The notes below the pieces were generated by a model, which saw nothing but the letters and a program-made list of their open reading frames with translations, was not told the DNA's origin and searched no databases. DNA of 57,939 bases, from positions 1 to 57,939 of the forward strand of contig JAJEDY010000019.1 in NCBI GenBank assembly GCA_022821275.1. Reading direction: 5' to 3'. The DNA comes from Candidatus Latescibacterota bacterium (GTDB lineage Bacteria; Latescibacterota; UBA2968). Of this stretch, positions 1 to 57,939 are shown piece by piece (position 1 is the stretch's first letter; every line of letters begins with the position of its first letter). A program made the position numbers and the translations under genes.

Positions 1-1505
1 TTGTAGTGGAATACCTCTGAGAATAGAGCGTCGCGGCGCAATTTATCCAATTCGGTCTTAAGTTTCAATCCTTGTTGTAGTGGAATACCTCTGAGAATAG
101 ACCTTTCTGCGCTATAAAAATGAGAAATTGGGGTTTCAATCCTTGTTGTAGTGGAATACCTCTGAGAATATTTTTCCCCGCGCTTTTTCATTTGCTCTTT
201 AGGTTGTTTCAATCCTTGTTGTAGTGGAATACCTCTGAGAATTCGCCATCGCGTCGACATTTGGAAATGATTGGCAAATCCGGTTTCAATCCTTGTTGTA
301 GTGGAATACCTCTGAGAATGTGTGCAGCACGACGAAATCATCATTCCCGAATTTGTGTTTCAATCCTTGTTGTAGTGGAATACCTCTGAGAATTCGGGAG
401 GGATTAATTGGGGTATGTATCGGGAGAGGATGTTTCAATCCTTGTTGTAGTGGAATACCTCTGAGAATTATCGAGAGACTTTTCGGGATTAGCCGAACAG
501 GAGCGGTTTCAATCCTTGTTGTAGTGGAATACCTCTGAGAATTGCTGGCGATCGGGTACACCGAGGACGACATCGTGACGTTTCAATCCTTGTTGTAGTG
601 GAATACCTCTGAGAATAAGGGTGGCGTTTTTGAGGCGAGATTTATTCAGATGCCGTTTCAATCCTTGTTGTAGTGGAATACCTCTGAGAATCCCGACAGC
701 ACCGCCTAAGATTTTCCGGCGGTACTTTGGGGTTTCAATCCTTGTTGTAGTGGAATACCTCTGAGAATTGTAAAATTTTGATGCCATTGTTGCATACTGT
801 TCGCCGTTTCAATCCTTGTTGTAGTGGAATACCTCTGAGAATGAATTATCCCGGACGCCGCTCGAATCCCATGATTTGTGTTTCAATCCTTGTTGTAGTG
901 GAATACCTCTGAGAATCATATCGGTTGCCGCGGGGTAGCGTTTGAGCGTATAGTTTCAATCCTTGTTGTAGTGGAATACCTCTGAGAATATGGCGTCCAC
1001 ATTGATCGGGAGAGAGTGGAGGCAATGTTTCAATCCTTGTTGTAGTGGAATACCTCTGAGAATTTCAGACGGCTTTTGCATCTTGATGAGGGCATTCGTG
1101 TTTCAATCCTTGTTGTAGTGGAATACCTCTGAGAATTTCCGCCGTTCTGTTGTCCGCCTCGAAATTGCCGCAGGTTTCAATCCTTGTTGTAGTGGAATAC
1201 CTCTGAGAATAATGTATTTGCGGGCAGTTTTGTTGAACATGATTTTTGGTTTCAATCCTTGTTGTAGTGGAATACCTCTGAGAATCGAGATTGCGGAAAT
1301 TACAGGCGTGAGCGACCGCACCATGTTTCAATCCTTGTTGTAGTGGAATACCTCTGAGAATGACGGCGTCGGCCAATTCGTTGCGCCCTCGCTCGAGTTT
1401 CAATCCTTGTTGTAGTGGAATACCTCTGAGAATGACCGAGAAAACTGTCGTCGCTGCCCTTCAAAAGGGTTTCAATCCTTGTTGTAGTGGAATACCTCTG
1501 AGAAT
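1..1505 (-). CRISPR. Type I-B CRISPR array, 20 spacers, truncated at left edge
   Basis: There are twenty full 37-nt repeats (plus-strand form GTTTCAATCC...CTCTGAGAAT) starting at 62, 133, 206, 283, 357, 432, 506, 580, 655, 732, 806, 880, 953, 1027, 1100, 1174, 1249, 1325, 1397 and 1469. A 24-nt partial repeat lies at 1-24. The 20 spacers are 34-40 nt long, mostly 36-38. All full repeats read identical. On the minus strand each repeat ends in GGATTGAAAC, so Cas6 cleavage would leave the usual ATTGAAAC 5' handle. This sets transcription leftward, with the leader and newest spacers at 1505. Several translated frames cross the array, but they only encode the repeat. Confidence 0.99.
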
Positions 1506-1676
1506 CGCATTTTATGTATATCGTTTGAAACGACAATAGGTTACGCGAATTGACTGATGGACAAAATCTCGGTTTGATACGTCTTTTTCACTTCTAAACA
1601 TAGACATTTTTCTCTCCTTTGCAGAATGGAATTTCCCCAACATATTGATTTTTAATGGATTATGCCATTTTCATTC
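1506..1676 (-). promoter_or_regulatory. CRISPR leader between cas4 and array
   Basis: This non-coding stretch separates the cas4 stop from the first repeat and lies upstream of the array in the predicted transcription direction, so it should hold the array promoter and integration signals. It is AT-rich with T-tracts. Sixteen bases from the first repeat is a near-perfect palindrome at 1521-1533 (TCGTTT-G-AAACGA), which could be a protein-binding site for leader-end integration. I could not pick a convincing -35/-10 pair. Confidence 0.75.
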
Positions 1677-2273
1677 TTATACGCAAATATTTTTGTAGCA
1701 ACAGTCGCTACATTTGGCACGATGAGGTGTCTTTTTGGGCAGTCGCCCGGTTTGGATGATGTCGAGAATTTCAGCCACAATTTCTTGTGCGGTGATTTCT
1801 TCTGCCTCTCCTATCGGGACTTCTGCCAGGCGACTTCCACCGCGGATGTAGGCAATATATCCACGGGACACGGGCTTTTGATAGGCTTCGCGAGCCAGCA
1901 GTCCGTAGAGTATGATTTGGATGCGATGGGTTTTAAAAGCGTGCTCGCGATAGGGTGAATATTTGTAATCCAGAGGCGCGAGACTGCCATCTTCCAAAGT
2001 CAAGACTTCATCTACAACCCCGCGCACGCCGAGACTGGGCGATGCCAGGTACACATTGAGGTCGCGGTCAACAACGCCGATTTTCTTGCGTAGATAAAAT
2101 CGATTCTCTTGTTCGCGGCGTTTGTGGACTTCGCGGCCTTTGAGCACTTTGAAACGACGGTCTTCAAACTGCGGGATGTTGAGCACATTCATGTAATAGG
2201 TGAAACGCGGACAATAGATATGCTCAATCACCTCCGACGGTGTGATCATGATGGTTGTTTCGGTATCGCTCAC
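1677..2273 (-). CDS. cas4: CRISPR-associated exonuclease Cas4
   Basis: This 198-aa Cas4 belongs to the RecB-like PD-(D/E)XK family with an Fe-S cluster, which trims prespacers and helps choose the PAM before Cas1-Cas2 integration. The cluster cysteines are C21 (in the YCPR motif) and three near the C-terminus (C188, C191 or C192, C197). The nuclease core has APLDYKYSP, giving the D-x-K part of the active site. It is the last cas gene before the leader and its ATG overlaps the cas2 stop by 4 nt, so it is translationally coupled. Length is normal for the family. Confidence 0.96.
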   Translation of the reverse strand: MSDTETTIMITPSEVIEHIYCPRFTYYMNVLNIPQFEDRRFKVLKGREVHKRREQENRFYLRKKIGVVDRDLNVYLASPSLGVRGVVDEVLTLEDGSLAPLDYKYSPYREHAFKTHRIQIILYGLLAREAYQKPVSRGYIAYIRGGSRLAEVPIGEAEEITAQEIVAEILDIIQTGRLPKKTPHRAKCSDCCYKNICV

Positions 2274-2575
2274 AGGAACATGCTCCTCACATCATCCGTA
2301 ACCATCTTCTGGTCAAATGCCTGGCCTTGTAAGATTACTTTGCGAAAGTCCATCGCGCACATGGGGAAGATGTACACACTGTCGGTTTCCTCATCAATAT
2401 GGTCTTCAATACGCATTGAAAGTTCGTCCAGACGGTTATGTTTCACTGTGCCGAGAAACACGGATTTTTGAACGCGATAGAGTCCGGCTTCTTTACAGGC
2501 TTTGACCACATGCCGACGGCTTTTGTCGTTGGAGATGTCGTAGAGTATCCAGGTGAGCGATTCATCGGATTTCAT
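2270..2575 (-). CDS. cas2: CRISPR-associated endoribonuclease/adaptation protein Cas2
   Basis: This 101-aa Cas2 has a ferredoxin-like fold and forms the central dimer of the Cas1-Cas2 integrase. The N-terminus shows the family strand ILYDISNDKSRR with conserved D13, followed by LYRVQKSVFLG. The start is the ATG at 2575, because longer in-frame starts run back into cas1 and lack Cas2 similarity. It lies 7 nt after cas1 and overlaps cas4, as expected of a single adaptation cassette. Confidence 0.97.
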   Translation of the reverse strand: MKSDESLTWILYDISNDKSRRHVVKACKEAGLYRVQKSVFLGTVKHNRLDELSMRIEDHIDEETDSVYIFPMCAMDFRKVILQGQAFDQKMVTDDVRSMFL

Positions 2576-2582
2576 GGGCTTA

Positions 2583-3596
2583 TTACTCCTGTTGTGTGTC
2601 TTGTGGCAGCAGATCGTTTGCAATGCGGTGTAGATCGAATTGGATGCTGTCTCGCCGCGTGATGTTGCGCCCCCGATAGCGAATGGCTGTGTCGAGATAG
2701 TCGGTAAATGCCTGGATGAGTACGGCTTTGCCATCTTTGTTCAGGGTGAGGCCATTTTTTAATTTGTCGAATTGGTCTTGTTTAATTTTTCGCGCTGAAA
2801 AGAGACTGAGAACGGTTTCATCTGCCCAGATGCGATATTGTTCGATGAGGTCAAAAACGAGAGACGGCTTATTATAGTGATCGGTGTGGATAAAGCCGAT
2901 ATAGGGATCGAGTCCCGAGAGCAAGCAGGCGCGTTCAACGATGCCGTAGAGCATGCCGTAGTTGTAATTGAGCAAGCAGTTGAAAGGGTCTTTGCCCGGG
3001 TTCCGGCTGCGTCCTTCAAAGCGGTGATGGACGGGTAATAGCAGGGATACTGCCGCCCAATAGGTGCGCCCAGCGCGACCTTCAAGACCGAGCAAGCTCT
3101 GGCGCATGGTGTCGATACCGCTTGTCTCCGTATCAGCACATGTATTGCTCGCGAGGTCCTGCGTTTGCTCTTTGAGGGTTTTTAGACTGCCGATGGCCTC
3201 GGTAAGTGGTGCTGAAAGCCGTGTGCGACGGTCGCGCATGCGCGTGAGCAATGCGATCTGATTGTCGAATTTGCGCTCAATCCAACCGAGGGCGAGTTGC
3301 ACGCCGAGATCGGTTTGCGCCGCTACGAGTTGCTGCCGCCGAATGGCTGTTGTAGAACCCGGTCGTCCATGCCACACGCGCCCAAAGGGGTCGCCGTATT
3401 TGTCGAGAAAGAGGATGTCGATATTTTTCTCCACGGCAAGTTGCACCGCATCTGACGAAAACGCCGCACCCGTTGAGATGAGAATAGAGCGCACTTTGCG
3501 AGCGGAAATTTCAGTCGATTGATCCTTCACCTTGACCTGAAACAATTCCCCCCGCCGACTCAAATACGCGCCATAAGTGTTGAGTACGAGTTGCAT
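2583..3596 (-). CDS. cas1: CRISPR-associated integrase Cas1
   Basis: This 337-aa Cas1 is the metal-dependent integrase that inserts new spacers at the leader end. The catalytic triad is visible: E172 in GLEGRAGRTYW, H237 in GFIHTDHYNKPS, and D249 in LVFDLIEQYR. The chosen ATG at 3596 begins MQLVLNTYG, the usual family start; the open frame continues 20 codons further upstream into a degenerate CRISPR-like element. A 125-nt gap separates it from cas3, the largest gap inside the cas3-to-cas4 block. Confidence 0.97.
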   Translation of the reverse strand: MQLVLNTYGAYLSRRGELFQVKVKDQSTEISARKVRSILISTGAAFSSDAVQLAVEKNIDILFLDKYGDPFGRVWHGRPGSTTAIRRQQLVAAQTDLGVQLALGWIERKFDNQIALLTRMRDRRTRLSAPLTEAIGSLKTLKEQTQDLASNTCADTETSGIDTMRQSLLGLEGRAGRTYWAAVSLLLPVHHRFEGRSRNPGKDPFNCLLNYNYGMLYGIVERACLLSGLDPYIGFIHTDHYNKPSLVFDLIEQYRIWADETVLSLFSARKIKQDQFDKLKNGLTLNKDGKAVLIQAFTDYLDTAIRYRGRNITRRDSIQFDLHRIANDLLPQDTQQE

Positions 3597-3601
3597 TTTA
3601 T

Positions 3602-3711
3602 GTTTAGTCCTTGTTCTGTTGGAGTGCCTTTTCAAAGGCCGTCCTGCTCTCCACACGCATGTGGATGAACCGAGTTTCCAGCCTTATTTTTATGGATGTA
3701 ATTCTCGAAAT
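3602..3711 (-). ncRNA. Degenerate mini-CRISPR (CreR/CreA-like) between cas3 and cas1
   Basis: Two degraded copies of the array repeat fill the cas3-cas1 gap in the array's orientation. The upstream copy (3674-3711) keeps GTTTC, CCTT, TGGA and TTCT..AAT, about 24 of 37 positions with a 1-nt insertion. The downstream copy (3602-3637) keeps GTTT, TCCTTGTT, TGGA and CCT, about 25 of 37 with a 1-nt deletion. The 36 nt between them (3638-3673) match the normal spacer length. On the minus strand the predicted handle is CTGGAAAC and the guide begins TCGGTTCATCC. The guide contains a 6-bp hairpin (TCCACA-CGCA-TGTGGA, 3650-3665). This layout matches known Cas-regulating or antitoxin guide RNAs; function here is inferred. 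Confidence 0.6.
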
Positions 3712-3721
3712 ATAAGTGACA

Positions 3722-6031
3722 TCAAAACATTCTCATAGCTTCGTGTTCTGCAAACCGCCCTCCCAAATGATCGTCATATTCCATTTCACAAAATACGATG
3801 TCCCCATTTTCTGGATCTCTGAATTCATTCTCTTTAACATACCACGCGGGCATTTTGAGTTCATACAGACGTCTGTGTCTGGGATTTTCGGTCTCTAAGA
3901 CTTCATTGCGAAAATTGAGAGGAATAACACTTACCTGAATATATTTTTCTAAACGGGTTGTACGCTGTTCATCATCTTTTATACGATCTAATAGGCCACG
4001 AAAACGTCTTTGGTCATAATCAACCAGTTCGATGGAATCCTTAAAATCTTGATGGACATCTATATGCTGGTTTTCGTACACTTCTTCAACAATATCCAAA
4101 AGTTCTTGTTCTGTAATATCATGGCCGTGATATTTCGAGAAAATATCGAAAGAACGTTCCAAAAGTCGTTCTTCGGGTTTTTGTTCTGTACGTGTGTCAT
4201 CAAAATAGATGCGATCTGATCCTTGTCCTGGCTGAAAAATGATCACTTGACCATTTCGCTCTCGTTTGCGGTTGATTCGGCCTGCGCGTTGTGCTAATGC
4301 ATCTGGTGGCGCACACTCCGTAAATAAAATGTCGAAATCGATATCTAAAGCGACTTCAACTACTTGCGTTGCAATAACCAGAGAAGGAATTTCTTCAAAA
4401 ATTTTCTTTTCCTTTTTTTTCCGATCTCTCAAGATAAACTTTGAGTGATAACAAATGGGATCAAAGTCTGCCAACGCTTGTGCAATTTCCTGACAACGTG
4501 CAACTGTATTTACTACAACGAGAACACGTTTGCCTTTTTCAATATGGTCGCTAATTTTTTGAAGATGATTCAACAAATTGTCATCAACAGTTTGATAACG
4601 ACTGCGTGCAGCTTGAAGCAATTCCTGATCGCGGATGATTTCTACTGGTGCAGATTTCTCAAGTAAAGATTGGAACATCTCAACCAGAGAACTGGGAAAT
4701 GTTGCGCTCATAATCATAAACCTTGCTCCAGTCCCTGCAAGTTGCTCAATCGCTTTGCATATCAGGCCCGTAGTATAGGGATCGTAGGAATGCACCTCAT
4801 CCAACACGATTGCAGAATCCTGGGCCGCAAATGTTTTTAACGGCCAACGACCACTATGAAAAAGGGTGGTTAGTAATTGATCCACTGTACCTACTGTAAC
4901 GGGAGGAAAAAAGTGGCGATTGAATAACAAATTTCCGTTTCCGTACAGCTTAGATTCTCGTCCTGTACTCTCTTGATCTCCTTCTTTACGCAAAATGAGA
5001 TCGGCCGTTGAATGCGTCAAGCCAACGTGATGGTTATGAGTCGAGAAGAATTCTCCCATACGGTCATGAAGGCTGTTGGCTGTCACCATAGTGGGAAGCA
5101 AGTATAAAATTTTGCTCACATCCCTTTGCTTGATTTGGTTGAGTGCCCACAAAAGGGCAGCTTCTGTTTTTCCACTTCCCGTAGGTGCGACAGCAATAAT
5201 GTGTCCCTTTGTTTTTCCACAATTTTCCTGAAAGGCTCTAAATCCAGCATAAGATCCTCCGTCCTCTTCAACCTTTTTTTGCAAATATGGTGCGACCAAA
5301 TCAGGTCCAACCAGAACATTTGTCGCATAATCTGGATCATTCGACGACGCACACCAATCAGCCGTCATAAGCAATCCCTTCATCAGAACGAATAACTCGC
5401 GTGCAGATGAATAGTCAGAAACGTATTTATGTAGTTCCTTTGCGAAATTGCATACGGACTGCTTGTGTGCAACTTGAAAGCATTTTTCAAAATCAATTTT
5501 AGGGAGCGGAACGCCATAATCATCAAAGATTTTTTGTGCAACGCGCTTTCCCTCCGCTAAACTGCCCGGTTCCCATTTCAGGCTTTCGGGATTATTTCGC
5601 TCGCGTTCAAAACGACTGAGGTCTGCATCAACTGTTTTATGATGTCCCAAAACGGCCATGGCTTCCAAAGGAATATGCGGATTTTGCTTGAGCAAGACAC
5701 CTGTTTCTTTGTTGAGGCTTAAAATAGCAGACCTTACGAAAGCAACTGATGCATATTCATGCCTAAAATTGGCAACCATAGCGCGATGGCGTTCAGCATT
5801 CGACACAGCACGCATCATGCGTTGAAAGTTGGCGGACAACTTGCCCATATCGTGAAGCGCGACTGTGAGTAGAGACCGGATAAGAAACCGATCTCTATCC
5901 ACTTGATGGCGTTGACAGATGCGTTCAATGAGTGCCGCATGTCTCTCTATTAAATTTTTCCAGGCCAACCAAACCTTCCAGACATGCTGTTCATAAGATT
6001 CATCAGGACGACACTTGGCGAGAAAAATCAT
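3722..6031 (-). CDS. cas3: CRISPR-associated helicase/nuclease Cas3 (HD-DExH fusion)
   Basis: This 769-aa Cas3 unwinds and degrades DNA after Cascade recognition. An N-terminal HD nuclease shows ALHDMGKL (H60-D61), HEYAS and LGHHKT. The helicase follows with Walker A APTGSGKTEAA (about residue 283), the DEVH box (about 408), an SATFP motif, and QRAGRINR in the second RecA-like lobe. The HD domain is fused at the N-terminus, the common arrangement. Its ATG overlaps the cas5 stop by 4 nt (ATGA), so it belongs to the interference operon. No catalytic loss is apparent. Confidence 0.96.
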   Translation of the reverse strand: MIFLAKCRPDESYEQHVWKVWLAWKNLIERHAALIERICQRHQVDRDRFLIRSLLTVALHDMGKLSANFQRMMRAVSNAERHRAMVANFRHEYASVAFVRSAILSLNKETGVLLKQNPHIPLEAMAVLGHHKTVDADLSRFERERNNPESLKWEPGSLAEGKRVAQKIFDDYGVPLPKIDFEKCFQVAHKQSVCNFAKELHKYVSDYSSARELFVLMKGLLMTADWCASSNDPDYATNVLVGPDLVAPYLQKKVEEDGGSYAGFRAFQENCGKTKGHIIAVAPTGSGKTEAALLWALNQIKQRDVSKILYLLPTMVTANSLHDRMGEFFSTHNHHVGLTHSTADLILRKEGDQESTGRESKLYGNGNLLFNRHFFPPVTVGTVDQLLTTLFHSGRWPLKTFAAQDSAIVLDEVHSYDPYTTGLICKAIEQLAGTGARFMIMSATFPSSLVEMFQSLLEKSAPVEIIRDQELLQAARSRYQTVDDNLLNHLQKISDHIEKGKRVLVVVNTVARCQEIAQALADFDPICYHSKFILRDRKKKEKKIFEEIPSLVIATQVVEVALDIDFDILFTECAPPDALAQRAGRINRKRERNGQVIIFQPGQGSDRIYFDDTRTEQKPEERLLERSFDIFSKYHGHDITEQELLDIVEEVYENQHIDVHQDFKDSIELVDYDQRRFRGLLDRIKDDEQRTTRLEKYIQVSVIPLNFRNEVLETENPRHRRLYELKMPAWYVKENEFRDPENGDIVFCEMEYDDHLGGRFAEHEAMRMF

Positions 6032-6726
6032 CTCAATACCACCTTATAGTCATTGATAACAAATCCATCAACCGGCTCTGAAAGCGAGATTTGATTGCCC
6101 ACAAATGTAAAAGGTTCGCGTGTTTGTACGGTCCGTTTATCTTCATCGAAAGAAAACGATACAGGCAGATGCGCCGTTGATGCCGGGCGAATCTTTTGGG
6201 TAATAGGCAAGTCCAAAATAGATTCATTAGGCTGATATTGGAGTTCACCAGGCACCAGACAGTTCTCCAAACTTTCTAAGGGACTGGGATCAGCCTCCAA
6301 AACTTCGATATTTCGAAGGTGAATCAAACTGTCGCTATGCCCGGCGGTAAGTGCATATACCGGATCATGAAACCCATTAGCAATCACATCAGCAGATTCT
6401 TTGGACTGCGTGCCGTAAACAATCAGACATGTCAAATCCACTCGATATTCTCGAATGAGAACATCCGAAATGGTTTCTTTTGATTTCACCTTGCGATATT
6501 TCCACAAATCTCGAAATTCTCCGCGATCCTGTCCCGCAACGCCAATGGCTATGCCATTTTCTTCAATATAGCTTTGGGCAGACTCCATATCCAGACCAAG
6601 AGCAGCACCGAGCAAACCCACACAGGTAGTATATGGTGGCAAGGCCAGAGTCTTATGGAATGTATGGGTTTCCGAAACTCTAAATGACGCGGTTTCAGCA
6701 TACATCTCAAGGGCGACGAGAAACAT
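6028..6726 (-). CDS. cas5: CRISPR-associated protein Cas5 (Cas5t, type I-B)
   Basis: This 232-aa Cas5 subunit of Cascade should cap the crRNA 5' handle. The N-terminus FLVALEMYAETASFRV followed by PPYTTCVGLLGAALG is the RAMP-type Cas5 signature, closest in feel to the Cas5t (Tneap) group. It starts 3 nt after cas7 ends and overlaps cas3, consistent with one polycistronic mRNA. It has no Cas5d-type processing role here because a separate cas6 is present. Confidence 0.93.
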   Translation of the reverse strand: MFLVALEMYAETASFRVSETHTFHKTLALPPYTTCVGLLGAALGLDMESAQSYIEENGIAIGVAGQDRGEFRDLWKYRKVKSKETISDVLIREYRVDLTCLIVYGTQSKESADVIANGFHDPVYALTAGHSDSLIHLRNIEVLEADPSPLESLENCLVPGELQYQPNESILDLPITQKIRPASTAHLPVSFSFDEDKRTVQTREPFTFVGNQISLSEPVDGFVINDYKVVLR

Positions 6727-6729
6727 AGC

Positions 6730-7632
6730 TTATGCTCCATTCTGGCCGTAACAAGACTGAACCCACTCTTTAATTTGCGAAAAAGCATCACCAACAGTTT
6801 TGGTGTCGTCGGGAGTACCTTGAAATAAACCCGTACGGGAACCAAACACTGATTCCAGCACAACATTTTTATGATCTGCCAATGCCTCTTCAAGCGTCGT
6901 CCCGCTCAATGTTCTGCCTTGTACCTGAACGGATTCGAGAAAGATTGGTGCTTTAACAGTCGTAATAGCCGCAGCGACAAATTTTGGACTCAGATCAGCC
7001 AGAAAGCGGCTTTGACGCCCAGAACTCCACAAATTTTGCAACGCATCAAGCAAGGCTTCTACGCGCTCAGATTTCTCCCTATCATCTATATCATCCTCAA
7101 ATCCCTCACCAGAACCAATCCGGTCCAATTCGACCAAAATTGTACCGCGATAAAGTCCACCGTGTATTTCAGTTTCAAAAATATTGGGATTGCCGCCAGC
7201 TTTTACACTCATGTAATTGGTTCCAAAGTCCAGATCACCCTGGTAGGCATCTTGGGCGACCAAAGGTGATACGCGTACAGAGGATGTTCTTTTGCGCGTT
7301 CCAGATTTGTCCGCATCCATGTAACCAAACAAATCGTCGTCCAAATAATCAGTAGGGTTGCACTGGGTCGTAGCAGCACCTTTGGATTCTTTAGCAGCGA
7401 CGCCCTCGGAAAGCGTATGGCCCAGAGTAGCAAGTTGATCGCGCAAAGCACGGCGAATAGCCTGGGATGAGACATAGGGAAATTCTTTCACGCCATTATC
7501 CGTCTCGCGTGTGAGTTTCTTAATACTGGAAATATTGTCTGCTTCTTTATCACTGCCATTCAAACTGGCAAATGATACGGGTGTGAGATAGGTAATTGTA
7601 ATCGCCTTGGCTTTGGAAAAATCGGTGTTCAT
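6730..7632 (-). CDS. cas7: Cascade backbone Cas7 (Cst2/DevR family)
   Basis: This 300-aa backbone subunit polymerises along the crRNA spacer. It shows the Cas7/Cst2/DevR pattern: an ITYLTPVSFASLNG strand near the N-terminus, then the glycine-rich region YVSSQAIRRALRDQL, and later DFGTNYMSVKAGGNPNIFE. A strong Shine-Dalgarno (AAGGAGG) precedes the ATG, matching the high copy number needed for this subunit. It lies between cas8 and cas5 with gaps of 12 and 3 nt. The Cst2-type Cas7 supports the I-B Tneap-like assignment. Confidence 0.94.
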   Translation of the reverse strand: MNTDFSKAKAITITYLTPVSFASLNGSDKEADNISSIKKLTRETDNGVKEFPYVSSQAIRRALRDQLATLGHTLSEGVAAKESKGAATTQCNPTDYLDDDLFGYMDADKSGTRKRTSSVRVSPLVAQDAYQGDLDFGTNYMSVKAGGNPNIFETEIHGGLYRGTILVELDRIGSGEGFEDDIDDREKSERVEALLDALQNLWSSGRQSRFLADLSPKFVAAAITTVKAPIFLESVQVQGRTLSGTTLEEALADHKNVVLESVFGSRTGLFQGTPDDTKTVGDAFSQIKEWVQSCYGQNGA

Positions 7633-7644
7633 AACAACCTCCTT

Positions 7645-9381
7645 TTAATTGGTTTGAGCTGTGGTTTCTCGTTTGGGAGCTGTGCCAGCATTAAAAGCGT
7701 TTAATCCGGCCAAAAGACAAAAACCTTTGAATTCTTCAAAATTTGCATCGGTCAAATGGCCTTCATAAACAGCGGGTGGAATGACAACATTGAATCGAAA
7801 TTGAAGTCGATTCAATTCATTGAGAAAATCTGAAAGTTTCCGACATTTTCTGAGCGAAAAAAGATTGCCCTTTTTACCGCTTTCTTTTGCAACGGCGGCC
7901 CCGATTCGTCTACCTAATGCGACAGCGGCGTCTAATGCTTCTTTCTCCATTTTGTGGTCTCCTTTTAAAAGGGTTTCGTACTGTGTCGTAAATTCAACTA
8001 AGGGAGCGATATATCGGTTTTCAGACCGGTTGACATGAAAAGCAAAGGTTTCGGCTTGTTTGAGTATGGACTGTTTTGTAAGAACAGCATCGAGCATACG
8101 ATTTCGTTTTAGAGATTTGTTGTCATCCTTGACCGCTGTGAAATCCAGCATATTTTGGACAACAGGCTTCCAACCCATTCCTTTTTTTTGTAAATGCCGA
8201 AAGAGTCGAAATAGATATGCCAAATCATCATAAAGCCTGACCTGTGTTGGCATTTGGATTTGTCCTTTTTGCTCAGTAGAGACAATAAAAAACGAAAGAG
8301 GAGCATTTTTTAAGGCAAAATCAAACATTTCCTCTTGGAATGCTTCTTCATCTTCGAAAGGATCCTCCTCATTCAATTCATCGTCGGTCGTAAGTTCTGC
8401 ATAAACGCGATGGAGGAACGCAAACGCCATTTCCGAGGGATGTGTAAAATAACCGCCAAGCTGCTGGTCTATATTGCGATAAAAATTGGGTTCCCATTCT
8501 GTAATTCCAAGCAAACGGTTATACACATCATTCATTTTGTACAAGTTGGGCGCGAAGGGGAAAAACATGTGCATATGATCACCTGTTTGAATATAGAAAC
8601 CGTTGACTGGCACAAATTTTCCGATGAAAGAACAACGCCAACACACTTGAGTTGCTCCTCGCGTCGTAGAAAAAAATGAGAGCACCCCCGACTCGCCTGT
8701 CATAAAAGGGAAAATTGTTTGATTCATTTTTTCCATTTTAGAGGATGTACCACCGCATAAAAAGCAAGGACTTGTTTTGCGTGTGGACTTGCGATTGGGT
8801 TCTTGAACCTGAATGATCACCTTCGGACGCACGCGGTTGGGTTCATCGACCAACATGCCTGCCGGTGGGCCTGGTTTTAGTTCTTTTAGTTTTAAGAACT
8901 CATCTAAGCGATCTTGAAGGTCAGCGTAATCGTCAGGTAATTTTCCTGGCGTTTTATCTGCCCATTTGACCTGCTCACCTGCTGGACGAGGTGCTTTATC
9001 ATAAATAAAGGCAGCTATCCCTCGGGCCTTGCGTTTTGGGAAGGATTCAAAAACCCCTTCTGCATTTAAAAAAAAGTTATGGGATGTCATCTCTTCCCAT
9101 TGTTTTTGTGATGAAAGGTCGTAATAGTGCTTAATCAAACAATCATTATATGCCGTTTCTAACAAACCTTGCACAGCATCCGCATCACCCGATATTACCA
9201 ATTGATCGGCCTCAAGTTTTGTACTGGTTTGAAACTTCGCGTCTAAATGTGTCCTTGGATTATCAACACCTCGTTGTGGTTCCTGGTGAATATCTCCGAT
9301 GATACATCTATAAAGTCCCAAGACACCAGAATCATTCCAGAATTGATTTAACCGTGGAAAGGTTACTGTAATGTCGTTCAT
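7645..9381 (-). CDS. cas8: Cascade large subunit Cas8 (CXXC-CXXC, Cst1-like)
   Basis: This 578-aa large subunit would recognise the PAM and recruit Cas3. The family is very divergent. The supporting motif is a zinc-finger-like pair, CFLCGG at about residue 204 and CWRC at about 245, typical of the CXXC-CXXC Cas8 (Cst1/Cas8a1-like) families found with Cst2-type Cas7 and Cas5t. The N-terminus GLYRCIIGDI fits Cst1-type proteins. It lies 3 nt after cas6 and 12 nt before cas7. The exact Cas8 subfamily needs a profile search. Confidence 0.88.
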   Translation of the reverse strand: MNDITVTFPRLNQFWNDSGVLGLYRCIIGDIHQEPQRGVDNPRTHLDAKFQTSTKLEADQLVISGDADAVQGLLETAYNDCLIKHYYDLSSQKQWEEMTSHNFFLNAEGVFESFPKRKARGIAAFIYDKAPRPAGEQVKWADKTPGKLPDDYADLQDRLDEFLKLKELKPGPPAGMLVDEPNRVRPKVIIQVQEPNRKSTRKTSPCFLCGGTSSKMEKMNQTIFPFMTGESGVLSFFSTTRGATQVCWRCSFIGKFVPVNGFYIQTGDHMHMFFPFAPNLYKMNDVYNRLLGITEWEPNFYRNIDQQLGGYFTHPSEMAFAFLHRVYAELTTDDELNEEDPFEDEEAFQEEMFDFALKNAPLSFFIVSTEQKGQIQMPTQVRLYDDLAYLFRLFRHLQKKGMGWKPVVQNMLDFTAVKDDNKSLKRNRMLDAVLTKQSILKQAETFAFHVNRSENRYIAPLVEFTTQYETLLKGDHKMEKEALDAAVALGRRIGAAVAKESGKKGNLFSLRKCRKLSDFLNELNRLQFRFNVVIPPAVYEGHLTDANFEEFKGFCLLAGLNAFNAGTAPKRETTAQTN

Positions 9382-9384
9382 AGA

Positions 9385-10044
9385 TTACCCCTTGATCTGA
9401 CGAATAGTGCCGAAACCTCTGGCACTTTGCTTGCCTATACCCCACAATGGCGGAAGTTGAAAATTAACGGTAAATGTGCCCATAAATCCGGTTAGCATCA
9501 CACCAGACTTGATTTCAATGGATTTTGGCGTCTCAATATAGAGATTCGCTTTGAGCCTATCCGTAATGGTGAGACGAACAGATTTGCACAGTGAAATCAA
9601 ATTGCCAATCAAAATGCGGCTGAGTAAATCTTGTCGCTTAGCTTTATTGACTAATTTGTTGTAGCGTTGATGGTTTGCTTGGTTAAGCGCGAGCCAGGGA
9701 CTCAAGAATTGATATTTTACAGGTTTTTCAGTCGTACCAAATGCAACGGTCTCGGTATTCCGATTTTGCTCAAGCACATTCAAAGTCTGCCCATTTAAAT
9801 TGAGTGTATCAATTTCAGGTAGTGCCCGTACGAGAAACGACCCGCTTTCCAACCCCATCACGCGCCCTACACCACCAATTGTTTTGTATTGAATCAGCGG
9901 ATGTTGATATAACAGACCACTTGGACCATGGTGATGAAACTCTACCCGATTTTGATACCGCTGTCCAAAAAAGCCACGCAAGAGCCGTGCGTCATTTTCT
10001 TGTAATGAATGATCGCAGCAAAGTGTCAGTGTTGTAAGTTCCAT
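9385..10044 (-). CDS. cas6: crRNA-processing endoribonuclease Cas6
   Basis: This 219-aa Cas6 cuts the repeat RNA to leave the 8-nt handle. The C-terminal glycine-rich loop LWGIGKQSARGFGTI is the hallmark. Histidines in VEFHHHGPSG and polar residues in the N-terminal half are candidate catalytic residues. The start is the ATG at 10044 (MELTTLTL), preceded by AAGGA 8 nt upstream; a longer frame to 10140 runs through a degenerate CRISPR-like leader and is unlikely. It is the first true cas gene, 97 nt after a sigma-factor-like gene. Its Shine-Dalgarno lies inside a repeat-like sequence. Confidence 0.93.
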   Translation of the reverse strand: MELTTLTLCCDHSLQENDARLLRGFFGQRYQNRVEFHHHGPSGLLYQHPLIQYKTIGGVGRVMGLESGSFLVRALPEIDTLNLNGQTLNVLEQNRNTETVAFGTTEKPVKYQFLSPWLALNQANHQRYNKLVNKAKRQDLLSRILIGNLISLCKSVRLTITDRLKANLYIETPKSIEIKSGVMLTGFMGTFTVNFQLPPLWGIGKQSARGFGTIRQIKG

Positions 10045-10045
10045 A

Positions 10046-10138
10046 ATTATTATCCTTGTTTTGATGGAATGATGAGGCAAGAACCAGATGGCGAAAGCCA
10101 ACATTTCAATTCTTTTTATAAGGAATGGCTCTTTTTGC
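10046..10138 (-). ncRNA. Degenerate mini-CRISPR in the cas6 5' leader
   Basis: The 97-nt gap between the sigma-like gene and cas6 is almost filled by two array-repeat relics in the array's orientation. The upstream relic (10103-10138) matches 23 of the first 31 repeat positions with one deletion; it keeps TTTCAAT, GGAAT and CTCT, giving a handle ATTGAAAT. The downstream relic (10046-10082) matches 16 of 19 over 10052-10070 (ATCCTTGTT.T..TGGAAT). The predicted guide starts GTTGGCTTTCGCC; it is 20 nt if whole repeats are counted, or 32 nt between conserved cores. The ACAAGGAT of the downstream relic also supplies the cas6 Shine-Dalgarno. This suggests a CreR-like autoregulatory guide or a Cas6 feedback site; function is inferred. 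Confidence 0.6.
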
Positions 10139-10141
10139 ACA

Positions 10142-10705
10142 TTAATTTCTTAACCTCCGTTGTAATGTTTGCATCAATTTTTGAAACTGTTTGTGTACAG
10201 CGGAACTGCTCTTCCCTAAATCTTTTCCCAACTCTTTAAATGTGGCGCAGTGACCATCAATGAGACCGTATCGTCTGCTCAACAAATCTTGTTCTTGTTG
10301 CGGTAAATCACGGAGAATATTATTGACATCTATTCGCAAATGAATATCACTGTGCCGACCAATAATATCTTGATCGCGAATATACTGGAATGGTTGGGCG
10401 AAATTTCTATTTCTATGTCCATACTCTGTTATTTTAATTGGACCTGACAGATCACGCATTTCGCGATAAATAGCTTTTTTGATATAAGGTCTAACATAAG
10501 CCAAAAAAGGGACATTTTTTTGAGGGTCATATCTAAGGGCAACTTCAAATGCTGCTGTTAAACCTGCTTGATGGATATCTGCAATGTCGTCGGCAGAAAA
10601 TACTTGATAATTGATCAAATTGGATATTTGTCTTCTCAGAGGGGCTTCATGTTCTTGAATGAGTTGGGTTGCTTTTTGGTGACGAATTTCGGGAAAATTT
10701 TTCAT
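10142..10705 (-). CDS. Sigma-70-family factor-like protein heading the cas operon
   Basis: This 187-aa protein looks like a small sigma-70 factor. Residues 35-90 resemble region 2 (DIADIHQAGLTAAFEVALRYDP, then FLAYVRPYIKKAIYREMRDL). The C-terminus has a region 4-like helix-turn-helix (LPQQEQDLLSRRYG, then TFKELGKDLGKSSSAVHKQ). It lacks a long N-terminal region 1. A good Shine-Dalgarno (GAGGTG) precedes the ATG. It lies 97 nt upstream of cas6 in the same direction, so it could drive transcription of the cas genes or array. It could also be an unrelated sporulation/flagellar-type factor that moved in; context favours a CRISPR role. Confidence 0.8.
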   Translation of the reverse strand: MKNFPEIRHQKATQLIQEHEAPLRRQISNLINYQVFSADDIADIHQAGLTAAFEVALRYDPQKNVPFLAYVRPYIKKAIYREMRDLSGPIKITEYGHRNRNFAQPFQYIRDQDIIGRHSDIHLRIDVNNILRDLPQQEQDLLSRRYGLIDGHCATFKELGKDLGKSSSAVHKQFQKLMQTLQRRLRN

Positions 10706-10987
10706 GCATCACCTCATATTGAAATTTTTAATAGTAAGATGCGAAATCAAACTAAATAGTTTCTGGATATATTATGCTTGAAATTCCACAATTTATCAAC
10801 CTATTTTTTGATTGCAGGGTCATTTTTATTTTTCTATGCGGTTTTTCAGACATTATTGTTCCCCAAAAGTTGCTTTTTATTCTGAAGTTGGCTATATTTT
10901 GTTCAGCGACCAGAATGGGCCGGTGCCAACCGACTCGGGATAATGTCCTTGGCCGCTACTTTTTTTTAGTGCCTTCATCCGCATTTT
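10706..10987. other. Intergenic control region upstream of the sigma/cas operon
   Basis: This 282-bp AT-rich gap lies between the WYL gene's stop and the sigma-like start. It should hold the operon promoter. I saw AT-rich hexamers but no clear consensus pair. Two short matches to the predicted cas6-leader guide occur: GTTGGCT at 10887-10893 on the plus strand and GTTGGC on the minus strand at about 10926-10931. A T8 run near 10965 follows a GGCC-flanked segment and might end WYL transcription. An open frame at 10774-11088 on the plus strand overlaps the WYL gene and shows no protein features. Confidence 0.4.
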
Positions 10988-11962
10988 TTATTTTTCATAC
11001 ATCCTCCCTGCCGCAATCATATCTCTTGCAACCACCTTTCTTAAATCCTCTGGTTCTATCACCTCGCAATCTGCGCCCCAGCCTCTGATCCATGGTTTCA
11101 TCTCCAGCGTGTGGCTTACAGTTAATGTCATGAGACAGCCGCCATCTGGCAGGTCGTCTATGGTATCGACACAGGGCCAATCCGATTCCCGCACGCGGTA
11201 TGCCACATTGGGCGAGAAGCGGAGTTTGACGACAATGCGCTCATCGCCGCCCATCACGCCCCATGCTTGCGTCAGATAATCGTAGGGATCGAAATTGTCC
11301 CGAATTTCATAAGATAAGTCGAGGATTGCGACCTGTTGCACGCGCTCGATTTTGAACTCGCGGATGTCTCGGCGCAAATGGTCAAATCCGATTACATAAC
11401 AGGCATATCCGACGGGCGATGGCTCGATAAAATACGGGTCAAAGACGCGGTCGGTGGTTTCATCGGTGTTCGGATTGTAATACGTCAATCGCACCTGTTT
11501 GCGTTCAGACCACGCGCGGGTAAAGGTCTCCAAAACGCTGATGTACTCGCGATGCGGTCTGCGCTTGTGCGTGGCTTCGGCGGTTCGGGTGATGTGTTGA
11601 CCGATTGATTCGGGAAGCGCGCTGGCGAGTTTTTCAAGTGCAGAGACGACATGGGGATTGTGTTTGTCGCTGTGCGCTGAGAGCAGGCGGGCTGAGAGAT
11701 ATAGTGCCAGCGATTCGTGCAAGTTCACACGCACAGATGTGATATAGCGGTCTTTGTGCATGCCGAATCTGCCATCGCGTTCCCAGATGGGCACGTTGAG
11801 TTTGGAGAGGGAGTCGATATCGCGATAGATGGTGCTGCGATGACAGCCCAGTTTTTTGCCCAATTCTAAAGCCGTAAACCCCTGAGCAGATTGAAATAAG
11901 ATGCGACCCAGCTCGATGAGCCGCTCAGAACGCTTAAATTGTTGTGTATTGTTATTTGACAT
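10988..11962 (-). CDS. WYL-domain transcriptional regulator (HTH-WYL-WCX)
   Basis: This 324-aa regulator has an N-terminal winged HTH (FTALELGKKLGCHRSTIYRDIDSLSKL, residues about 25-55), a central WYL domain (VRLTYYNPNTDETTDRVFDP ... YFIEPSPVGYACYVIG), and a C-terminal WCX-like region. WYL domains bind nucleotides or nucleic acids and often control phage-defence genes. The start at 11962 follows a GGAG Shine-Dalgarno; a longer start at 12001 is less likely. An inverted repeat (TTGCGA...TCGCAA, 12005-12010 and 12030-12035) lies just upstream and could be its own operator. It lies directly upstream of the sigma/cas operon, so control of CRISPR is plausible. Confidence 0.88.
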   Translation of the reverse strand: MSNNNTQQFKRSERLIELGRILFQSAQGFTALELGKKLGCHRSTIYRDIDSLSKLNVPIWERDGRFGMHKDRYITSVRVNLHESLALYLSARLLSAHSDKHNPHVVSALEKLASALPESIGQHITRTAEATHKRRPHREYISVLETFTRAWSERKQVRLTYYNPNTDETTDRVFDPYFIEPSPVGYACYVIGFDHLRRDIREFKIERVQQVAILDLSYEIRDNFDPYDYLTQAWGVMGGDERIVVKLRFSPNVAYRVRESDWPCVDTIDDLPDGGCLMTLTVSHTLEMKPWIRGWGADCEVIEPEDLRKVVARDMIAAGRMYEK

Positions 11963-12166
11963 AATAATCTCCGCAGATAGTATAATGGGAGCGTGTTCCA
12001 CATGTTGCGACAGGTTGAAAAAAATGTGATCGCAATTTTATGTTTCCCAAAAAATAAGAGCCGGGGGACGGGGTATCCCACCGGCTAATGAGAATAGAGA
12101 TTAAATTGAGTGACGTACAGAAATCAAAAAGGACATACAATAAAATTTATTATCTAAAACCATTAA

Positions 12167-12266
12167 GCACAGCGCGTAAGTCCGTCTCGTAGCGGACATC
12201 CTTATCGCATTCCAACTGTGAAGGCCACAGCATAGTGTACTAACACAGAAACGATTTGCGCTGTGC
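12167..12266. ncRNA. Candidate structured RNA with closed multi-branch fold
   Basis: The 440-bp gap between the WYL start and the nucleotidyltransferase stop has no gene but folds well on paper. A perfect 9-bp closing stem pairs GCACAGCGC (12167-12175) with GCGCTGTGC (12258-12266). Inside are three hairpins: GTCCG/CGGAC (12180-12184 with 12193-12197, flanked by a GTAA/TTAT helix), CTGTG/CACAG (12216-12220 with 12226-12230) and GTGT/ACAC (12235-12238 with 12243-12246). No known family is recognised. The strand is unclear. On the plus strand a T6 run follows 25 nt later. Confidence 0.35.
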
Positions 12267-12299
12267 CAGCCCCTCGGCGTTTGAGAGCGGCCTTTTTTG

Positions 12300-12331
12300 C
12301 TTACTTTTTGTGGCTGCTGACAAAAAGTAAG
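12300..12331. terminator. 12-bp perfect inverted repeat hairpin
   Basis: CTTACTTTTTGT (12300-12311) pairs perfectly with ACAAAAAGTAAG (12320-12331) around an 8-nt loop. The AT-rich stem follows the T6 run after the structured segment. It could terminate transcription in either direction or be the end of a small dispersed element. Confidence 0.5.
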
Positions 12332-12441
12332 TCGCCGAAGGCATGAAAAGAAGAATTTTAAAAAAGCTTTATAGATCGTTTTACCAAGACAAATGAATTA
12401 TGCGTACCCTTCATTAAATTCTAAAACGATGTTTTCATGGT

Positions 12442-12789
12442 TCATAAAACAGGTATTCCATCTCGCGTAACGGTTTGCCAGAAGGGTGCTTCATAGTCCT
12501 GGTGGTATATCCATTCCTCTGCGGTAAGTACGATAAGCGAAGGCACAACCTCGGTGCCAATCGCGAGCGTGTATCCGGGTTCGGCAACGGACTTCTTCGT
12601 TTTCCAATCTCCTTCGTGGATGATAACGAGAACATCCAGATCAGAGTCCTCATTGGATGATCCACGCGCTTTGGAACCAAAGATAATGAGATCTTTGATG
12701 AGATCCGCAAATTGTGTTTCTAAAGCCTTCTGGTAAGCTTCAAGCCAAATGCGTTCTTCGCGCGTCAATGTCAAAGTGTCTAAAGTCAT
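12442..12789 (-). CDS. Minimal nucleotidyltransferase (MNT-like)
   Basis: This 115-aa protein carries the NTase core IFGSKARGSSNEDSDLDVLV: the G38-S39 pair and the D50-x-D52 metal ligands. Such proteins usually act with a HEPN partner as toxin-antitoxin or defence modules, where the NTase adds nucleotides to its target. No HEPN gene is adjacent. The gene overlaps the stop of a 93-aa gene of unknown family by 4 nt, so the two are probably co-translated. It lies between the CRISPR locus and other defence-like genes. Confidence 0.85.
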   Translation of the reverse strand: MTLDTLTLTREERIWLEAYQKALETQFADLIKDLIIFGSKARGSSNEDSDLDVLVIIHEGDWKTKKSVAEPGYTLAIGTEVVPSLIVLTAEEWIYHQDYEAPFWQTVTRDGIPVL

Positions 12790-13067
12790 ATTGAGGTGGT
12801 TAGAGAGCGATGGGTCATGCCTACGATTTCACCGGTATTGTCATTGATTTCAACGACCTTAAACGAACGGTTCCTCCAGTCTTTTCCCCCGAGGTTGGCT
12901 GCAAGGCTCCGCCGTTCCCAGGGGCGAGAGAACCCTATGGTTATTTTCCAGGCATTTTCTGTTTCGTCGAATACAACCTCTTCAAGTCCTAAGTCCTGAA
13001 CTTCCTCGTCGGCAAATAGTTCGGTTATGTATTTGTTTGCCGCTCGTACGGCTTCTTTTACATTCAT
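12786..13067 (-). CDS. Conserved hypothetical partner of the nucleotidyltransferase
   Basis: This 93-aa acidic protein has no recognised family. The N-terminus (NVKEAVRAANKYITELFADEEVQDLG) looks helical. It is followed by likely beta strands (LEEVVFDETENAWKITIGFSR, then FKVVEINDNTGEIVGMTHRS). That helix-then-sheet pattern with a WKITIGF strand resembles small cystatin/PepSY-like folds, but that is only an impression. Its stop overlaps the start of the nucleotidyltransferase gene, so it may be the cognate antitoxin or regulator. Confidence 0.7.
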   Translation of the reverse strand: MNVKEAVRAANKYITELFADEEVQDLGLEEVVFDETENAWKITIGFSRPWERRSLAANLGGKDWRNRSFKVVEINDNTGEIVGMTHRSLTTSI

Positions 13068-13120
13068 TTATGCCTCCATTTCTACAGTCTTATCATTTCT
13101 TTAGATTAAATTTTCAAAAA

Positions 13121-13175
13121 AATAACCAATTTGTGCTTTTAAGAAAAGTGTTTCTACCCCAAGAAAATCAAAAAC
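13121..13175. repeat. Short hairpin repeat, copy A
   Basis: This segment aligns with 17731-17787 at roughly 70% identity (shared blocks TAACC, ATTTG, GCTTT, GTTTC, AAGAAAAT). The centre forms a hairpin in both copies (CTTTT-AAG-AAAAG here), though the stem bases differ, so the pairing has been kept while the sequence changed. This suggests a small palindromic dispersed repeat. Confidence 0.55.
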
Positions 13176-13185
13176 TGAACATTGC

Positions 13186-13275
13186 TTAGACCTCAACCCC
13201 CAATTCACGGTTTGCGACGCTCTGGTAGTGGTTCAGCGAGCCATCTATTACTTCTGTCATCGGAACTTGGTGTCC
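13186..13275 (-). pseudogene. Remnant 3' end, duplicated at 17505 (possible oxidoreductase tail)
   Basis: The last 24 codons of this frame encode MTEVIDGSLNHYQSVANREL plus GVEV and a stop. They are nearly identical in DNA and protein to the end of the fragment at 17505-17585. No intact gene of this type is present. In the other copy the tail is joined to the N-terminus of a Gfo/Idh/MocA oxidoreductase, so both are probably leftovers of such genes. The frame continues into the neighbouring glycosidase-like gene, where it is only a shadow. Confidence 0.5.
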
Positions 13276-13319
13276 AGCAACTTTTGCTCGGGCGAAGCTG
13301 CCGAACCTCCGCGCGGTTT

Positions 13320-14690
13320 TTAACTCATCTGGAACCGAAACGCAAATAGATCCGCGTCCTTGAGGGCGAAGCGTAAACGCACCGGCTGACCTGCCAGCAG
13401 ACGCATATCTCCCCTGCTCTCCCAACGGACTGTACCGTCGATGGCATCACCGAATATCTCAGGGCACTCATCCAGTGCGAAGCCCGGCTGCGGATGCCCT
13501 TCCGTATCCTGGATCTCAACGCGCACAAATCCCACCGCTGATGTCGAAAAGTTCAATCTCAGACTGTCGCCTGTGAAAATTAACGGACGGGTGACGAACT
13601 CGCCGCCAGCGTAGCCTGCCCGGACAGACACGAAACCGTCGGTTCGGAGCGAGAATCGACGAATATGGACAGTTGGCAATCGCCAGTTTTCCATACCGTA
13701 CAGCGAGAGTTCATCGGGTGACGTTTGGAGAATACCTCGCTCCATGAACATCCCGCGCTCATGCCAGTTGCCCTCATCGCGCCCGGGGCGGATAAAAGCT
13801 TCCATGAAGCTGCGGTCAAAGTGGAGGCCATCGCGGCTGGACATAAACACGATGTCATTCACGCCTGAACCGTATTTCCAGTCCGGAATTGGCTCGCGTT
13901 CTGTCACGAAGCGTGACGGAAACATCAGATATACTCCCGGCGCCCGCTCGTAAGGCACGCAGGCATTGGTATAGAGATGTTCATAGGGGGTCTCGCCGGG
14001 GTCAATCAGTTCAAGCGGTGTCCAATGGCGAAAGTCTTTGGAGGTCGTGCGGCGAATCCAGCGCACTCCGTTTATGAAGTTGCCCTTACCTGCCACGCCG
14101 CGCGTGTACGCGACATATTCCTCTCGTTCCACGTCCCAAAAGGCGATATTGTGTGAATCAAAGGGGCCATTGGTCAGGATTGGCGCATCCTGCATCAGTC
14201 GCCAGCGGAGACCGTCAGGCGAGACCAACGCGAGTACATCGCTGGTACGTACAATGGCTTTGTACCGTTCTTCATCTAATGCGTCGGGATTGCCATCGAG
14301 GAACGGCGACATGTTATTACCCGGTCCCGCCCAGACGAGGTTATTTTCCTTCGAATCTTGAAACTCAATCAGTCCGAGTGGTGGCTTCTCCCAGTGAATG
14401 CCGTCGGTGCTTTCAGCGTAGGCGATGAGCGGTTGGCGCGTACCGCGAATCGGCATCTCCGGGTCGCAGCGATACCACGCGAGGAACCGGTCGCCCTCGC
14501 GGAACGTTACCATATAGGAAACACCGCCCCGTTCCCACGGATGTTCAGGAGAAATTACAATCTCGCGACGCACAGGTTCATGCAAGCGCTGCGTGACACC
14601 CTGCGCTTCAGCGATCCAGAAATTGTCCACGAATAGTTGTCGGTCTGTGCCGATGTGGATAGGTGAACTGTTGTTATCTTGTCGTTCCAT
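13320..14690 (-). CDS. Beta-propeller glycoside hydrolase-like protein
   Basis: This 456-aa protein has the repeated blade patterns of five-bladed propeller glycosidases (GH32/GH43/GH130-like): IAYAESTDGIHWEKPPLG, LALVSPDGLRWRLM, YVAYTRG, RRTTSKDFRHWTP and VFMSSRDGLHFDRSF. The C-terminal 110 residues look like a beta-sandwich. There is no signal peptide, so it is probably cytoplasmic. This class is common in planctomycete- and Latescibacterota-like genomes; the substrate is unknown. Its start overlaps the stop of a Phd-like antitoxin gene by 17 nt. It is an unusual metabolic gene in a defence-rich stretch. Confidence 0.75.
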   Translation of the reverse strand: MERQDNNSSPIHIGTDRQLFVDNFWIAEAQGVTQRLHEPVRREIVISPEHPWERGGVSYMVTFREGDRFLAWYRCDPEMPIRGTRQPLIAYAESTDGIHWEKPPLGLIEFQDSKENNLVWAGPGNNMSPFLDGNPDALDEERYKAIVRTSDVLALVSPDGLRWRLMQDAPILTNGPFDSHNIAFWDVEREEYVAYTRGVAGKGNFINGVRWIRRTTSKDFRHWTPLELIDPGETPYEHLYTNACVPYERAPGVYLMFPSRFVTEREPIPDWKYGSGVNDIVFMSSRDGLHFDRSFMEAFIRPGRDEGNWHERGMFMERGILQTSPDELSLYGMENWRLPTVHIRRFSLRTDGFVSVRAGYAGGEFVTRPLIFTGDSLRLNFSTSAVGFVRVEIQDTEGHPQPGFALDECPEIFGDAIDGTVRWESRGDMRLLAGQPVRLRFALKDADLFAFRFQMS

Positions 14691-14961
14691 TTTGGACTCT
14701 TTCGGCTACAGCTTGGTCTATTTTGGCAGATAATTCATCCACATCTTTGAATGCTTCTGCTACGCGATCAAAAACGGCAAAATTTTCAGCTTTCTGGCGC
14801 ATATAGGTCTGGTAAGATGCGTAGCGTTCTTTTGGCAATAAAACAGCCACAGTTTGTCCCCGGTCATTTTTGACTTCGCAGGCTTCGTCAGTAGAACAAA
14901 GCGATTGAATAAGCTGACGGAATTTGCTATCGCTGTCTCTGAGGTTTAAAACTGGAGACAT
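14674..14961 (-). CDS. Phd/YefM-like antitoxin
   Basis: This 95-aa protein resembles Phd/YefM antitoxins: a short beta segment with CEVKNDRGQTVAVLLPKERYASYQ followed by a long acidic helical tail. The ATG at 14961 (MSPVLNL) is chosen because GGGAG lies 7 nt upstream; a longer frame adds 10 residues. No toxin gene follows. Downstream is the overlapping glycosidase-like gene, so it is an orphan antitoxin or the toxin has been lost. Confidence 0.65.
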   Translation of the reverse strand: MSPVLNLRDSDSKFRQLIQSLCSTDEACEVKNDRGQTVAVLLPKERYASYQTYMRQKAENFAVFDRVAEAFKDVDELSAKIDQAVAERVQNGTTR

Positions 14962-15055
14962 AATCAATCTCCCGAGGTTTCTGCTTATCATCAGAGGTTA
15001 AAACACACATCATTGAGTACAATACACGGGTAGAGGCAACGCACACAATAATGAT

Positions 15056-16240
15056 TTATAAAAGGTTTTTAATCTTTTCAGTATCCACATTGGGAAACAC
15101 TGTATCGCAGTGTTCTTTCACTTTCTCTGCAATTTCATTTATTCGTTCGTCCCAATCGTCTCCAAGGGTTGCCAAATCCATGAAGTCAAGTTGCCTGTCC
15201 GTGCCAATGTTGAGGTAGGTAGTCGGGAGATGTTCTCGGTTAGTACGCACTTTTGTAAATTGCTTGATAGAGTCGTGACACTTTTCTGGGCCAACGATGC
15301 TATAGTGAAGGGCTTTCTTATCCTCATCGTAATCCAACTCTACACGTACCTTGCTATAGTTTTTCGTCTCTTGGAGCGTCTTATCTTGGAGCCGGCGGAT
15401 CGGACTCACTGTCAGCCAGTTGTTTCCAGAATGTGCCTTGTAATCGTCGGGAGCCAATTTATTGATCTCTGAACTTACCCCTTTTAGAAAGGCAGTCGGT
15501 GTTGGGGCATACTCCATTATCAAATCAATCTCTTTTTGAAATTTTGTATAGACACTTCTGCATATCTGTTTCAAATCATTATCCATAGGGCACAACTCCC
15601 TTATCCAGCGTATCAAGTGATCAAAGAGATAGTGATTATCGCTATTGACTTGTGGCAAAACTTCGTCATCATCAAATATTTTTTTTAACACGTCAAAGGA
15701 CATCGGGATAAAGTTGTCGCTTTGTGCAGGATACCCTTCGGGCGTTAAAAAGCACCGTAATACGATGTCGTGATTGCGTTGAACTCTACTCTGTAAGAAC
15801 TCATTGTATCTATTGGTCTGGTCCAGACCTTCGCTGGAATACAATTTCAGTTCAATCAGACAGTAAAGTTTTCCAGGTAGGTCAATTACCACATCTGCTC
15901 TACCAAATTTACCGAGCGAAACTTCTCGAAGGACCGAGCAATGGTCAAGTGGTAGCATATCAATGTGTAGCTTGCTGTGCTCAGAGTCATCACATTTCTC
16001 TTTCTTCAAAACGACAAGCTCATGAAGGAATTTCCTCAATAATTTAGGTCCCAATCCGTGAGACTCCGATGGATCGAGAAAGTATCTGATTGATCTCGCA
16101 AGAGTGCGTTCATCCCTGTCTCTGCATATTGCAGAAAAGAGGTGAAAACCACGGCTTTTGATGTGCTCAGTGATCTTCCGAAAGTCATCATCCTCATAGA
16201 GCAATTCCGCTATTCTTTCTGTCTGATTATTTTTTTTCAT
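15056..16240 (-). CDS. PD-(D/E)XK nuclease family protein
   Basis: This 394-aa protein has a PD-(D/E)XK core at residues 113-145: GRADVVIDLPGKLYCLIELK with D116, E130 and K132, then a Q/Y-containing helix (DQTNRYNEFLQS). An N-terminal segment SIRYFLDPSESHGLG matches a motif seen in PD-(D/E)XK superfamily proteins of defence islands. It is a stand-alone gene without an adjacent methylase or helicase, and its target is unknown. The clustering with CRISPR, TA and nucleotidyltransferase genes suggests a defence role. Confidence 0.75.
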   Translation of the reverse strand: MKKNNQTERIAELLYEDDDFRKITEHIKSRGFHLFSAICRDRDERTLARSIRYFLDPSESHGLGPKLLRKFLHELVVLKKEKCDDSEHSKLHIDMLPLDHCSVLREVSLGKFGRADVVIDLPGKLYCLIELKLYSSEGLDQTNRYNEFLQSRVQRNHDIVLRCFLTPEGYPAQSDNFIPMSFDVLKKIFDDDEVLPQVNSDNHYLFDHLIRWIRELCPMDNDLKQICRSVYTKFQKEIDLIMEYAPTPTAFLKGVSSEINKLAPDDYKAHSGNNWLTVSPIRRLQDKTLQETKNYSKVRVELDYDEDKKALHYSIVGPEKCHDSIKQFTKVRTNREHLPTTYLNIGTDRQLDFMDLATLGDDWDERINEIAEKVKEHCDTVFPNVDTEKIKNLL

Positions 16241-16403
16241 TTTTTATCTGGTCTTTGGTGCAAGTGTGGTTAAAAATTAAAATCAAAGCTTGCCAAACTA
16301 TGCCATCTGGCTATTATTTTAAAGTGGCGATTCTTGCTTCGGGTAATATAGTGAATTTAGACATTATTGAAAAGCATGTGCTTGAAATCCAAAAGGTGTA
16401 CAG

Positions 16404-16589
16404 ATGCCTTCGAAAGAGATACACAAGATGAACACGCCTGAGCACACGACGCTTCGGCAGTGTTCAGCGGCCACTGACGCCGATATTACAAGACAGCGCG
16501 AAACTGCTCGCCGTATGCGTGAAGCACGCGACAAAATGCCACCTCTTGGGATGTCGATCAAAGAAATGGTAGAGGAAGGACGTGCGTAA
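16404..16589 (+). CDS. Small protein, first gene of a TA-like pair
   Basis: This 61-aa protein ends RMREARDKMPPLGMSIKEMVEEGRA, a short basic-to-acidic helical tail like those of small antitoxins. An alternative ATG at 16428 (MNTPEHTT) would give 53 aa. A 63-aa gene follows 15 nt after the stop with its own Shine-Dalgarno. I do not recognise a named family; a two-gene toxin-antitoxin-like unit is inferred from size and pairing only. Confidence 0.5.
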   Translation: MPSKEIHKMNTPEHTTLRQCSAATDADITRQRETARRMREARDKMPPLGMSIKEMVEEGRA

Positions 16590-16604
16590 ATAGGAGAGTA
16601 AGTG

Positions 16605-16793
16605 ATGAACGGCGACGATATCATGAAGGAAGTCCGAACGATTCGGCAACAATTGGCGGCATCACACGACTATAACGTGCGTGCATTGTTTGTGGAAGCA
16701 AAGAAACGACAGGAAGGAAGCGGACGGAAGGTTGTTAAATTAGCCCCCAGGCTGTTAAAAATTGCAGACAAAAAATTGAAAACAGCTACCTGA
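16605..16793 (+). CDS. Small hypothetical protein, second gene of TA-like pair
   Basis: This 62-aa basic protein (MNGDDIMKEVRTIRQQLAAS...VVKLAPRLLKIADKKLK) resembles short proteins often found beside small antitoxin-like genes in planctomycete and cyanobacterial genomes, with the EVRxIRQ helix followed by FVEAKKRQ. GGAG lies upstream; a GTG at 16602 is an alternative start. Function is unknown. Confidence 0.5.
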   Translation: MNGDDIMKEVRTIRQQLAASHDYNVRALFVEAKKRQEGSGRKVVKLAPRLLKIADKKLKTAT

Positions 16794-16876
16794 ACCTACC
16801 GTTGTCACCCCAACAGCGAAAGCACTGTTTGAAACGGAATATTGCTTGCACCTGAAAAATAGAAAAGGAGTTGCTC

Positions 16877-17077
16877 ATGCTCAGCACTACTTTAGGGATT
16901 GTGAAAGATGGCAAAATCGAAACTTTAGAAGGCATTGCATTGCCCGAAGGAAAAAGGGTATTGGTCACCATGTTGCCCGATGATGATATGTTTTGGCAGG
17001 AAGCCAGCCAGGAAACCCTGAAGCAAATTTGGGACAATAATGAGGATGATGTATATGCCCGATTACTCGATGAATGA
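16877..17077 (+). CDS. Antitoxin of MazF/PemK-type module
   Basis: This 66-aa protein has an AbrB-like short beta N-terminus (TLGIVKDGKIETLEGIALPEGKRVLVTMLPDDD) and an acidic helical tail. That matches antitoxins that precede MazF/PemK toxins. The ATG at 16877 has AAGGAG at ideal spacing; a TTG 6 nt earlier is less likely. It overlaps the toxin start by 23 nt, so the pair is translationally coupled. Confidence 0.8.
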   Translation: MLSTTLGIVKDGKIETLEGIALPEGKRVLVTMLPDDDMFWQEASQETLKQIWDNNEDDVYARLLDE

Positions 17078-17387
17078 TATTGTGCTTGTTCGATATCCCT
17101 TTTCTAATTTACAGGTATTCAAAGTGCGTCCAGCTATTATTGTGAGTGCGCCACATATTTCTCAAGATGTCTTTATCGTCCCTCTGACCAGCCAGATAAC
17201 GGATCTTTTGCCGGGCGAGTTTGTGCTGGAGAATTGGAAGCAATCAGGACTCAATGTTGCGTCTGCTGTTAAACGAGGCATATATACCATTCATCAGAAC
17301 TTGATTCTCAAGAAAGTGGGACACCTTGCACAGAAAGATCAAACGACATTGATTGTATCTTTGCGAAGTTGGCTAAATCTCACGTAG
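17055..17387 (+). CDS. MazF/PemK-family mRNA interferase toxin
   Basis: This 110-aa protein has the MazF/PemK fold signature: NDIVLVRYPFSNLQVFKVRPAIIVS, then VFIVPLTSQ and a C-terminal helix-strand region. Family members cut mRNA at short sequences when freed from the antitoxin. The start is the ATG at 17055 (MPDYSMND); the inner ATG at 17070 is possible. It overlaps the antitoxin gene just upstream. Length is normal, so the module looks intact. Confidence 0.85.
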   Translation: MPDYSMNDIVLVRYPFSNLQVFKVRPAIIVSAPHISQDVFIVPLTSQITDLLPGEFVLENWKQSGLNVASAVKRGIYTIHQNLILKKVGHLAQKDQTTLIVSLRSWLNLT

Positions 17388-17397
17388 ATTTCTTTTT

Positions 17398-17487
17398 TTA
17401 CATTCTCCCCGCCGTGTTCATATCCTTTCCAATTTCTGCCCTAAAATCTGCTGATTCCAGCCCCTCGCAGTGATAACCGCTGCAATC
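17398..17487 (-). pseudogene. C-terminal remnant of a WYL regulator
   Basis: The minus strand here reads DCSGYHCEGLESADFRAEIG then KDMNTAGRM and a stop. It aligns with the last 30 residues of the intact WYL protein at 10988 (DCEVIEPEDLRKVVARDM then IAAGRMYEK). No upstream WYL sequence remains, because a different gene fragment begins at 17505. It is a decayed 3' end left by a deletion. Confidence 0.6.
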
Positions 17488-17504
17488 CCTATTGATAATC
17501 TGTG

Positions 17505-17687
17505 TTAGACTTCAACCCTCAGTTCCCGGTTTGCGACGCTCTGGTAGTGGTTTAGTGAGCCATCTATTACTTCTGCCATGGTGACGAGGCGTCCGGGTTC
17601 AAAATCTTCCAGGACGCGATAGCCGCGCAGGTGACGGCGACCCATTCCACCACATCCTGCCAGGGCAAGTTGATGACATTGAGGCAT
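17505..17687 (-). pseudogene. Gfo/Idh/MocA oxidoreductase fragment with fused tail
   Basis: The 60-codon frame begins LALAGCGGMGRRHLRGYRVL, the NAD(P)-binding GxGxxG N-terminus of Gfo/Idh/MocA dehydrogenases. After residue 36 it jumps to MAEVIDGSLNHYQSVANREL plus RVEV and a stop. The full family is about 330-400 aa, so roughly 300 internal residues are missing. A good Shine-Dalgarno (AGGAGG) remains. The tail is duplicated at 13186. This is most simply an internal deletion joining the two ends of one gene. Confidence 0.65.
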
Positions 17688-17730
17688 GATTATCCTCCTG
17701 AAGTTATCCTTGTTTTAATATCCGGAATAT

Positions 17731-17787
17731 AGTAACCCATTTGCGCTTTGGTGCAAAGCGTTTCCGGGTGTGAAGAAAATTAAAAAA
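17731..17787. repeat. Short hairpin repeat, copy B
   Basis: Partner of 13121-17x copy A (13121-13175). The hairpin here is CGCTTT-GGTGC-AAAGCG (17745-17761). It lies at the 3' end of the nuclease gene, overlapping its last codons, and may double as its terminator. Confidence 0.55.
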
Positions 17788-18742
17788 GTGAGAGTTGGAC
17801 GGGGTCCTGTTCTGGGGTGGGTTGTCTGGCAGGTCTCTCATCGGGATAGCACACGGCTTTGAAGGGGCAGGTGGTACACAGGTGGGTATTTGTCGTCATT
17901 GGGAAGGTGTCTTGCGAAGCGGTGTTTTGTTCGGGGTCGTCGAGGAGGGCGCGCATTTTCTGGACGCTTTCGGTGACAAATATACGGGTCTGGTCGAGGT
18001 CGTCGGAAGAGAGGTCCAGGGTGCGTTCGGTGTTGGTTTGCAGGTAGATGTCCTGGAGTTGCAGGTCGGGTAATGCGATGTCCCACTGCGAAGTGGCGTA
18101 CAGGGCGTACACTGCGAGTTGGTGGCGGTCGGCCTGGCGTTCGCGCCCGGTTTTCCAGTCGAAGATATAGACCGATTTGTCGTGGCGAATCGCCACGTCG
18201 AGAACGACCCAGATTTTGGTATCGGCAAGGGTAAAATCTGTGAGTTTTTCAATGGTGAGATAGTCTTCGGGGCGGGCAGATTGCAGGGTGGCGTAGGCAT
18301 CGGAGGCGAAAAAAGCGTTGAGACTGGTCGAAATGTGATTGGCCGAATCGATCTGGTCGGTTTCTGTAAAGGGTTCGTTGTAATAGTGTTCAAACAAATT
18401 GGTGTATTGAGAGGCTGAATAGCGCCAGCGCTGTTCCTCGGAAGCCAGCAGGTGTTGACCGAATAGTTTTTGCGCGTAGGTCTCGATAGCTGATGGGTGA
18501 ATAGGGCGTCCCACTTGCAGTGCCCTGAGCGCATGGCTGATGGCGTCGTGAACCACGGTACCGACGAGTTGCGGAACCGTGGTTATTTTTTTCAGGCGAT
18601 AGAGCAATTGGGCCTGCGCGTCTGCGTCTTTGTCCCAGCCACCCCAACTGCCGTAGTAATTGAAGTAGTATTGTCGCTTGCACGATTCAAACATGCGATG
18701 GCGCGAAGGCGACCAGGAGAATTCGTTTTGGAAATTGGACAT
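17780..18742 (-). CDS. RecB-family PD-(D/E)XK exonuclease with Fe-S cysteines
   Basis: This 320-aa nuclease resembles the Cas4/AddB C-terminal nuclease family. The N-terminus has SWSPSRHRMFESCKRQYYFNY (first cysteine C21), the catalytic core has YIFDWKTGRERQADRHQLAVYALY (about residues 190-215), and the C-terminus has CTTCPFKAVCYP, completing a four-cysteine Fe-S site. It is a solitary gene and is too long and too distant to be the locus Cas4. A role in DNA repair or defence is likely. Confidence 0.85.
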   Translation of the reverse strand: MSNFQNEFSWSPSRHRMFESCKRQYYFNYYGSWGGWDKDADAQAQLLYRLKKITTVPQLVGTVVHDAISHALRALQVGRPIHPSAIETYAQKLFGQHLLASEEQRWRYSASQYTNLFEHYYNEPFTETDQIDSANHISTSLNAFFASDAYATLQSARPEDYLTIEKLTDFTLADTKIWVVLDVAIRHDKSVYIFDWKTGRERQADRHQLAVYALYATSQWDIALPDLQLQDIYLQTNTERTLDLSSDDLDQTRIFVTESVQKMRALLDDPEQNTASQDTFPMTTNTHLCTTCPFKAVCYPDERPARQPTPEQDPVQLSLF

Positions 18743-18895
18743 GGAAAAGCGGGGGCTAGGGGTTGGGGACTGGGGACTGGGTGGTCGTCTTGCGTCTCAC
18801 TTTTTCTAAGAAGCTGTTTTAAAATTCGTGGGATTTATAGTTTCCTGTTGTTACGTGCCCTGCTACGTTGCTTATTTGGGGTGTGAAGGGGCCTT

Positions 18896-18932
18896 TTATC
18901 GGTGTTTATCGGTGTTCATCGGTGGTTGCTTT
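18896..18932. repeat. Dispersed period-10 intergenic repeat
   Basis: Three copies of a TATCGGTGTT-like unit followed by GGTTGCTTTT, at the aroA 3' end. The same family recurs at 20419, 23996, 47541 and 49683. Confidence 0.6.
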
Positions 18933-20210
18933 TGGTTTTAAAACAACTTCTAAGACATCGAAATACGTCGGAAATGTTTTGTTGACGCAGTCGGGGTCGT
19001 TTATGACAATGCCGGGGATTTTTAGTCCGATCAGCGATAGGCTCATCGCCATGCGGTGATCGTCATACGTGTCGAGTGCTGCGGGTTGGATGTGGTCTGC
19101 GGGATAGACTGTGAGGCCATCGGCGCGGGTATCGACGCGCACGCCGAGTTTGTTCAGTTCGTTTTTGAGTGCGGCGATGCGGTCGGTTTCGTGGATGCGG
19201 AGGACGGCTACGTTGTGTACGCTGATTGGAGCAGAGGCAAATGGAGCTATCGCGCACAGGGTTGGTACGATGTCGGGCGTGGCGTTCATGTCGATGTCGA
19301 GGCCCGATAGGCGCCCTGTTCCGCGGACTTCAATGCCTTCGGGATCTTTGCTGACGTCACAGCCCATTTTGGACAGGATATCGACAAAGCCGATGTCGCC
19401 TTGAATGGATTGCGCCGTTAAATTGGGTACGCGTACGCGACCACCTGTGAGTGCGGCTGCGGCAAAAAAATAAGAGGCATTGGACGCATCGGGTTCGATC
19501 TGGTAGGTGCGGGAATGATAGCGCTGCCCTGCGCGTACTGTGAAAGAGCGATAATTATTATTGGTGACTTCAATACCGAAGTCGCGCATGACGGCAATGG
19601 TGAGGTCGATATACGGTTTGGATACGAGGTCGCCTTTGACGTGGATTTCGACATCACTTTGGGCGTAGGAAGCCACCTGAAGCAGTGCCGTGAAGTACTG
19701 GCTGCTTTTGCTGCCGTTCATGGTGGTGCGGCCGCCTTTGAGACCAGAGGCGACGATGAGCGCGGGGGGGCATAGCCCGTCCTTACCTTCACAGCGCGCG
19801 GTTACGCCGAGGGGGGTGAGGCCGTCGAGGAGGTCCTGGATGGGGCGCTCGCGCATCCGTTCGACGCCGTCTATGGTATAGGTTCCGGTACCCAGGCCGA
19901 GGTATGCCGCGAGAAAGCGCGCAGAGGTGCCCGAGTTGCCAATGTGGAGTGTTGCGCGATCAGCGGGAATGTGCCCGCCTGTGCCATGGACGCGAAATGC
20001 GTTATCTGACTTATCTACGCGAATGCCCAGATCGCGCAAAGCAGTTGCCATGTATCGCGTATCGTCGCTCATGAGCGCGTTATTGAGATGGCTGACGCCA
20101 TCTGCAAGCGCGGCGATTAGCAAAACGCGGTTGGTGATGCTTTTAGAACCCGGAATCGTGACATCTGCATTGATTGGGGTTGTCATGGGTTGGATTTTAA
20201 GAGTTTTCAT
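18906..20210 (-). CDS. aroA: 3-phosphoshikimate 1-carboxyvinyltransferase (EPSP synthase)
   Basis: This 434-aa cytoplasmic enzyme joins PEP and shikimate-3-phosphate in the chorismate pathway. Family motifs are PGSKSITNRVLLIAALADG near the N-terminus, GNSGTSARF, GSKSSQYFTALL, and TYDDHRMAMSLSLIG near the C-terminus. Length is typical. The frame's last codons overlap a dispersed intergenic repeat, so the C-terminal tail (KATTDEHR) is probably repeat-derived. It is a single gene, divergent from dnaE. Confidence 0.96.
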   Translation of the reverse strand: MKTLKIQPMTTPINADVTIPGSKSITNRVLLIAALADGVSHLNNALMSDDTRYMATALRDLGIRVDKSDNAFRVHGTGGHIPADRATLHIGNSGTSARFLAAYLGLGTGTYTIDGVERMRERPIQDLLDGLTPLGVTARCEGKDGLCPPALIVASGLKGGRTTMNGSKSSQYFTALLQVASYAQSDVEIHVKGDLVSKPYIDLTIAVMRDFGIEVTNNNYRSFTVRAGQRYHSRTYQIEPDASNASYFFAAAALTGGRVRVPNLTAQSIQGDIGFVDILSKMGCDVSKDPEGIEVRGTGRLSGLDIDMNATPDIVPTLCAIAPFASAPISVHNVAVLRIHETDRIAALKNELNKLGVRVDTRADGLTVYPADHIQPAALDTYDDHRMAMSLSLIGLKIPGIVINDPDCVNKTFPTYFDVLEVVLKPKATTDEHR

Positions 20211-20418
20211 GGGTATGAAAATAAATTAAAAATTAAAAATGAACAAGGCACAATGGTTTCCCTGTGGGTGTTTTTTTGATGTCCTGTTTTAATGGCGTTA
20301 CACCCTGCCAATCTGTCGCTTGATTTTTCCAGCACTCGGTTTTAGATTGGAAGTCACAAACTTCTCTCCCATTTTCCTCCCCTGATTCTATCTCTTCACT
20401 CAGAGTTCACCCGCTTTA

Positions 20419-20452
20419 ATCCGTGTTCATCTGTGTTCATCTGTGGTTGCTT
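20419..20452. repeat. Dispersed period-10 intergenic repeat
   Basis: Tandem units ATCCGTGTTC-ATCTGTGTTC-ATCTGTGG, then TTGCTTTT. It lies in the 263-bp gap between aroA and dnaE and creates a false N-terminal extension of the dnaE frame. Confidence 0.65.
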
Positions 20453-20473
20453 TTAATTTACGGGAGCGTGTTG

Positions 20474-23400
20474 ATGAAATCCTCTGACTTTGTCCATTTG
20501 CATAGCCATACCATGTACAGCCTGCTCGATGGCGCGTCCAGAATAGAAGATATTGCCCAGGTAGCCGCCGAATGGGGCATGCCTGCGGTTGCGATGACCG
20601 ATCACGGCAATCTTTTTGGCGCTATTGATTTTTATCGCGCGATGAAAGATGTTGGGGTTAATCCGATTATCGGGTGCGAAGTGTATTGCGCGATGGGGAG
20701 CCGGTTTGACAGAAAATCTGCGCCGGGTCTTCAGGGCAATTCGAACCATCTGGTTTTGCTGGTGAAAAATTATACGGGCTATAAAAATTTGATCAAGTTG
20801 GTATCTGCCGGGTATCTCGAGGGCTTTTATTACAATCCGCGCATAGACAAAGATTTGTTGCGCCAGCATTCGGAAGGGCTGATTTGTCTGTCGGCGTGCA
20901 TCGGGGGCGAGATCCCCTATTTGATCGAACGCGAGGGATACAAAGCGGCGCAAAAGGCTGTGGAGACATATCTCGATATTTTTGGCGATGATTATTATTT
21001 GGAGATTCAGCGGCACGGCATTGATAAAGAAAAAAAGGTCAATCCCGGATTGGTCAAGCTGCACGAGGAGATGGGCGTGCCTCTGGTGGCGACGAATGAT
21101 TCGCATTTTACGCGGGCTGAAGACCACGAAGCGCATGCAGCTCTTGTCGCTATTCAGACGGGTAAGACATTGGACGATCCCAAGCGCATGTGTTATCCCG
21201 AAGGCGTGTATTTTAAGTCGGCAGACGAGATGTACAAGCTGTTTCAGGATATGCCGCACGTTTTGGAACCCACGCTCGAGATTGCCGAAAAATGCAATCT
21301 GGAGATTTCTTTTGATGAATACCGCGCGCCCGATTTTCCCTTGCCAGAGAAGTATGATGCGGCCAGCGATTATCTCGGTGATCTGGCGCGCGCGGGGATG
21401 GAGGCGCGGTGCAAGCAGGTGACCTCTGAGCATGAGGAACGCCTGAAGTTTGAGTTGGACGTGATCGATCAGACGGGATATCCGGGCTATTTTTTGATTT
21501 TGCACGATTTGATGCAGTTTTCCAATGCCTCAGATATCCGCGCAGGCGCGCGTGGGTCTGCTGTGAGTAGTCTGGTGGCTTACGCACTGGGCATAACGGC
21601 TGTGGATCCCATCGAATACGGGCTGGTGTTTGAGCGATTTTTGAATCCCGAGCGGATTTCGCCGCCCGATATCGATCTCGATATCGCTGACCGCGACCGC
21701 GAGCAGGTCATCGATTACGTAGTGCAAAAATACGGGCGCGACAATGTGTGTCAGGTCATTACGTTTGGCACTATGGGCGCGAAGGGCGTGATCCGCGATG
21801 TGGGGCGGGTGTTGGACCGGCCATTTGCAGATGTCGATAGAATTTCAAAATTGGTACCCGCAGAATTGAAGATGACGCTCGATAAAGCACTCGATCAGGT
21901 GCCCGAGTTGCGTCAGATTGCCGAAGATGGGGACATGGGGCAAAAGATGATCGGCATTGGCAAGCAACTCGAAGGACTGGCGCGCCATGCGTCGATTCAC
22001 GCGGCTGCGGTGGTGATTACGCCCGAGCCTGTGACCGAGTTTATGCCCGTTTACAAAGCGCCCAAGGGCGGCGAGGTGATGACGCAGTACAATATGCATC
22101 ACGTGGAAGACCTGGGCTTTTTGAAGATGGATTTTTTGGGGCTTCGCAATCTGACGGTGATTGACGATGCCGTGAAGATGGTGAAGGAGAATTACGGCGT
22201 GGATGTGGATGTGGATAATTTGCCTCTGGACGATGAGGCGACCTACCGCCTGTTTGGTCGGGGGGATACGACCGGGGTGTTCCAGTTTGAAAGTGGGGGG
22301 ATGAAGGGCTATTTGCAACAACTGAAGCCGGATACGATTGGCGATATTATTGCGATGAACGCGCTTTATCGCCCGGGACCGATGCAGTACATTCCCAACT
22401 ACGTTGATCGCAAGCACGGGCGGGAAGAAGTGACGTATGACGACGAGAAGATGCGCCCGGCTCTGGAAGAGACATACGGCATTATTACTTATCAGGAACA
22501 GGTGCAACGCCTGTGCCGCGACCTGGCCGGATTTACACTTGCCAAAGCCGATGGCATCCGCAAAGCCATGGGGAAGAAGTTGGCCGATGTGATGGATCAG
22601 TACCGGCTCGAATTTTTAGAGGGTGCCACGGCCAATGGCGTTGAAAAAACGGTCGCAGAACAGATATGGCGAGATATCGAGGTTTTCTCGGGCTATGGGT
22701 TCAATAAGGCGCACAGTGCGGGCTATTCGATGGTGGCGTACCAGTGCGCGTATCTCAAGGCGCATTATCCGGCTGAATTTATGGCGGCTAATCTCAATAG
22801 TGAAATTGGCGATATTGAGCGTCTGGTCGTTTTGATTGAAGAATGCCGGCGGATGGATCTGGATGTATTGCCTCCAGATGTGAATGAAGGGCAGAGCGAT
22901 TTTGTAGCGGCCAAAAATGAGATCCGAATGGGTATGGCCGCCATTCGCAATGTGGGGCGCAGCGCGGTTCAAGCGATTGTTGCGGCGCGTGAAGCAGATG
23001 ACCCTTTTGAGTCGCTATTTGATTTTTGCGACCGCGTGGATTCTCAGGCTGTGAACAGGCGGTGTATCGAAAGTCTGATTAAAGCCGGTGCTTATGATTG
23101 CGTGCCCGGGCATCGCGCGCAGTTGCTTGAGGCTTTAGACCGCGCACTGGAGATGGCGCAATCTGTACAGATGGATCGCGCGCGCGGGCAGATTTCCATG
23201 TTTGAAATGGTCGAGATGCAAACGCAGGTCGTGAACGACCAATCGTTGCCAGAGGTTGAGGAATGGACTGAGCGAGAACGCCTCGCATACGAAAAAGATA
23301 TGCTGGGCTTTTATCTTTCGGGGCATCCGCTGGAACGCTACAGAACCGATTTGGCGGAAATGGGTATGAGATCGGTAAATGATCTGGAGGGATTGCCCGA

Positions 23401-23980
23401 TGGTGCTGAGGTTCAGATTGGAGGCGTGTTGGTCGAGGTAAAACCGCATACGACACGCGATGGTCGGCCCATGGCTTTTGGTACGCTGGAAGATTTGAGC
23501 GGCACGATTGATCTGGTGGTGTTTTCCGATAATTTTGAAAAATTGCGCGAGCAACTGCTGGTTGATGAAATGGTGGTTTTACAAGGTCGGTTTTCCGCAC
23601 GCAATGGCCGGTCTTCGGTGCAGGTTGAAAATGTGATGCCTATCGAGCAGGCACGCGAGCAACTGGCCGATACTGTCAATGTGATGTTGCCGGGTGATTT
23701 AATTCGGATGGAGCCGCTTAAGTCTTTGCATACCCTGTGTCTGAAACATCCGGGCAACTGTCAGTTGCGATTGCATCTGGAATTGGAGCGCGACCATTCC
23801 ACCGTCGTCCTGTCCCGCCAGGTTCAGGTGTTGCCTTCCGATGCTCTGTTGCAAGAAATTGTCGAGCTCACGGGCGGCAGAGCCAATGCATGGGTATCGA
23901 CCGAAGCGGGGCGCGCTCGACGCGCGGCGAGACGCCAATCCGATGAAATGGTCTTCGAGGAGGGACTTGTAACGGCGTGA
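20474..23980 (+). CDS. dnaE: DNA polymerase III subunit alpha
   Basis: This 1168-aa replicative polymerase is of the DnaE1 type. It has an N-terminal PHP domain (HLHSHTMYSLLDGA, MTDHGNLFGA), a palm with the catalytic PPDIDLDIADRDR at about residue 396, a GVFQFESGGM motif, a finger/thumb region (GYGFNKAHSAGYSMVAYQ), an HhH region and a C-terminal OB fold. The ATG at 20474 is chosen because GGGAG precedes it; the frame upstream is translated intergenic repeat. It is a single gene, convergent with rodA across a bidirectional terminator. Confidence 0.97.
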   Translation: MKSSDFVHLHSHTMYSLLDGASRIEDIAQVAAEWGMPAVAMTDHGNLFGAIDFYRAMKDVGVNPIIGCEVYCAMGSRFDRKSAPGLQGNSNHLVLLVKNYTGYKNLIKLVSAGYLEGFYYNPRIDKDLLRQHSEGLICLSACIGGEIPYLIEREGYKAAQKAVETYLDIFGDDYYLEIQRHGIDKEKKVNPGLVKLHEEMGVPLVATNDSHFTRAEDHEAHAALVAIQTGKTLDDPKRMCYPEGVYFKSADEMYKLFQDMPHVLEPTLEIAEKCNLEISFDEYRAPDFPLPEKYDAASDYLGDLARAGMEARCKQVTSEHEERLKFELDVIDQTGYPGYFLILHDLMQFSNASDIRAGARGSAVSSLVAYALGITAVDPIEYGLVFERFLNPERISPPDIDLDIADRDREQVIDYVVQKYGRDNVCQVITFGTMGAKGVIRDVGRVLDRPFADVDRISKLVPAELKMTLDKALDQVPELRQIAEDGDMGQKMIGIGKQLEGLARHASIHAAAVVITPEPVTEFMPVYKAPKGGEVMTQYNMHHVEDLGFLKMDFLGLRNLTVIDDAVKMVKENYGVDVDVDNLPLDDEATYRLFGRGDTTGVFQFESGGMKGYLQQLKPDTIGDIIAMNALYRPGPMQYIPNYVDRKHGREEVTYDDEKMRPALEETYGIITYQEQVQRLCRDLAGFTLAKADGIRKAMGKKLADVMDQYRLEFLEGATANGVEKTVAEQIWRDIEVFSGYGFNKAHSAGYSMVAYQCAYLKAHYPAEFMAANLNSEIGDIERLVVLIEECRRMDLDVLPPDVNEGQSDFVAAKNEIRMGMAAIRNVGRSAVQAIVAAREADDPFESLFDFCDRVDSQAVNRRCIESLIKAGAYDCVPGHRAQLLEALDRALEMAQSVQMDRARGQISMFEMVEMQTQVVNDQSLPEVEEWTERERLAYEKDMLGFYLSGHPLERYRTDLAEMGMRSVNDLEGLPDGAEVQIGGVLVEVKPHTTRDGRPMAFGTLEDLSGTIDLVVFSDNFEKLREQLLVDEMVVLQGRFSARNGRSSVQVENVMPIEQAREQLADTVNVMLPGDLIRMEPLKSLHTLCLKHPGNCQLRLHLELERDHSTVVLSRQVQVLPSDALLQEIVELTGGRANAWVSTEAGRARRAARRQSDEMVFEEGLVTA

Positions 23981-23995
23981 TGAGAGACGAAAAGC

Positions 23996-24030
23996 ATCCG
24001 TAGATGGACGCAGATAAACACAGATAAAAG
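23996..24030. repeat. Dispersed period-10 intergenic repeat
   Basis: Inverted-orientation member: ATCCGTAGATGGACGCAGAT, then AAACACAGATAAAAG, just after the dnaE stop. Confidence 0.6.
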
Positions 24031-24058
24031 GCGAGAGGCCGGAGGCCTCTCGCCTTTT
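24026..24058. terminator. Bidirectional Rho-independent terminator
   Basis: An 11-bp GC-rich stem, GGCGAGAGGCC and GGCCTCTCGCC, encloses a 3-nt loop and is flanked by AAAA on the left and TTTT on the right. It ends dnaE on the plus strand and rodA on the minus strand. Confidence 0.9.
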
Positions 24059-24082
24059 GCGTTTTACATCTCAATCACACCC

Positions 24083-25303
24083 TTAATAATCCTCATACCT
24101 ATTGGCGTAAATATTGAGTAACAGACCAACGAGAATCATATTTGTGATGAGGGTGGAACCTCCGTAGCTCAGGAAAGGCAACGGGAGGCCCGTGACGGGC
24201 ATGATGCCAATGGTCATGCCGATGTTGACAAAAATGTGGAAGAGGAGAATGGTCGCCAGCCCGATCGCAGTCAAGCTGGAGAAGCGGCTTTTGGTCTGTA
24301 CGGCAATGGACAGGGCACGCCATAAGATGAATATAAACAATGCGAGAATAAAAAAGGCACCGAGAAATCCGAATTCTTCGCATATAACGGAAAAAATAAA
24401 GTCGGTGTGTTGTTCCGGTAAAAAGGCGAGTTTGGTTTGTGTGCCTTCTAAAAATCCCTTGCCCTTGAGGCCACCAGACCCAATGGCTATTTTGGACTGA
24501 ATGACCTGATAACCCGCGCCGAGTTTGTCTATATCGGGGTCGAGAAAGGTGAGGATGCGGCGTTTTTGGTAGTCGTGGAGTTTGTTTTCCCACACATAGG
24601 GTGCGGCGATAGCAACCGTGAGGTTGACCAATAGCAAGATGCTTGCGGTGAATAAACGGGGGCGTTCATAGAGAAGTATCCCAATGAGCAGGAGCACTAT
24701 CGCAATCAGCATCCACGGGTGAAAGGCACATATCAGGGTGAGGGCAGGGGAAACTAAAAGAAATAGATGCGTGGGTCTGGCACCAGCCCAGAAGAGCATG
24801 GGTAGTATGAGGATGCTAAAAACCAGAGCAGTACCCAGATCGGGTTGCTTAAAGACGAGCAAGATGGGCACGAGAACGAACAATAGAGGCGGGATAAAGG
24901 CACGTACGCGGGTCAGGTCGTGGTTGGGATAGGTCAAAAAGCGCGCGATTACCAGGACGGTCATTATCTTGGCGAATTCAGAGGGCTGTATGTGAATGGG
25001 ACCAATGTTGAACCAGCGCCGGTCCCCCAATTCGAGCACGAGTATCAAAAGTGTAACTGTCAGGCCATAGAGGACATACGCAAAGGCGTAAAAGAGTTTA
25101 AGGGGAATGACCATGGTGATGACCATGGCAATAAACCCGAGTAAGGCCCAGACAATTTGCTTTTCATAAATATTGCCGGCCAGGCCCAGATCCCAATTGT
25201 AGCTGGCACTGTATATGGTGGTAATACCCACACCAATGCCCAGGCATATCGCTGAGAGGAGGCCGATGTCGAGGTCGCGTCGAACAAATAGAGAAAGATT
25301 CAC
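24083..25303 (-). CDS. rodA: Rod-shape peptidoglycan glycosyltransferase RodA
   Basis: This 406-aa SEDS-family protein polymerises glycan strands during wall elongation with its partner PBP2. It has about ten membrane segments. Motifs include GDRRWFNIGPIHIQPSEFAK, FKQPDLGTALVF, LAFLPEQHTDFIFSVICEEFG and GLPLPFLSYGGSTL. The start is the GTG at 25303 (MNLSLFVRRDLDIG), with GAGGTAG just upstream; the longer open frame overlaps mrdA and lacks features. It lies 22 nt after the mrdA stop, in one operon. Confidence 0.95.
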   Translation of the reverse strand: MNLSLFVRRDLDIGLLSAICLGIGVGITTIYSASYNWDLGLAGNIYEKQIVWALLGFIAMVITMVIPLKLFYAFAYVLYGLTVTLLILVLELGDRRWFNIGPIHIQPSEFAKIMTVLVIARFLTYPNHDLTRVRAFIPPLLFVLVPILLVFKQPDLGTALVFSILILPMLFWAGARPTHLFLLVSPALTLICAFHPWMLIAIVLLLIGILLYERPRLFTASILLLVNLTVAIAAPYVWENKLHDYQKRRILTFLDPDIDKLGAGYQVIQSKIAIGSGGLKGKGFLEGTQTKLAFLPEQHTDFIFSVICEEFGFLGAFFILALFIFILWRALSIAVQTKSRFSSLTAIGLATILLFHIFVNIGMTIGIMPVTGLPLPFLSYGGSTLITNMILVGLLLNIYANRYEDY

Positions 25304-25325
25304 AACTACCTCGAAAAATGAGTGG

Positions 25326-27197
25326 TTACTGGTTGGTGAATACAAATAATTCGTCGGTGCGTTTTGGCTTTGGCAGCGCGTGTTCGAAATAGGCTTCGAG
25401 CGTTTTTTGTGCAATAGGCGCGGCAACACTGCCCCCCGAACCGCCGTTTTCAATAATCACGGCAATGGCAATGCGCGGGTTTTCGTCCGGTGCATAAGCG
25501 ACAAACCAGGCGTGGTCTTCACCATGGGGATTTTGTGCGGTGCCCGTTTTTCCCGCAACGACAATATCGGGTAAACGGGCGCGATGACCAGTGCCGCCAG
25601 GGCTGTTGACCACATCTATCATCATGCTTCGCACTGTTTTAATCACCTCTTTCGAGAGAGGTAGAGATGTGGTTCCTCCCTGTGCGCCTTTAATCACATG
25701 CGGAGTGGGTAGCTGACCGGTTGCCAGCGCGCTTGTATAGCGCGCCACCTGAAGGGGCGTTGCCAGAAGTTCCCCTTGTCCAATGGCCAGGTTGAGCATA
25801 TTGCCACCAATCCAGAAGCCGTGCCTTTGCTTGTAATAGGCGTGGTTGGGCAATAGACCGCGTGCTTCACCATCGCCTTCCGATGCGATGTCGATATTTG
25901 TCAATTCACCAAACCCGAACATAGCGGCATACCGATGCCAGTCGTCAATACCCACTTTGAGGCCGAGTTGATAAAAGAATACATCACAAGATTTGACGAG
26001 TGCTTGTCGCATGTTGATTGTTCCACAGCCTTTTTTGTTGTGACATTTAAACCGGCGATCGCCGAAAACCATGCCCCCCGTGCAGGGTCTCAGGCGATAT
26101 TCATCGGCTTTGATTATGCCCATGTCCAAAGCGGCAATTGATGTGATCATTTTGAAGACCGAAGCGGGTGGATATTCGCCTTTAAGGCTGCGATTGAGCA
26201 AGGGTTTGGATGGGGCTATTTGCAAGTGCTGCCAGGCTTTGGAGTCCCGGATGGATTGTGGATGAAAACCGGGTTTGCTGACCATGGCTATGATTTCGCC
26301 AGACTGTGGATGCATGGCAATCAGGCTGCCGCGCATGCTATCTGCAAAGGCGTGTTCGGCGGCATGCTGTACGCGCCAGTCGAGCGTGAGCCACAGATCT
26401 TCACCAGAAATGGGAGGGTCTGTTTTTTCGGGGAAAATGCCCACCTCGCGTCCCTTTGCATTTACTTCGATGTATCGGACACCTTTATGACCCCGCATCC
26501 GGTCTTCAAATATGCGCTCAATACCTCGTTTTCCAATCTGATCGTCGTAGCTATATCCCCGCGTTTTCATGTGGGTATATTGAGATGCGTTGATAAGCCC
26601 GACATAGCCCAAAATATGGGGGGCTAAGACCAGGGGGTTACTGGCGTTGTGCTGCGCGTGCGAAAACTCGGTGGATCTCGCCGAGGGTGTGTCAAAGATG
26701 GGATAGCCCCTGCGGAGTTCAATTTGGATTTCTACACCTGGAAAGTCATAGCGGTTTTCTTCGATAATGGAAATGGTTTCAAAATCCACATCGAGTTTGA
26801 GTTTGACCGGGTCGTAATAATGCCGGTTATGCGATTGCAGTTTTTCTGTTATGGTTTCACAGGGCAGATCCACAATTTGCCCGAGGCGTTCGAGAAGCCC
26901 ATTGCATTTGTCTTCTTCAATATTTGCCAAAAAGCGAGGGGGAATGACCGAGATGTTATAAGATGGTCTGTTATCGACCAAAATAATACCATTGCGGTCG
27001 CGAATCAGACCGCGATTGGCCTGGATGATGACGGGCTGCATGGTATTCTTTTCAGATTTGATACGATACTGTTCCCATTCGGCAATCTGCAACATATAGA
27101 GGCGAATGCCCAATATGGCAAAAAGGAATGCGATGACACCGAAAAGAATACGTGCGCGATATGCTCGAATGCCGTTATGTGTGAAGTCATTCTGCAT
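25326..27197 (-). CDS. mrdA: Penicillin-binding protein 2 (elongation transpeptidase)
   Basis: This 623-aa bitopic inner-membrane transpeptidase crosslinks peptidoglycan for RodA. It has one N-terminal membrane helix (ARILFGVIAFLFAILGIRLY), a PBP dimerisation domain, and a transpeptidase domain with YPPASVFKM (SxxK serine) and VAGKTGTAQNPHG (KTG). The ATG at 27197 (MQNDFTHNG) is chosen; the frame upstream runs through mreD. It overlaps the mreD 3' end by 11 nt. Confidence 0.95.
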   Translation of the reverse strand: MQNDFTHNGIRAYRARILFGVIAFLFAILGIRLYMLQIAEWEQYRIKSEKNTMQPVIIQANRGLIRDRNGIILVDNRPSYNISVIPPRFLANIEEDKCNGLLERLGQIVDLPCETITEKLQSHNRHYYDPVKLKLDVDFETISIIEENRYDFPGVEIQIELRRGYPIFDTPSARSTEFSHAQHNASNPLVLAPHILGYVGLINASQYTHMKTRGYSYDDQIGKRGIERIFEDRMRGHKGVRYIEVNAKGREVGIFPEKTDPPISGEDLWLTLDWRVQHAAEHAFADSMRGSLIAMHPQSGEIIAMVSKPGFHPQSIRDSKAWQHLQIAPSKPLLNRSLKGEYPPASVFKMITSIAALDMGIIKADEYRLRPCTGGMVFGDRRFKCHNKKGCGTINMRQALVKSCDVFFYQLGLKVGIDDWHRYAAMFGFGELTNIDIASEGDGEARGLLPNHAYYKQRHGFWIGGNMLNLAIGQGELLATPLQVARYTSALATGQLPTPHVIKGAQGGTTSLPLSKEVIKTVRSMMIDVVNSPGGTGHRARLPDIVVAGKTGTAQNPHGEDHAWFVAYAPDENPRIAIAVIIENGGSGGSVAAPIAQKTLEAYFEHALPKPKRTDELFVFTNQ

Positions 27198-27666
27198 GGG
27201 ATTCAATATTGAAAAGTGAGAGATGGGTAAGGATAGACGACAATGCCGTGCCCAACGCGGCTGTATAAAGGCCTGTACCCAATCCAACGCTCAAAATTTT
27301 GAATGGTTGCAAAATAAAAAAAAAGAAAATAATATCATGTAAAAGCGTTGCTAAAAATAAAATAGCAGCCTGTGCCCGTAGAGTTTCTGCGGCGATGCTC
27401 ACGCGGCTATAACCTGCAAGAAAACCAACCAGACTGTTCGCCAGAGCATTGACGCCCAAACGCGTGCCGGGGTCGTATATGTCGATGAGCAATCCCGATA
27501 TAAAACCCAGTATCGTGGCTTCAATTTGCCCTCGGGTAAAAGCAATAAAAACCAGTATTATGATGACGATGTCTGGCGCAATGCCGTAAATGGCGAGGCT
27601 ATTAATCCAGGATGCCTGGAGAAGCAGTGCCAGAAAAATAAGCAAAATATTGCGGGCGATAATCAT
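27187..27666 (-). CDS. mreD: Rod-shape protein MreD
   Basis: This 159-aa protein has five or so membrane helices and links MreC/MreB to PBP2-RodA. It shows the MreD pattern: LALLLQASWINSLAIYGIAPDIVIIILVFIAF, then a glycine-rich GFISGLLIDIYDPGTRLGVNAL. The start ATG at 27666 removes an N-terminal stretch that belongs to the upstream gene's end. mreB and mreC are not in the window, so the usual mreBCD order is broken here: mreD is followed by mrdA and rodA and preceded by a lytic transglycosylase. Confidence 0.88.
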   Translation of the reverse strand: MIIARNILLIFLALLLQASWINSLAIYGIAPDIVIIILVFIAFTRGQIEATILGFISGLLIDIYDPGTRLGVNALANSLVGFLAGYSRVSIAAETLRAQAAILFLATLLHDIIFFFFILQPFKILSVGLGTGLYTAALGTALSSILTHLSLFNIESHAE

Positions 27667-27703
27667 TGGTAAAGCAGTGAGCGTTCCCTCATCGGAACGG
27701 ATT

Positions 27704-29596
27704 TTAATCCGCAATTTCTCTGACGCGAATGCGGGTGCCGGGCTGCAAGCGCGATGGCCTTCGAATGCCATTCATAGATTGTAGGGCCGCAACACTGGTA
27801 TCAAAAGCACGCGCTATGCTCCACAGGGTATCGCCCGTGCGTACTGTATAAAAAATGGTAGATTCCGATGTTCCATCTATTGGCACCCACAGTGTGAGGC
27901 GATCGCCTGGGTGAATGGTGCGATTGGTATCCAGATTGTTCCAGGCGCGCAGGTGCGATACCGTGATGCCTTTTCGTTTGGCAATGTCCCACAGAGTATC
28001 GCCTGTTCGCACCGTGACATTGATCTGGCGATAGCTTTTGGGGTCGGGATTGTGGCTTATATTTTTTCTTTGTGGTGCCGAGCGCGTCTGCGTTGTAGCA
28101 GACAGGCGTTGGGCGTGGGGATACATTGGAATGCTGAGAAGCTGACCGATTTGCAGGCGGCGAGGATTGGTAATGCCATTGGCCGCTTGCAGGTCGGATG
28201 CCGACACCCCCACGCGGCGTGCAATGCCCGACAAGGTGTCGCCGCGTTTGACCACGTAGTCGACGAGTTGGATTTTTTTGTGTTCTGGTATTTGCGCGTA
28301 ATTGGCTCTAAATTTTGCGCCTGTGCCCTTTGGAACGCGCAAAGTATAGGCGTTTCGTCGCATGGCGGGCGGTGTATATGGGCGGCGCAGTTCGGGGTTG
28401 AGGTGTCGCAGATAGGTGTAGGTAGTGCCCGCACATTCCGCAGCCAAACGCAGATTTACAGGTTCTGTTAAGGCGACTTTGTCATAGGACATGGGCGGCT
28501 GATAGACGATATCCACGAAGCCAAAAAAAGCCGGGTCTTTGGCAATGATGACCATGGCCATGAACTTGGGTACGTGATTGCGAGTTTCTCTGGGTAATGC
28601 GCTAATTTCCCAAAAGTCTCGGGTTTTAGATCTTGCAATGGCGCGATCCATCCGGCCCTGTCCACAGTTGTAGGCCGCGACAACGAGGCGCCAATCACCA
28701 AAGTAGGTGTATAGATGATTGAGGTGTCGCGCAGCAGCTCGTGTGGATTTTTCGGGGTTCATACGATCGTCGATATAGGTGTTGCGCCGCAGGCCATAGA
28801 GCAAGCCAGTGCGGTACATAAATTGCCACATGCCCAGGGCGTATGCACGCGAGAGTGCACGGGGATTAAATCCGCTTTCGATCATGGCTTTGTACGCGAG
28901 GTCCAAAGGCAGGCCCTGTTCTCGGAAAACTGTCTGGATCATGGGCAAATAGGCGGTGGAGCGAGATAGACTGCGTTCAAAGAAGTCGCGCTTTACCGTG
29001 AGGAAATATTGGATATAAGCCATGACTTCGGGTGTCAGGTCAATAGGTACATCAGCTTGCCCTGCCAGTACTCTTATTTTTAGTTCTCGATAGTGCGGAT
29101 GATGCAACAAGTCGGCAACCACAGATTCGGGAAGGGCATTGAGCAGAGTTGCAAGCGGTGTATGTGGCGGTATGGGCGCACGGGACAGAATCGCGTAATA
29201 GCGTTCGAGTGTGAAACGCATGATCGCGGTCCATTTGGCGGCTGTATTCGGTTCGGCAACAAAACGATGGCGCAACATGTGCGCTGCCGTATCGAGCAAA
29301 GCTCTTACGCGAAGAGAGTGGGTTTCGACCGCGGCTTTTTGAAGCAGGTCATAGAGACGATCGCCCTCGGGCTTGATCTCTTCTATAGGAGGCTTTATTT
29401 GTATAATTGGTTCTGCAACTTTTGCTGGTTCTGTAACTGCTGGTATAGTTACAGGAGCGGGTGCAGGTGCCAGGGGCGTGCGTGCGGTCGTAGCGCAACC
29501 GGCCAAAATTAGAACTGCAACGAGACAAAGGTTATACCGGATGGCAGTCTTCGCGTTATTGAGAAACGTTTGCCTGTACAATGAATGCTGTTCCAT
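27704..29596 (-). CDS. LysM-containing lytic murein transglycosylase (MltD-like) lipoprotein
   Basis: This 630-aa protein has a lipobox (LILAGC), a proline-rich linker, and an SLT domain of about 150 residues with GLPLDLAYKAMIESGFNPRALS (catalytic E), ALGMWQFM and VVAAYNCGQGRM. Three LysM modules follow in the C-terminal third (YVVKRGDTLSGIARRVGVS, VRTGDTLWDIAKRKGIT, TVRTGDTLWSIARAFDTS). It would cleave glycan strands from the envelope face. It overlaps the upstream SPOR lipoprotein gene by 41 nt and leads into mreD, so wall cutting and synthesis may be co-expressed. Confidence 0.92.
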   Translation of the reverse strand: MEQHSLYRQTFLNNAKTAIRYNLCLVAVLILAGCATTARTPLAPAPAPVTIPAVTEPAKVAEPIIQIKPPIEEIKPEGDRLYDLLQKAAVETHSLRVRALLDTAAHMLRHRFVAEPNTAAKWTAIMRFTLERYYAILSRAPIPPHTPLATLLNALPESVVADLLHHPHYRELKIRVLAGQADVPIDLTPEVMAYIQYFLTVKRDFFERSLSRSTAYLPMIQTVFREQGLPLDLAYKAMIESGFNPRALSRAYALGMWQFMYRTGLLYGLRRNTYIDDRMNPEKSTRAAARHLNHLYTYFGDWRLVVAAYNCGQGRMDRAIARSKTRDFWEISALPRETRNHVPKFMAMVIIAKDPAFFGFVDIVYQPPMSYDKVALTEPVNLRLAAECAGTTYTYLRHLNPELRRPYTPPAMRRNAYTLRVPKGTGAKFRANYAQIPEHKKIQLVDYVVKRGDTLSGIARRVGVSASDLQAANGITNPRRLQIGQLLSIPMYPHAQRLSATTQTRSAPQRKNISHNPDPKSYRQINVTVRTGDTLWDIAKRKGITVSHLRAWNNLDTNRTIHPGDRLTLWVPIDGTSESTIFYTVRTGDTLWSIARAFDTSVAALQSMNGIRRPSRLQPGTRIRVREIAD

Positions 29597-30287
29597 AGCC
29601 TTTCCTTGTTACCTCCTCGAGTAATAATTCTGCATCGTTGCGCGTCTGGAAGTTGCCGACGTGCACCTTAAAATAAGGGGGTTCAAAATCTATAAAAACA
29701 TCGTCGCGAGCCAGTTGAATACGTGCTTGCATTTGTACATTTTCCGCTGAACCTCGCGTCGATGACGAAAAGATCTGAACTCGAAAACCCGGTGTGGCAG
29801 CGCTTTCGGGTTGCACAACGGAGATTTGTGTGCGAATCACATAAGCGTCGGGAAAGCCCAGTGTCCTGATGGCGTCGCGCAGTATTTCCGCTGATTTGGG
29901 CGTTTGGTTGTTGCCTGCTTGAATTTTGTAAAGTTGGATATCTGGGTCGAAGTGAATATATGTCAGGACCTGAGCATCGCGCTGAATTTGTTCGCGCAAG
30001 GCTTCTGCCCGGTCGCGATCGCGAAGGGCCGCAACTTGCACGCGAAAGCCCTCAATTTGTGATGCTTCCACAGGAGATATTGCCTCGGTGCGTGCAGGTG
30101 CTTGCAACACCACATCGTCGTCCATGAGGGTCTGCGGGTCAAATTCTTCTCGCGCTACCGCTGAATCAGCGATCGCTGATTCAGCCATCGGTAAATCAAC
30201 CGGGGGGGCGAGTTGAGGCTGCTGTGCGACACAGCCGATCAGACATACGACAAATAACACAGACAATAAGATTTTTTTTCTCGCCAT
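29556..30287 (-). CDS. Double SPOR-domain lipoprotein
   Basis: This 243-aa protein has a lipoprotein signal (ILLSVLFVVCLIGC), a disordered acidic linker, and two SPOR repeats: GFRVQVAALRDRDRAEALREQ and GFRVQIFSSSTRGSAENVQMQ, each ending in an HVGNF- or QAGNN-like strand. SPOR domains bind denuded glycan at sites of wall remodelling. The ATG at 30287 has GGGGG just upstream; a GTG at 30297-30299 is less likely. It is the first gene of the minus-strand wall operon, with a good promoter 104 nt upstream. Confidence 0.85.
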   Translation of the reverse strand: MARKKILLSVLFVVCLIGCVAQQPQLAPPVDLPMAESAIADSAVAREEFDPQTLMDDDVVLQAPARTEAISPVEASQIEGFRVQVAALRDRDRAEALREQIQRDAQVLTYIHFDPDIQLYKIQAGNNQTPKSAEILRDAIRTLGFPDAYVIRTQISVVQPESAATPGFRVQIFSSSTRGSAENVQMQARIQLARDDVFIDFEPPYFKVHVGNFQTRNDAELLLEEVTRKGYGTAFIVQANVSQ

Positions 30288-30390
30288 TTTGTCCCCCACG
30301 GGTAATTGTCAGTTTCGTTTTTAACTTTCACCCGTGCCATCTACATTTGCCTCACTGTCCAGACATGACACTCACATAATTTACCTTCAC

Positions 30391-30419
30391 ACTTTAAGAA
30401 TGCATGCAAAAATTGTCAA
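30391..30419 (-). promoter_or_regulatory. Sigma-70-type promoter of the wall-gene operon
   Basis: On the minus strand a perfect -35 (TTGACA, 30414-30419) is followed after 17 nt by TAAAGT (30391-30396, 4 of 6 to consensus). It lies in the 248-bp gap upstream of the SPOR lipoprotein gene; nothing else was seen in that gap. Confidence 0.55.
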
Positions 30420-30535
30420 TAACTTATATAGCGTAATTTGTCGAAAAATGCTCTATTTTCCCCAATATCTTGTATATCTTGTGCAAAATAGATTGCGAGG
30501 TATAAAGTCGCTTAATGATGGATTAAACTGCGATT

Positions 30536-31573
30536 CTACTTTCCAAACCATCGCTCAAATATTTCTGAGTAGTTGCCTTTTGCCACGCCTTTTTCCGTTA
30601 TGATCGCGGTGACGAGGTGGTTGGGGGTCACGTCGAAGGCGGGATTGTACACATGGATGCCGTTGGGCGCGGTTTGCCGGCCCATACCGTGCGTGATTTC
30701 TTCTTTTTTTCGCTCTTCAATGGGAATTTGCGCGCCAGTATCGCGTTTCATGTCAATGGTAGATAAGGGTGCGGCCACGTAAAAAGGCACCTGGTGCGCT
30801 TTGGCTAAAATAGCCAGTCCATAGGTGCCGATTTTATTTGCGACGTCTCCATTTTTGGCAATGCGATCTGCACCGACAACGATGCTGTCGATGTTTTTTT
30901 CGCGCAGCACCGTAGCGGCCATGCTATCGCATATCACGGTGACATCTACGCCGCTTTGATTCAGTTCCCAAGCAGTGAGACGTGATCCCTGTAAGAGCGG
31001 ACGGGTTTCGTCGGCATAGACCGCGACTTGTTTGCCTGCTTCAACGGCGGCGTAAACCACTGCGAGAGCCGTGCCGTAGTCAGCCGTGGCCAGGCCTCCT
31101 GCATTGCAGTGGGTCAATACTGTCGCTTGCGAAGATAGCAATTCGGCACCATTGCGACCAATCTCGCGGCATATCCTTTTGTCATCTTCAAAAATTTCAT
31201 GGGCTTCTTTGAGCAGGTGATCGCGTTTTTCTTCGGGTGATTGGCCCTCTGTTTTGGCGAGGACTTTTTTTTGACGGTCGAGTGCCCAAAAGAGGTTGAC
31301 GGCTGTGGGGCGCGTTTGCGCCAGTTTTTGAATGCGTTCTGCGACATGCCGATCAAAGTCGGTATTCCGCGCTATGGCTTCTTGCGCTGCAATTACGACG
31401 CCATATGCAGCTGCTACACCAATGGCTGGCGCGCCGCGTACCCTCAAGCTGACGATGGCTTCTGCCACCGTGCCGACATCGCGGCAAGTGATGAATTTGT
31501 AATCTTCGGGCAATAAGGTCTGGTCGATGAGACGCAGGGTATCATTTTCCCAGGTGATGGTTGGAACGGGCAT
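30536..31573 (-). CDS. mtnA: S-methyl-5-thioribose-1-phosphate isomerase
   Basis: This 345-aa enzyme converts methylthioribose-1-phosphate to the ribulose form in methionine salvage. Diagnostic motifs are RGAPAIGVAAAYG, THCNAGGLATADYGTAL (conserved Cys), VGADRIAKNGDVANKIGTY (conserved Asp) and FYVAAPLSTID. The length is typical. It is followed upstream by rsfS, 16 nt away on the same strand. No other salvage genes are in the window, so it may act in 5'-deoxynucleoside recycling rather than a full methionine pathway. Confidence 0.95.
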   Translation of the reverse strand: MPVPTITWENDTLRLIDQTLLPEDYKFITCRDVGTVAEAIVSLRVRGAPAIGVAAAYGVVIAAQEAIARNTDFDRHVAERIQKLAQTRPTAVNLFWALDRQKKVLAKTEGQSPEEKRDHLLKEAHEIFEDDKRICREIGRNGAELLSSQATVLTHCNAGGLATADYGTALAVVYAAVEAGKQVAVYADETRPLLQGSRLTAWELNQSGVDVTVICDSMAATVLREKNIDSIVVGADRIAKNGDVANKIGTYGLAILAKAHQVPFYVAAPLSTIDMKRDTGAQIPIEERKKEEITHGMGRQTAPNGIHVYNPAFDVTPNHLVTAIITEKGVAKGNYSEIFERWFGK

Positions 31574-31589
31574 TGGCCATCTCCAGTTG

Positions 31590-31973
31590 TCACAGGTCGC
31601 GGATTAAATTATCCATTAATACGTCGTCTTCAATGTGCTCTATTGGCGCATCGCGCCACAGGCGTTCCAGACCGTAAAATTGACGCGATTCTCTTTGAAA
31701 AATATGTACGACAATGTCGAAAAAGTCGATCAGTACCCATTTCCGTATATCATATCCTTCGACCTGATAGGGATGCTGCCCGTCTGCCTTAAGCCCCTCG
31801 ATTACCGCATCGGCCAGGGCGCGAACATGTACATCGGACGTTCCCGTGCAAATGATAAAGTAATCGACAAAGTCGGCTGTTTGGCGCAGATCAATGGCAA
31901 TGAGATCTTCGGCTTTGCGCGATAGCAAATGTTCAATACAGGCACTGCGGACGATTTCGGTGGTATCTGACAA
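31590..31973 (-). CDS. rsfS: Ribosomal silencing factor RsfS
   Basis: This 127-aa protein blocks joining of ribosomal subunits by binding L14 under low-nutrient conditions. It has the RsfS core: DLIAIDLRQTADFVDYFIICTGTSDVHVRALAD, then GYDIRKWVLIDFFDIVVHIFQ and FYGLERLW. Length is typical. It lies between mtnA and a LytR C-terminal-domain protein, a common neighbour in this role. Confidence 0.95.
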   Translation of the reverse strand: MSDTTEIVRSACIEHLLSRKAEDLIAIDLRQTADFVDYFIICTGTSDVHVRALADAVIEGLKADGQHPYQVEGYDIRKWVLIDFFDIVVHIFQRESRQFYGLERLWRDAPIEHIEDDVLMDNLIRDL

Positions 31974-31988
31974 ATGAACGCCCTCTTT

Positions 31989-32402
31989 TCACTTTAATAT
32001 TTTTAGCCCTTGATAATCGCGCCCAATAATGACGGTAACTTCCTCAATGCGAAAGGGATCGGGTGTTTTTTGCTGGATCACATTGGGCGTGCCGAGGACA
32101 TTGGCGACTTGTTGGGCATATTCTATTTTTCCCATGCGGTCTATGACAATGGTCTCGGGAAAGTTAAAATTTTCAGCATTGCCCAGAGTCATGACGTCTA
32201 TACCGAATTCGCGTAGTTTTTGCCCGATCTCGTTGGCAACGCCGCCCGTGCCACAGCCATTGAGAATTTCAACGCGAATATTGTGAGAGACCTGGGGGAC
32301 GTCGGAGACGACAGCAGGTGCTGTTTGCGGTTCCCAAAAGGTTTTTGCCGCAAAGACCAGACAGGTGATGAGCAGGCCGCCGATAATCCATAACCATTTC
32401 AT
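31989..32402 (-). CDS. LytR C-terminal-domain membrane protein
   Basis: This 137-aa protein has one N-terminal membrane helix (WLWIIGGLLITCLVFAA) and a LytR_C domain (VEILNGCGTGGVANEIGQKL ... VIIGRDY). The catalytic LCP domain of true LytR proteins is absent. The ATG at 32402 is chosen; the longer frame starts inside a terminator hairpin. It lies 15 nt before rsfS. LytR_C-only proteins next to rsfS are seen in several phyla, with an envelope role presumed. Confidence 0.8.
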   Translation of the reverse strand: MKWLWIIGGLLITCLVFAAKTFWEPQTAPAVVSDVPQVSHNIRVEILNGCGTGGVANEIGQKLREFGIDVMTLGNAENFNFPETIVIDRMGKIEYAQQVANVLGTPNVIQQKTPDPFRIEEVTVIIGRDYQGLKILK

Positions 32403-32440
32403 GTTGGTCAATATAACAATAAAAAAAACAATAAAGAGAA

Positions 32441-32473
32441 AAAAAAGAGGCGCCAGCCTCACGCGCTGGCGCC
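32441..32473 (-). terminator. Rho-independent terminator
   Basis: On the minus strand a 9-bp stem GGCGCCAGC/GCTGGCGCC with a 7-nt loop is followed by TCTTTTTTTT. It ends the 155-aa exported-protein gene and separates it from the LytR_C-rsfS-mtnA run. Confidence 0.9.
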
Positions 32474-32496
32474 CCCTATCTGTTCATGTCAGGCCC

Positions 32497-32964
32497 TTAA
32501 TAGCGCCTGTACTTGTCGTTGTAATAATAGGGATAGCCATAGCCATTGAAGGTGCTGAATCCAAATTCGATGCGAATATTGGGCTTGGGTTGATACAAAA
32601 GACTGACATTGGGAACGACGACTTGAACACCACCCGGTGAGGTCGAACCGTAGCGCGTATTGCCCGACATTTGATTGACCAGACCGACTTGCGCTTTGAC
32701 GATGAGCGGTTTGGATATCTGGTAGGTGATGTCGTTGAGATAATACTGGTTCAGACCACCGCCGTATCCCGAACTGTAACTGACCCCAATGGTGTGGTTA
32801 AATTTGAGCTTTTTCAGGTCGAACAAACCGCTGGTGGTTTTTAATCCGTTCACGAGGTTCTCACCAGCGAGCGGGATTTTGTTTTGCGGCTGAATGCCAA
32901 TTTCTGCCCGTGCCTGCGTCGCAATCAAGGCTACAACTGCAAGTGTACAAATCCATTTGAGCAT
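32497..32964 (-). CDS. Exported hypothetical protein, possible small outer-membrane barrel
   Basis: This 155-aa protein has a clear signal peptide (WICTLAVVALIATQARA). The rest is rich in alternating beta strands with aromatic ends (FNHTIGVSYSSGYGGGLNQY, YLNDITYQISKPLIVKAQVG, VSLLYQPKPNIRIEFGFS), as in small outer-membrane barrels. It ends in a Tyr-rich tail (YGYPYYYNDKYRRY). I do not recognise a named family. Confidence 0.65.
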   Translation of the reverse strand: MLKWICTLAVVALIATQARAEIGIQPQNKIPLAGENLVNGLKTTSGLFDLKKLKFNHTIGVSYSSGYGGGLNQYYLNDITYQISKPLIVKAQVGLVNQMSGNTRYGSTSPGGVQVVVPNVSLLYQPKPNIRIEFGFSTFNGYGYPYYYNDKYRRY

Positions 32965-33059
32965 GTGTAAACCCCCTTTCCAGTATAAACAGGATACAGA
33001 ATCTGAGATGAGATGTCAAGTGTTCTGTTTTTTAGACACCTGAGCCTATGTGTATGTTC

Positions 33060-33092
33060 CACAACGATTACAGAGGCATCAACAACGACCAT
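33060..33092 (-). pseudogene. Truncated VapC-like PIN toxin remnant
   Basis: The antitoxin stop overlaps an ATG (TAATG). The frame from it reads MVVVDASVIVV, the first strand and catalytic Asp of a PIN-domain VapC toxin, then loses all similarity (EHTHRLRCLKN). The remaining 120 or so residues are missing, so the toxin has been deleted. Confidence 0.6.
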
Positions 33093-33328
33093 TACATTCG
33101 ATCCGCATCACGGGCATTTAGAATGCTCGAAGGTTGAACGCGGGTTTCCGTCGCTTTCTTGCGCTCGCGAACTCTGTGCAGCCACTCTTCAACTGAAGGT
33201 CGCGATGCGATTCGTTCCAACTCTTCGCGGAGAAATGCTTGCATGGACTGACGTTGACGGGCAGCGCGGACAGCAAGTGCATCGTGTACATCTTCTGGCA
33301 CGTCTTCTATAGTGATTTGTACTGGCAT
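33092..33328 (-). CDS. FitA/VapB-type antitoxin (orphan)
   Basis: This 78-aa protein resembles FitA-like ribbon-helix-helix antitoxins: VQITIEDVPEDVHDALAVRAARQRQSMQAFLREELERIA, with the DNA-binding strand and two helices. The C-terminal tail would bind a VapC toxin. AGGAGGATAA lies just upstream of the ATG. The partner toxin is reduced to its first 11 codons, so the antitoxin is now an orphan. Confidence 0.8.
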   Translation of the reverse strand: MPVQITIEDVPEDVHDALAVRAARQRQSMQAFLREELERIASRPSVEEWLHRVRERKKATETRVQPSSILNARDADRM

Positions 33329-33352
33329 AAGATTTATCCTCCTGAAGTGTGA

Positions 33353-34477
33353 TTATTTCACGTCTTCCATCAATTTTGCAAAATCATCAAAGAGATAATC
33401 GGCATCGTGCGGACCGGCGGAGGCTTCGGGGTGGTATTGGACGGAGAAGGCGGGCAGTTCGCGGTGGCGCAGGCCCTCGAGGGTGTTGTCGTTGAGGTTG
33501 ATGTGGGTGAGTGCTACGACTTCCTGGTCGAGGGTGTTGAGATCCACGCAGAAACCGTGATTTTGTGCGGTGATTTCGACTTTGCCCGTGCTGGCGTGTT
33601 GTACGGGCTGGTTGGCGCCCCGGTGACCAAATTTGAGTTTGTACGTTTTTCCTCCCAGTGACAGGCCGAGAAGCTGATGGCCCAGGCATATGCCAAAGGT
33701 GGGGCGTTCGCGGATCAATTTTCGGATGTTTTCGACCGCATAGGTCACGGGTTCTGGATCGCCCGGGCCGTTGGATAAAAAGATGCCGTCGGGATCGATT
33801 TCGAGGAGTTGCTCTGCGGGCGTATCGGCGGGAAAAACAGTTACATCGCAGCCGCGGTCAACGAGGTAGCGCAAGATGTTGTGTTTGATGCCAAAGTCGT
33901 AAGCCGCCACGCGGTATCTGGTGTTTTGTCGCAGGTGTCTGGTCTGACCGGTTTTGAGATCGCAAAGGCCCTCATCCCAGTGGTAGGGTTCTGTGCAAGT
34001 GACGTTTTGCACGAGGTCGCGGCCGATTAGGCCGGGGAAGTCGCGCGCTTTTTGAACGAGGCTATCGGTATCGAGGTCAATGGTTGACAGCACGCCTTTC
34101 ATTGCGCCTTGCCGGCGGATGTGTCGTACGAGGGCGCGGGTGTCGATGCCCTCAATGCCGGGTATGTCGTGTTCTTTTAGAAAGTCGCCGAGGGCGATGG
34201 TCGATCGCCAATTGCTGGGATATGAACAGTATTCTTTGACCACAAAGCCAGAGACCTGGGGTTTTTGCGATTCAAAGTCAGATGGGTTGATGCCGTAGTT
34301 GCCGATGAGTGGATAGGTCATGGTTACGATCTGGCTGTTATAAGACGGATCTGTGAGGATTTCCTGATATCCCGTCATGCTGGTGTTGAAGACAACTTCC
34401 CCTTCGCATTCAATGTCTGCGCCAAAGGATGTTCCTTTGAAAATGGTGCCGTCTTCCAATGCGAGAATCGCTTCCAT
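33353..34477 (-). CDS. carA: Carbamoyl-phosphate synthase small subunit
   Basis: This 374-aa glutaminase subunit supplies ammonia to CarB for carbamoyl phosphate. The N-terminal domain has [33 protein letters not shown]; the C-terminal class I amidotransferase has [17 protein letters not shown] with the catalytic Cys, and the triad His in VQYHPEAS. Length is typical. It lies 13 nt downstream of pyrC, forming a pyrimidine pair. carB is not in the window. Confidence 0.96.
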
Positions 34478-34490
34478 GAATGTTGTTCCT

Positions 34491-35762
34491 TTACTGTTTG
34501 TGCGTCACTTGACCGCCTAATATCGTCATTGTGGCCCGGCCTTTTAATGACCATCCGTGAAAGGGCGTGTTGCGCGATTTGGATTTGAATTGATTGGCAT
34601 CTACAATCCATTCGAGATTGGGATCGATGACTGTTATATCAGCGGGTTTGTCAGGGGAGAGGCTACCGCCTTCAATGCCGAGGATGCGCGCGGGTTCTAT
34701 GGTGAGTTTGGCAATTGTATCTGAAAGGGAGAGCAGGTCGGTGTGGACGAGTTTGGTGAAGATGACGCCGACAGCGGTTTCAAGGCCAAGGATACCATTG
34801 GGTGCGCTGGTAAATGCACCCAATTTTTCTTTTATCGTGTGTGGCGCGTGGTCTGTGGCGAGTGCGTCAATGGTGCCGTCCTGTAAGCCAGCGATCACGG
34901 TTTTTCGGTCTTCACAGGAACGCAGTGGCGGACTCATTTTGCCTGCTGTGCCGAGGATGCGCACGTCCTCATCGGTCAATGCGATGTGATGAGGAGAGGC
35001 TTCGCAAGTGACGGGCAGGCCCTCTGCTTTGGCTCTGCGCACGAGTTCGGCGGCGCGTTTGACGCTGAGGTGCAGAATGTGGAGACGCCCCCGGGTTTGG
35101 CGCACGAGTTCAATGTCGCGCGCGTTCATGGCGGCTTCGCCTTCGGCGGGCATGCCTTTCAGGCCCAGTTCGCGGGAAACCTCGCCTTCGTGCATGTGTC
35201 CGCCGCGCGTGAGTTCAAAGACTTCGGAGTGGGGGTAAACCGCAAAATCGTTGGCGGCTGCGCGCTCCAAAAGTTGGCGCATCAGGGCTTCGGATTCAAT
35301 GGGGAGGCCATCGTCGGAAAATCCAACAGCGCCTGCTTTGAGCAGGGCATCGGTATCGGTGAGTTTTTCGCCCTGCATTTTTTGGGTTGCACAGGCGATG
35401 GGATATACGCGGGCATCTGCCGATTTTGCCTGTTGGACGATGTATTGGACAATTTCTGGGCTGTCCATCGGAGGTTCTGTATTGGGCAAACAGGCTACAG
35501 ATGTGAAGCCTCCGGCGGCAGCGGCTTCACATCCTGTTTTGATGGTTTCTTTTTCTGGGAAACCCGGATCGCGCAGGTGGACGTGCATATCGATGAGGCC
35601 GGGTACGACGATCTGGCCTGAGACGTCGATGGCCCTGGCACTTGCGGCGATATGCGGTTCAATGCGCGCGATGCGACCGCGCTGGATGAGCAGATCGGCT
35701 ATTCCATCGCGATTGTTAGCCGGGTCGATGATGCGACCGTTTTTGAGCAGGATATCGGGCAT
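34491..35762 (-). CDS. pyrC: Dihydroorotase (type I)
   Basis: This 423-aa amidohydrolase closes carbamoyl aspartate to dihydroorotate. Metal ligands are visible in [20 protein letters not shown], the later HPHSE/HILHLS region, [11 protein letters not shown] and [10 protein letters not shown]. The size and motifs fit the type I class that often pairs with PyrB. It precedes carA by 13 nt. Upstream is a LarA-domain gene on the same strand, 24 nt away, so transcription may be shared. Confidence 0.95.
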
Positions 35763-35786
35763 TGGAAAGGTTGTAAATATCCTCGC

Positions 35787-37088
35787 TCAATCTGCGAAAA
35801 CGGATTCGGGCACGCGGTCGCGGTAGGCTTCGATGGGCGGTAAATTGCCGTCGGCTTCTGTTTCGAGGGGGCGCAGCCCGGTCAGGATTTCGAGGTCGTC
35901 GCGGATGTCGGCCTGTGCCAGATAGGCTTCAGAGGCTTCGACTTCACCCAGGTCGAGCGTGTTGGGGATCCAGAGTACGCGGGCGTCTTCTGGCGCGATG
36001 AGGCCAATGGATTCGAGGGCGATGTCGAGGACTTCGGCGTCCGTGTCGCAGTGGAGTGGGACCGCTCCTGCTGAAACGTGTTGCCCGGTGATGACATTGG
36101 TATAGGTGGCGTGATAGTCGATTTTATCGACGAGACGCCTGGTGGCAAATTCGGCCATGCCGATGCCGGTGGCGTTGCCGTGCGTGGCTTCGGTGAGATC
36201 GCGCACAAAGATGCGCAAGACGCGCGGGGTTTCGTCGCCCATTGCGAGGCGGTCGTTGCGTTTGCGCCCGATGACGTTGGTGTCCATGCCCGAGCCGGAG
36301 ATGTTTTTACCCATTTCGTCGATGATGAGCAGATCGACATCATCGAAGGGCAGCGAGGGACACCACTCTTTGGATTTTGCCTGAAGTAATTTTTCTCGTT
36401 CTTCAAATTCTGCCGCGGGAATGGCTTCGATCAGTGCGGTTTCGTCATAGCCGTTTTCAAGGGTGGCCACGCCAAAGGTAATGGGTATTTCCTCGCGCAC
36501 GACTTTGCCGACTAAGCGCACGATTTTGTCAAAGGAATGGTGGATGATGGCGCGGTGATACACCGAAGCACCTTTGTGTTTGCCCAGGCCTATGAGCATC
36601 ATTTTCATCAGTCCGCTTTCAATTTCACCGGCAAATCCCGTATGTGGTTTGACGCGGTTGACCACAATGACGTGATCGGCTTCGGATGCGTGTTTGTCAA
36701 AGTAGATGGGCATGCCGAAATCCGATACGCCAATCTGAATGACGTCCATCGACGATTTGATCGGGCAACCCATGGTGCCTTCGGTGATGCCATATCCGGC
36801 CAGGACCTGGGTTTGTCCTTCGGCTGTGCCTCCGCCGTGCGATCCCATTGCGGGCACGATGTAGGGAACAGCGCCAATGGCTTTCATTTCTTCGACGATG
36901 GTTTTGATGATGGTGTCGATATTGGCGACGCCACGGCTGCCCGCGGTTATGGCGACGGTTTGACCGGGTTTGATCACAGAACTGGGATTGATTTTTGCGA
37001 TTTCATCGCGCACGGTGCCAGCGATGTCATCGACGCGAGGGGCGTCGAAGTGCTGGCGAATGCGGAACATTTGCGGGTAAGTCGGCAT
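35787..37088 (-). CDS. LarA/DUF2088-domain protein (lactate racemase-like)
   Basis: This 433-aa protein has an N-terminal LarA-type domain: PGQTVAITAGSRGVANIDTIIK, then VPAMGSHGGGTAEGQ and GITEG. Related domains are nickel-pincer racemases or are of unknown activity. The usual LarA His pair is not obvious to me, so I do not call it a lactate racemase. HTGFAGEIESGLMKMMLIGLGKHKGA is a strong conserved core of this subfamily. It lies 26 nt downstream of an Fe-dependent alcohol dehydrogenase, suggesting a shared catabolic step on a hydroxy acid. Confidence 0.75.
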   Translation of the reverse strand: MPTYPQMFRIRQHFDAPRVDDIAGTVRDEIAKINPSSVIKPGQTVAITAGSRGVANIDTIIKTIVEEMKAIGAVPYIVPAMGSHGGGTAEGQTQVLAGYGITEGTMGCPIKSSMDVIQIGVSDFGMPIYFDKHASEADHVIVVNRVKPHTGFAGEIESGLMKMMLIGLGKHKGASVYHRAIIHHSFDKIVRLVGKVVREEIPITFGVATLENGYDETALIEAIPAAEFEEREKLLQAKSKEWCPSLPFDDVDLLIIDEMGKNISGSGMDTNVIGRKRNDRLAMGDETPRVLRIFVRDLTEATHGNATGIGMAEFATRRLVDKIDYHATYTNVITGQHVSAGAVPLHCDTDAEVLDIALESIGLIAPEDARVLWIPNTLDLGEVEASEAYLAQADIRDDLEILTGLRPLETEADGNLPPIEAYRDRVPESVFAD

Positions 37089-37114
37089 GGTTTATCCTCC
37101 TGTTGTGATTGCTA

Positions 37115-38275
37115 TCACATGGATTCTTCGTAAAGGGCGATTACGTCTTTTATCGTTGTTTTGCGCGGGTTGATCTGGATATTGCCGCTTTTCATCGCGT
37201 CTTCGGCCATGACCTGGATACCTTCGGCTTTTGCACCGGCTTCGCCCAATGTGGCGGGAATGCCCACGTCTTCGGATAGATTTTGTACGGCTTCTACCGC
37301 GAGAACAGATGCGTCAACAGCGCTCAATCCATTGACATCTTCGCCCATGGCAGCGGCGATGTCGGCGAATTTCTCCGGGCAGGCATAGCGATTGTAGGTC
37401 ATGATGCGGGTGAGCAAGATCGAGTTGGCAATGCCGTGTGGCACGTCGTAGTGACCGCCGACTGGATGCGACATGGCATGTACGTTTCCCAGGCGCGTTT
37501 GCGAGAATGCGAATCCGGCCATGGTGCTGGCGATGAGCATATTTTGCGTGGCTTCGTGGTTGTGGTCGCTGTACGCAGCTTGTCGCAGGTTTTGAGAGAT
37601 GAGGCGGATGGCGTGCAGGGCCATGCCTTCAGAGATGGGATTGGACATCAGCGACACGTATGATTCAATGGCGTGTGTCAATGCATCCATTCCGGTCGCT
37701 GCGGCAATGGGCAGCGGCAATGCGACGGCCATATTGGCATCGAGGATGCCCACATCGGGAATGACATAGGGACCTGCGACGGTGCCTTTGAAGTGGTTGT
37801 CGTCGGTAATGACGGCAAAGGGCGTGACTTCGCTGGCTGTGCCATAGGTGGTGGGGACGCACAGGAGAAAAGGGATGGGGCCGGGAACGGGTTTTGCACC
37901 GATAAAATAATCGGTGATTTTTCCCCCGTGATTGATGAGTACACCGGAGGTTTTGGCCACGTCCATTGAGGATCCCCCGCCAATGGCGAGCAGGAAATCG
38001 CAATTTTCCGATTGGTATTGCGCGGCACAGGCCTCGACATTGCGGATGGGTGGGTTGGGTTCAACGCCGTCGTAGATGCTGTAGGCGATGTGTGACTCGT
38101 CGAGTATTTCTGTAACGCGCGCGACAACGCCAGCCTGGACGAGGCCCCTGTCGGTGACGATTTGTGCCTTTTTTACTTGCTGTTCGTTTAAAATTTGGGG
38201 GATGTTGCCAATAGTCCCTCGCCCCATGATGAGGCGCGTGGGACCGTGGTAACTAAAGTGATCTTGAAACGCCAC
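37115..38275 (-). CDS. Iron-containing alcohol dehydrogenase
   Basis: This 386-aa enzyme belongs to the group III Fe-ADH family. It has the NAD-binding FLLAIGGGSSMDVAKTSGVL, the GMDALTHAIESYVS stretch, and metal ligands in HAMSHPVGGHYDVPHGIANSI. It would oxidise an alcohol or reduce an aldehyde in the cytoplasm. It is the first gene of a minus-strand run with the LarA-domain protein. The substrate cannot be told from sequence. Confidence 0.92.
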   Translation of the reverse strand: MAFQDHFSYHGPTRLIMGRGTIGNIPQILNEQQVKKAQIVTDRGLVQAGVVARVTEILDESHIAYSIYDGVEPNPPIRNVEACAAQYQSENCDFLLAIGGGSSMDVAKTSGVLINHGGKITDYFIGAKPVPGPIPFLLCVPTTYGTASEVTPFAVITDDNHFKGTVAGPYVIPDVGILDANMAVALPLPIAAATGMDALTHAIESYVSLMSNPISEGMALHAIRLISQNLRQAAYSDHNHEATQNMLIASTMAGFAFSQTRLGNVHAMSHPVGGHYDVPHGIANSILLTRIMTYNRYACPEKFADIAAAMGEDVNGLSAVDASVLAVEAVQNLSEDVGIPATLGEAGAKAEGIQVMAEDAMKSGNIQINPRKTTIKDVIALYEESM

Positions 38276-38375
38276 GAGTAAACTCCTCTGCGATTTTTAT
38301 TTTTCAATAGTAGTTTAAAAAAGAAAATGTTTTTTGATGGTATTGTCAATGAGATAAAAAGACACTTTAAGGGTC

Positions 38376-41342
38376 TTAGAACGATGTGCCGAGGCGGACG
38401 TAGTAGCCGACGCCTTCTGGGTCGGTGAATCGGTATGCCACGCCGAGGCGGTAGCAGATTGCCGAATAGAGGATGTAATAGTCGATGATAATCTCGGTGC
38501 CGGCTGATAGGAGTGGGCGAGATTGCGATGTGTCGCGCCCATAGGTGTTGGCGGCGTCGGCGAAGAATGTCCAGAAGATGCGGTTGTAATGTATCGGCCA
38601 CGCCCGCAGGCCGCGGTTCTCCAATGCGAGGGGGGCGCGGTATTCCAGCGATGCAGACCAGGCGTGCTGTCCCGACCGCGTCGATGTGTCGTATCCTCGC
38701 ACTGGAAAAGTGATCGACTCAGCGCCGCCGATGTCGAAGTAGTCGCTACCCGGACCTCGAGATGCGCCAGCACTCGCGCGAAGTGCCAGGACGGGTGCCG
38801 CGAATTGGCGGCCCGGAAGCCAGTGTGGTAGTCGCGCATAGGTCCTGACTGTGCCTCTGATGTCATCTATGGAGCGGTCGTTTGAGGCGCGAGAGAGGTC
38901 GTGGCGTCGTCTGACGCGGACGGAGAACGATGTGCCGGTCGCCTGTCCCATCTGAAAGGCGGATGAGCGCGCATTGGTGGCGGAGAAACGCACTGATAGT
39001 TCGCCCAGGGTGCTGCGCGGATCGTCGAGTCGGAACCGATGGGTTTTTCGTAGCGCGGAGTCCAGTGCCTCTCGATCCTCTCGCACGAGTCCGCCGGAGA
39101 CTGTGAATGAGACACTGCTACGCGCCTTTGGTTTTACCAGCGTTATTGCTCCTGAGGCACGGCGTTCCCGCTCGAGGACGAAGAAGGTTTCGGTTGGGGC
39201 ATCGGTACTCTCCTGGTATAATCTGGCGCCGTCTTCGTCCCAGTCTTGCGACAGCGATAAACCGAGCGAGGGGTTCCCCAGGCCGTAGTAGCGGTAAGAT
39301 AAATCGCCTGCTGCTCTTTCGTCAGAATACGATCTAACTGGCAGGAAGATGCGAGCGCCGACGGTGTATGAGTGGCGGCGTACGAGGTCGATTCCGGAGG
39401 TGCGAGCGCCTATGGTTGTACCGAGTACTCTGGTGCGGCGTATCGCTGTTTCTCCCTTGCGGTGAGCGGGTACTGCTATGGGGTGATTCCATATGGGTTC
39501 CCAGTAGTAGGGGCGCAGGGTCGCAAGAGGAGAGTACGCACGCACTGGCCCTTTTGCGCGTCCGCGTGGTCTGTTGGCGACCTCGGCAGTGGTGTGTGTC
39601 GAGTCCGCGCGAGGCGCGGGTGGTGCAGCAATGGGTTTGAATGGAATCCGTTCTATCTCCCAGCCATCGACGTGGTAAGCCGAGAAGTAGAGCCAGTGTC
39701 CCGATGGATCGATGCTGGGGTACGCCGCCCCTGTGCGGAGATTGGTCAGCATGACGGGGGGCGCGATATGTCCGTTATCGACTTTTGCCGCGAGTATGTT
39801 CGGGATGCCGCTGCGATCAGACGCCCAGACCAACCACTGGCCGTTGGCGCTCCAGGATGGGGCGAAGTCGAGGGCGCGGTCGCGGGTCACTTCGCAGATG
39901 AGGTTGCCATGTGTATCGAGGAGGACGATGTCGTGGTGCCCTCGGGTCCAGCGGGTCGCCACGATCCATTGGCCATCGGGTGAGATTGCCGGATGCGCCC
40001 AGTGGATATCCGGGTCGGGAGGGACCAGCATTTCGATGGCACCGTTGCCGAGATTGACTCGCGCCAGCCCGCTGGTTCCCCCTCCTTCGGCGACTGCGAC
40101 TGCCCAGCCTGTGGGGCTGACCGATGGGGCGGTTAAGCGGGCGCGCGTTGTGATGCGTCGCACATCACTGCCCGGCGTTACGCGGTAGAGATCTCTAAAC
40201 TTGCGGTAGCGACCGGCAAATTCATATTGCGCGAAGATGATGTTTCCATCGGGGGTGAAGGCAAATGTGGTGCTGCCGTTGGTCAGGGTTACGGTCGATT
40301 CGCCACTGCCATCTAATCTGGTTGATACCAGTTTGGCATCTGACCGGCCATCTGATCGGATGTAGTACAGTGTTTTGCCATCGGGAGATACTTTTGGGTG
40401 GTATGCATAGCGGGCGCCGCGGGTCAGTGCCTCTGGCTCGGTGATTGCACCGAATCTGGCGAGGCGGATGTCCAGTTCCGCCACTGCTGCCCGCTGTGTA
40501 TCTGCCCACGCTTTCCACTCGTTCGTCAAGGTGGTGCCAAAGGTGCTGCGACCAGCGGCATCGAGGCGGTAGGGGATCCACTGTTTTTCCACTGCTTTGA
40601 CGAAAGCTATCATGTGGTCGTGCCCGTATTTTTGTATCAGGTGTTCGAAGAAGAGCGATCCGTAAGCATAAGCACGGGTGCCACCCGGCCACTGGGGCGA
40701 GTTGCCACCCGCCTGGTCGATGGACTCGAACCGCCCTTCGAGAGCCGCTGTTCGCAGGACCATTTTGTGGAATGTTCCATGAACGCGCCCGGTGCCGGTC
40801 AGTGCGGATTCGTACCAGACGGCAATGCCTTCGCGCACCCATCGCGGTGTGGCACCTGCGGGGAATGATAAGAAGGGTACCGGCACTCTCCCAAAAGGCT
40901 TGTGCAACAAGCTATAACGGCCCGGGCGGTCAATGTGGAAGATGTGGGTCAGTTCGTGTACAATGACGTTTTCCAACCGATCGTTGTAATAAGCGCGTCC
41001 GAAAGAGTCGATAGGTGGGCGGGCGTAGATGGTGATCCGGTTCGAGGGCCACACACCCGCGAAGCCGTTCGAGGTGTCGATGTGATCGGTTAGTACGAGG
41101 TCGATTATCCCGCGTGGCGCGTCGATGAATTGTTCGGATAGCCGGGCATGCGCCCATTCTGCGTACTCCGCTGCCCTGCGTCCCATGTCTTCGAGATGTG
41201 CGGGAAATGTGACGCGGAAATGTTCTGTATCGAGCGTGCGCCACGATTCGTCCGGCGCAATGCGTTGCGCCGATGCAGATGCCGTGTAGATGGCGATGAC
41301 GGTGAGTACCGCTTTTATCCCTATACTAATCCTTGATTTCAT
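38376..41342 (-). CDS. Exported metalloprotease-TolB propeller-beta-barrel fusion
   Basis: This 988-aa envelope protein has a signal peptide (AVLTVIAIYTASASA) and a peptidase MA-like domain with zinc motif VIVHELTHIFHID (about residues 125-130). A TolB/WD40-like propeller follows with repeated PDGKTLYYIRSDGR- and ISPDGQWIVATRW-type blades (about residues 310-580). The last 330 residues look like an outer-membrane barrel ending in aromatic Phe (GYYVRLGTSF), a typical BAM-recognised end. The three-part order is unusual and suggests a surface or outer-membrane protease. Its stop lies about 100 nt from the Fe-ADH start. Confidence 0.75.
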   Translation of the reverse strand: MKSRISIGIKAVLTVIAIYTASASAQRIAPDESWRTLDTEHFRVTFPAHLEDMGRRAAEYAEWAHARLSEQFIDAPRGIIDLVLTDHIDTSNGFAGVWPSNRITIYARPPIDSFGRAYYNDRLENVIVHELTHIFHIDRPGRYSLLHKPFGRVPVPFLSFPAGATPRWVREGIAVWYESALTGTGRVHGTFHKMVLRTAALEGRFESIDQAGGNSPQWPGGTRAYAYGSLFFEHLIQKYGHDHMIAFVKAVEKQWIPYRLDAAGRSTFGTTLTNEWKAWADTQRAAVAELDIRLARFGAITEPEALTRGARYAYHPKVSPDGKTLYYIRSDGRSDAKLVSTRLDGSGESTVTLTNGSTTFAFTPDGNIIFAQYEFAGRYRKFRDLYRVTPGSDVRRITTRARLTAPSVSPTGWAVAVAEGGGTSGLARVNLGNGAIEMLVPPDPDIHWAHPAISPDGQWIVATRWTRGHHDIVLLDTHGNLICEVTRDRALDFAPSWSANGQWLVWASDRSGIPNILAAKVDNGHIAPPVMLTNLRTGAAYPSIDPSGHWLYFSAYHVDGWEIERIPFKPIAAPPAPRADSTHTTAEVANRPRGRAKGPVRAYSPLATLRPYYWEPIWNHPIAVPAHRKGETAIRRTRVLGTTIGARTSGIDLVRRHSYTVGARIFLPVRSYSDERAAGDLSYRYYGLGNPSLGLSLSQDWDEDGARLYQESTDAPTETFFVLERERRASGAITLVKPKARSSVSFTVSGGLVREDREALDSALRKTHRFRLDDPRSTLGELSVRFSATNARSSAFQMGQATGTSFSVRVRRRHDLSRASNDRSIDDIRGTVRTYARLPHWLPGRQFAAPVLALRASAGASRGPGSDYFDIGGAESITFPVRGYDTSTRSGQHAWSASLEYRAPLALENRGLRAWPIHYNRIFWTFFADAANTYGRDTSQSRPLLSAGTEIIIDYYILYSAICYRLGVAYRFTDPEGVGYYVRLGTSF

Positions 41343-41352
41343 CGTTGAAATA

Positions 41353-43341
41353 TTAAAAATTGTGGAAGCCGTGTCCCGAGCCGGGGAACCAGATGAGGTC
41401 TATGACCATTCCGACGCCAATGCCGGTGCAGTAGCCAATTACTGTGCCGTAGAAGAAGGGTTTTGCGCGTTCGTAGAGGCGAGGACCGCCAAAATGGACG
41501 ATGAGGAGTTTGGCTGCCCAGACCATGAGTATGCTCAGGGCGTAATAGCGCGGTCCCGTTGTGTATTGAAATGCGAGGCCGAGGGGATGCAGCGGCCAGC
41601 GGGGAAACCAGGTGCGCAGGCCCGCCAATAATGCGGCTATGCCCGCTCCGAGGAGCCAGATGCCGAGTTTTTGGGGGTCGAAAGATGTTTTTTCTGTTTC
41701 GCCCAATGCGCGCCCAATTCCGCCAAAAATACCCAGTGGTCCTTCCCAGAGTGTCCAGGAACGCAGGAAGAGCGCGGAGTCGCGATAACAATAGTAGATG
41801 ATGGTGGCGGCACAGACAAAGAAGCCCATGGTGAATGCGAGAAAGACGACGGCACTCGTCCAGTGTTTGCCGCGTTCTGCAGGTACGTCGTCCATGGCTT
41901 TGAAGTGGTGGGGCAATACTTGCATGGTTTGAATGCGCCCGCCGCCGTAGAATACGCCGCTGTTGACCAGGTGCATTGCGGTCATTTCGCGGGTCGATAG
42001 GGTGGCTGTGCCGAGAATTGCGTTGACAAAGCCCGATCCTTTGATCCATACGGGGAAGAGGTAGCCAAATCCGCTGGCGGCAATAAATTTGGAGGTTGCA
42101 AAATACGCGATGAACATCAGTAACAGATGGACAATTGCAAGGGAGAGCGACATGCCCAGGGATATGAAAAAGCTACAGAGGTACAACACGGAAATAATCA
42201 GGCCGATAACGGCAAAGCGGTAAGAGATGGGACCATCGCCGCGGTTGCCTTTTAAGGCGGTTTTTGCGACATGTATCAGATGTCGTCGCGCGATCCATAC
42301 GGACCAGACGACGAGTACGGTCATTGCGCCGTGGCTTTCGAGGTTGACGATTTCTCCACCTTTGGCAACTTGTCCTTCTAAACCGACTGTGAAACCCGTG
42401 CGGTTGATGACGCCCATTTTGACTACGGCGAGGAGGCCAAAGAACCAGAAGCTGAACAGAAGATCCAGACTGCACAAATATCCGAGGCCGATGACCAGGG
42501 GTAAGACGCGCAAATAGACGGGTGGAAAGCTCTGTGCAACGGTCATGGATTTGGTGTTGATGCTGTCAAATAGCGTGATGCGGGGTACGTTGGGAAACCA
42601 GAAGTTGATGATGTTCCATCCAATGATGCCTGCGGTCCAGGCAAAGCCAGCCCAGAAGACGGGATCGCGGAAAATTTTGGGCAATGCGCGGCCTTCGCCA
42701 AAGCCCTCCATGAGGTCCATGGGGAAGTTGACAAGTGGATAGGTCAAGCGCTCGGCATCTGCCCATTGGCGGTGAAAGATGGCGATGACAAAAAATCCGG
42801 CGGCCATGAAGGCGAGGACGCCAGAGAACCACCATAAGACGGAGGGTATCCAGCCCGTCCAGGGGACGTATTCTCCCGTGTGTAGACCGAAGTAGAAGCG
42901 GTCCATGATCCAGGGCGTGGGTTCGGGAAATGCCCAGTGGGGCAGTTCGTCTAAGAATAATTCTGCCCAGCGGTTTTCTGGAGATGCAAAAAAATGAGGT
43001 GCGGGCAACGCGCCGATAAAATATCCCATCCAGCCGACGCCGGGCATCATGCCCACGATCCACATGGTGGCAAAGATGACCATCATTTCATGGCGCGTGA
43101 GCACAGATTGGGGCGCGATTCGGGCGATGATCATGTTGATCACGACCCAGAGGAGGAATCCCAGGATGAGGGCGACGGGAAAACTGGATTTGACCATCGA
43201 TCCCGCGTGGAGTACGATTTCGAGGACATTTTGAGAATAGGCCATCAGACCAGCGGTGAGCAGGCCAAGGAGGATGGATCGTCCGGTGATACGCGGGGAT
43301 TCGGTCGGTTGGGTTTGGGGATCGGGTTGCGATATAGCCAT
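41353..43341 (-). CDS. Polytopic membrane protein (DUF6785/DUF6784-type)
   Basis: This 662-aa protein has 12 or more membrane helices. The motif-rich segments LTRHEMMVIFATMWIVGMMPGVGWMGYFIG, RQWADAERLTYPLVNFPMDLMEG and FWAGFAWTAGIIGWNIINF match the DUF6785-like integral-membrane family found in planctomycete- and Latescibacterota-like genomes, distantly like OPT transporters. The ATG at 43341 (MAISQPD) is chosen; the longer frame runs through G-rich intergenic repeats. It ends 10 nt before the TolB-type gene's start. Function is unknown, probably transport. Confidence 0.75.
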   Translation of the reverse strand: MAISQPDPQTQPTESPRITGRSILLGLLTAGLMAYSQNVLEIVLHAGSMVKSSFPVALILGFLLWVVINMIIARIAPQSVLTRHEMMVIFATMWIVGMMPGVGWMGYFIGALPAPHFFASPENRWAELFLDELPHWAFPEPTPWIMDRFYFGLHTGEYVPWTGWIPSVLWWFSGVLAFMAAGFFVIAIFHRQWADAERLTYPLVNFPMDLMEGFGEGRALPKIFRDPVFWAGFAWTAGIIGWNIINFWFPNVPRITLFDSINTKSMTVAQSFPPVYLRVLPLVIGLGYLCSLDLLFSFWFFGLLAVVKMGVINRTGFTVGLEGQVAKGGEIVNLESHGAMTVLVVWSVWIARRHLIHVAKTALKGNRGDGPISYRFAVIGLIISVLYLCSFFISLGMSLSLAIVHLLLMFIAYFATSKFIAASGFGYLFPVWIKGSGFVNAILGTATLSTREMTAMHLVNSGVFYGGGRIQTMQVLPHHFKAMDDVPAERGKHWTSAVVFLAFTMGFFVCAATIIYYCYRDSALFLRSWTLWEGPLGIFGGIGRALGETEKTSFDPQKLGIWLLGAGIAALLAGLRTWFPRWPLHPLGLAFQYTTGPRYYALSILMVWAAKLLIVHFGGPRLYERAKPFFYGTVIGYCTGIGVGMVIDLIWFPGSGHGFHNF

Positions 43342-43500
43342 TTTGTGCTCCGTATTTAGAATGCGCGTTAATATACGATGCTCGAATAGAGGTGTCAAAC
43401 GCATGGGGTTGTGTTTGTGAATTTGTGATGTTGGGGTTATTATGAGGGAGTTAGGGGCAGGGAACTGGGAACTGGGGATTTCACACTTCATAACTTTCTT

Positions 43501-43755
43501 ATGGCACGCAAAGATATTCGAACCATTTCGATTTTTTGTGCGAAATGTAAAACACTGCTGTACAAATACCGCAAGGGTGGGCGAGGCGGGTTGGTGAAGT
43601 GCATGGTGGAGCGAATTGCCGAAGACCATACCCGGGGCGATATGAAATGCCCAAAATGCGGACAGGCGTTTGCGAGGTTCAGGATGTATGGCGGACAGGC
43701 CGCGCACAAAATTATACAGGGGAAGATTTTTACGAAGGGTATGAGTAGGCGGTAA
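43501..43755 (+). CDS. Small zinc-ribbon protein
   Basis: This 84-aa basic protein has two CxxC knuckles (CAKC at residues 13-16 and CPKC near 50), forming a zinc ribbon. The rest is Lys/Arg-rich, suggesting RNA or DNA binding. The Shine-Dalgarno is weak. It lies 19 nt before a CE15-like esterase on the same strand, and its role there is unknown. Confidence 0.7.
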
Positions 43756-43774
43756 AAAAAGGAGCGAAAGTACG

Positions 43775-44968
43775 ATGGCTGAATTTGTCGCGAATTACGA
43801 TGAAGATAAGGTGCCCGATTACACGTTGCCCGATCCGTTGATTTTTGAAGGTGGGACGAAGGTGGAAAACCCGACTTTGTGGGAAAGACGGCGGGCAGAG
43901 ATTTTGTCTTTGTTTGAGACACAGGTATATGGCAAGATGCCGGGTGTAGCGGCGGGCATGCATTTTGAGACGCGGTTTGTGAATGGGGATGCGTTGGATG
44001 GGGTGTGTAAGGAAGTTCGCGTTTGCTTTTCCGCAGATGCGGAGCCGAGGATGGATATTTTAATTTTTCTGCCAAAAGACGCCGTTGGTCCCGTGCCGTT
44101 GTTTGTGGGATTGAATTTTGGGGGGAATCACACCGTTCATCCCGACCCCAGAATCGCGTTGTCCGAGCAATGGATGCGCTCGAAGACGGCGGGCGTTGTA
44201 GATCATCGGGCGACGGAAGCTGCGCGCGGTAAGGCTGCGAGCAGGTGGCCTGTGGAGAGGATTTTGGCAAGGGGCTATGGTCTGGCTACGATTTATTGCG
44301 GCGACCTGGATCCGGATTATGACGATGGGTTTCAAAATGGCGTGCATCCGCTTTTTGATAGGCAAAATACTGGGGATGACTGGGGGGCTATTGGCGCGTG
44401 GGCGTGGGGATTGATGAGGGCGATGGATTATTTTGAGTGCGATGAGGCGATTGATCACGCGCGGGTTGCCGTGATGGGGCATTCGCGATTGGGCAAGACA
44501 GCGTTGTGGGCTGGCGCACAAGACGAGCGGTTTGCTCTCGTGATTTCAAATAATTCAGGATGTGGGGGTGCCGCGCTTTCCCGACGTCGATATGGCGAAA
44601 CTGTGGGGCGGATTAATACCAGTTTTCCACACTGGTTTTGCGATAATTTTAAGCGGTATGATGAGCGCGAGGACGATTTGCCCGTTGACCAGCATTTGGT
44701 CATTGCTCTGATGGCGCCTCGCCCGGTTTATGTTGCCAGTGCCGAAGAAGATAGGTGGGCGGATCCAAAGGGAGAGTTTTTGGGCGCGAAAAATGCCGAT
44801 GCGGTTTATCGTTTGTTGGGAACAGATGGTCTGAATGCTGAAAATATGCCGCGCGTTCACGAGCCGATTATGAGTCGAATAGGATATCATATTCGCGCAG
44901 GTGGGCACGATGTGACGGATTACGACTGGGATCGGTATATGGATTTTGCCGATACACACTGGCAGTGA
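43775..44968 (+). CDS. CE15-like glucuronoyl esterase (alpha/beta hydrolase)
   Basis: This 397-aa protein resembles CE15 glucuronoyl esterases, which cut lignin-glucuronoxylan ester links. It has the nucleophile motif [12 protein letters not shown], an oxyanion-type segment [29 protein letters not shown] and the late [19 protein letters not shown] acid region with a downstream His. No signal peptide is evident. It is followed 30 nt later by mannonate dehydratase, so the pair may process glucuronate esters. Confidence 0.85.
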
Positions 44969-44998
44969 AGTTCGACTTAAAAGGAGAAGGGAATAGCT

Positions 44999-46051
44999 AT
45001 GGCAACTCAAGCAGAGCGATCTTACGCGCTTAAAGCTGTGCCGGGATTTTATTCGACGTATTCGGGTATTCAGATTGCGGCGCAGACGTCGGATAATGCG
45101 AGCGATGAAGATTTGCAATTTATGCAGCAACTCGGCGTGGAGTGGATGATGGTCGGCGTTGACGACCAGGAGAACCAGAATGCCGATTATTACAAGGCGT
45201 TGAAAGACAGGTTCGCAAAATACGGTTTGCAGATTTATCGCATTGCGAATCGCAGTGTACACAATATGCCCGAAGTGACCTTGAATTTGCCGGGGCGCGA
45301 TGAGAAGGTCGAGGAATTTATCACTTTTATTCGCAATCTGGGCGAGGCGGGTATTCCGTACAATACGTATGCACACATGGGTAATGGGATCTGGAGTTCG
45401 GGGCGCACAACGCGGCGCGGGGGCATGGATGCGCGGACGCTCGATATCGAGAATGCTACCGGACATTGGGACGGTCAAATTTTTGAAGGTAAATTGACAC
45501 ATGGGCGGGTGTATAGCGAGGATGAGCTTTGGGAGAATTACGAATATATGATTCGCAAGGTCGCGCCAGTTGCCGAAGAATCAGGCGTTTATATCGGTAT
45601 TCATCCCGATGATCCTCCCGTGTATTCTCTGGGCGGGATTCCGCGCTGTATGTTTGGCAATTTTAAGGGGTACAAGCAGGCGATGGATATTGCAGATAGC
45701 CCAAATATTGGGGTTTGTTTGTGCGTGGGGTGTTGGCTCGAAGGGGGTAAAGAGGGCATGGGCGTGGATGTGATTGAGGCTATTCACTATTTTGCCAGCC
45801 GCAAGAAGTTGTTTAAGGTGCATTTTCGCAATGTTTCAAATCCGATGCCAGAGCCGTGGGCAGAGACATTGATTGATGATGGGTACCAGGATATGCATGC
45901 GGTGATGAAAGCACTGCGGGAGGTGGCGTTTGACGGGGCGATTATTCCCGATCATATCCCACAGATTCTGGGAGGCCATCGCGCGGGGGTGGCGTATTCG
46001 ATTGCCTATATGCGCGCGCTGGTTCAGGCTGTGAACAACGAAGCGGGTTGA
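44999..46051 (+). CDS. uxuA: Mannonate dehydratase (TIM-barrel)
   Basis: This 350-aa protein has a sugar-isomerase-type TIM barrel with UxuA-like features: GVYIGIHPDDPPVYSLGGIPRCMFG (metal/substrate loop), IGVCLCVGCWLEGG, KVHFRNVSNPMPEPWAET and PDHIPQI. UxuA dehydrates mannonate to 2-keto-3-deoxygluconate in hexuronate breakdown. A strong Shine-Dalgarno (AAGGAG) precedes it. The upstream esterase and the downstream sulfatase on the opposite strand fit glucuronate-polymer use. Some family members act on other acids, so specificity is inferred. Confidence 0.8.
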   Translation: MATQAERSYALKAVPGFYSTYSGIQIAAQTSDNASDEDLQFMQQLGVEWMMVGVDDQENQNADYYKALKDRFAKYGLQIYRIANRSVHNMPEVTLNLPGRDEKVEEFITFIRNLGEAGIPYNTYAHMGNGIWSSGRTTRRGGMDARTLDIENATGHWDGQIFEGKLTHGRVYSEDELWENYEYMIRKVAPVAEESGVYIGIHPDDPPVYSLGGIPRCMFGNFKGYKQAMDIADSPNIGVCLCVGCWLEGGKEGMGVDVIEAIHYFASRKKLFKVHFRNVSNPMPEPWAETLIDDGYQDMHAVMKALREVAFDGAIIPDHIPQILGGHRAGVAYSIAYMRALVQAVNNEAG

Positions 46052-46062
46052 TAGGGATGATG

Positions 46063-47523
46063 TTACGGCCCTTGTTCGCCCGTTGCGATGATTGTACCGG
46101 CGGGCAATAAGGTGTTAAGGCGGTTTGGCAGGTTGTCGCCGATGCTGTGCAGCCAGGCCATGAGTTGATCGCGCAGGTCGTTTTCTGCTGTTGATATGTG
46201 GGGCTGCCCGCTCATGTTTTTCATTTCGTGTGGATCGGTGTGAAGATCGTAAAATTCGTCGCTGTCTTGCGGATTCCACACGTATTTGTATCGCTCGTTG
46301 CGAATGGCGCGCACTTCAAAGCTGTAACCATTGTAGCGGTAGTAGGTGCCATAGGCGATTTGCGGCCAGTCGGGTGGGCGGCTTTGCGTGCCGACGAGTG
46401 GGAGAAGGTTGCGCCCCTCACGCGGTTGGTCGGGGGATGATTCGGCGCAGATGAGAGAGAAGAGGGTTTCGCCGATGTCGAGCAATGAGACATAAGCGTC
46501 CTGGGTTGCCGGCGGTGTGTTGGGCGCGCGAATGATGAGCGGGATGCGCCAGACTTCTTCGTAAAAATAAGCCCCTTTGTCAAACCGATTGTGCGCACCT
46601 TCCATGTCGCCGTGGTCAGATGTGAAGACAACGGTTGTCGATTCGGCGAGGTCAAGGCGGTATAGGGCGTCGAGGATGCGCCCGATGGCTTCATCGACCA
46701 TAGTGATATGTGCGTGGGAATAGGCGATAACGGTTTTCCATTCTTCTTTGTCGATTGGAGAGGTGTCCATGCATCCCCACCATGGTGTCGAATGGAACCA
46801 GGGCCGTCCCTCGCAGTTGTCGCTCAGGTTTGTGGGGAGTTCGACGCGCGTGCGGAGTTCTTCGGCGAGTTTGACGTATTCTTCGGGTAAGTGATGCGGA
46901 AAGTGTGGCGGTGCGGAAGATACGGTGAGAAAGAAGGGTTTGTCACGATGGTCCGCTGCCCATGTTTCGAGAAATTTTACGCCTTTGTTTATGGTGGGAA
47001 AGGGTTGGATATTTTCTTTTGGTTGCGGTGAGTCTCCCCAAAATGGCGCGCGTCCTTTGATGAGGTTTTGGGTTTGATTGGCGTAGCTGGCAACTGTTTT
47101 TTCGTAGGTGTGATCGTTTGTTTGTGGGTGGTATGGCTTTGCGTGTGTTTCGATATTGGGATCAAAGCCGTGTGCGCCGCGTTTTTCCGGGTTGATATGC
47201 CCGAGGTGCCACTTGCCGTAGTAACCGACGTGATAGCCGAGGCGCACGGCTTCGTCAATCCAGGTCTTTTGGTCGAGCGGCATGGATTTCTGGAGGGAAT
47301 AGCCTACGGATTGGTTGTCGTAAACGCCATTTTGATGCGGCCAGCGAGCCGTGAGCAATGTGCCCCGAGCTGGCGTGCAGAGGGGACAGGATGTGAAAGC
47401 ATTTGTGAATACCGTGCCTTCGGATGATAGGCGATCAATATTCGGCGTGGGAATGTCGGCGCCGAGAAAGCCAAATGCCCAGGCAGGCCATTGGTCGGTG
47501 AGGATGAATAAGACGTTTTGCAT
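46063..47523 (-). CDS. Type I sulfatase
   Basis: This 486-aa sulfatase removes sulfate esters, probably from glycans. It has the N-terminal NVLFILTDQW metal site and the formylglycine motif CTPARG (C49), which needs a maturation enzyme not present here. It also has VVFTSDHGDMEGAHNRFDKG, and a C-terminal subdomain (RNERYKYVWNPQDSDEFYDL). No signal peptide is evident. It is convergent with mannonate dehydratase across 11 nt. Confidence 0.93.
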   Translation of the reverse strand: MQNVLFILTDQWPAWAFGFLGADIPTPNIDRLSSEGTVFTNAFTSCPLCTPARGTLLTARWPHQNGVYDNQSVGYSLQKSMPLDQKTWIDEAVRLGYHVGYYGKWHLGHINPEKRGAHGFDPNIETHAKPYHPQTNDHTYEKTVASYANQTQNLIKGRAPFWGDSPQPKENIQPFPTINKGVKFLETWAADHRDKPFFLTVSSAPPHFPHHLPEEYVKLAEELRTRVELPTNLSDNCEGRPWFHSTPWWGCMDTSPIDKEEWKTVIAYSHAHITMVDEAIGRILDALYRLDLAESTTVVFTSDHGDMEGAHNRFDKGAYFYEEVWRIPLIIRAPNTPPATQDAYVSLLDIGETLFSLICAESSPDQPREGRNLLPLVGTQSRPPDWPQIAYGTYYRYNGYSFEVRAIRNERYKYVWNPQDSDEFYDLHTDPHEMKNMSGQPHISTAENDLRDQLMAWLHSIGDNLPNRLNTLLPAGTIIATGEQGP

Positions 47524-47540
47524 GATCAGAAGCCTTTCTT

Positions 47541-47572
47541 CTGCGTTTATCTGCGTTCATCTGCGGATTGTT
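47541..47572. repeat. Dispersed period-10 intergenic repeat
   Basis: Units TTTATCTGCG-TTCATCTGCG-GATTGTTCTT upstream of the sulfatase start, within the 254-bp gap before parE. Confidence 0.6.
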
Positions 47573-47624
47573 CTTTTCGATAATAAACCGATCTTTGCGG
47601 TATTTCGCAATCTCAGATTTGCCC

Positions 47625-47653
47625 TTGATAGATGCACATATAGTCACTATATT
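47625..47653 (+). promoter_or_regulatory. Sigma-70-type promoter for parE
   Basis: TTGATA (47625-47630), a 17-nt spacer, then TATATT (47648-47653): 5 of 6 matches in each box. It lies about 125 nt upstream of the parE ATG. Confidence 0.6.
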
Positions 47654-47777
47654 ATATTACTTTTTATTTCTCCCCTGAATATGCGGCACCCCGCCGTGCA
47701 TTGATTTTCCCCTCTCCACATGTCTGTACTGTTACGTCACCTTCCAAACATGTGTCTATCAGGATAAGGGATGTCTT

Positions 47778-49670
47778 ATGGCAACAGCAACAAAATCACG
47801 CGCTTCTAACGCTACGCAACTCGATTTGCTCTCGCAACCGAGGACCAATGGGAAAGCCAATGGCAGAACCAGGGGCAAGAGTAATGGTGCTCATAATTAC
47901 GACGAGAGCAAGATTAAGACCCTTTCATCGCTCGAGCATATTCGGTTGCGTACGGGTATGTACATCGGGCGGCTCGGATCGGGGGCTGATCCCGACGACG
48001 GTATATACGTTTTACTCAAAGAGGTTGTCGATAATGCCGTTGATGAATTTATTTCGGGTTTTGGCAAAAAAATCGATGTGACCATTGATGCCAATCACGT
48101 CAGTGTGCGCGACTATGGTCGCGGCGTTCCGCTCGGCAAAATTGTCGAGTGCGTTTCTGTGATCAATACCGGTGCCAAATACAACGACGATGTTTTCCAA
48201 TTTAGCGTGGGCCTCAACGGCGTGGGTAGCAAAGCGGTCAATGCGCTTTCTACGGATTTTCGCGTGGTGGCCTATCGCGATGGCAGGTACGCCGAAGCCC
48301 GCTTTACACGCGGAAAACTCATTGGCGAAAAAAAGGGGAGGACTCGGGAACCAGATGGCTCCCTTTTTGAGTTCACGCCCGATCCGGAGATTTTTGAAGA
48401 ATACGATTACAATTTCGAATATGTCGAGCGCCGCATGTGGAACTACGCCTGTCTCAATAGCGGTCTCACGCTCGTTTTTAACAAACAGAAATTCGTTTCC
48501 AGGCGCGGCTTGCTCGATTTTCTCAGCCGCGAGGTCGATGATTCGGCGCTTTATGAACCCGCGTATTACAAGGGGCAATATCTCGAATTTGCATTTACCC
48601 ATACGTCCAATTACGGGGAAAACTATTTTTCCTTTGTCAATGGGCAATACACCATTGATGGCGGTACGCATCAAAGTGCTTTTCGAGAGGGTATCTTAAA
48701 AGGCGTCAATGAGTTTTACAAGAAGAATTACAGCGGCGTGGATGTGCGGGAATCCATCAATGGCGCTGTTGCAGTCAAGCTCAAAGAACCCGTTTTTGAG
48801 TCGCAAACAAAAAACAAACTCGGCAATACCGAAGTGCGCTCGTGGATTGTTTCTGAAACGCGCAGTGCGGTGGTCGATTTTTTGCACAAGAATACCACGG
48901 CGGCGCAAAAACTCCAGGAGAAGATCAACCACAATGAGCGCCTGCGGAGAGAGCTCAACGATGTGAAGAAAAAGGCCAAGGAAGTCGCTCGCAAAGTCTC
49001 TATCAAAATTCCGCATTTCAAGGATTGTAAATATCACAAGGGCGATAAAAAAGGCGGCGATGAATCTACTATTTTTATTACCGAAGGGCCGTCTGCTGCC
49101 GGGTCTATGGTTGCCGCACGAGATGTGGAGGCTCAGGCTATTTTTGGTCTGAAGGGCGTGCCCCTCAATGTGTTTGGAAAAACAAAAGCCGCGATTTACA
49201 AGAATGAAGAGCTCTACAATCTCATGACGGCTTTGGGCATTGAAGACAGCGTTGAGAATCTCCGTTTCAACAATGTGGTCATTGCTACGGATGCCGATTA
49301 CGATGGTTTCCACATCCGCAATTTGCTGATGACTTTTTTCCTCAATTACTTCGAAGAACTCGTTACTTCTGGTCACGTCTATATTCTGGAGACGCCAATT
49401 TTTCGCGTTCGGAATAGTCGTGAGACGCGCTATTGTTATAGCGAAAAAGAACGGAATCAGGCTGTTGCAGATTTGCGAAATCCCGAGGTCACGCGCTTCA
49501 AGGGGTTGGGGGAGATTTCTCCCGGTGAGTTTGGACAATTCATCGGAGAGGATATGCGCCTGATCAAAGTCGGCGTGCGCGCTCTCGCCGAGGTTCCAAC
49601 GACCCTCGAATTTTATATGGGAAAGAATACGCCCGACCGCAGAGATTATATTGTGGAGCATTTGATTTAG
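47778..49670 (+). CDS. parE: DNA topoisomerase IV/gyrase subunit B-type (ParE-like)
   Basis: This 630-aa GHKL ATPase-Toprim subunit provides energy for strand passage. It has a low-complexity basic N-terminal tail (about 45 aa), the ATPase (LEHIRLRTGMYIGRLG, EVVDNAVDEF, RDYGRGVPLG, GLNGVGSKAVNALS), a transducer, and Toprim with FITEGPSAAGS and DADYDGFHIRNLL. The sequence style is Bacteroidota-like ParE. The Toprim motif EGPSA replaces the usual EGDSA, losing the quinolone-linked Asp (E. coli GyrB D426). It pairs with parC downstream, separated by a methylase gene. Confidence 0.93.
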   Translation: MATATKSRASNATQLDLLSQPRTNGKANGRTRGKSNGAHNYDESKIKTLSSLEHIRLRTGMYIGRLGSGADPDDGIYVLLKEVVDNAVDEFISGFGKKIDVTIDANHVSVRDYGRGVPLGKIVECVSVINTGAKYNDDVFQFSVGLNGVGSKAVNALSTDFRVVAYRDGRYAEARFTRGKLIGEKKGRTREPDGSLFEFTPDPEIFEEYDYNFEYVERRMWNYACLNSGLTLVFNKQKFVSRRGLLDFLSREVDDSALYEPAYYKGQYLEFAFTHTSNYGENYFSFVNGQYTIDGGTHQSAFREGILKGVNEFYKKNYSGVDVRESINGAVAVKLKEPVFESQTKNKLGNTEVRSWIVSETRSAVVDFLHKNTTAAQKLQEKINHNERLRRELNDVKKKAKEVARKVSIKIPHFKDCKYHKGDKKGGDESTIFITEGPSAAGSMVAARDVEAQAIFGLKGVPLNVFGKTKAAIYKNEELYNLMTALGIEDSVENLRFNNVVIATDADYDGFHIRNLLMTFFLNYFEELVTSGHVYILETPIFRVRNSRETRYCYSEKERNQAVADLRNPEVTRFKGLGEISPGEFGQFIGEDMRLIKVGVRALAEVPTTLEFYMGKNTPDRRDYIVEHLI

Positions 49671-49682
49671 AGGAATGAAAAG

Positions 49683-49717
49683 TATCCGCAGATGAACGCA
49701 GATGGGCACAGATGAAC
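49683..49717. repeat. Dispersed period-10 intergenic repeat
   Basis: ATCCGCAGATGAACGCAGAT followed by GGGCACAGATGAAC just after the parE stop; reverse orientation of the 47541 copy. Confidence 0.6.
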
Positions 49718-49750
49718 AGCTATTATATGGCGTACGCCACCAGGTAAAAA

Positions 49751-50668
49751 ATGACAAAAAAGACCAGAGGCACATCCCCAATATTTTTGGATGACCTGCC
49801 AAAAGAAAGCTCCAATGACATTTATTTTCGAAGCCGTCGGCGGCGTATTGTATTTGGATGGTATGGCGGGAAGTTTTCGCATTTGGAATGGCTACTGCCG
49901 CTTCTTCCAGAGTGCCATCACTATTGCGAGCCGTTTGCAGGCTCAGGGGCAGTACTGCTGAATCGGGTGCCATCCCCTGTTGAGACCTACAATGATATTG
50001 ATGGTGAGGTTGTAAACTTCTTTCGCGTGTTGCGCGACCAACACGAAGAACTGATAAGAGCCATAGCTTTGACGCCATTTTCTCGTGAAGAATATTATCG
50101 CGCTATTCATACAACAAATGGTGTCAGCGATGTTGAGCGGGCCAGATGCTTTTATATTAAAGCGAGACAGACCAGAACTGGACTTGCCCAAACTGCATCG
50201 TTGGGGCGTTGGGCAAATTGCAAAAATACGAGTCGCGCCGGAATGTCTGGCGTGGTATCTCGTTGGCTTGGTGGTGTGGGAGCTTTAGATGATATTGCAC
50301 AGCGTCTCATGCGGGTTCAGATTGAGAATCGCCCTGCAGTGGATGTGATCCAACTCTACGACAGTCCTAAGACTTTGTTTTATTGCGATCCACCGTATTT
50401 GCATGCGACACGAGGCGATGCTAAGGCTTACGGATTTGAGATGGATGAAGAACAGCATCGAGAATTTGCAGAGGTCGTCAATGCATGCAGTGGCATGGTC
50501 GCTGTTTCTGGCTATGAGCATCCACTTATGGATAAGCTGTTTGAGCCGGGAAAATGGTTCAAGACTTTGGGATCGCGCAAAACCATTCATTCGACTAAAG
50601 GGACTCGCCAGGAAGTGCTATGGACCAATTATGATCCAAAGAAGCAAATGGGAATATTTGTAGCATGA
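49751..50668 (+). CDS. D12-class N6-adenine DNA methyltransferase (Dam-like), orphan
   Basis: This 305-aa methylase has FGWYGGKFSHLEWL (D12/Dam motif X), the SAM motif HHYCEPFAGSGAVLL (residues about 57-70), and the catalytic FYCDPPYLHATR (DPPY at about 213). These mark class D12 enzymes (Dam, DpnM type), which methylate adenine. No endonuclease is adjacent. It sits between parE and parC and probably arrived by insertion, since those two are usually neighbours. Its target site is unknown. Confidence 0.9.
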   Translation: MTKKTRGTSPIFLDDLPKESSNDIYFRSRRRRIVFGWYGGKFSHLEWLLPLLPECHHYCEPFAGSGAVLLNRVPSPVETYNDIDGEVVNFFRVLRDQHEELIRAIALTPFSREEYYRAIHTTNGVSDVERARCFYIKARQTRTGLAQTASLGRWANCKNTSRAGMSGVVSRWLGGVGALDDIAQRLMRVQIENRPAVDVIQLYDSPKTLFYCDPPYLHATRGDAKAYGFEMDEEQHREFAEVVNACSGMVAVSGYEHPLMDKLFEPGKWFKTLGSRKTIHSTKGTRQEVLWTNYDPKKQMGIFVA

Positions 50669-50763
50669 AGACACTGGTTTTGAATGAACCAGATTCGGCT
50701 GTAAGTCAATCGCTCAAAGAGGCATTTTTGGCTCTGCGACAAGTAGCTGAGAGTAGTGAGTAA
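50665..50763 (+). CDS. Tiny ORF overlapping the methylase stop
   Basis: A 32-codon frame (MKTLVLNEPDSAVSQSLKEA...) starts at an ATG overlapping the methylase TGA (ATGA), which suggests coupled translation. It may be the start of a lost antitoxin or accessory gene. There is no recognised family. Confidence 0.3.
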   Translation: MKTLVLNEPDSAVSQSLKEAFLALRQVAESSE

Positions 50764-50796
50764 AACCATACACCATCTCGTGCCTTACAGGTTTTC

Positions 50797-50836
50797 ATCC
50801 TGTTCATCCTCTCATCCTGCAAATCCTGATTCTGAC
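50797..50836. repeat. Period-12 intergenic repeat (ATCCTGTTC type)
   Basis: TTCATCCTGTTCATCC, then TCTCATCCTGCAAATCCTGA and TTCTGACGG in the gap before parC. It is similar in spirit to the period-10 family but a different unit; related strings occur in many bacterial genomes. Confidence 0.5.
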
Positions 50837-50856
50837 GGTTTTTTGAGGAATTAACA

Positions 50857-52758
50857 ATGGCTTATATCGACAGGTTATTTGACCAGTATTTTTTAGAACA
50901 CGCTTCTTATGTTGTGAAGGATAGGGCGATTCCCGACATTGACGATGGTCTCAAGCCCGTACAGCGCCGCATTTTACACGCCTTGAAAGAGCAGGACGAT
51001 GGGAAATTTCACAAGGTAGCCAATGTCGTGGGGCAGACGATGAAATATCACCCCCACGGCGATCAGTCGATTTACGGCGCGCTGGTTCATCTGGCGAACA
51101 AAGACATGTTCATCGACAAACAGGGCAATTTTGGCAATATTTATACGGGTGATGAAGCCTCGGCTGCGCGTTATATCGAATGTCGATTGACCCCGCTTGC
51201 CAAAGATGTGTTGTTCAATCCGGAGATTACCGAATACATCGAATCCTACGATGGCCGCAATAGCGAACCCGTTGTTTTTCCGGCGAAGATCCCCGTGCTT
51301 CTCGCGCAGGGTACCGAAGGTATTGCACCGGGTATGACCACACGGGTTTTGTCCCACAATTTGATCGAGTTGTTGCAGGCGCAAATTGCCTATCTGCAGG
51401 GGGAGGATTTTCAGGTCTTTCCCGATTTTGCGACGGGCGGTTTTGTCGATGTGACCGAATACGCCGATGGCAATGGCAAGGTGCTCGTGCGCGCCAAACT
51501 CGATACCAAAAATTCCAAACGCATTGTCGTGCGCGAATTGCCCTTTGGATCTACGTCTGACTCCCTTATCGCTTCGATTGAAGGTGCAGCCCGTAAGAAC
51601 AAACTCAAAATTGCGGGTATCAGCGATTATACGGGTGAGGAAGTCGAGATTGAGATTCGCCTTGCCCGGGGCGTGCATACCAAAGATACGGTGGATGCGC
51701 TTTACGCTTTTACCGACTGCGAGCAATCTATCAGTGTCAGTGCGCTCGTTATCAAGGATAACCGCCCCCATATCGCCACGGTGAGCGATATTCTCAAACA
51801 CAATGCCGACCGATTGGTCGATGTTCTCACGGCAGAGCTTAAAATTGAGCAGCGCCAGGTGCGGGACAGGTTGCACGCTAAAACACTTGAACAGGTTTTT
51901 ATTGAAAACCGCGTTTACAAAGCTATTGAGGATGTCGCCGATTCCAGTGCGATTCACGAGGCGATACGCACGGGAATCGAGCCTTTTTTCAGTGCAATCA
52001 GGCGCAAGGTCACGGCAGAAGATCTCGATACGCTTTTACAAATTCCCATTCGGCGCATTTCGCTTTACGATATCACGAAAGCGAAAAAAGAGATGCGTGA
52101 GATGCGCGCACGGCTCAGAGAGATCAAGACCAATCTCGAGAATATTACGGGCTTTACCATTGATTTTTTGGAATATCTGATCGATCAATACAAGGACAAG
52201 TACCCCCGCCGTACCGAAGTTACCTCTTTTGATCAGGTGGATGCACGCGAAGTGGCGCAGCGCAATCTCAAGTTGCGCTATGACAAGAAGACGGGCTATC
52301 TCGGTTATGATGTCAATGGCAATACGCTCATGGATGTGTCGCAATACGACCGCGTGCTCGTGATTCGCAAAAATGGCACGTATTCTCTGCACGAAGCACC
52401 TGACCGTCTCTTTGTGGATAAGGGTATGCTATTTTGCGATTTTGTCGATTCCGAACGGGTGTACACGGTTATCTACCGGGACAAGAAGACCAATTATCCC
52501 TGTATTAAACGCTGTAAGCTGGACACATTTATTATGAACAGGGGATATGAACTCGTGCCACCGGGATGCCGCTTGCTCAAGCTCACGACTGATCGCGATG
52601 TCGAGGTTCACGTATCCTATAAGCCCAAACCCCGCGTGCGTATCCTCAACGAAGAATTTGCCATCGAAGATTATGCGATTCGCGGCAAGACTGCCAAAGG
52701 AGTGCGTCTGTCAGCGCGCGAGGTCAGAAGTGCTAAATTTGTAAAGCCTAAAGTTTGA
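50857..52758 (+). CDS. parC: DNA topoisomerase IV/gyrase subunit A-type (ParC-like)
   Basis: This 633-aa subunit cuts and rejoins DNA. It has the breakage-reunion start YFLEHASYVVKDRAIPDIDDGLKPVQRRILHAL, the QRDR KYHPHGDQSIYGALVHLANK, the catalytic-Tyr region ASAARYIECRLT, GIAPGMTTRV, and a coiled-coil region (KAKKEMREMRARLREIKTNL). The C-terminus is short, without full GyrA beta-pinwheel repeats, as in ParC. At the positions of E. coli GyrA S83 and D87 it has Gln and Gly. It acts with the upstream ParE-like subunit. Confidence 0.93.
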   Translation: MAYIDRLFDQYFLEHASYVVKDRAIPDIDDGLKPVQRRILHALKEQDDGKFHKVANVVGQTMKYHPHGDQSIYGALVHLANKDMFIDKQGNFGNIYTGDEASAARYIECRLTPLAKDVLFNPEITEYIESYDGRNSEPVVFPAKIPVLLAQGTEGIAPGMTTRVLSHNLIELLQAQIAYLQGEDFQVFPDFATGGFVDVTEYADGNGKVLVRAKLDTKNSKRIVVRELPFGSTSDSLIASIEGAARKNKLKIAGISDYTGEEVEIEIRLARGVHTKDTVDALYAFTDCEQSISVSALVIKDNRPHIATVSDILKHNADRLVDVLTAELKIEQRQVRDRLHAKTLEQVFIENRVYKAIEDVADSSAIHEAIRTGIEPFFSAIRRKVTAEDLDTLLQIPIRRISLYDITKAKKEMREMRARLREIKTNLENITGFTIDFLEYLIDQYKDKYPRRTEVTSFDQVDAREVAQRNLKLRYDKKTGYLGYDVNGNTLMDVSQYDRVLVIRKNGTYSLHEAPDRLFVDKGMLFCDFVDSERVYTVIYRDKKTNYPCIKRCKLDTFIMNRGYELVPPGCRLLKLTTDRDVEVHVSYKPKPRVRILNEEFAIEDYAIRGKTAKGVRLSAREVRSAKFVKPKV

Positions 52759-52778
52759 TTAAAAGGATTTTGTGTTAT

Positions 52779-53171
52779 ATGGATAACGGCGAAATACGTG
52801 AAGCACTCCTGCGAGGTTATGATAAAGTGCGTTGGTTGGATGAAGTAAAGCGTTTGGAATGCCATCGTCCGTCTATTTTGGATATTCGATTCGATGAGTC
52901 ACACATGCATGTTTATCTCGATGATGACCGGGGTATCTCTGTACCGTTACGGTGGTATCCGCGTTTGTACTTCGGCTCGCCAGAAGATAGGGCGGATTGG
53001 GAACTGTGGTGTCACGAAAGCGAAGATGTGTATGATGTGATTGCCTGGGAAACTCTGGATGAACACATACGTCTTGAGAGTTTGTTGGCAGGACGAGCGA
53101 GCCGTGAAAGTGTAACATCTATACGTCGATGGTTGAAAGGTGAAAGATTGTACGAAGTATATGATGAATAA
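52779..53171 (+). CDS. DUF2442-like protein
   Basis: This 130-aa protein has a DUF2442-like core, MHVYLDDDRGISVPLRWYPRL followed by W...LDEHIRLESLLAGRAS. Such proteins are often next to DUF4160 partners in small toxin-antitoxin-like units; none is adjacent here. The ATG at 52779 (MDNGEIREA) is chosen over an earlier one overlapping parC. It lies 20 nt after parC. Function is unknown. Confidence 0.75.
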   Translation: MDNGEIREALLRGYDKVRWLDEVKRLECHRPSILDIRFDESHMHVYLDDDRGISVPLRWYPRLYFGSPEDRADWELWCHESEDVYDVIAWETLDEHIRLESLLAGRASRESVTSIRRWLKGERLYEVYDE

Positions 53172-53235
53172 CGTACTTGAGTGTGTAAGGGGATAAAAAT
53201 TTAACCTTGAGGTAATTTTTTTGTGGAGAAATTTC

Positions 53236-54699
53236 ATGGCGATTGCTGAATTAACACTTGAACAGGCGACAACTCTGGAAGATGAGTGCAGACATGAAAG
53301 ACATACGCTTCACAGAGACTTGTTAGAAAAGAAGTACGGGAGTTTGATTACCCACAATCCGAAATTAACAAGAACCCTTGTCAGCTTTCAGGCGAATAAA
53401 AACACGCCGTATTATCGATGGTTTAAGTACAAAGAAGGGTTCTCGGCGCAGATGGTTCATTATCTTCTGAACACATTGGCGGAGAAGCAGGGCGCATTGT
53501 TGGATCCGTTTTCGGGAACAGGAGCGGCTTTATTTGCATCGCAGGAATTGGGATGGGAAGCAACGGGTATTGAGCTTCTCCCTGTAGGATGTGCGATTAC
53601 CGAAGCCAGACAAGCCGCCGAACAGGTGGATATTATACGGCTAAAAAAAGAAATTGAGGCTCTGGGTAGCATTGATTTTTCGACGATCAAATCCGATAAT
53701 CCGATCCAACATATCGCGATTACGCAAGGTGCGTTTTCTCGAGATACGGAAGACCAACTGAACGGTTATTTAACCTATTGCGACAATCAGATTGAAGATG
53801 CTCATATTAAAACGCTTCTTCGTTTTGCCGCTTTTTGCATTCTGGAGAGGATTAGTTATACCAGGAAAGACGGTCAATATCTCCGCTGGGATTATCGCGC
53901 TGGCAGGACGAGAGTGAAGTCGAAATTTAACAAGGGCAAAGTCTATACGTTCAAAGAAGCTCTTCAACTTCAGCTCAATTTGATGGTTGAGGATCTTCTC
54001 TATGAGGACATGGACCTTTTTAAAAAGGAAAATTTGTCTAACACAGAACAGAACATTCGGTTGACTCAAGGGTCCTGTCTTGAAGAGTTGTGCAAATTCA
54101 GTGAGGAAAGTTTTAACTTTATTTTGACGTCTCCGCCTTATTGTAACCGCTATGATTACACGCGTACCTACGCGCTTGAATTGGTATTTCTCAATAAGAA
54201 CGAAGAAGAAGTCAAGCACCTGCGACAGCAAATGCTATCCTGTACTGTCGAAAACAAAGAGAAAGTTGAATCGTTGAAAAGGCAATATGCAGACATGAAA
54301 AGAGAAGACTTTTTGCAGAAGGCTATTTTTGCTTTTGAGAACCATAATGCACTGCAAGAAGTCCTATATTGGCTGAATGCATATAACGCGAAAGGCCAGT
54401 TGAATAATTCGAATATTCCGCGAATGATCGCAAATTATTTCCTCGAAATGGCTCTGGTCATATTTGAAATGAGTAGAGTATTGAAGCTGGGTGGAAAGGT
54501 TGCGATGGTGAACGACAATGTCAGGTATGCGGGAGAAGAAATTCCCGTTGATTTAATTCTTTCCGACTTTGCTGAAGCAGCGGGCTTATCCACCAGGAAC
54601 ATCTGGGTTCTGGGAACTGGCAAGGGGAATAGCAGCCAACAGATGGACAAGTACGGCCGCGCAGAATTGCGGAAATGCGTGTATGTTTGGTGTAATTAG
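53236..54699 (+). CDS. DNA methyltransferase 1 of R-M island (SPPY type)
   Basis: This 487-aa amino-methyltransferase has SAM motif LLDPFSGTGAALFA (residues about 88-101) and catalytic ILTSPPYCNRYDYTRTYALE (TSPPY, 298-302). The T/S-PP-Y form favours N4-cytosine, though N6-adenine is possible. The roughly 200 residues between the motifs would hold the target-recognition region, as in alpha-type order. The ATG at 53236 has GGAG 8 nt upstream. It heads a run with an AbiJ-like protein, a second methylase and a putative endonuclease. Confidence 0.88.
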   Translation: MAIAELTLEQATTLEDECRHERHTLHRDLLEKKYGSLITHNPKLTRTLVSFQANKNTPYYRWFKYKEGFSAQMVHYLLNTLAEKQGALLDPFSGTGAALFASQELGWEATGIELLPVGCAITEARQAAEQVDIIRLKKEIEALGSIDFSTIKSDNPIQHIAITQGAFSRDTEDQLNGYLTYCDNQIEDAHIKTLLRFAAFCILERISYTRKDGQYLRWDYRAGRTRVKSKFNKGKVYTFKEALQLQLNLMVEDLLYEDMDLFKKENLSNTEQNIRLTQGSCLEELCKFSEESFNFILTSPPYCNRYDYTRTYALELVFLNKNEEEVKHLRQQMLSCTVENKEKVESLKRQYADMKREDFLQKAIFAFENHNALQEVLYWLNAYNAKGQLNNSNIPRMIANYFLEMALVIFEMSRVLKLGGKVAMVNDNVRYAGEEIPVDLILSDFAEAAGLSTRNIWVLGTGKGNSSQQMDKYGRAELRKCVYVWCN

Positions 54700-54785
54700 C
54701 AGCGAGCAGAATGTGTTACTCAATCTAACGGAGTAGAGACGAATGAGAACAAACATCCGTTACGTCAAGATAAAGGAAAACTTTG

Positions 54786-55688
54786 ATGCCCGTATTTGAT
54801 ATTTTCTCGAAACGACAGAAGCGACAGCGGGGCGAAGTTCCTGACGTGTATCAGTACGAGACCATTCATCCAGAATTGCGGGTTCAAGTTATCCATACCT
54901 TGCGGGATGCCTTCGGAGAAGATAGCGATACTGATCCTTACAAGTTCATCCATGAGATCTTATGCCGTGAATATGGCAAGTTCACACTTGGCGAATCCTA
55001 TGATTCCGACGAAACTTCAGTCGTTAGATTTTTTCTTCAGACAAAAGAGATAGAAAAGGCAATTGATGTTATTGAACTTACATTTCAATATATAGATCGT
55101 TACGTCCGTGAAAATGCACATTACTTCTATGCACAAAAGCTTACACCTGACCAGGCGATAGAAGATTTGAACCAGCGGTTCCTCGAACACGGCGTAGGGT
55201 ATCAGTATGAATCTGGTTTTATCGTCAGGGTTGATTCTCATTTGATCCACGCTGAAGTCGTGCGGCCTACATTGACTATGCTTTCCAATCCGATGTACAA
55301 AGGCGCAAATGCAGAATTTCTGAGCGCACACGAGCACTATCGAAAGAGAAGATACAAAGAATGCCTGAATGACTGCCTCAAGACTTTTGAGAGTTGCATT
55401 AAAGCGATTTGCAAAAAGAGGAGATGGCCTTACAATGACAGCGATGGTGCCAGCCGCTTGGTTAGTATTGTGTTCGAACGCCAATTGATTCCAACTTTCA
55501 TGCAGTCACACTTCTCAGCACTGAGGAACACATTAGAGGCGGGCGTTCCCACTGTTCGCAATCGTCTGTCAGGACACGGACAAGGAAGTACAGAAGTCCC
55601 CGTTCCGGAATCCATTGCCGGATACGCACTTCACCTGACCGCATCAAACATCCTTTTGTTGGCGCGAGCCGATGAGGAGATGAAATAA
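54786..55688 (+). CDS. AbiJ-like/STM4504-CBY_0614 family protein
   Basis: This 300-aa protein matches the style of the STM4504/CBY_0614 family with an AbiJ N-terminal domain (FDIFSKRQKRQRGEVPDVYQYETIHPELRVQVIH). The C-terminal region holds an Abi-type helical segment (HEHYRKRRYKECLNDCLKTFESCIKAICKKRRWPY). Related proteins act in abortive infection. It is inserted between the two methylases of the R-M island on the same strand, so it may be a regulator or back-up effector of the system. Confidence 0.75.
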   Translation: MPVFDIFSKRQKRQRGEVPDVYQYETIHPELRVQVIHTLRDAFGEDSDTDPYKFIHEILCREYGKFTLGESYDSDETSVVRFFLQTKEIEKAIDVIELTFQYIDRYVRENAHYFYAQKLTPDQAIEDLNQRFLEHGVGYQYESGFIVRVDSHLIHAEVVRPTLTMLSNPMYKGANAEFLSAHEHYRKRRYKECLNDCLKTFESCIKAICKKRRWPYNDSDGASRLVSIVFERQLIPTFMQSHFSALRNTLEAGVPTVRNRLSGHGQGSTEVPVPESIAGYALHLTASNILLLARADEEMK

Positions 55689-55804
55689 GGGCTAAAAAAA
55701 TGTAAACCATCGGATTTGGGGTTGACGGACCCGAATTGTGTAAGTATATCAACCACAGGAGATATTGGATTCCTACAAAACCCTATAAGGAAGGAGATTA
55801 TCGA

Positions 55805-57217
55805 ATGAAAACAGAATTTTATCCCATTTCTCTACCAGATATATCCATGAAGGTTGCACAAAAAAATGGCAGACGAAGAAAATCTCCAAAGGAAGCTCAA
55901 CCTTTTCTATTTAATCATGAATTCGTAGATAGTACAAAAAAAATTCAGAATGCATTTGGAGAGGAGATTATCCGGGTAGATGGCGATATTCCCGTGAATT
56001 TACCCGTCAATGATGGCGATAGATTTCTGTTTATCAGTTACGATCAGAGTATCCTAACACATGGGTTGCACAAGTATCCAGCCAAATTTTTTCCAGAATT
56101 GCCTCGCTGGTTGATTCAACGATATTCAAAAAAGAAAGACCGCATACTTGATCCCTTTTCTGGGAGTGGGACCACAAATGTTGAAGCCCTGCGCTTGGGA
56201 CGGAATTCTGTTGGAATTGATGTCGATCCCTTTTCTCGCTTCCTTTCAAAAGTCAAAGTAACGCCTTTAGATGCGGTAGAACTCAAATCGTCTCAAGAAT
56301 CTCTTTTACAGGCAGTCTTGAATTACCAACCCTCACTGGTTGCAGAATCGGATATACCCGACTTCCCATATAGGGATAACTGGTTCAATCGAGAGATTAC
56401 CCTCGAACTGGCCTATTTAAAAAAGTGTATTGATTCCCTTGATACAAGTCAGGATATCAAAGACTTCTTCAAAGTTTGTTTTTCCTCGATCATCCGCTCG
56501 GTGTCCAATGCCGACGATAATTGCACGCGAACTGTGATTCGTAAAACATTGGGCAAAAAGGTATGTCCTGCCGATGCACTGAAAAAATTTGCAGAATCTA
56601 TACTGCTCAATGTGCCTAAGATGGTCGAATTTTCTCAAAATGATCTCAACGGTATAACAACTCACTTTCCAGAAGACATGGACGCGAGAAATATAAAGTA
56701 CGATGTAGAGGCTTTTGATTTGGCATTGACATCTCCTCCATACGCCAATGCAGTAGATTATCCGAGAACCCACCAACTGGAAATTTATTGGTTGGGATTT
56801 GCTGAGGGAACATTGACGCCGTTAAAGAAAAAAAACGTGGGCACGGAAAGTGTTTCATCTCGTGATTACCAGGTACAACACCAGATTGGTGTAAAGGATG
56901 CGGATACCGTCATTTCTAAAATTTTTGAAGTAGATCCAAGGAGAGCCTATATTGCGTTCAAATACTTAGAAGACATGAAAAAGAATCTGGCTGAAGTGTA
57001 CAAGGTTTTGTGCAAGGGGGGGAGATACATCATCGTTGTGGGTAATAATCGGATTCGCGGTCAGTTATTCGAAAGTTGGAAGTATCTCATGACACTCGCT
57101 GAAGACATCGGGTTTGATGTTGAAAACTACTTTGGATCAGAGATCATAAAGCACTTTATTAAAGTTCCTAGAGGCGAACGCATCAATACAGACTGGATTT
57201 TGGTGCTGAAAAAGTAA
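55805..57217 (+). CDS. DNA methyltransferase 2 of R-M island (SPPY type)
   Basis: This 470-aa amino-methyltransferase has THGLHKYPAKFFPELPRWLI then RILDPFSGSGTTNVEALRLG (motif I at about 115-123) and the catalytic LALTSPPYANAVDYPRTHQLE (TSPPY at about 309). The KYPAKF...P segment is frequent in N4-cytosine enzymes. The ATG at 55805 follows AAGGAAGGAG. It is the same general class as methylase 1 but not a close copy, which suits an asymmetric site modified by two enzymes. The putative endonuclease begins 17 nt later. Confidence 0.88.
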   Translation: MKTEFYPISLPDISMKVAQKNGRRRKSPKEAQPFLFNHEFVDSTKKIQNAFGEEIIRVDGDIPVNLPVNDGDRFLFISYDQSILTHGLHKYPAKFFPELPRWLIQRYSKKKDRILDPFSGSGTTNVEALRLGRNSVGIDVDPFSRFLSKVKVTPLDAVELKSSQESLLQAVLNYQPSLVAESDIPDFPYRDNWFNREITLELAYLKKCIDSLDTSQDIKDFFKVCFSSIIRSVSNADDNCTRTVIRKTLGKKVCPADALKKFAESILLNVPKMVEFSQNDLNGITTHFPEDMDARNIKYDVEAFDLALTSPPYANAVDYPRTHQLEIYWLGFAEGTLTPLKKKNVGTESVSSRDYQVQHQIGVKDADTVISKIFEVDPRRAYIAFKYLEDMKKNLAEVYKVLCKGGRYIIVVGNNRIRGQLFESWKYLMTLAEDIGFDVENYFGSEIIKHFIKVPRGERINTDWILVLKK

Positions 57218-57234
57218 GAACAGAAGGGAAAAAC

Positions 57235-57753
57235 ATGGCAACGAGTGAAGATAAAGGACGACAAGCGTCAATAGATGGCTTTGCCCATGAGCATATTGTT
57301 GTTGGAATTCTGATGAAAAAATATCGGAATGTTTCATTGGTTAATTTGCCACTGTCACCTTACGACATAATCATTGTACTACCAAGCAAAAAACTTGGAC
57401 GCGAAGAGATTATTCGCGCTCAAATAAAAACAGCAACTCGATCTATTAGCTTTACCGGTGGTACTAGAGGCGGTGTAGATAGAGAATATATATCTGGAGT
57501 TAAAGAATATCGACAATCAACAGAAACTTCAGATGTTGTCATTGGTATTCACCCGGCAAGCCATAACTCATTTGAACTCTATTTCGTTCCCACTGTTCTA
57601 ATTGAACGTCTGGATCAAAAAAGTATTTCCATTAACAAAATCCAAGGCCTGAAGGATAACTATGATATTTTAGAAAATTGTAAGAACGAGGTGTTGATTA
57701 TCCAGAAGTGCCAAGAGTATGGATTCTTGGGTCAAGTCCGAAAAGTTCTGTAA
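57235..57753 (+). CDS. Putative PD-(D/E)XK restriction endonuclease of the R-M island
   Basis: This 172-aa protein has a compact nuclease-like pattern: an N-terminal helix with acidic residues (GFAHEHIVVGILMKKY), then SPYDIIIVLPSKKLGREEII and RAQIKTATRS, giving D44, Q63 and K65 of a D...(E/Q)xK site. Gln in place of Glu is seen in some restriction enzymes. It follows methylase 2 by 17 nt with its own Shine-Dalgarno, the expected place for the endonuclease. It lacks a named-family match by eye. Confidence 0.7.
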   Translation: MATSEDKGRQASIDGFAHEHIVVGILMKKYRNVSLVNLPLSPYDIIIVLPSKKLGREEIIRAQIKTATRSISFTGGTRGGVDREYISGVKEYRQSTETSDVVIGIHPASHNSFELYFVPTVLIERLDQKSISINKIQGLKDNYDILENCKNEVLIIQKCQEYGFLGQVRKVL

Positions 57754-57777
57754 AAAGGAAGCTCCGTGAAATAGGGG

Positions 57778-57939
57778 TCAGTGATTCTGTTTCAAATGCC
57801 TCATGTCCAGATATCGTCTGCCGGTGATCCACTCTTCAGACCACTCCATACACAAGGCGCCGATCAGACGTTGACAAGCCTCCTGATTGGGGAAGATCTG
57901 TACCACATCAGCCCGTCTTTTGATCTCTCGGTTGAGCCG
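57778..57939 (-). mobile_element. IS256-family transposase, C-terminal part (runs off right edge)
   Basis: The minus strand encodes 53 codons ending the transposase: NREIKRRADVVQIFPNQEAC, then RLIGALCMEWSEEWITGRRY and LDMRHLKQNH plus a stop. This matches the conserved C-terminus of IS256/mutator transposases (RRxxVVxIFPNxxxxxRL, EEWxxGRRYL). The rest lies beyond the window. The element end is probably at about 57755-57775, right after the endonuclease gene. Confidence 0.85.

Follow-up and report, generated by a model that had tools for sequence, protein, structure and literature searches.

Does the degenerate mini-CRISPR between cas3 and cas1 of a Latescibacterota type I-B operon encode a guide RNA, and if so, what would that RNA be directed at? 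Many genomes hold several CRISPR systems, whose mutual tolerance or exclusion is little understood. We assign a probability of roughly 0.48 to the reading that the cas3-cas1 gap is a CreR-like I-B psi-crRNA gene with a guide directed at type I-E repeats. The features that suggest it can be read from the DNA itself, namely the anatomy of the element, the I-E identity of its guide, the pattern of pairing, the conservation in a sister genome and a reciprocal unit in an I-E array.

Two repeat pairs in a type I-B operon

The window, by which we mean the whole stretch of 57,939 nt that was analysed, corresponds to contig C54 of a 5.66-Mb Latescibacterota genome (G000). A complete type I-B operon runs along its minus strand, in the order sigma-like gene, cas6b, cas8b, cas7b, cas5b, cas3, cas1, cas2, cas4 and array (Table 1), and a further 13 I-B repeats of the genome are found at G000:C58. 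The I-B repeat is 37 nt long in the crRNA sense (ATTCTCAGAGGTATTCCACTACAACAAGGATTGAAAC), its array handle is ATTGAAAC, and the array spacers measure about 34-40 nt. A Cas6 cut at AAGG/A was inferred from the type of I-B repeat. Directly upstream of the cas operon lie a small sigma-70-like gene (10142-10705), which seems to share a promoter with the operon, and a gene for a WYL-domain regulator (10988-11965). Elsewhere in the window, a 90-nt direct repeat is present at 13186-13275 and 17505-17594, with copies 86% identical and 4.3 kb apart.

Table 1. Positions of the type I-B genes, the two elements and related sequences in the window
Feature	Position	Strand	Remarks
I-B CRISPR array	1..1506	-	20 whole repeats and a part repeat at the contig edge
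cas4 and cas2	1677..2572	-
cas1	2583..3596	-	TIGR00287
Element 2 psiR2, degenerate I-B repeat	3602..3637	-	ends ...AACAAGGACTAAAC
AAGGA in element 2 psiR2	3608..3612	-	sole SD-like motif for cas1; predicted Cas6 cut within
Guide 2 (psi-spacer), 36 nt	3638..3673	-	TCGGTTCATCCACATGCGTGTGGAGAGCAGGACGGC
Degenerate type I-E repeat (guide 2 positions 3-30)	3644..3671	-	antisense to I-E crRNA strand
Element 2 psiR1, degenerate I-B repeat	3674..3710	-	ends ...AAGGCTGGAAAC
Predicted 5' handle (last 8 nt of element 2 psiR1)		-	CTGGAAAC; L037 counterpart ATGGAAAC
cas3 (I-B)	3722..6031	-	TIGR01587 and PADLOC Cas3b
cas5b, cas7b, cas8b, cas6b (interference and processing genes)	6028..10044	-
Element 1 psiR2, 25 nt	10046..10070	-	doubles as cas6 SD (AAGGA)
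Element 1 guide (guide 1)	10071..10102	-	GTTGGCTTTCGCCATCTGGTTCTTGCCTCATC
Element 1 psiR1	10103..10139	-	ends AAGAATTGAAAT
Probable CreR target of element 1	10741..10752	-	GTTTGATTTCGC; TTTA precedes (PAM TTA)
Promoter-like TTGATA-17-CATAAT upstream of sigma-like gene and cas operon	10771..10799	-	consensus match only

Within cas3-cas1-cas2-cas4, the 125 nt between cas3 and cas1 form the sole sizeable gap, and element 2 lies inside it. When the 37-nt I-B repeat is compared with the minus strand beyond the array, the best matches fall in this gap and in the gap before cas6, which holds element 1. The psiR1 of the cas3-cas1 gap is the weakest of the four pseudo-repeats (score 24) and on its own is no better than some chance matches, so the case for the elements rests on the repeat pairs; the two-repeat score of each gap was reached by none of 2000 dinucleotide shuffles. 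The initial annotation had proposed this arrangement of pseudo-repeat, guide and pseudo-repeat, with a guide as long as the array spacers, and both points agree with our analysis, since 36 nt falls in the spacer range. The AAGG motif and AAAC end that it noted are likewise kept in both window pseudo-repeats; in the sister genome G009, unlike the window, psiR2 ends in AAGG.

Degenerate cognate repeats around a spacer-like guide inside a cas locus are the architecture of CreR. Element 2 differs from an ordinary CRISPR array in its degenerate repeats and in the lack of a viral, phage or plasmid match to its guide or gap. Guide 2 gave no match in IMG/VR with the kink positions left free, the cas3-cas1 gap gave none among phages and plasmids, and a looser guide 2 pattern in viral sequence matched only I-E repeats, in two viral contigs. 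We therefore rejected guide 2 as a virus spacer.

Element 1 has the look of a standard CreR. CreR are crRNA-like RNAs that autorepress cas genes in type I and V-A systems (Liu et al. 2023, as reviewed in PMC12737573), and in the outline given by that review they fit element 1 and its counterpart in the related locus L039 well. The pre-cas6 guide of L039 (L039 7563) matches promoter-proximal DNA of its own locus at L039:7470, with TTTA before the match and mismatches only at positions 6 and 12 of the first 18 nt, and by these features it is a textbook CreR. Its window counterpart, guide 1, matches DNA at minus 10752, 18 nt after the -10 box of the promoter-like sequence, with 9/10 seed positions paired and, among the first 12 positions, mismatches at 4 and 6. 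The geometry is as at L039:7470 and the match is weaker, which makes element 1 a probable CreR aimed at its own cas promoter. These CreR-like matches suggest that the I-B lineage probably uses psi-crRNAs. In another locus, L152, an I-B-like pseudo-repeat pair lies upstream of cas6 at about 12,090-12,170 on the strand opposite cas6, and is possibly a CreR or CreA.

Guide 2 and the type I-E repeat

When the seed of guide 2 was searched for in G000 and G009, an array repeat on G009 contig C406 matched the guide. This repeat, GGTACATCCCCACGCTTGTGGGGAGATT, is of type I-E and adjoins cse1 and other I-E genes. The similarity of guide 2 to the I-E repeat, which the initial annotation had not noticed, was reached by none of 1000 shuffles; guide 2 is the top match in the window with both strands searched, and the sole I-E-repeat match in the 5.66-Mb genome. 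A search of 386 genomes at 3 mismatches turned up no exact donor repeat. Despite this similarity, guide 2 is distinct from a type I-E repeat proper, which is 28-29 nt long with a CCCCAC...GTGGGG stem and sits in an array accompanied by I-E cas genes. Guide 2 occurs once, its stem is broken at position 12, and neither Cse1 nor an I-E array was found in its genome.

Type I effectors flip out every sixth guide base, and the mismatches between guide 2 and I-E repeats follow this periodicity. Across the genus, the main repeat of each I-E array pairs with the seed (positions 2-11); relative to those of G009, G008 and G002, the seed has no mismatch except at kink position 6. With U-G wobbles counted as paired, the window guide is unpaired with the G008-type repeat only at positions 12, 18, 24 and 30, and for the L037 guide, from G009, set against the repeat of that genome, the unpaired positions are 6, 12, 18 and 30 only. 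The chance of mismatches at kink positions only is about 2e-4 per comparison under a uniform, naive null, and the two comparisons are not independent. Positions 6 and 18 of the I-E repeat vary naturally; in the invariant stem alone, both non-wobble changes (12 and 24) fall at kink positions, with a chance of about 1/66 (~0.015). At guide positions 28-29 the window has CA, which corresponds to the GAACAT repeats of G008, G002 and G003. G009 instead has AT there, in line with the derived GAGATT form of its own repeat; its old trailer repeats still read GAACAT. The correspondence resembles covariation of guide and target, though it involves just two positions.

We propose that the cas operon transcript would be cut by Cas6b in psiR1 and psiR2, and that the product, the handle CTGGAAAC followed by guide 2, would be loaded into I-B Cascade. 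Pairing of guide positions 2-29 with I-E repeats, in the 5+1 manner typical of type I effectors, would then bring Cascade to them. The bound molecule could be I-E pre-crRNA, to which the guide is antisense and for which no PAM would be needed; the predicted duplex has an energy of about -41 kcal/mol in silico. Alternatively, Cascade could bind array DNA where a PAM happens to precede an I-E repeat. The presumed PAM, TTA, precedes 0/34 I-E repeats in G009, 1/58 in G008 and 2/17 in G002, a rarity that weakens DNA targeting. A resident I-E system might be dampened in this way, or an incoming one opposed. Because the AAGG/A cut would fall in the sole SD-like motif before cas1, guide production may also lower cas1-2-4 translation, and that of cas6 at element 1. 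Against I-E targeting by guide 2, the window genome offers no resident target at present, and G008 has I-E, yet only a solo pseudo-repeat before cas1.

Conservation and a reciprocal unit

Locus L037 of the sister genome G009 (Cas8 93% identical) has element 2 at the same place, with guide nucleotides 1-23 identical. In L038 of G008 (Cas8 82%), the cas3-cas1 gap is about 45 nt and holds one solo pseudo-repeat; in L039 and L040 (57-59%), cas3 and cas1 overlap or abut and element 2 is absent. The full element is thus found in two genomes only, and the mini-CRISPR proposed by the initial annotation is conserved in the nearest relative. Between the window and L037, psiR1 and guide 1-23 show 4/71 differences, compared to 182/869 (21%) at fourfold sites (p=3e-4), while the guide 3' part and the psiR2 5' part differ heavily and AACAAGGACTAA of psiR2 is kept. 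A slow psiR1 and guide 1-23 with a drifting 3' half is the pattern expected for a handle plus seed. In three other genomes (L150, L151 and L152 of G005, G007 and G004), nearly the same cas1-cas2-cas4 module and repeats accompany a different I-B effector (Csh2/TM1802 type), and a DUF3800 gene and a duplicated cas1 start are inserted between cas3 and cas1; this is a module swap at the cas3-cas1 junction.

The converse arrangement exists on the I-E side. At the trailer end of the I-E array of G009 (L086 631-720, G009:C406), degenerate I-E repeats enclose a 33-nt spacer, ACAGAGGTCTTCCAATAAAACAAGGATTGAAAT, that is an I-B repeat (score 50, next best 26). An orthologous remnant in G003 (L094 1500-1590, G003:C36) keeps the I-B-repeat spacer with one change, so the unit is common to two species although G003 has lost its I-E effector. 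Guide 2 and the trailer spacer each run antisense to the pre-crRNA of the opposite system. By eye, the trailer spacer shows no 6n mismatch pattern against I-B repeats; the G009 assembly lacks its I-B array. Tentatively, co-resident I-B and I-E systems may carry guides made of each other's repeats, for RNA-guided cross-control or mutual exclusion. If true, such guides would act on every spacer of the other system at once. Just past the end of an I-E array in G002 (L092 1640-1780, G002:C16), we also observed a decayed cas1 fragment with a repeat-like stretch.

Alternative readings and known systems

The main and serious rival of a guide against I-E is that element 2 is a fossil. I-B adaptation would once have captured a spacer from a co-resident I-E array, and the ectopic mini-array or array remnant would since have decayed into a functionless sequence. 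Consistent with this, the window genome lost or never had I-E, the repeats of element 2 are degenerate, the I-E trailer unit could be a mirror capture, and the solo repeat in G008 looks like loss through repeat recombination. However, fourfold sites change about four times as fast as the handle and guide 1-23, the substitutions lie at kink positions, and positions 28-29 follow the repeat variant. Capture also appears rare: none of the roughly 215 I-B array spacers is an I-E repeat, which led us to reject cross-captured repeats as a common event, and in I-E arrays the trailer unit is the only case. A self-targeting spacer at full strength, moreover, would be harmful. We regard a fossil as unlikely.

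An improbable alternative is control in cis, by which the pseudo-repeats would mark sites for Cas6 in mRNA leaders. In this view psiR2 carries the SD of cas1 and, at the other gap, of cas6; once Cas6 bound or cut at AAGG/A, the SD would be lost and translation of cas6 and cas1-2-4 limited, and the sequence between the pseudo-repeats would matter little. In the window, L037 and L038, AAGGA of the repeat precedes the cas1 and cas6 ATG by 6-11 nt; the solo repeat of G008 (L038 13921-13964) is near-canonical and ends exactly at the cas1 ATG; and AACAAGGACTAA persists while the remaining psiR2 drifts. Such control leaves the conservation of guide 1-23 and its I-E identity unexplained. Moreover, any RBS at this place will come to resemble the repeat, given that the repeat motif ACAAGGA looks like an SD. 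It is also compatible with an I-E-directed guide, whose excision would bring loss of the SD as a side effect.

We give very little weight to the idea that guide 2 is a functional I-E pseudo-repeat, acting within the I-B operon as a Cas6e or I-E integrase site or as a structural hairpin. Both species retain a 6-bp hairpin (U-A in the window, U-G in G009), which fits a retained repeat as well as a guide and to that extent counts against the guide reading. The sequence is nevertheless antisense to the operon transcript, is broken at invariant stem position 12 (C to A), has I-B repeats set exactly at guide spacing on either side, and lies in a genome without Cse1.

That guide 2 acts as an ordinary CreR or CreTA RNA on a nearby cas or toxin promoter, as the CreA- and CreR-like anatomy (PMC9458426; PMC12737573, in outline) and the behaviour of element 1 would allow, is mostly refuted and extremely unlikely: a scan of the window and relatives gave no seed-plus-PAM match for guide 2 at its own cas promoter or any other window promoter, the four seed sites common to G000 and G009 all lie inside predicted reading frames, no toxin gene or RNA was identified, and this guide-based scan gave no match at the promoter of an adjacent toxin RNA. 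The same scan gives no support to the suggestion in the initial annotation that guide 2 could tune adaptation, as no match lies near cas1. Its further suggestion of dual-guide control of one I-B locus holds in that two elements occupy the operon, but one is a probable CreR and the other appears aimed at another CRISPR type. We also considered a CreR in the I-E loci; the single off-array I-E-like match in G008 sits within a coding gene and was set aside as chance.

Element 2 shares features with several known systems. Like CreR as outlined in PMC12737573, it has degenerate repeats around a guide inside a cas locus and a conserved handle and seed, and it would presumably work through the effector of its host without cleavage; CreR, in that outline, targets its own cas promoter, whereas guide 2 matches repeats of another CRISPR type. 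CreA of CreTA (PMC9458426) likewise has a psiR1-psiS-psiR2 order in a type I-B locus, strong repeat degeneration and partial complementarity, but guide 2 matches no creT toxin promoter. Anti-cas spacers in the orphan I-F (CRISPR4) arrays of E. coli (Almendros et al. 2016, described in PMC8616872) are CRISPR guides directed at a CRISPR-Cas system, as guide 2 would be; as described there, they match cas genes of the cognate I-F type from an ordinary small array, in contrast to an I-B psi-guide that matches an I-E repeat, with I-E absent in G000 and present in G009 beside the same element. Viral mini-CRISPR arrays (PMC6858448) similarly consist of one guide and two repeats outside a main array, but element 2 is chromosomal, lies inside a cas operon and has no viral match. 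A literature search, with most subscription papers beyond its reach, brought up no earlier description of a guide that consists of another system's repeat.

These sequences suggest a guide RNA carried by one CRISPR system and directed against another. This would offer a reason for degenerate mini-CRISPRs besides cas autorepression or toxin control, and ectopic pseudo-repeats with a foreign CRISPR repeat as guide would be the place to seek others. A guide built of another system's repeat would be a single RNA able to act on that system's whole memory.
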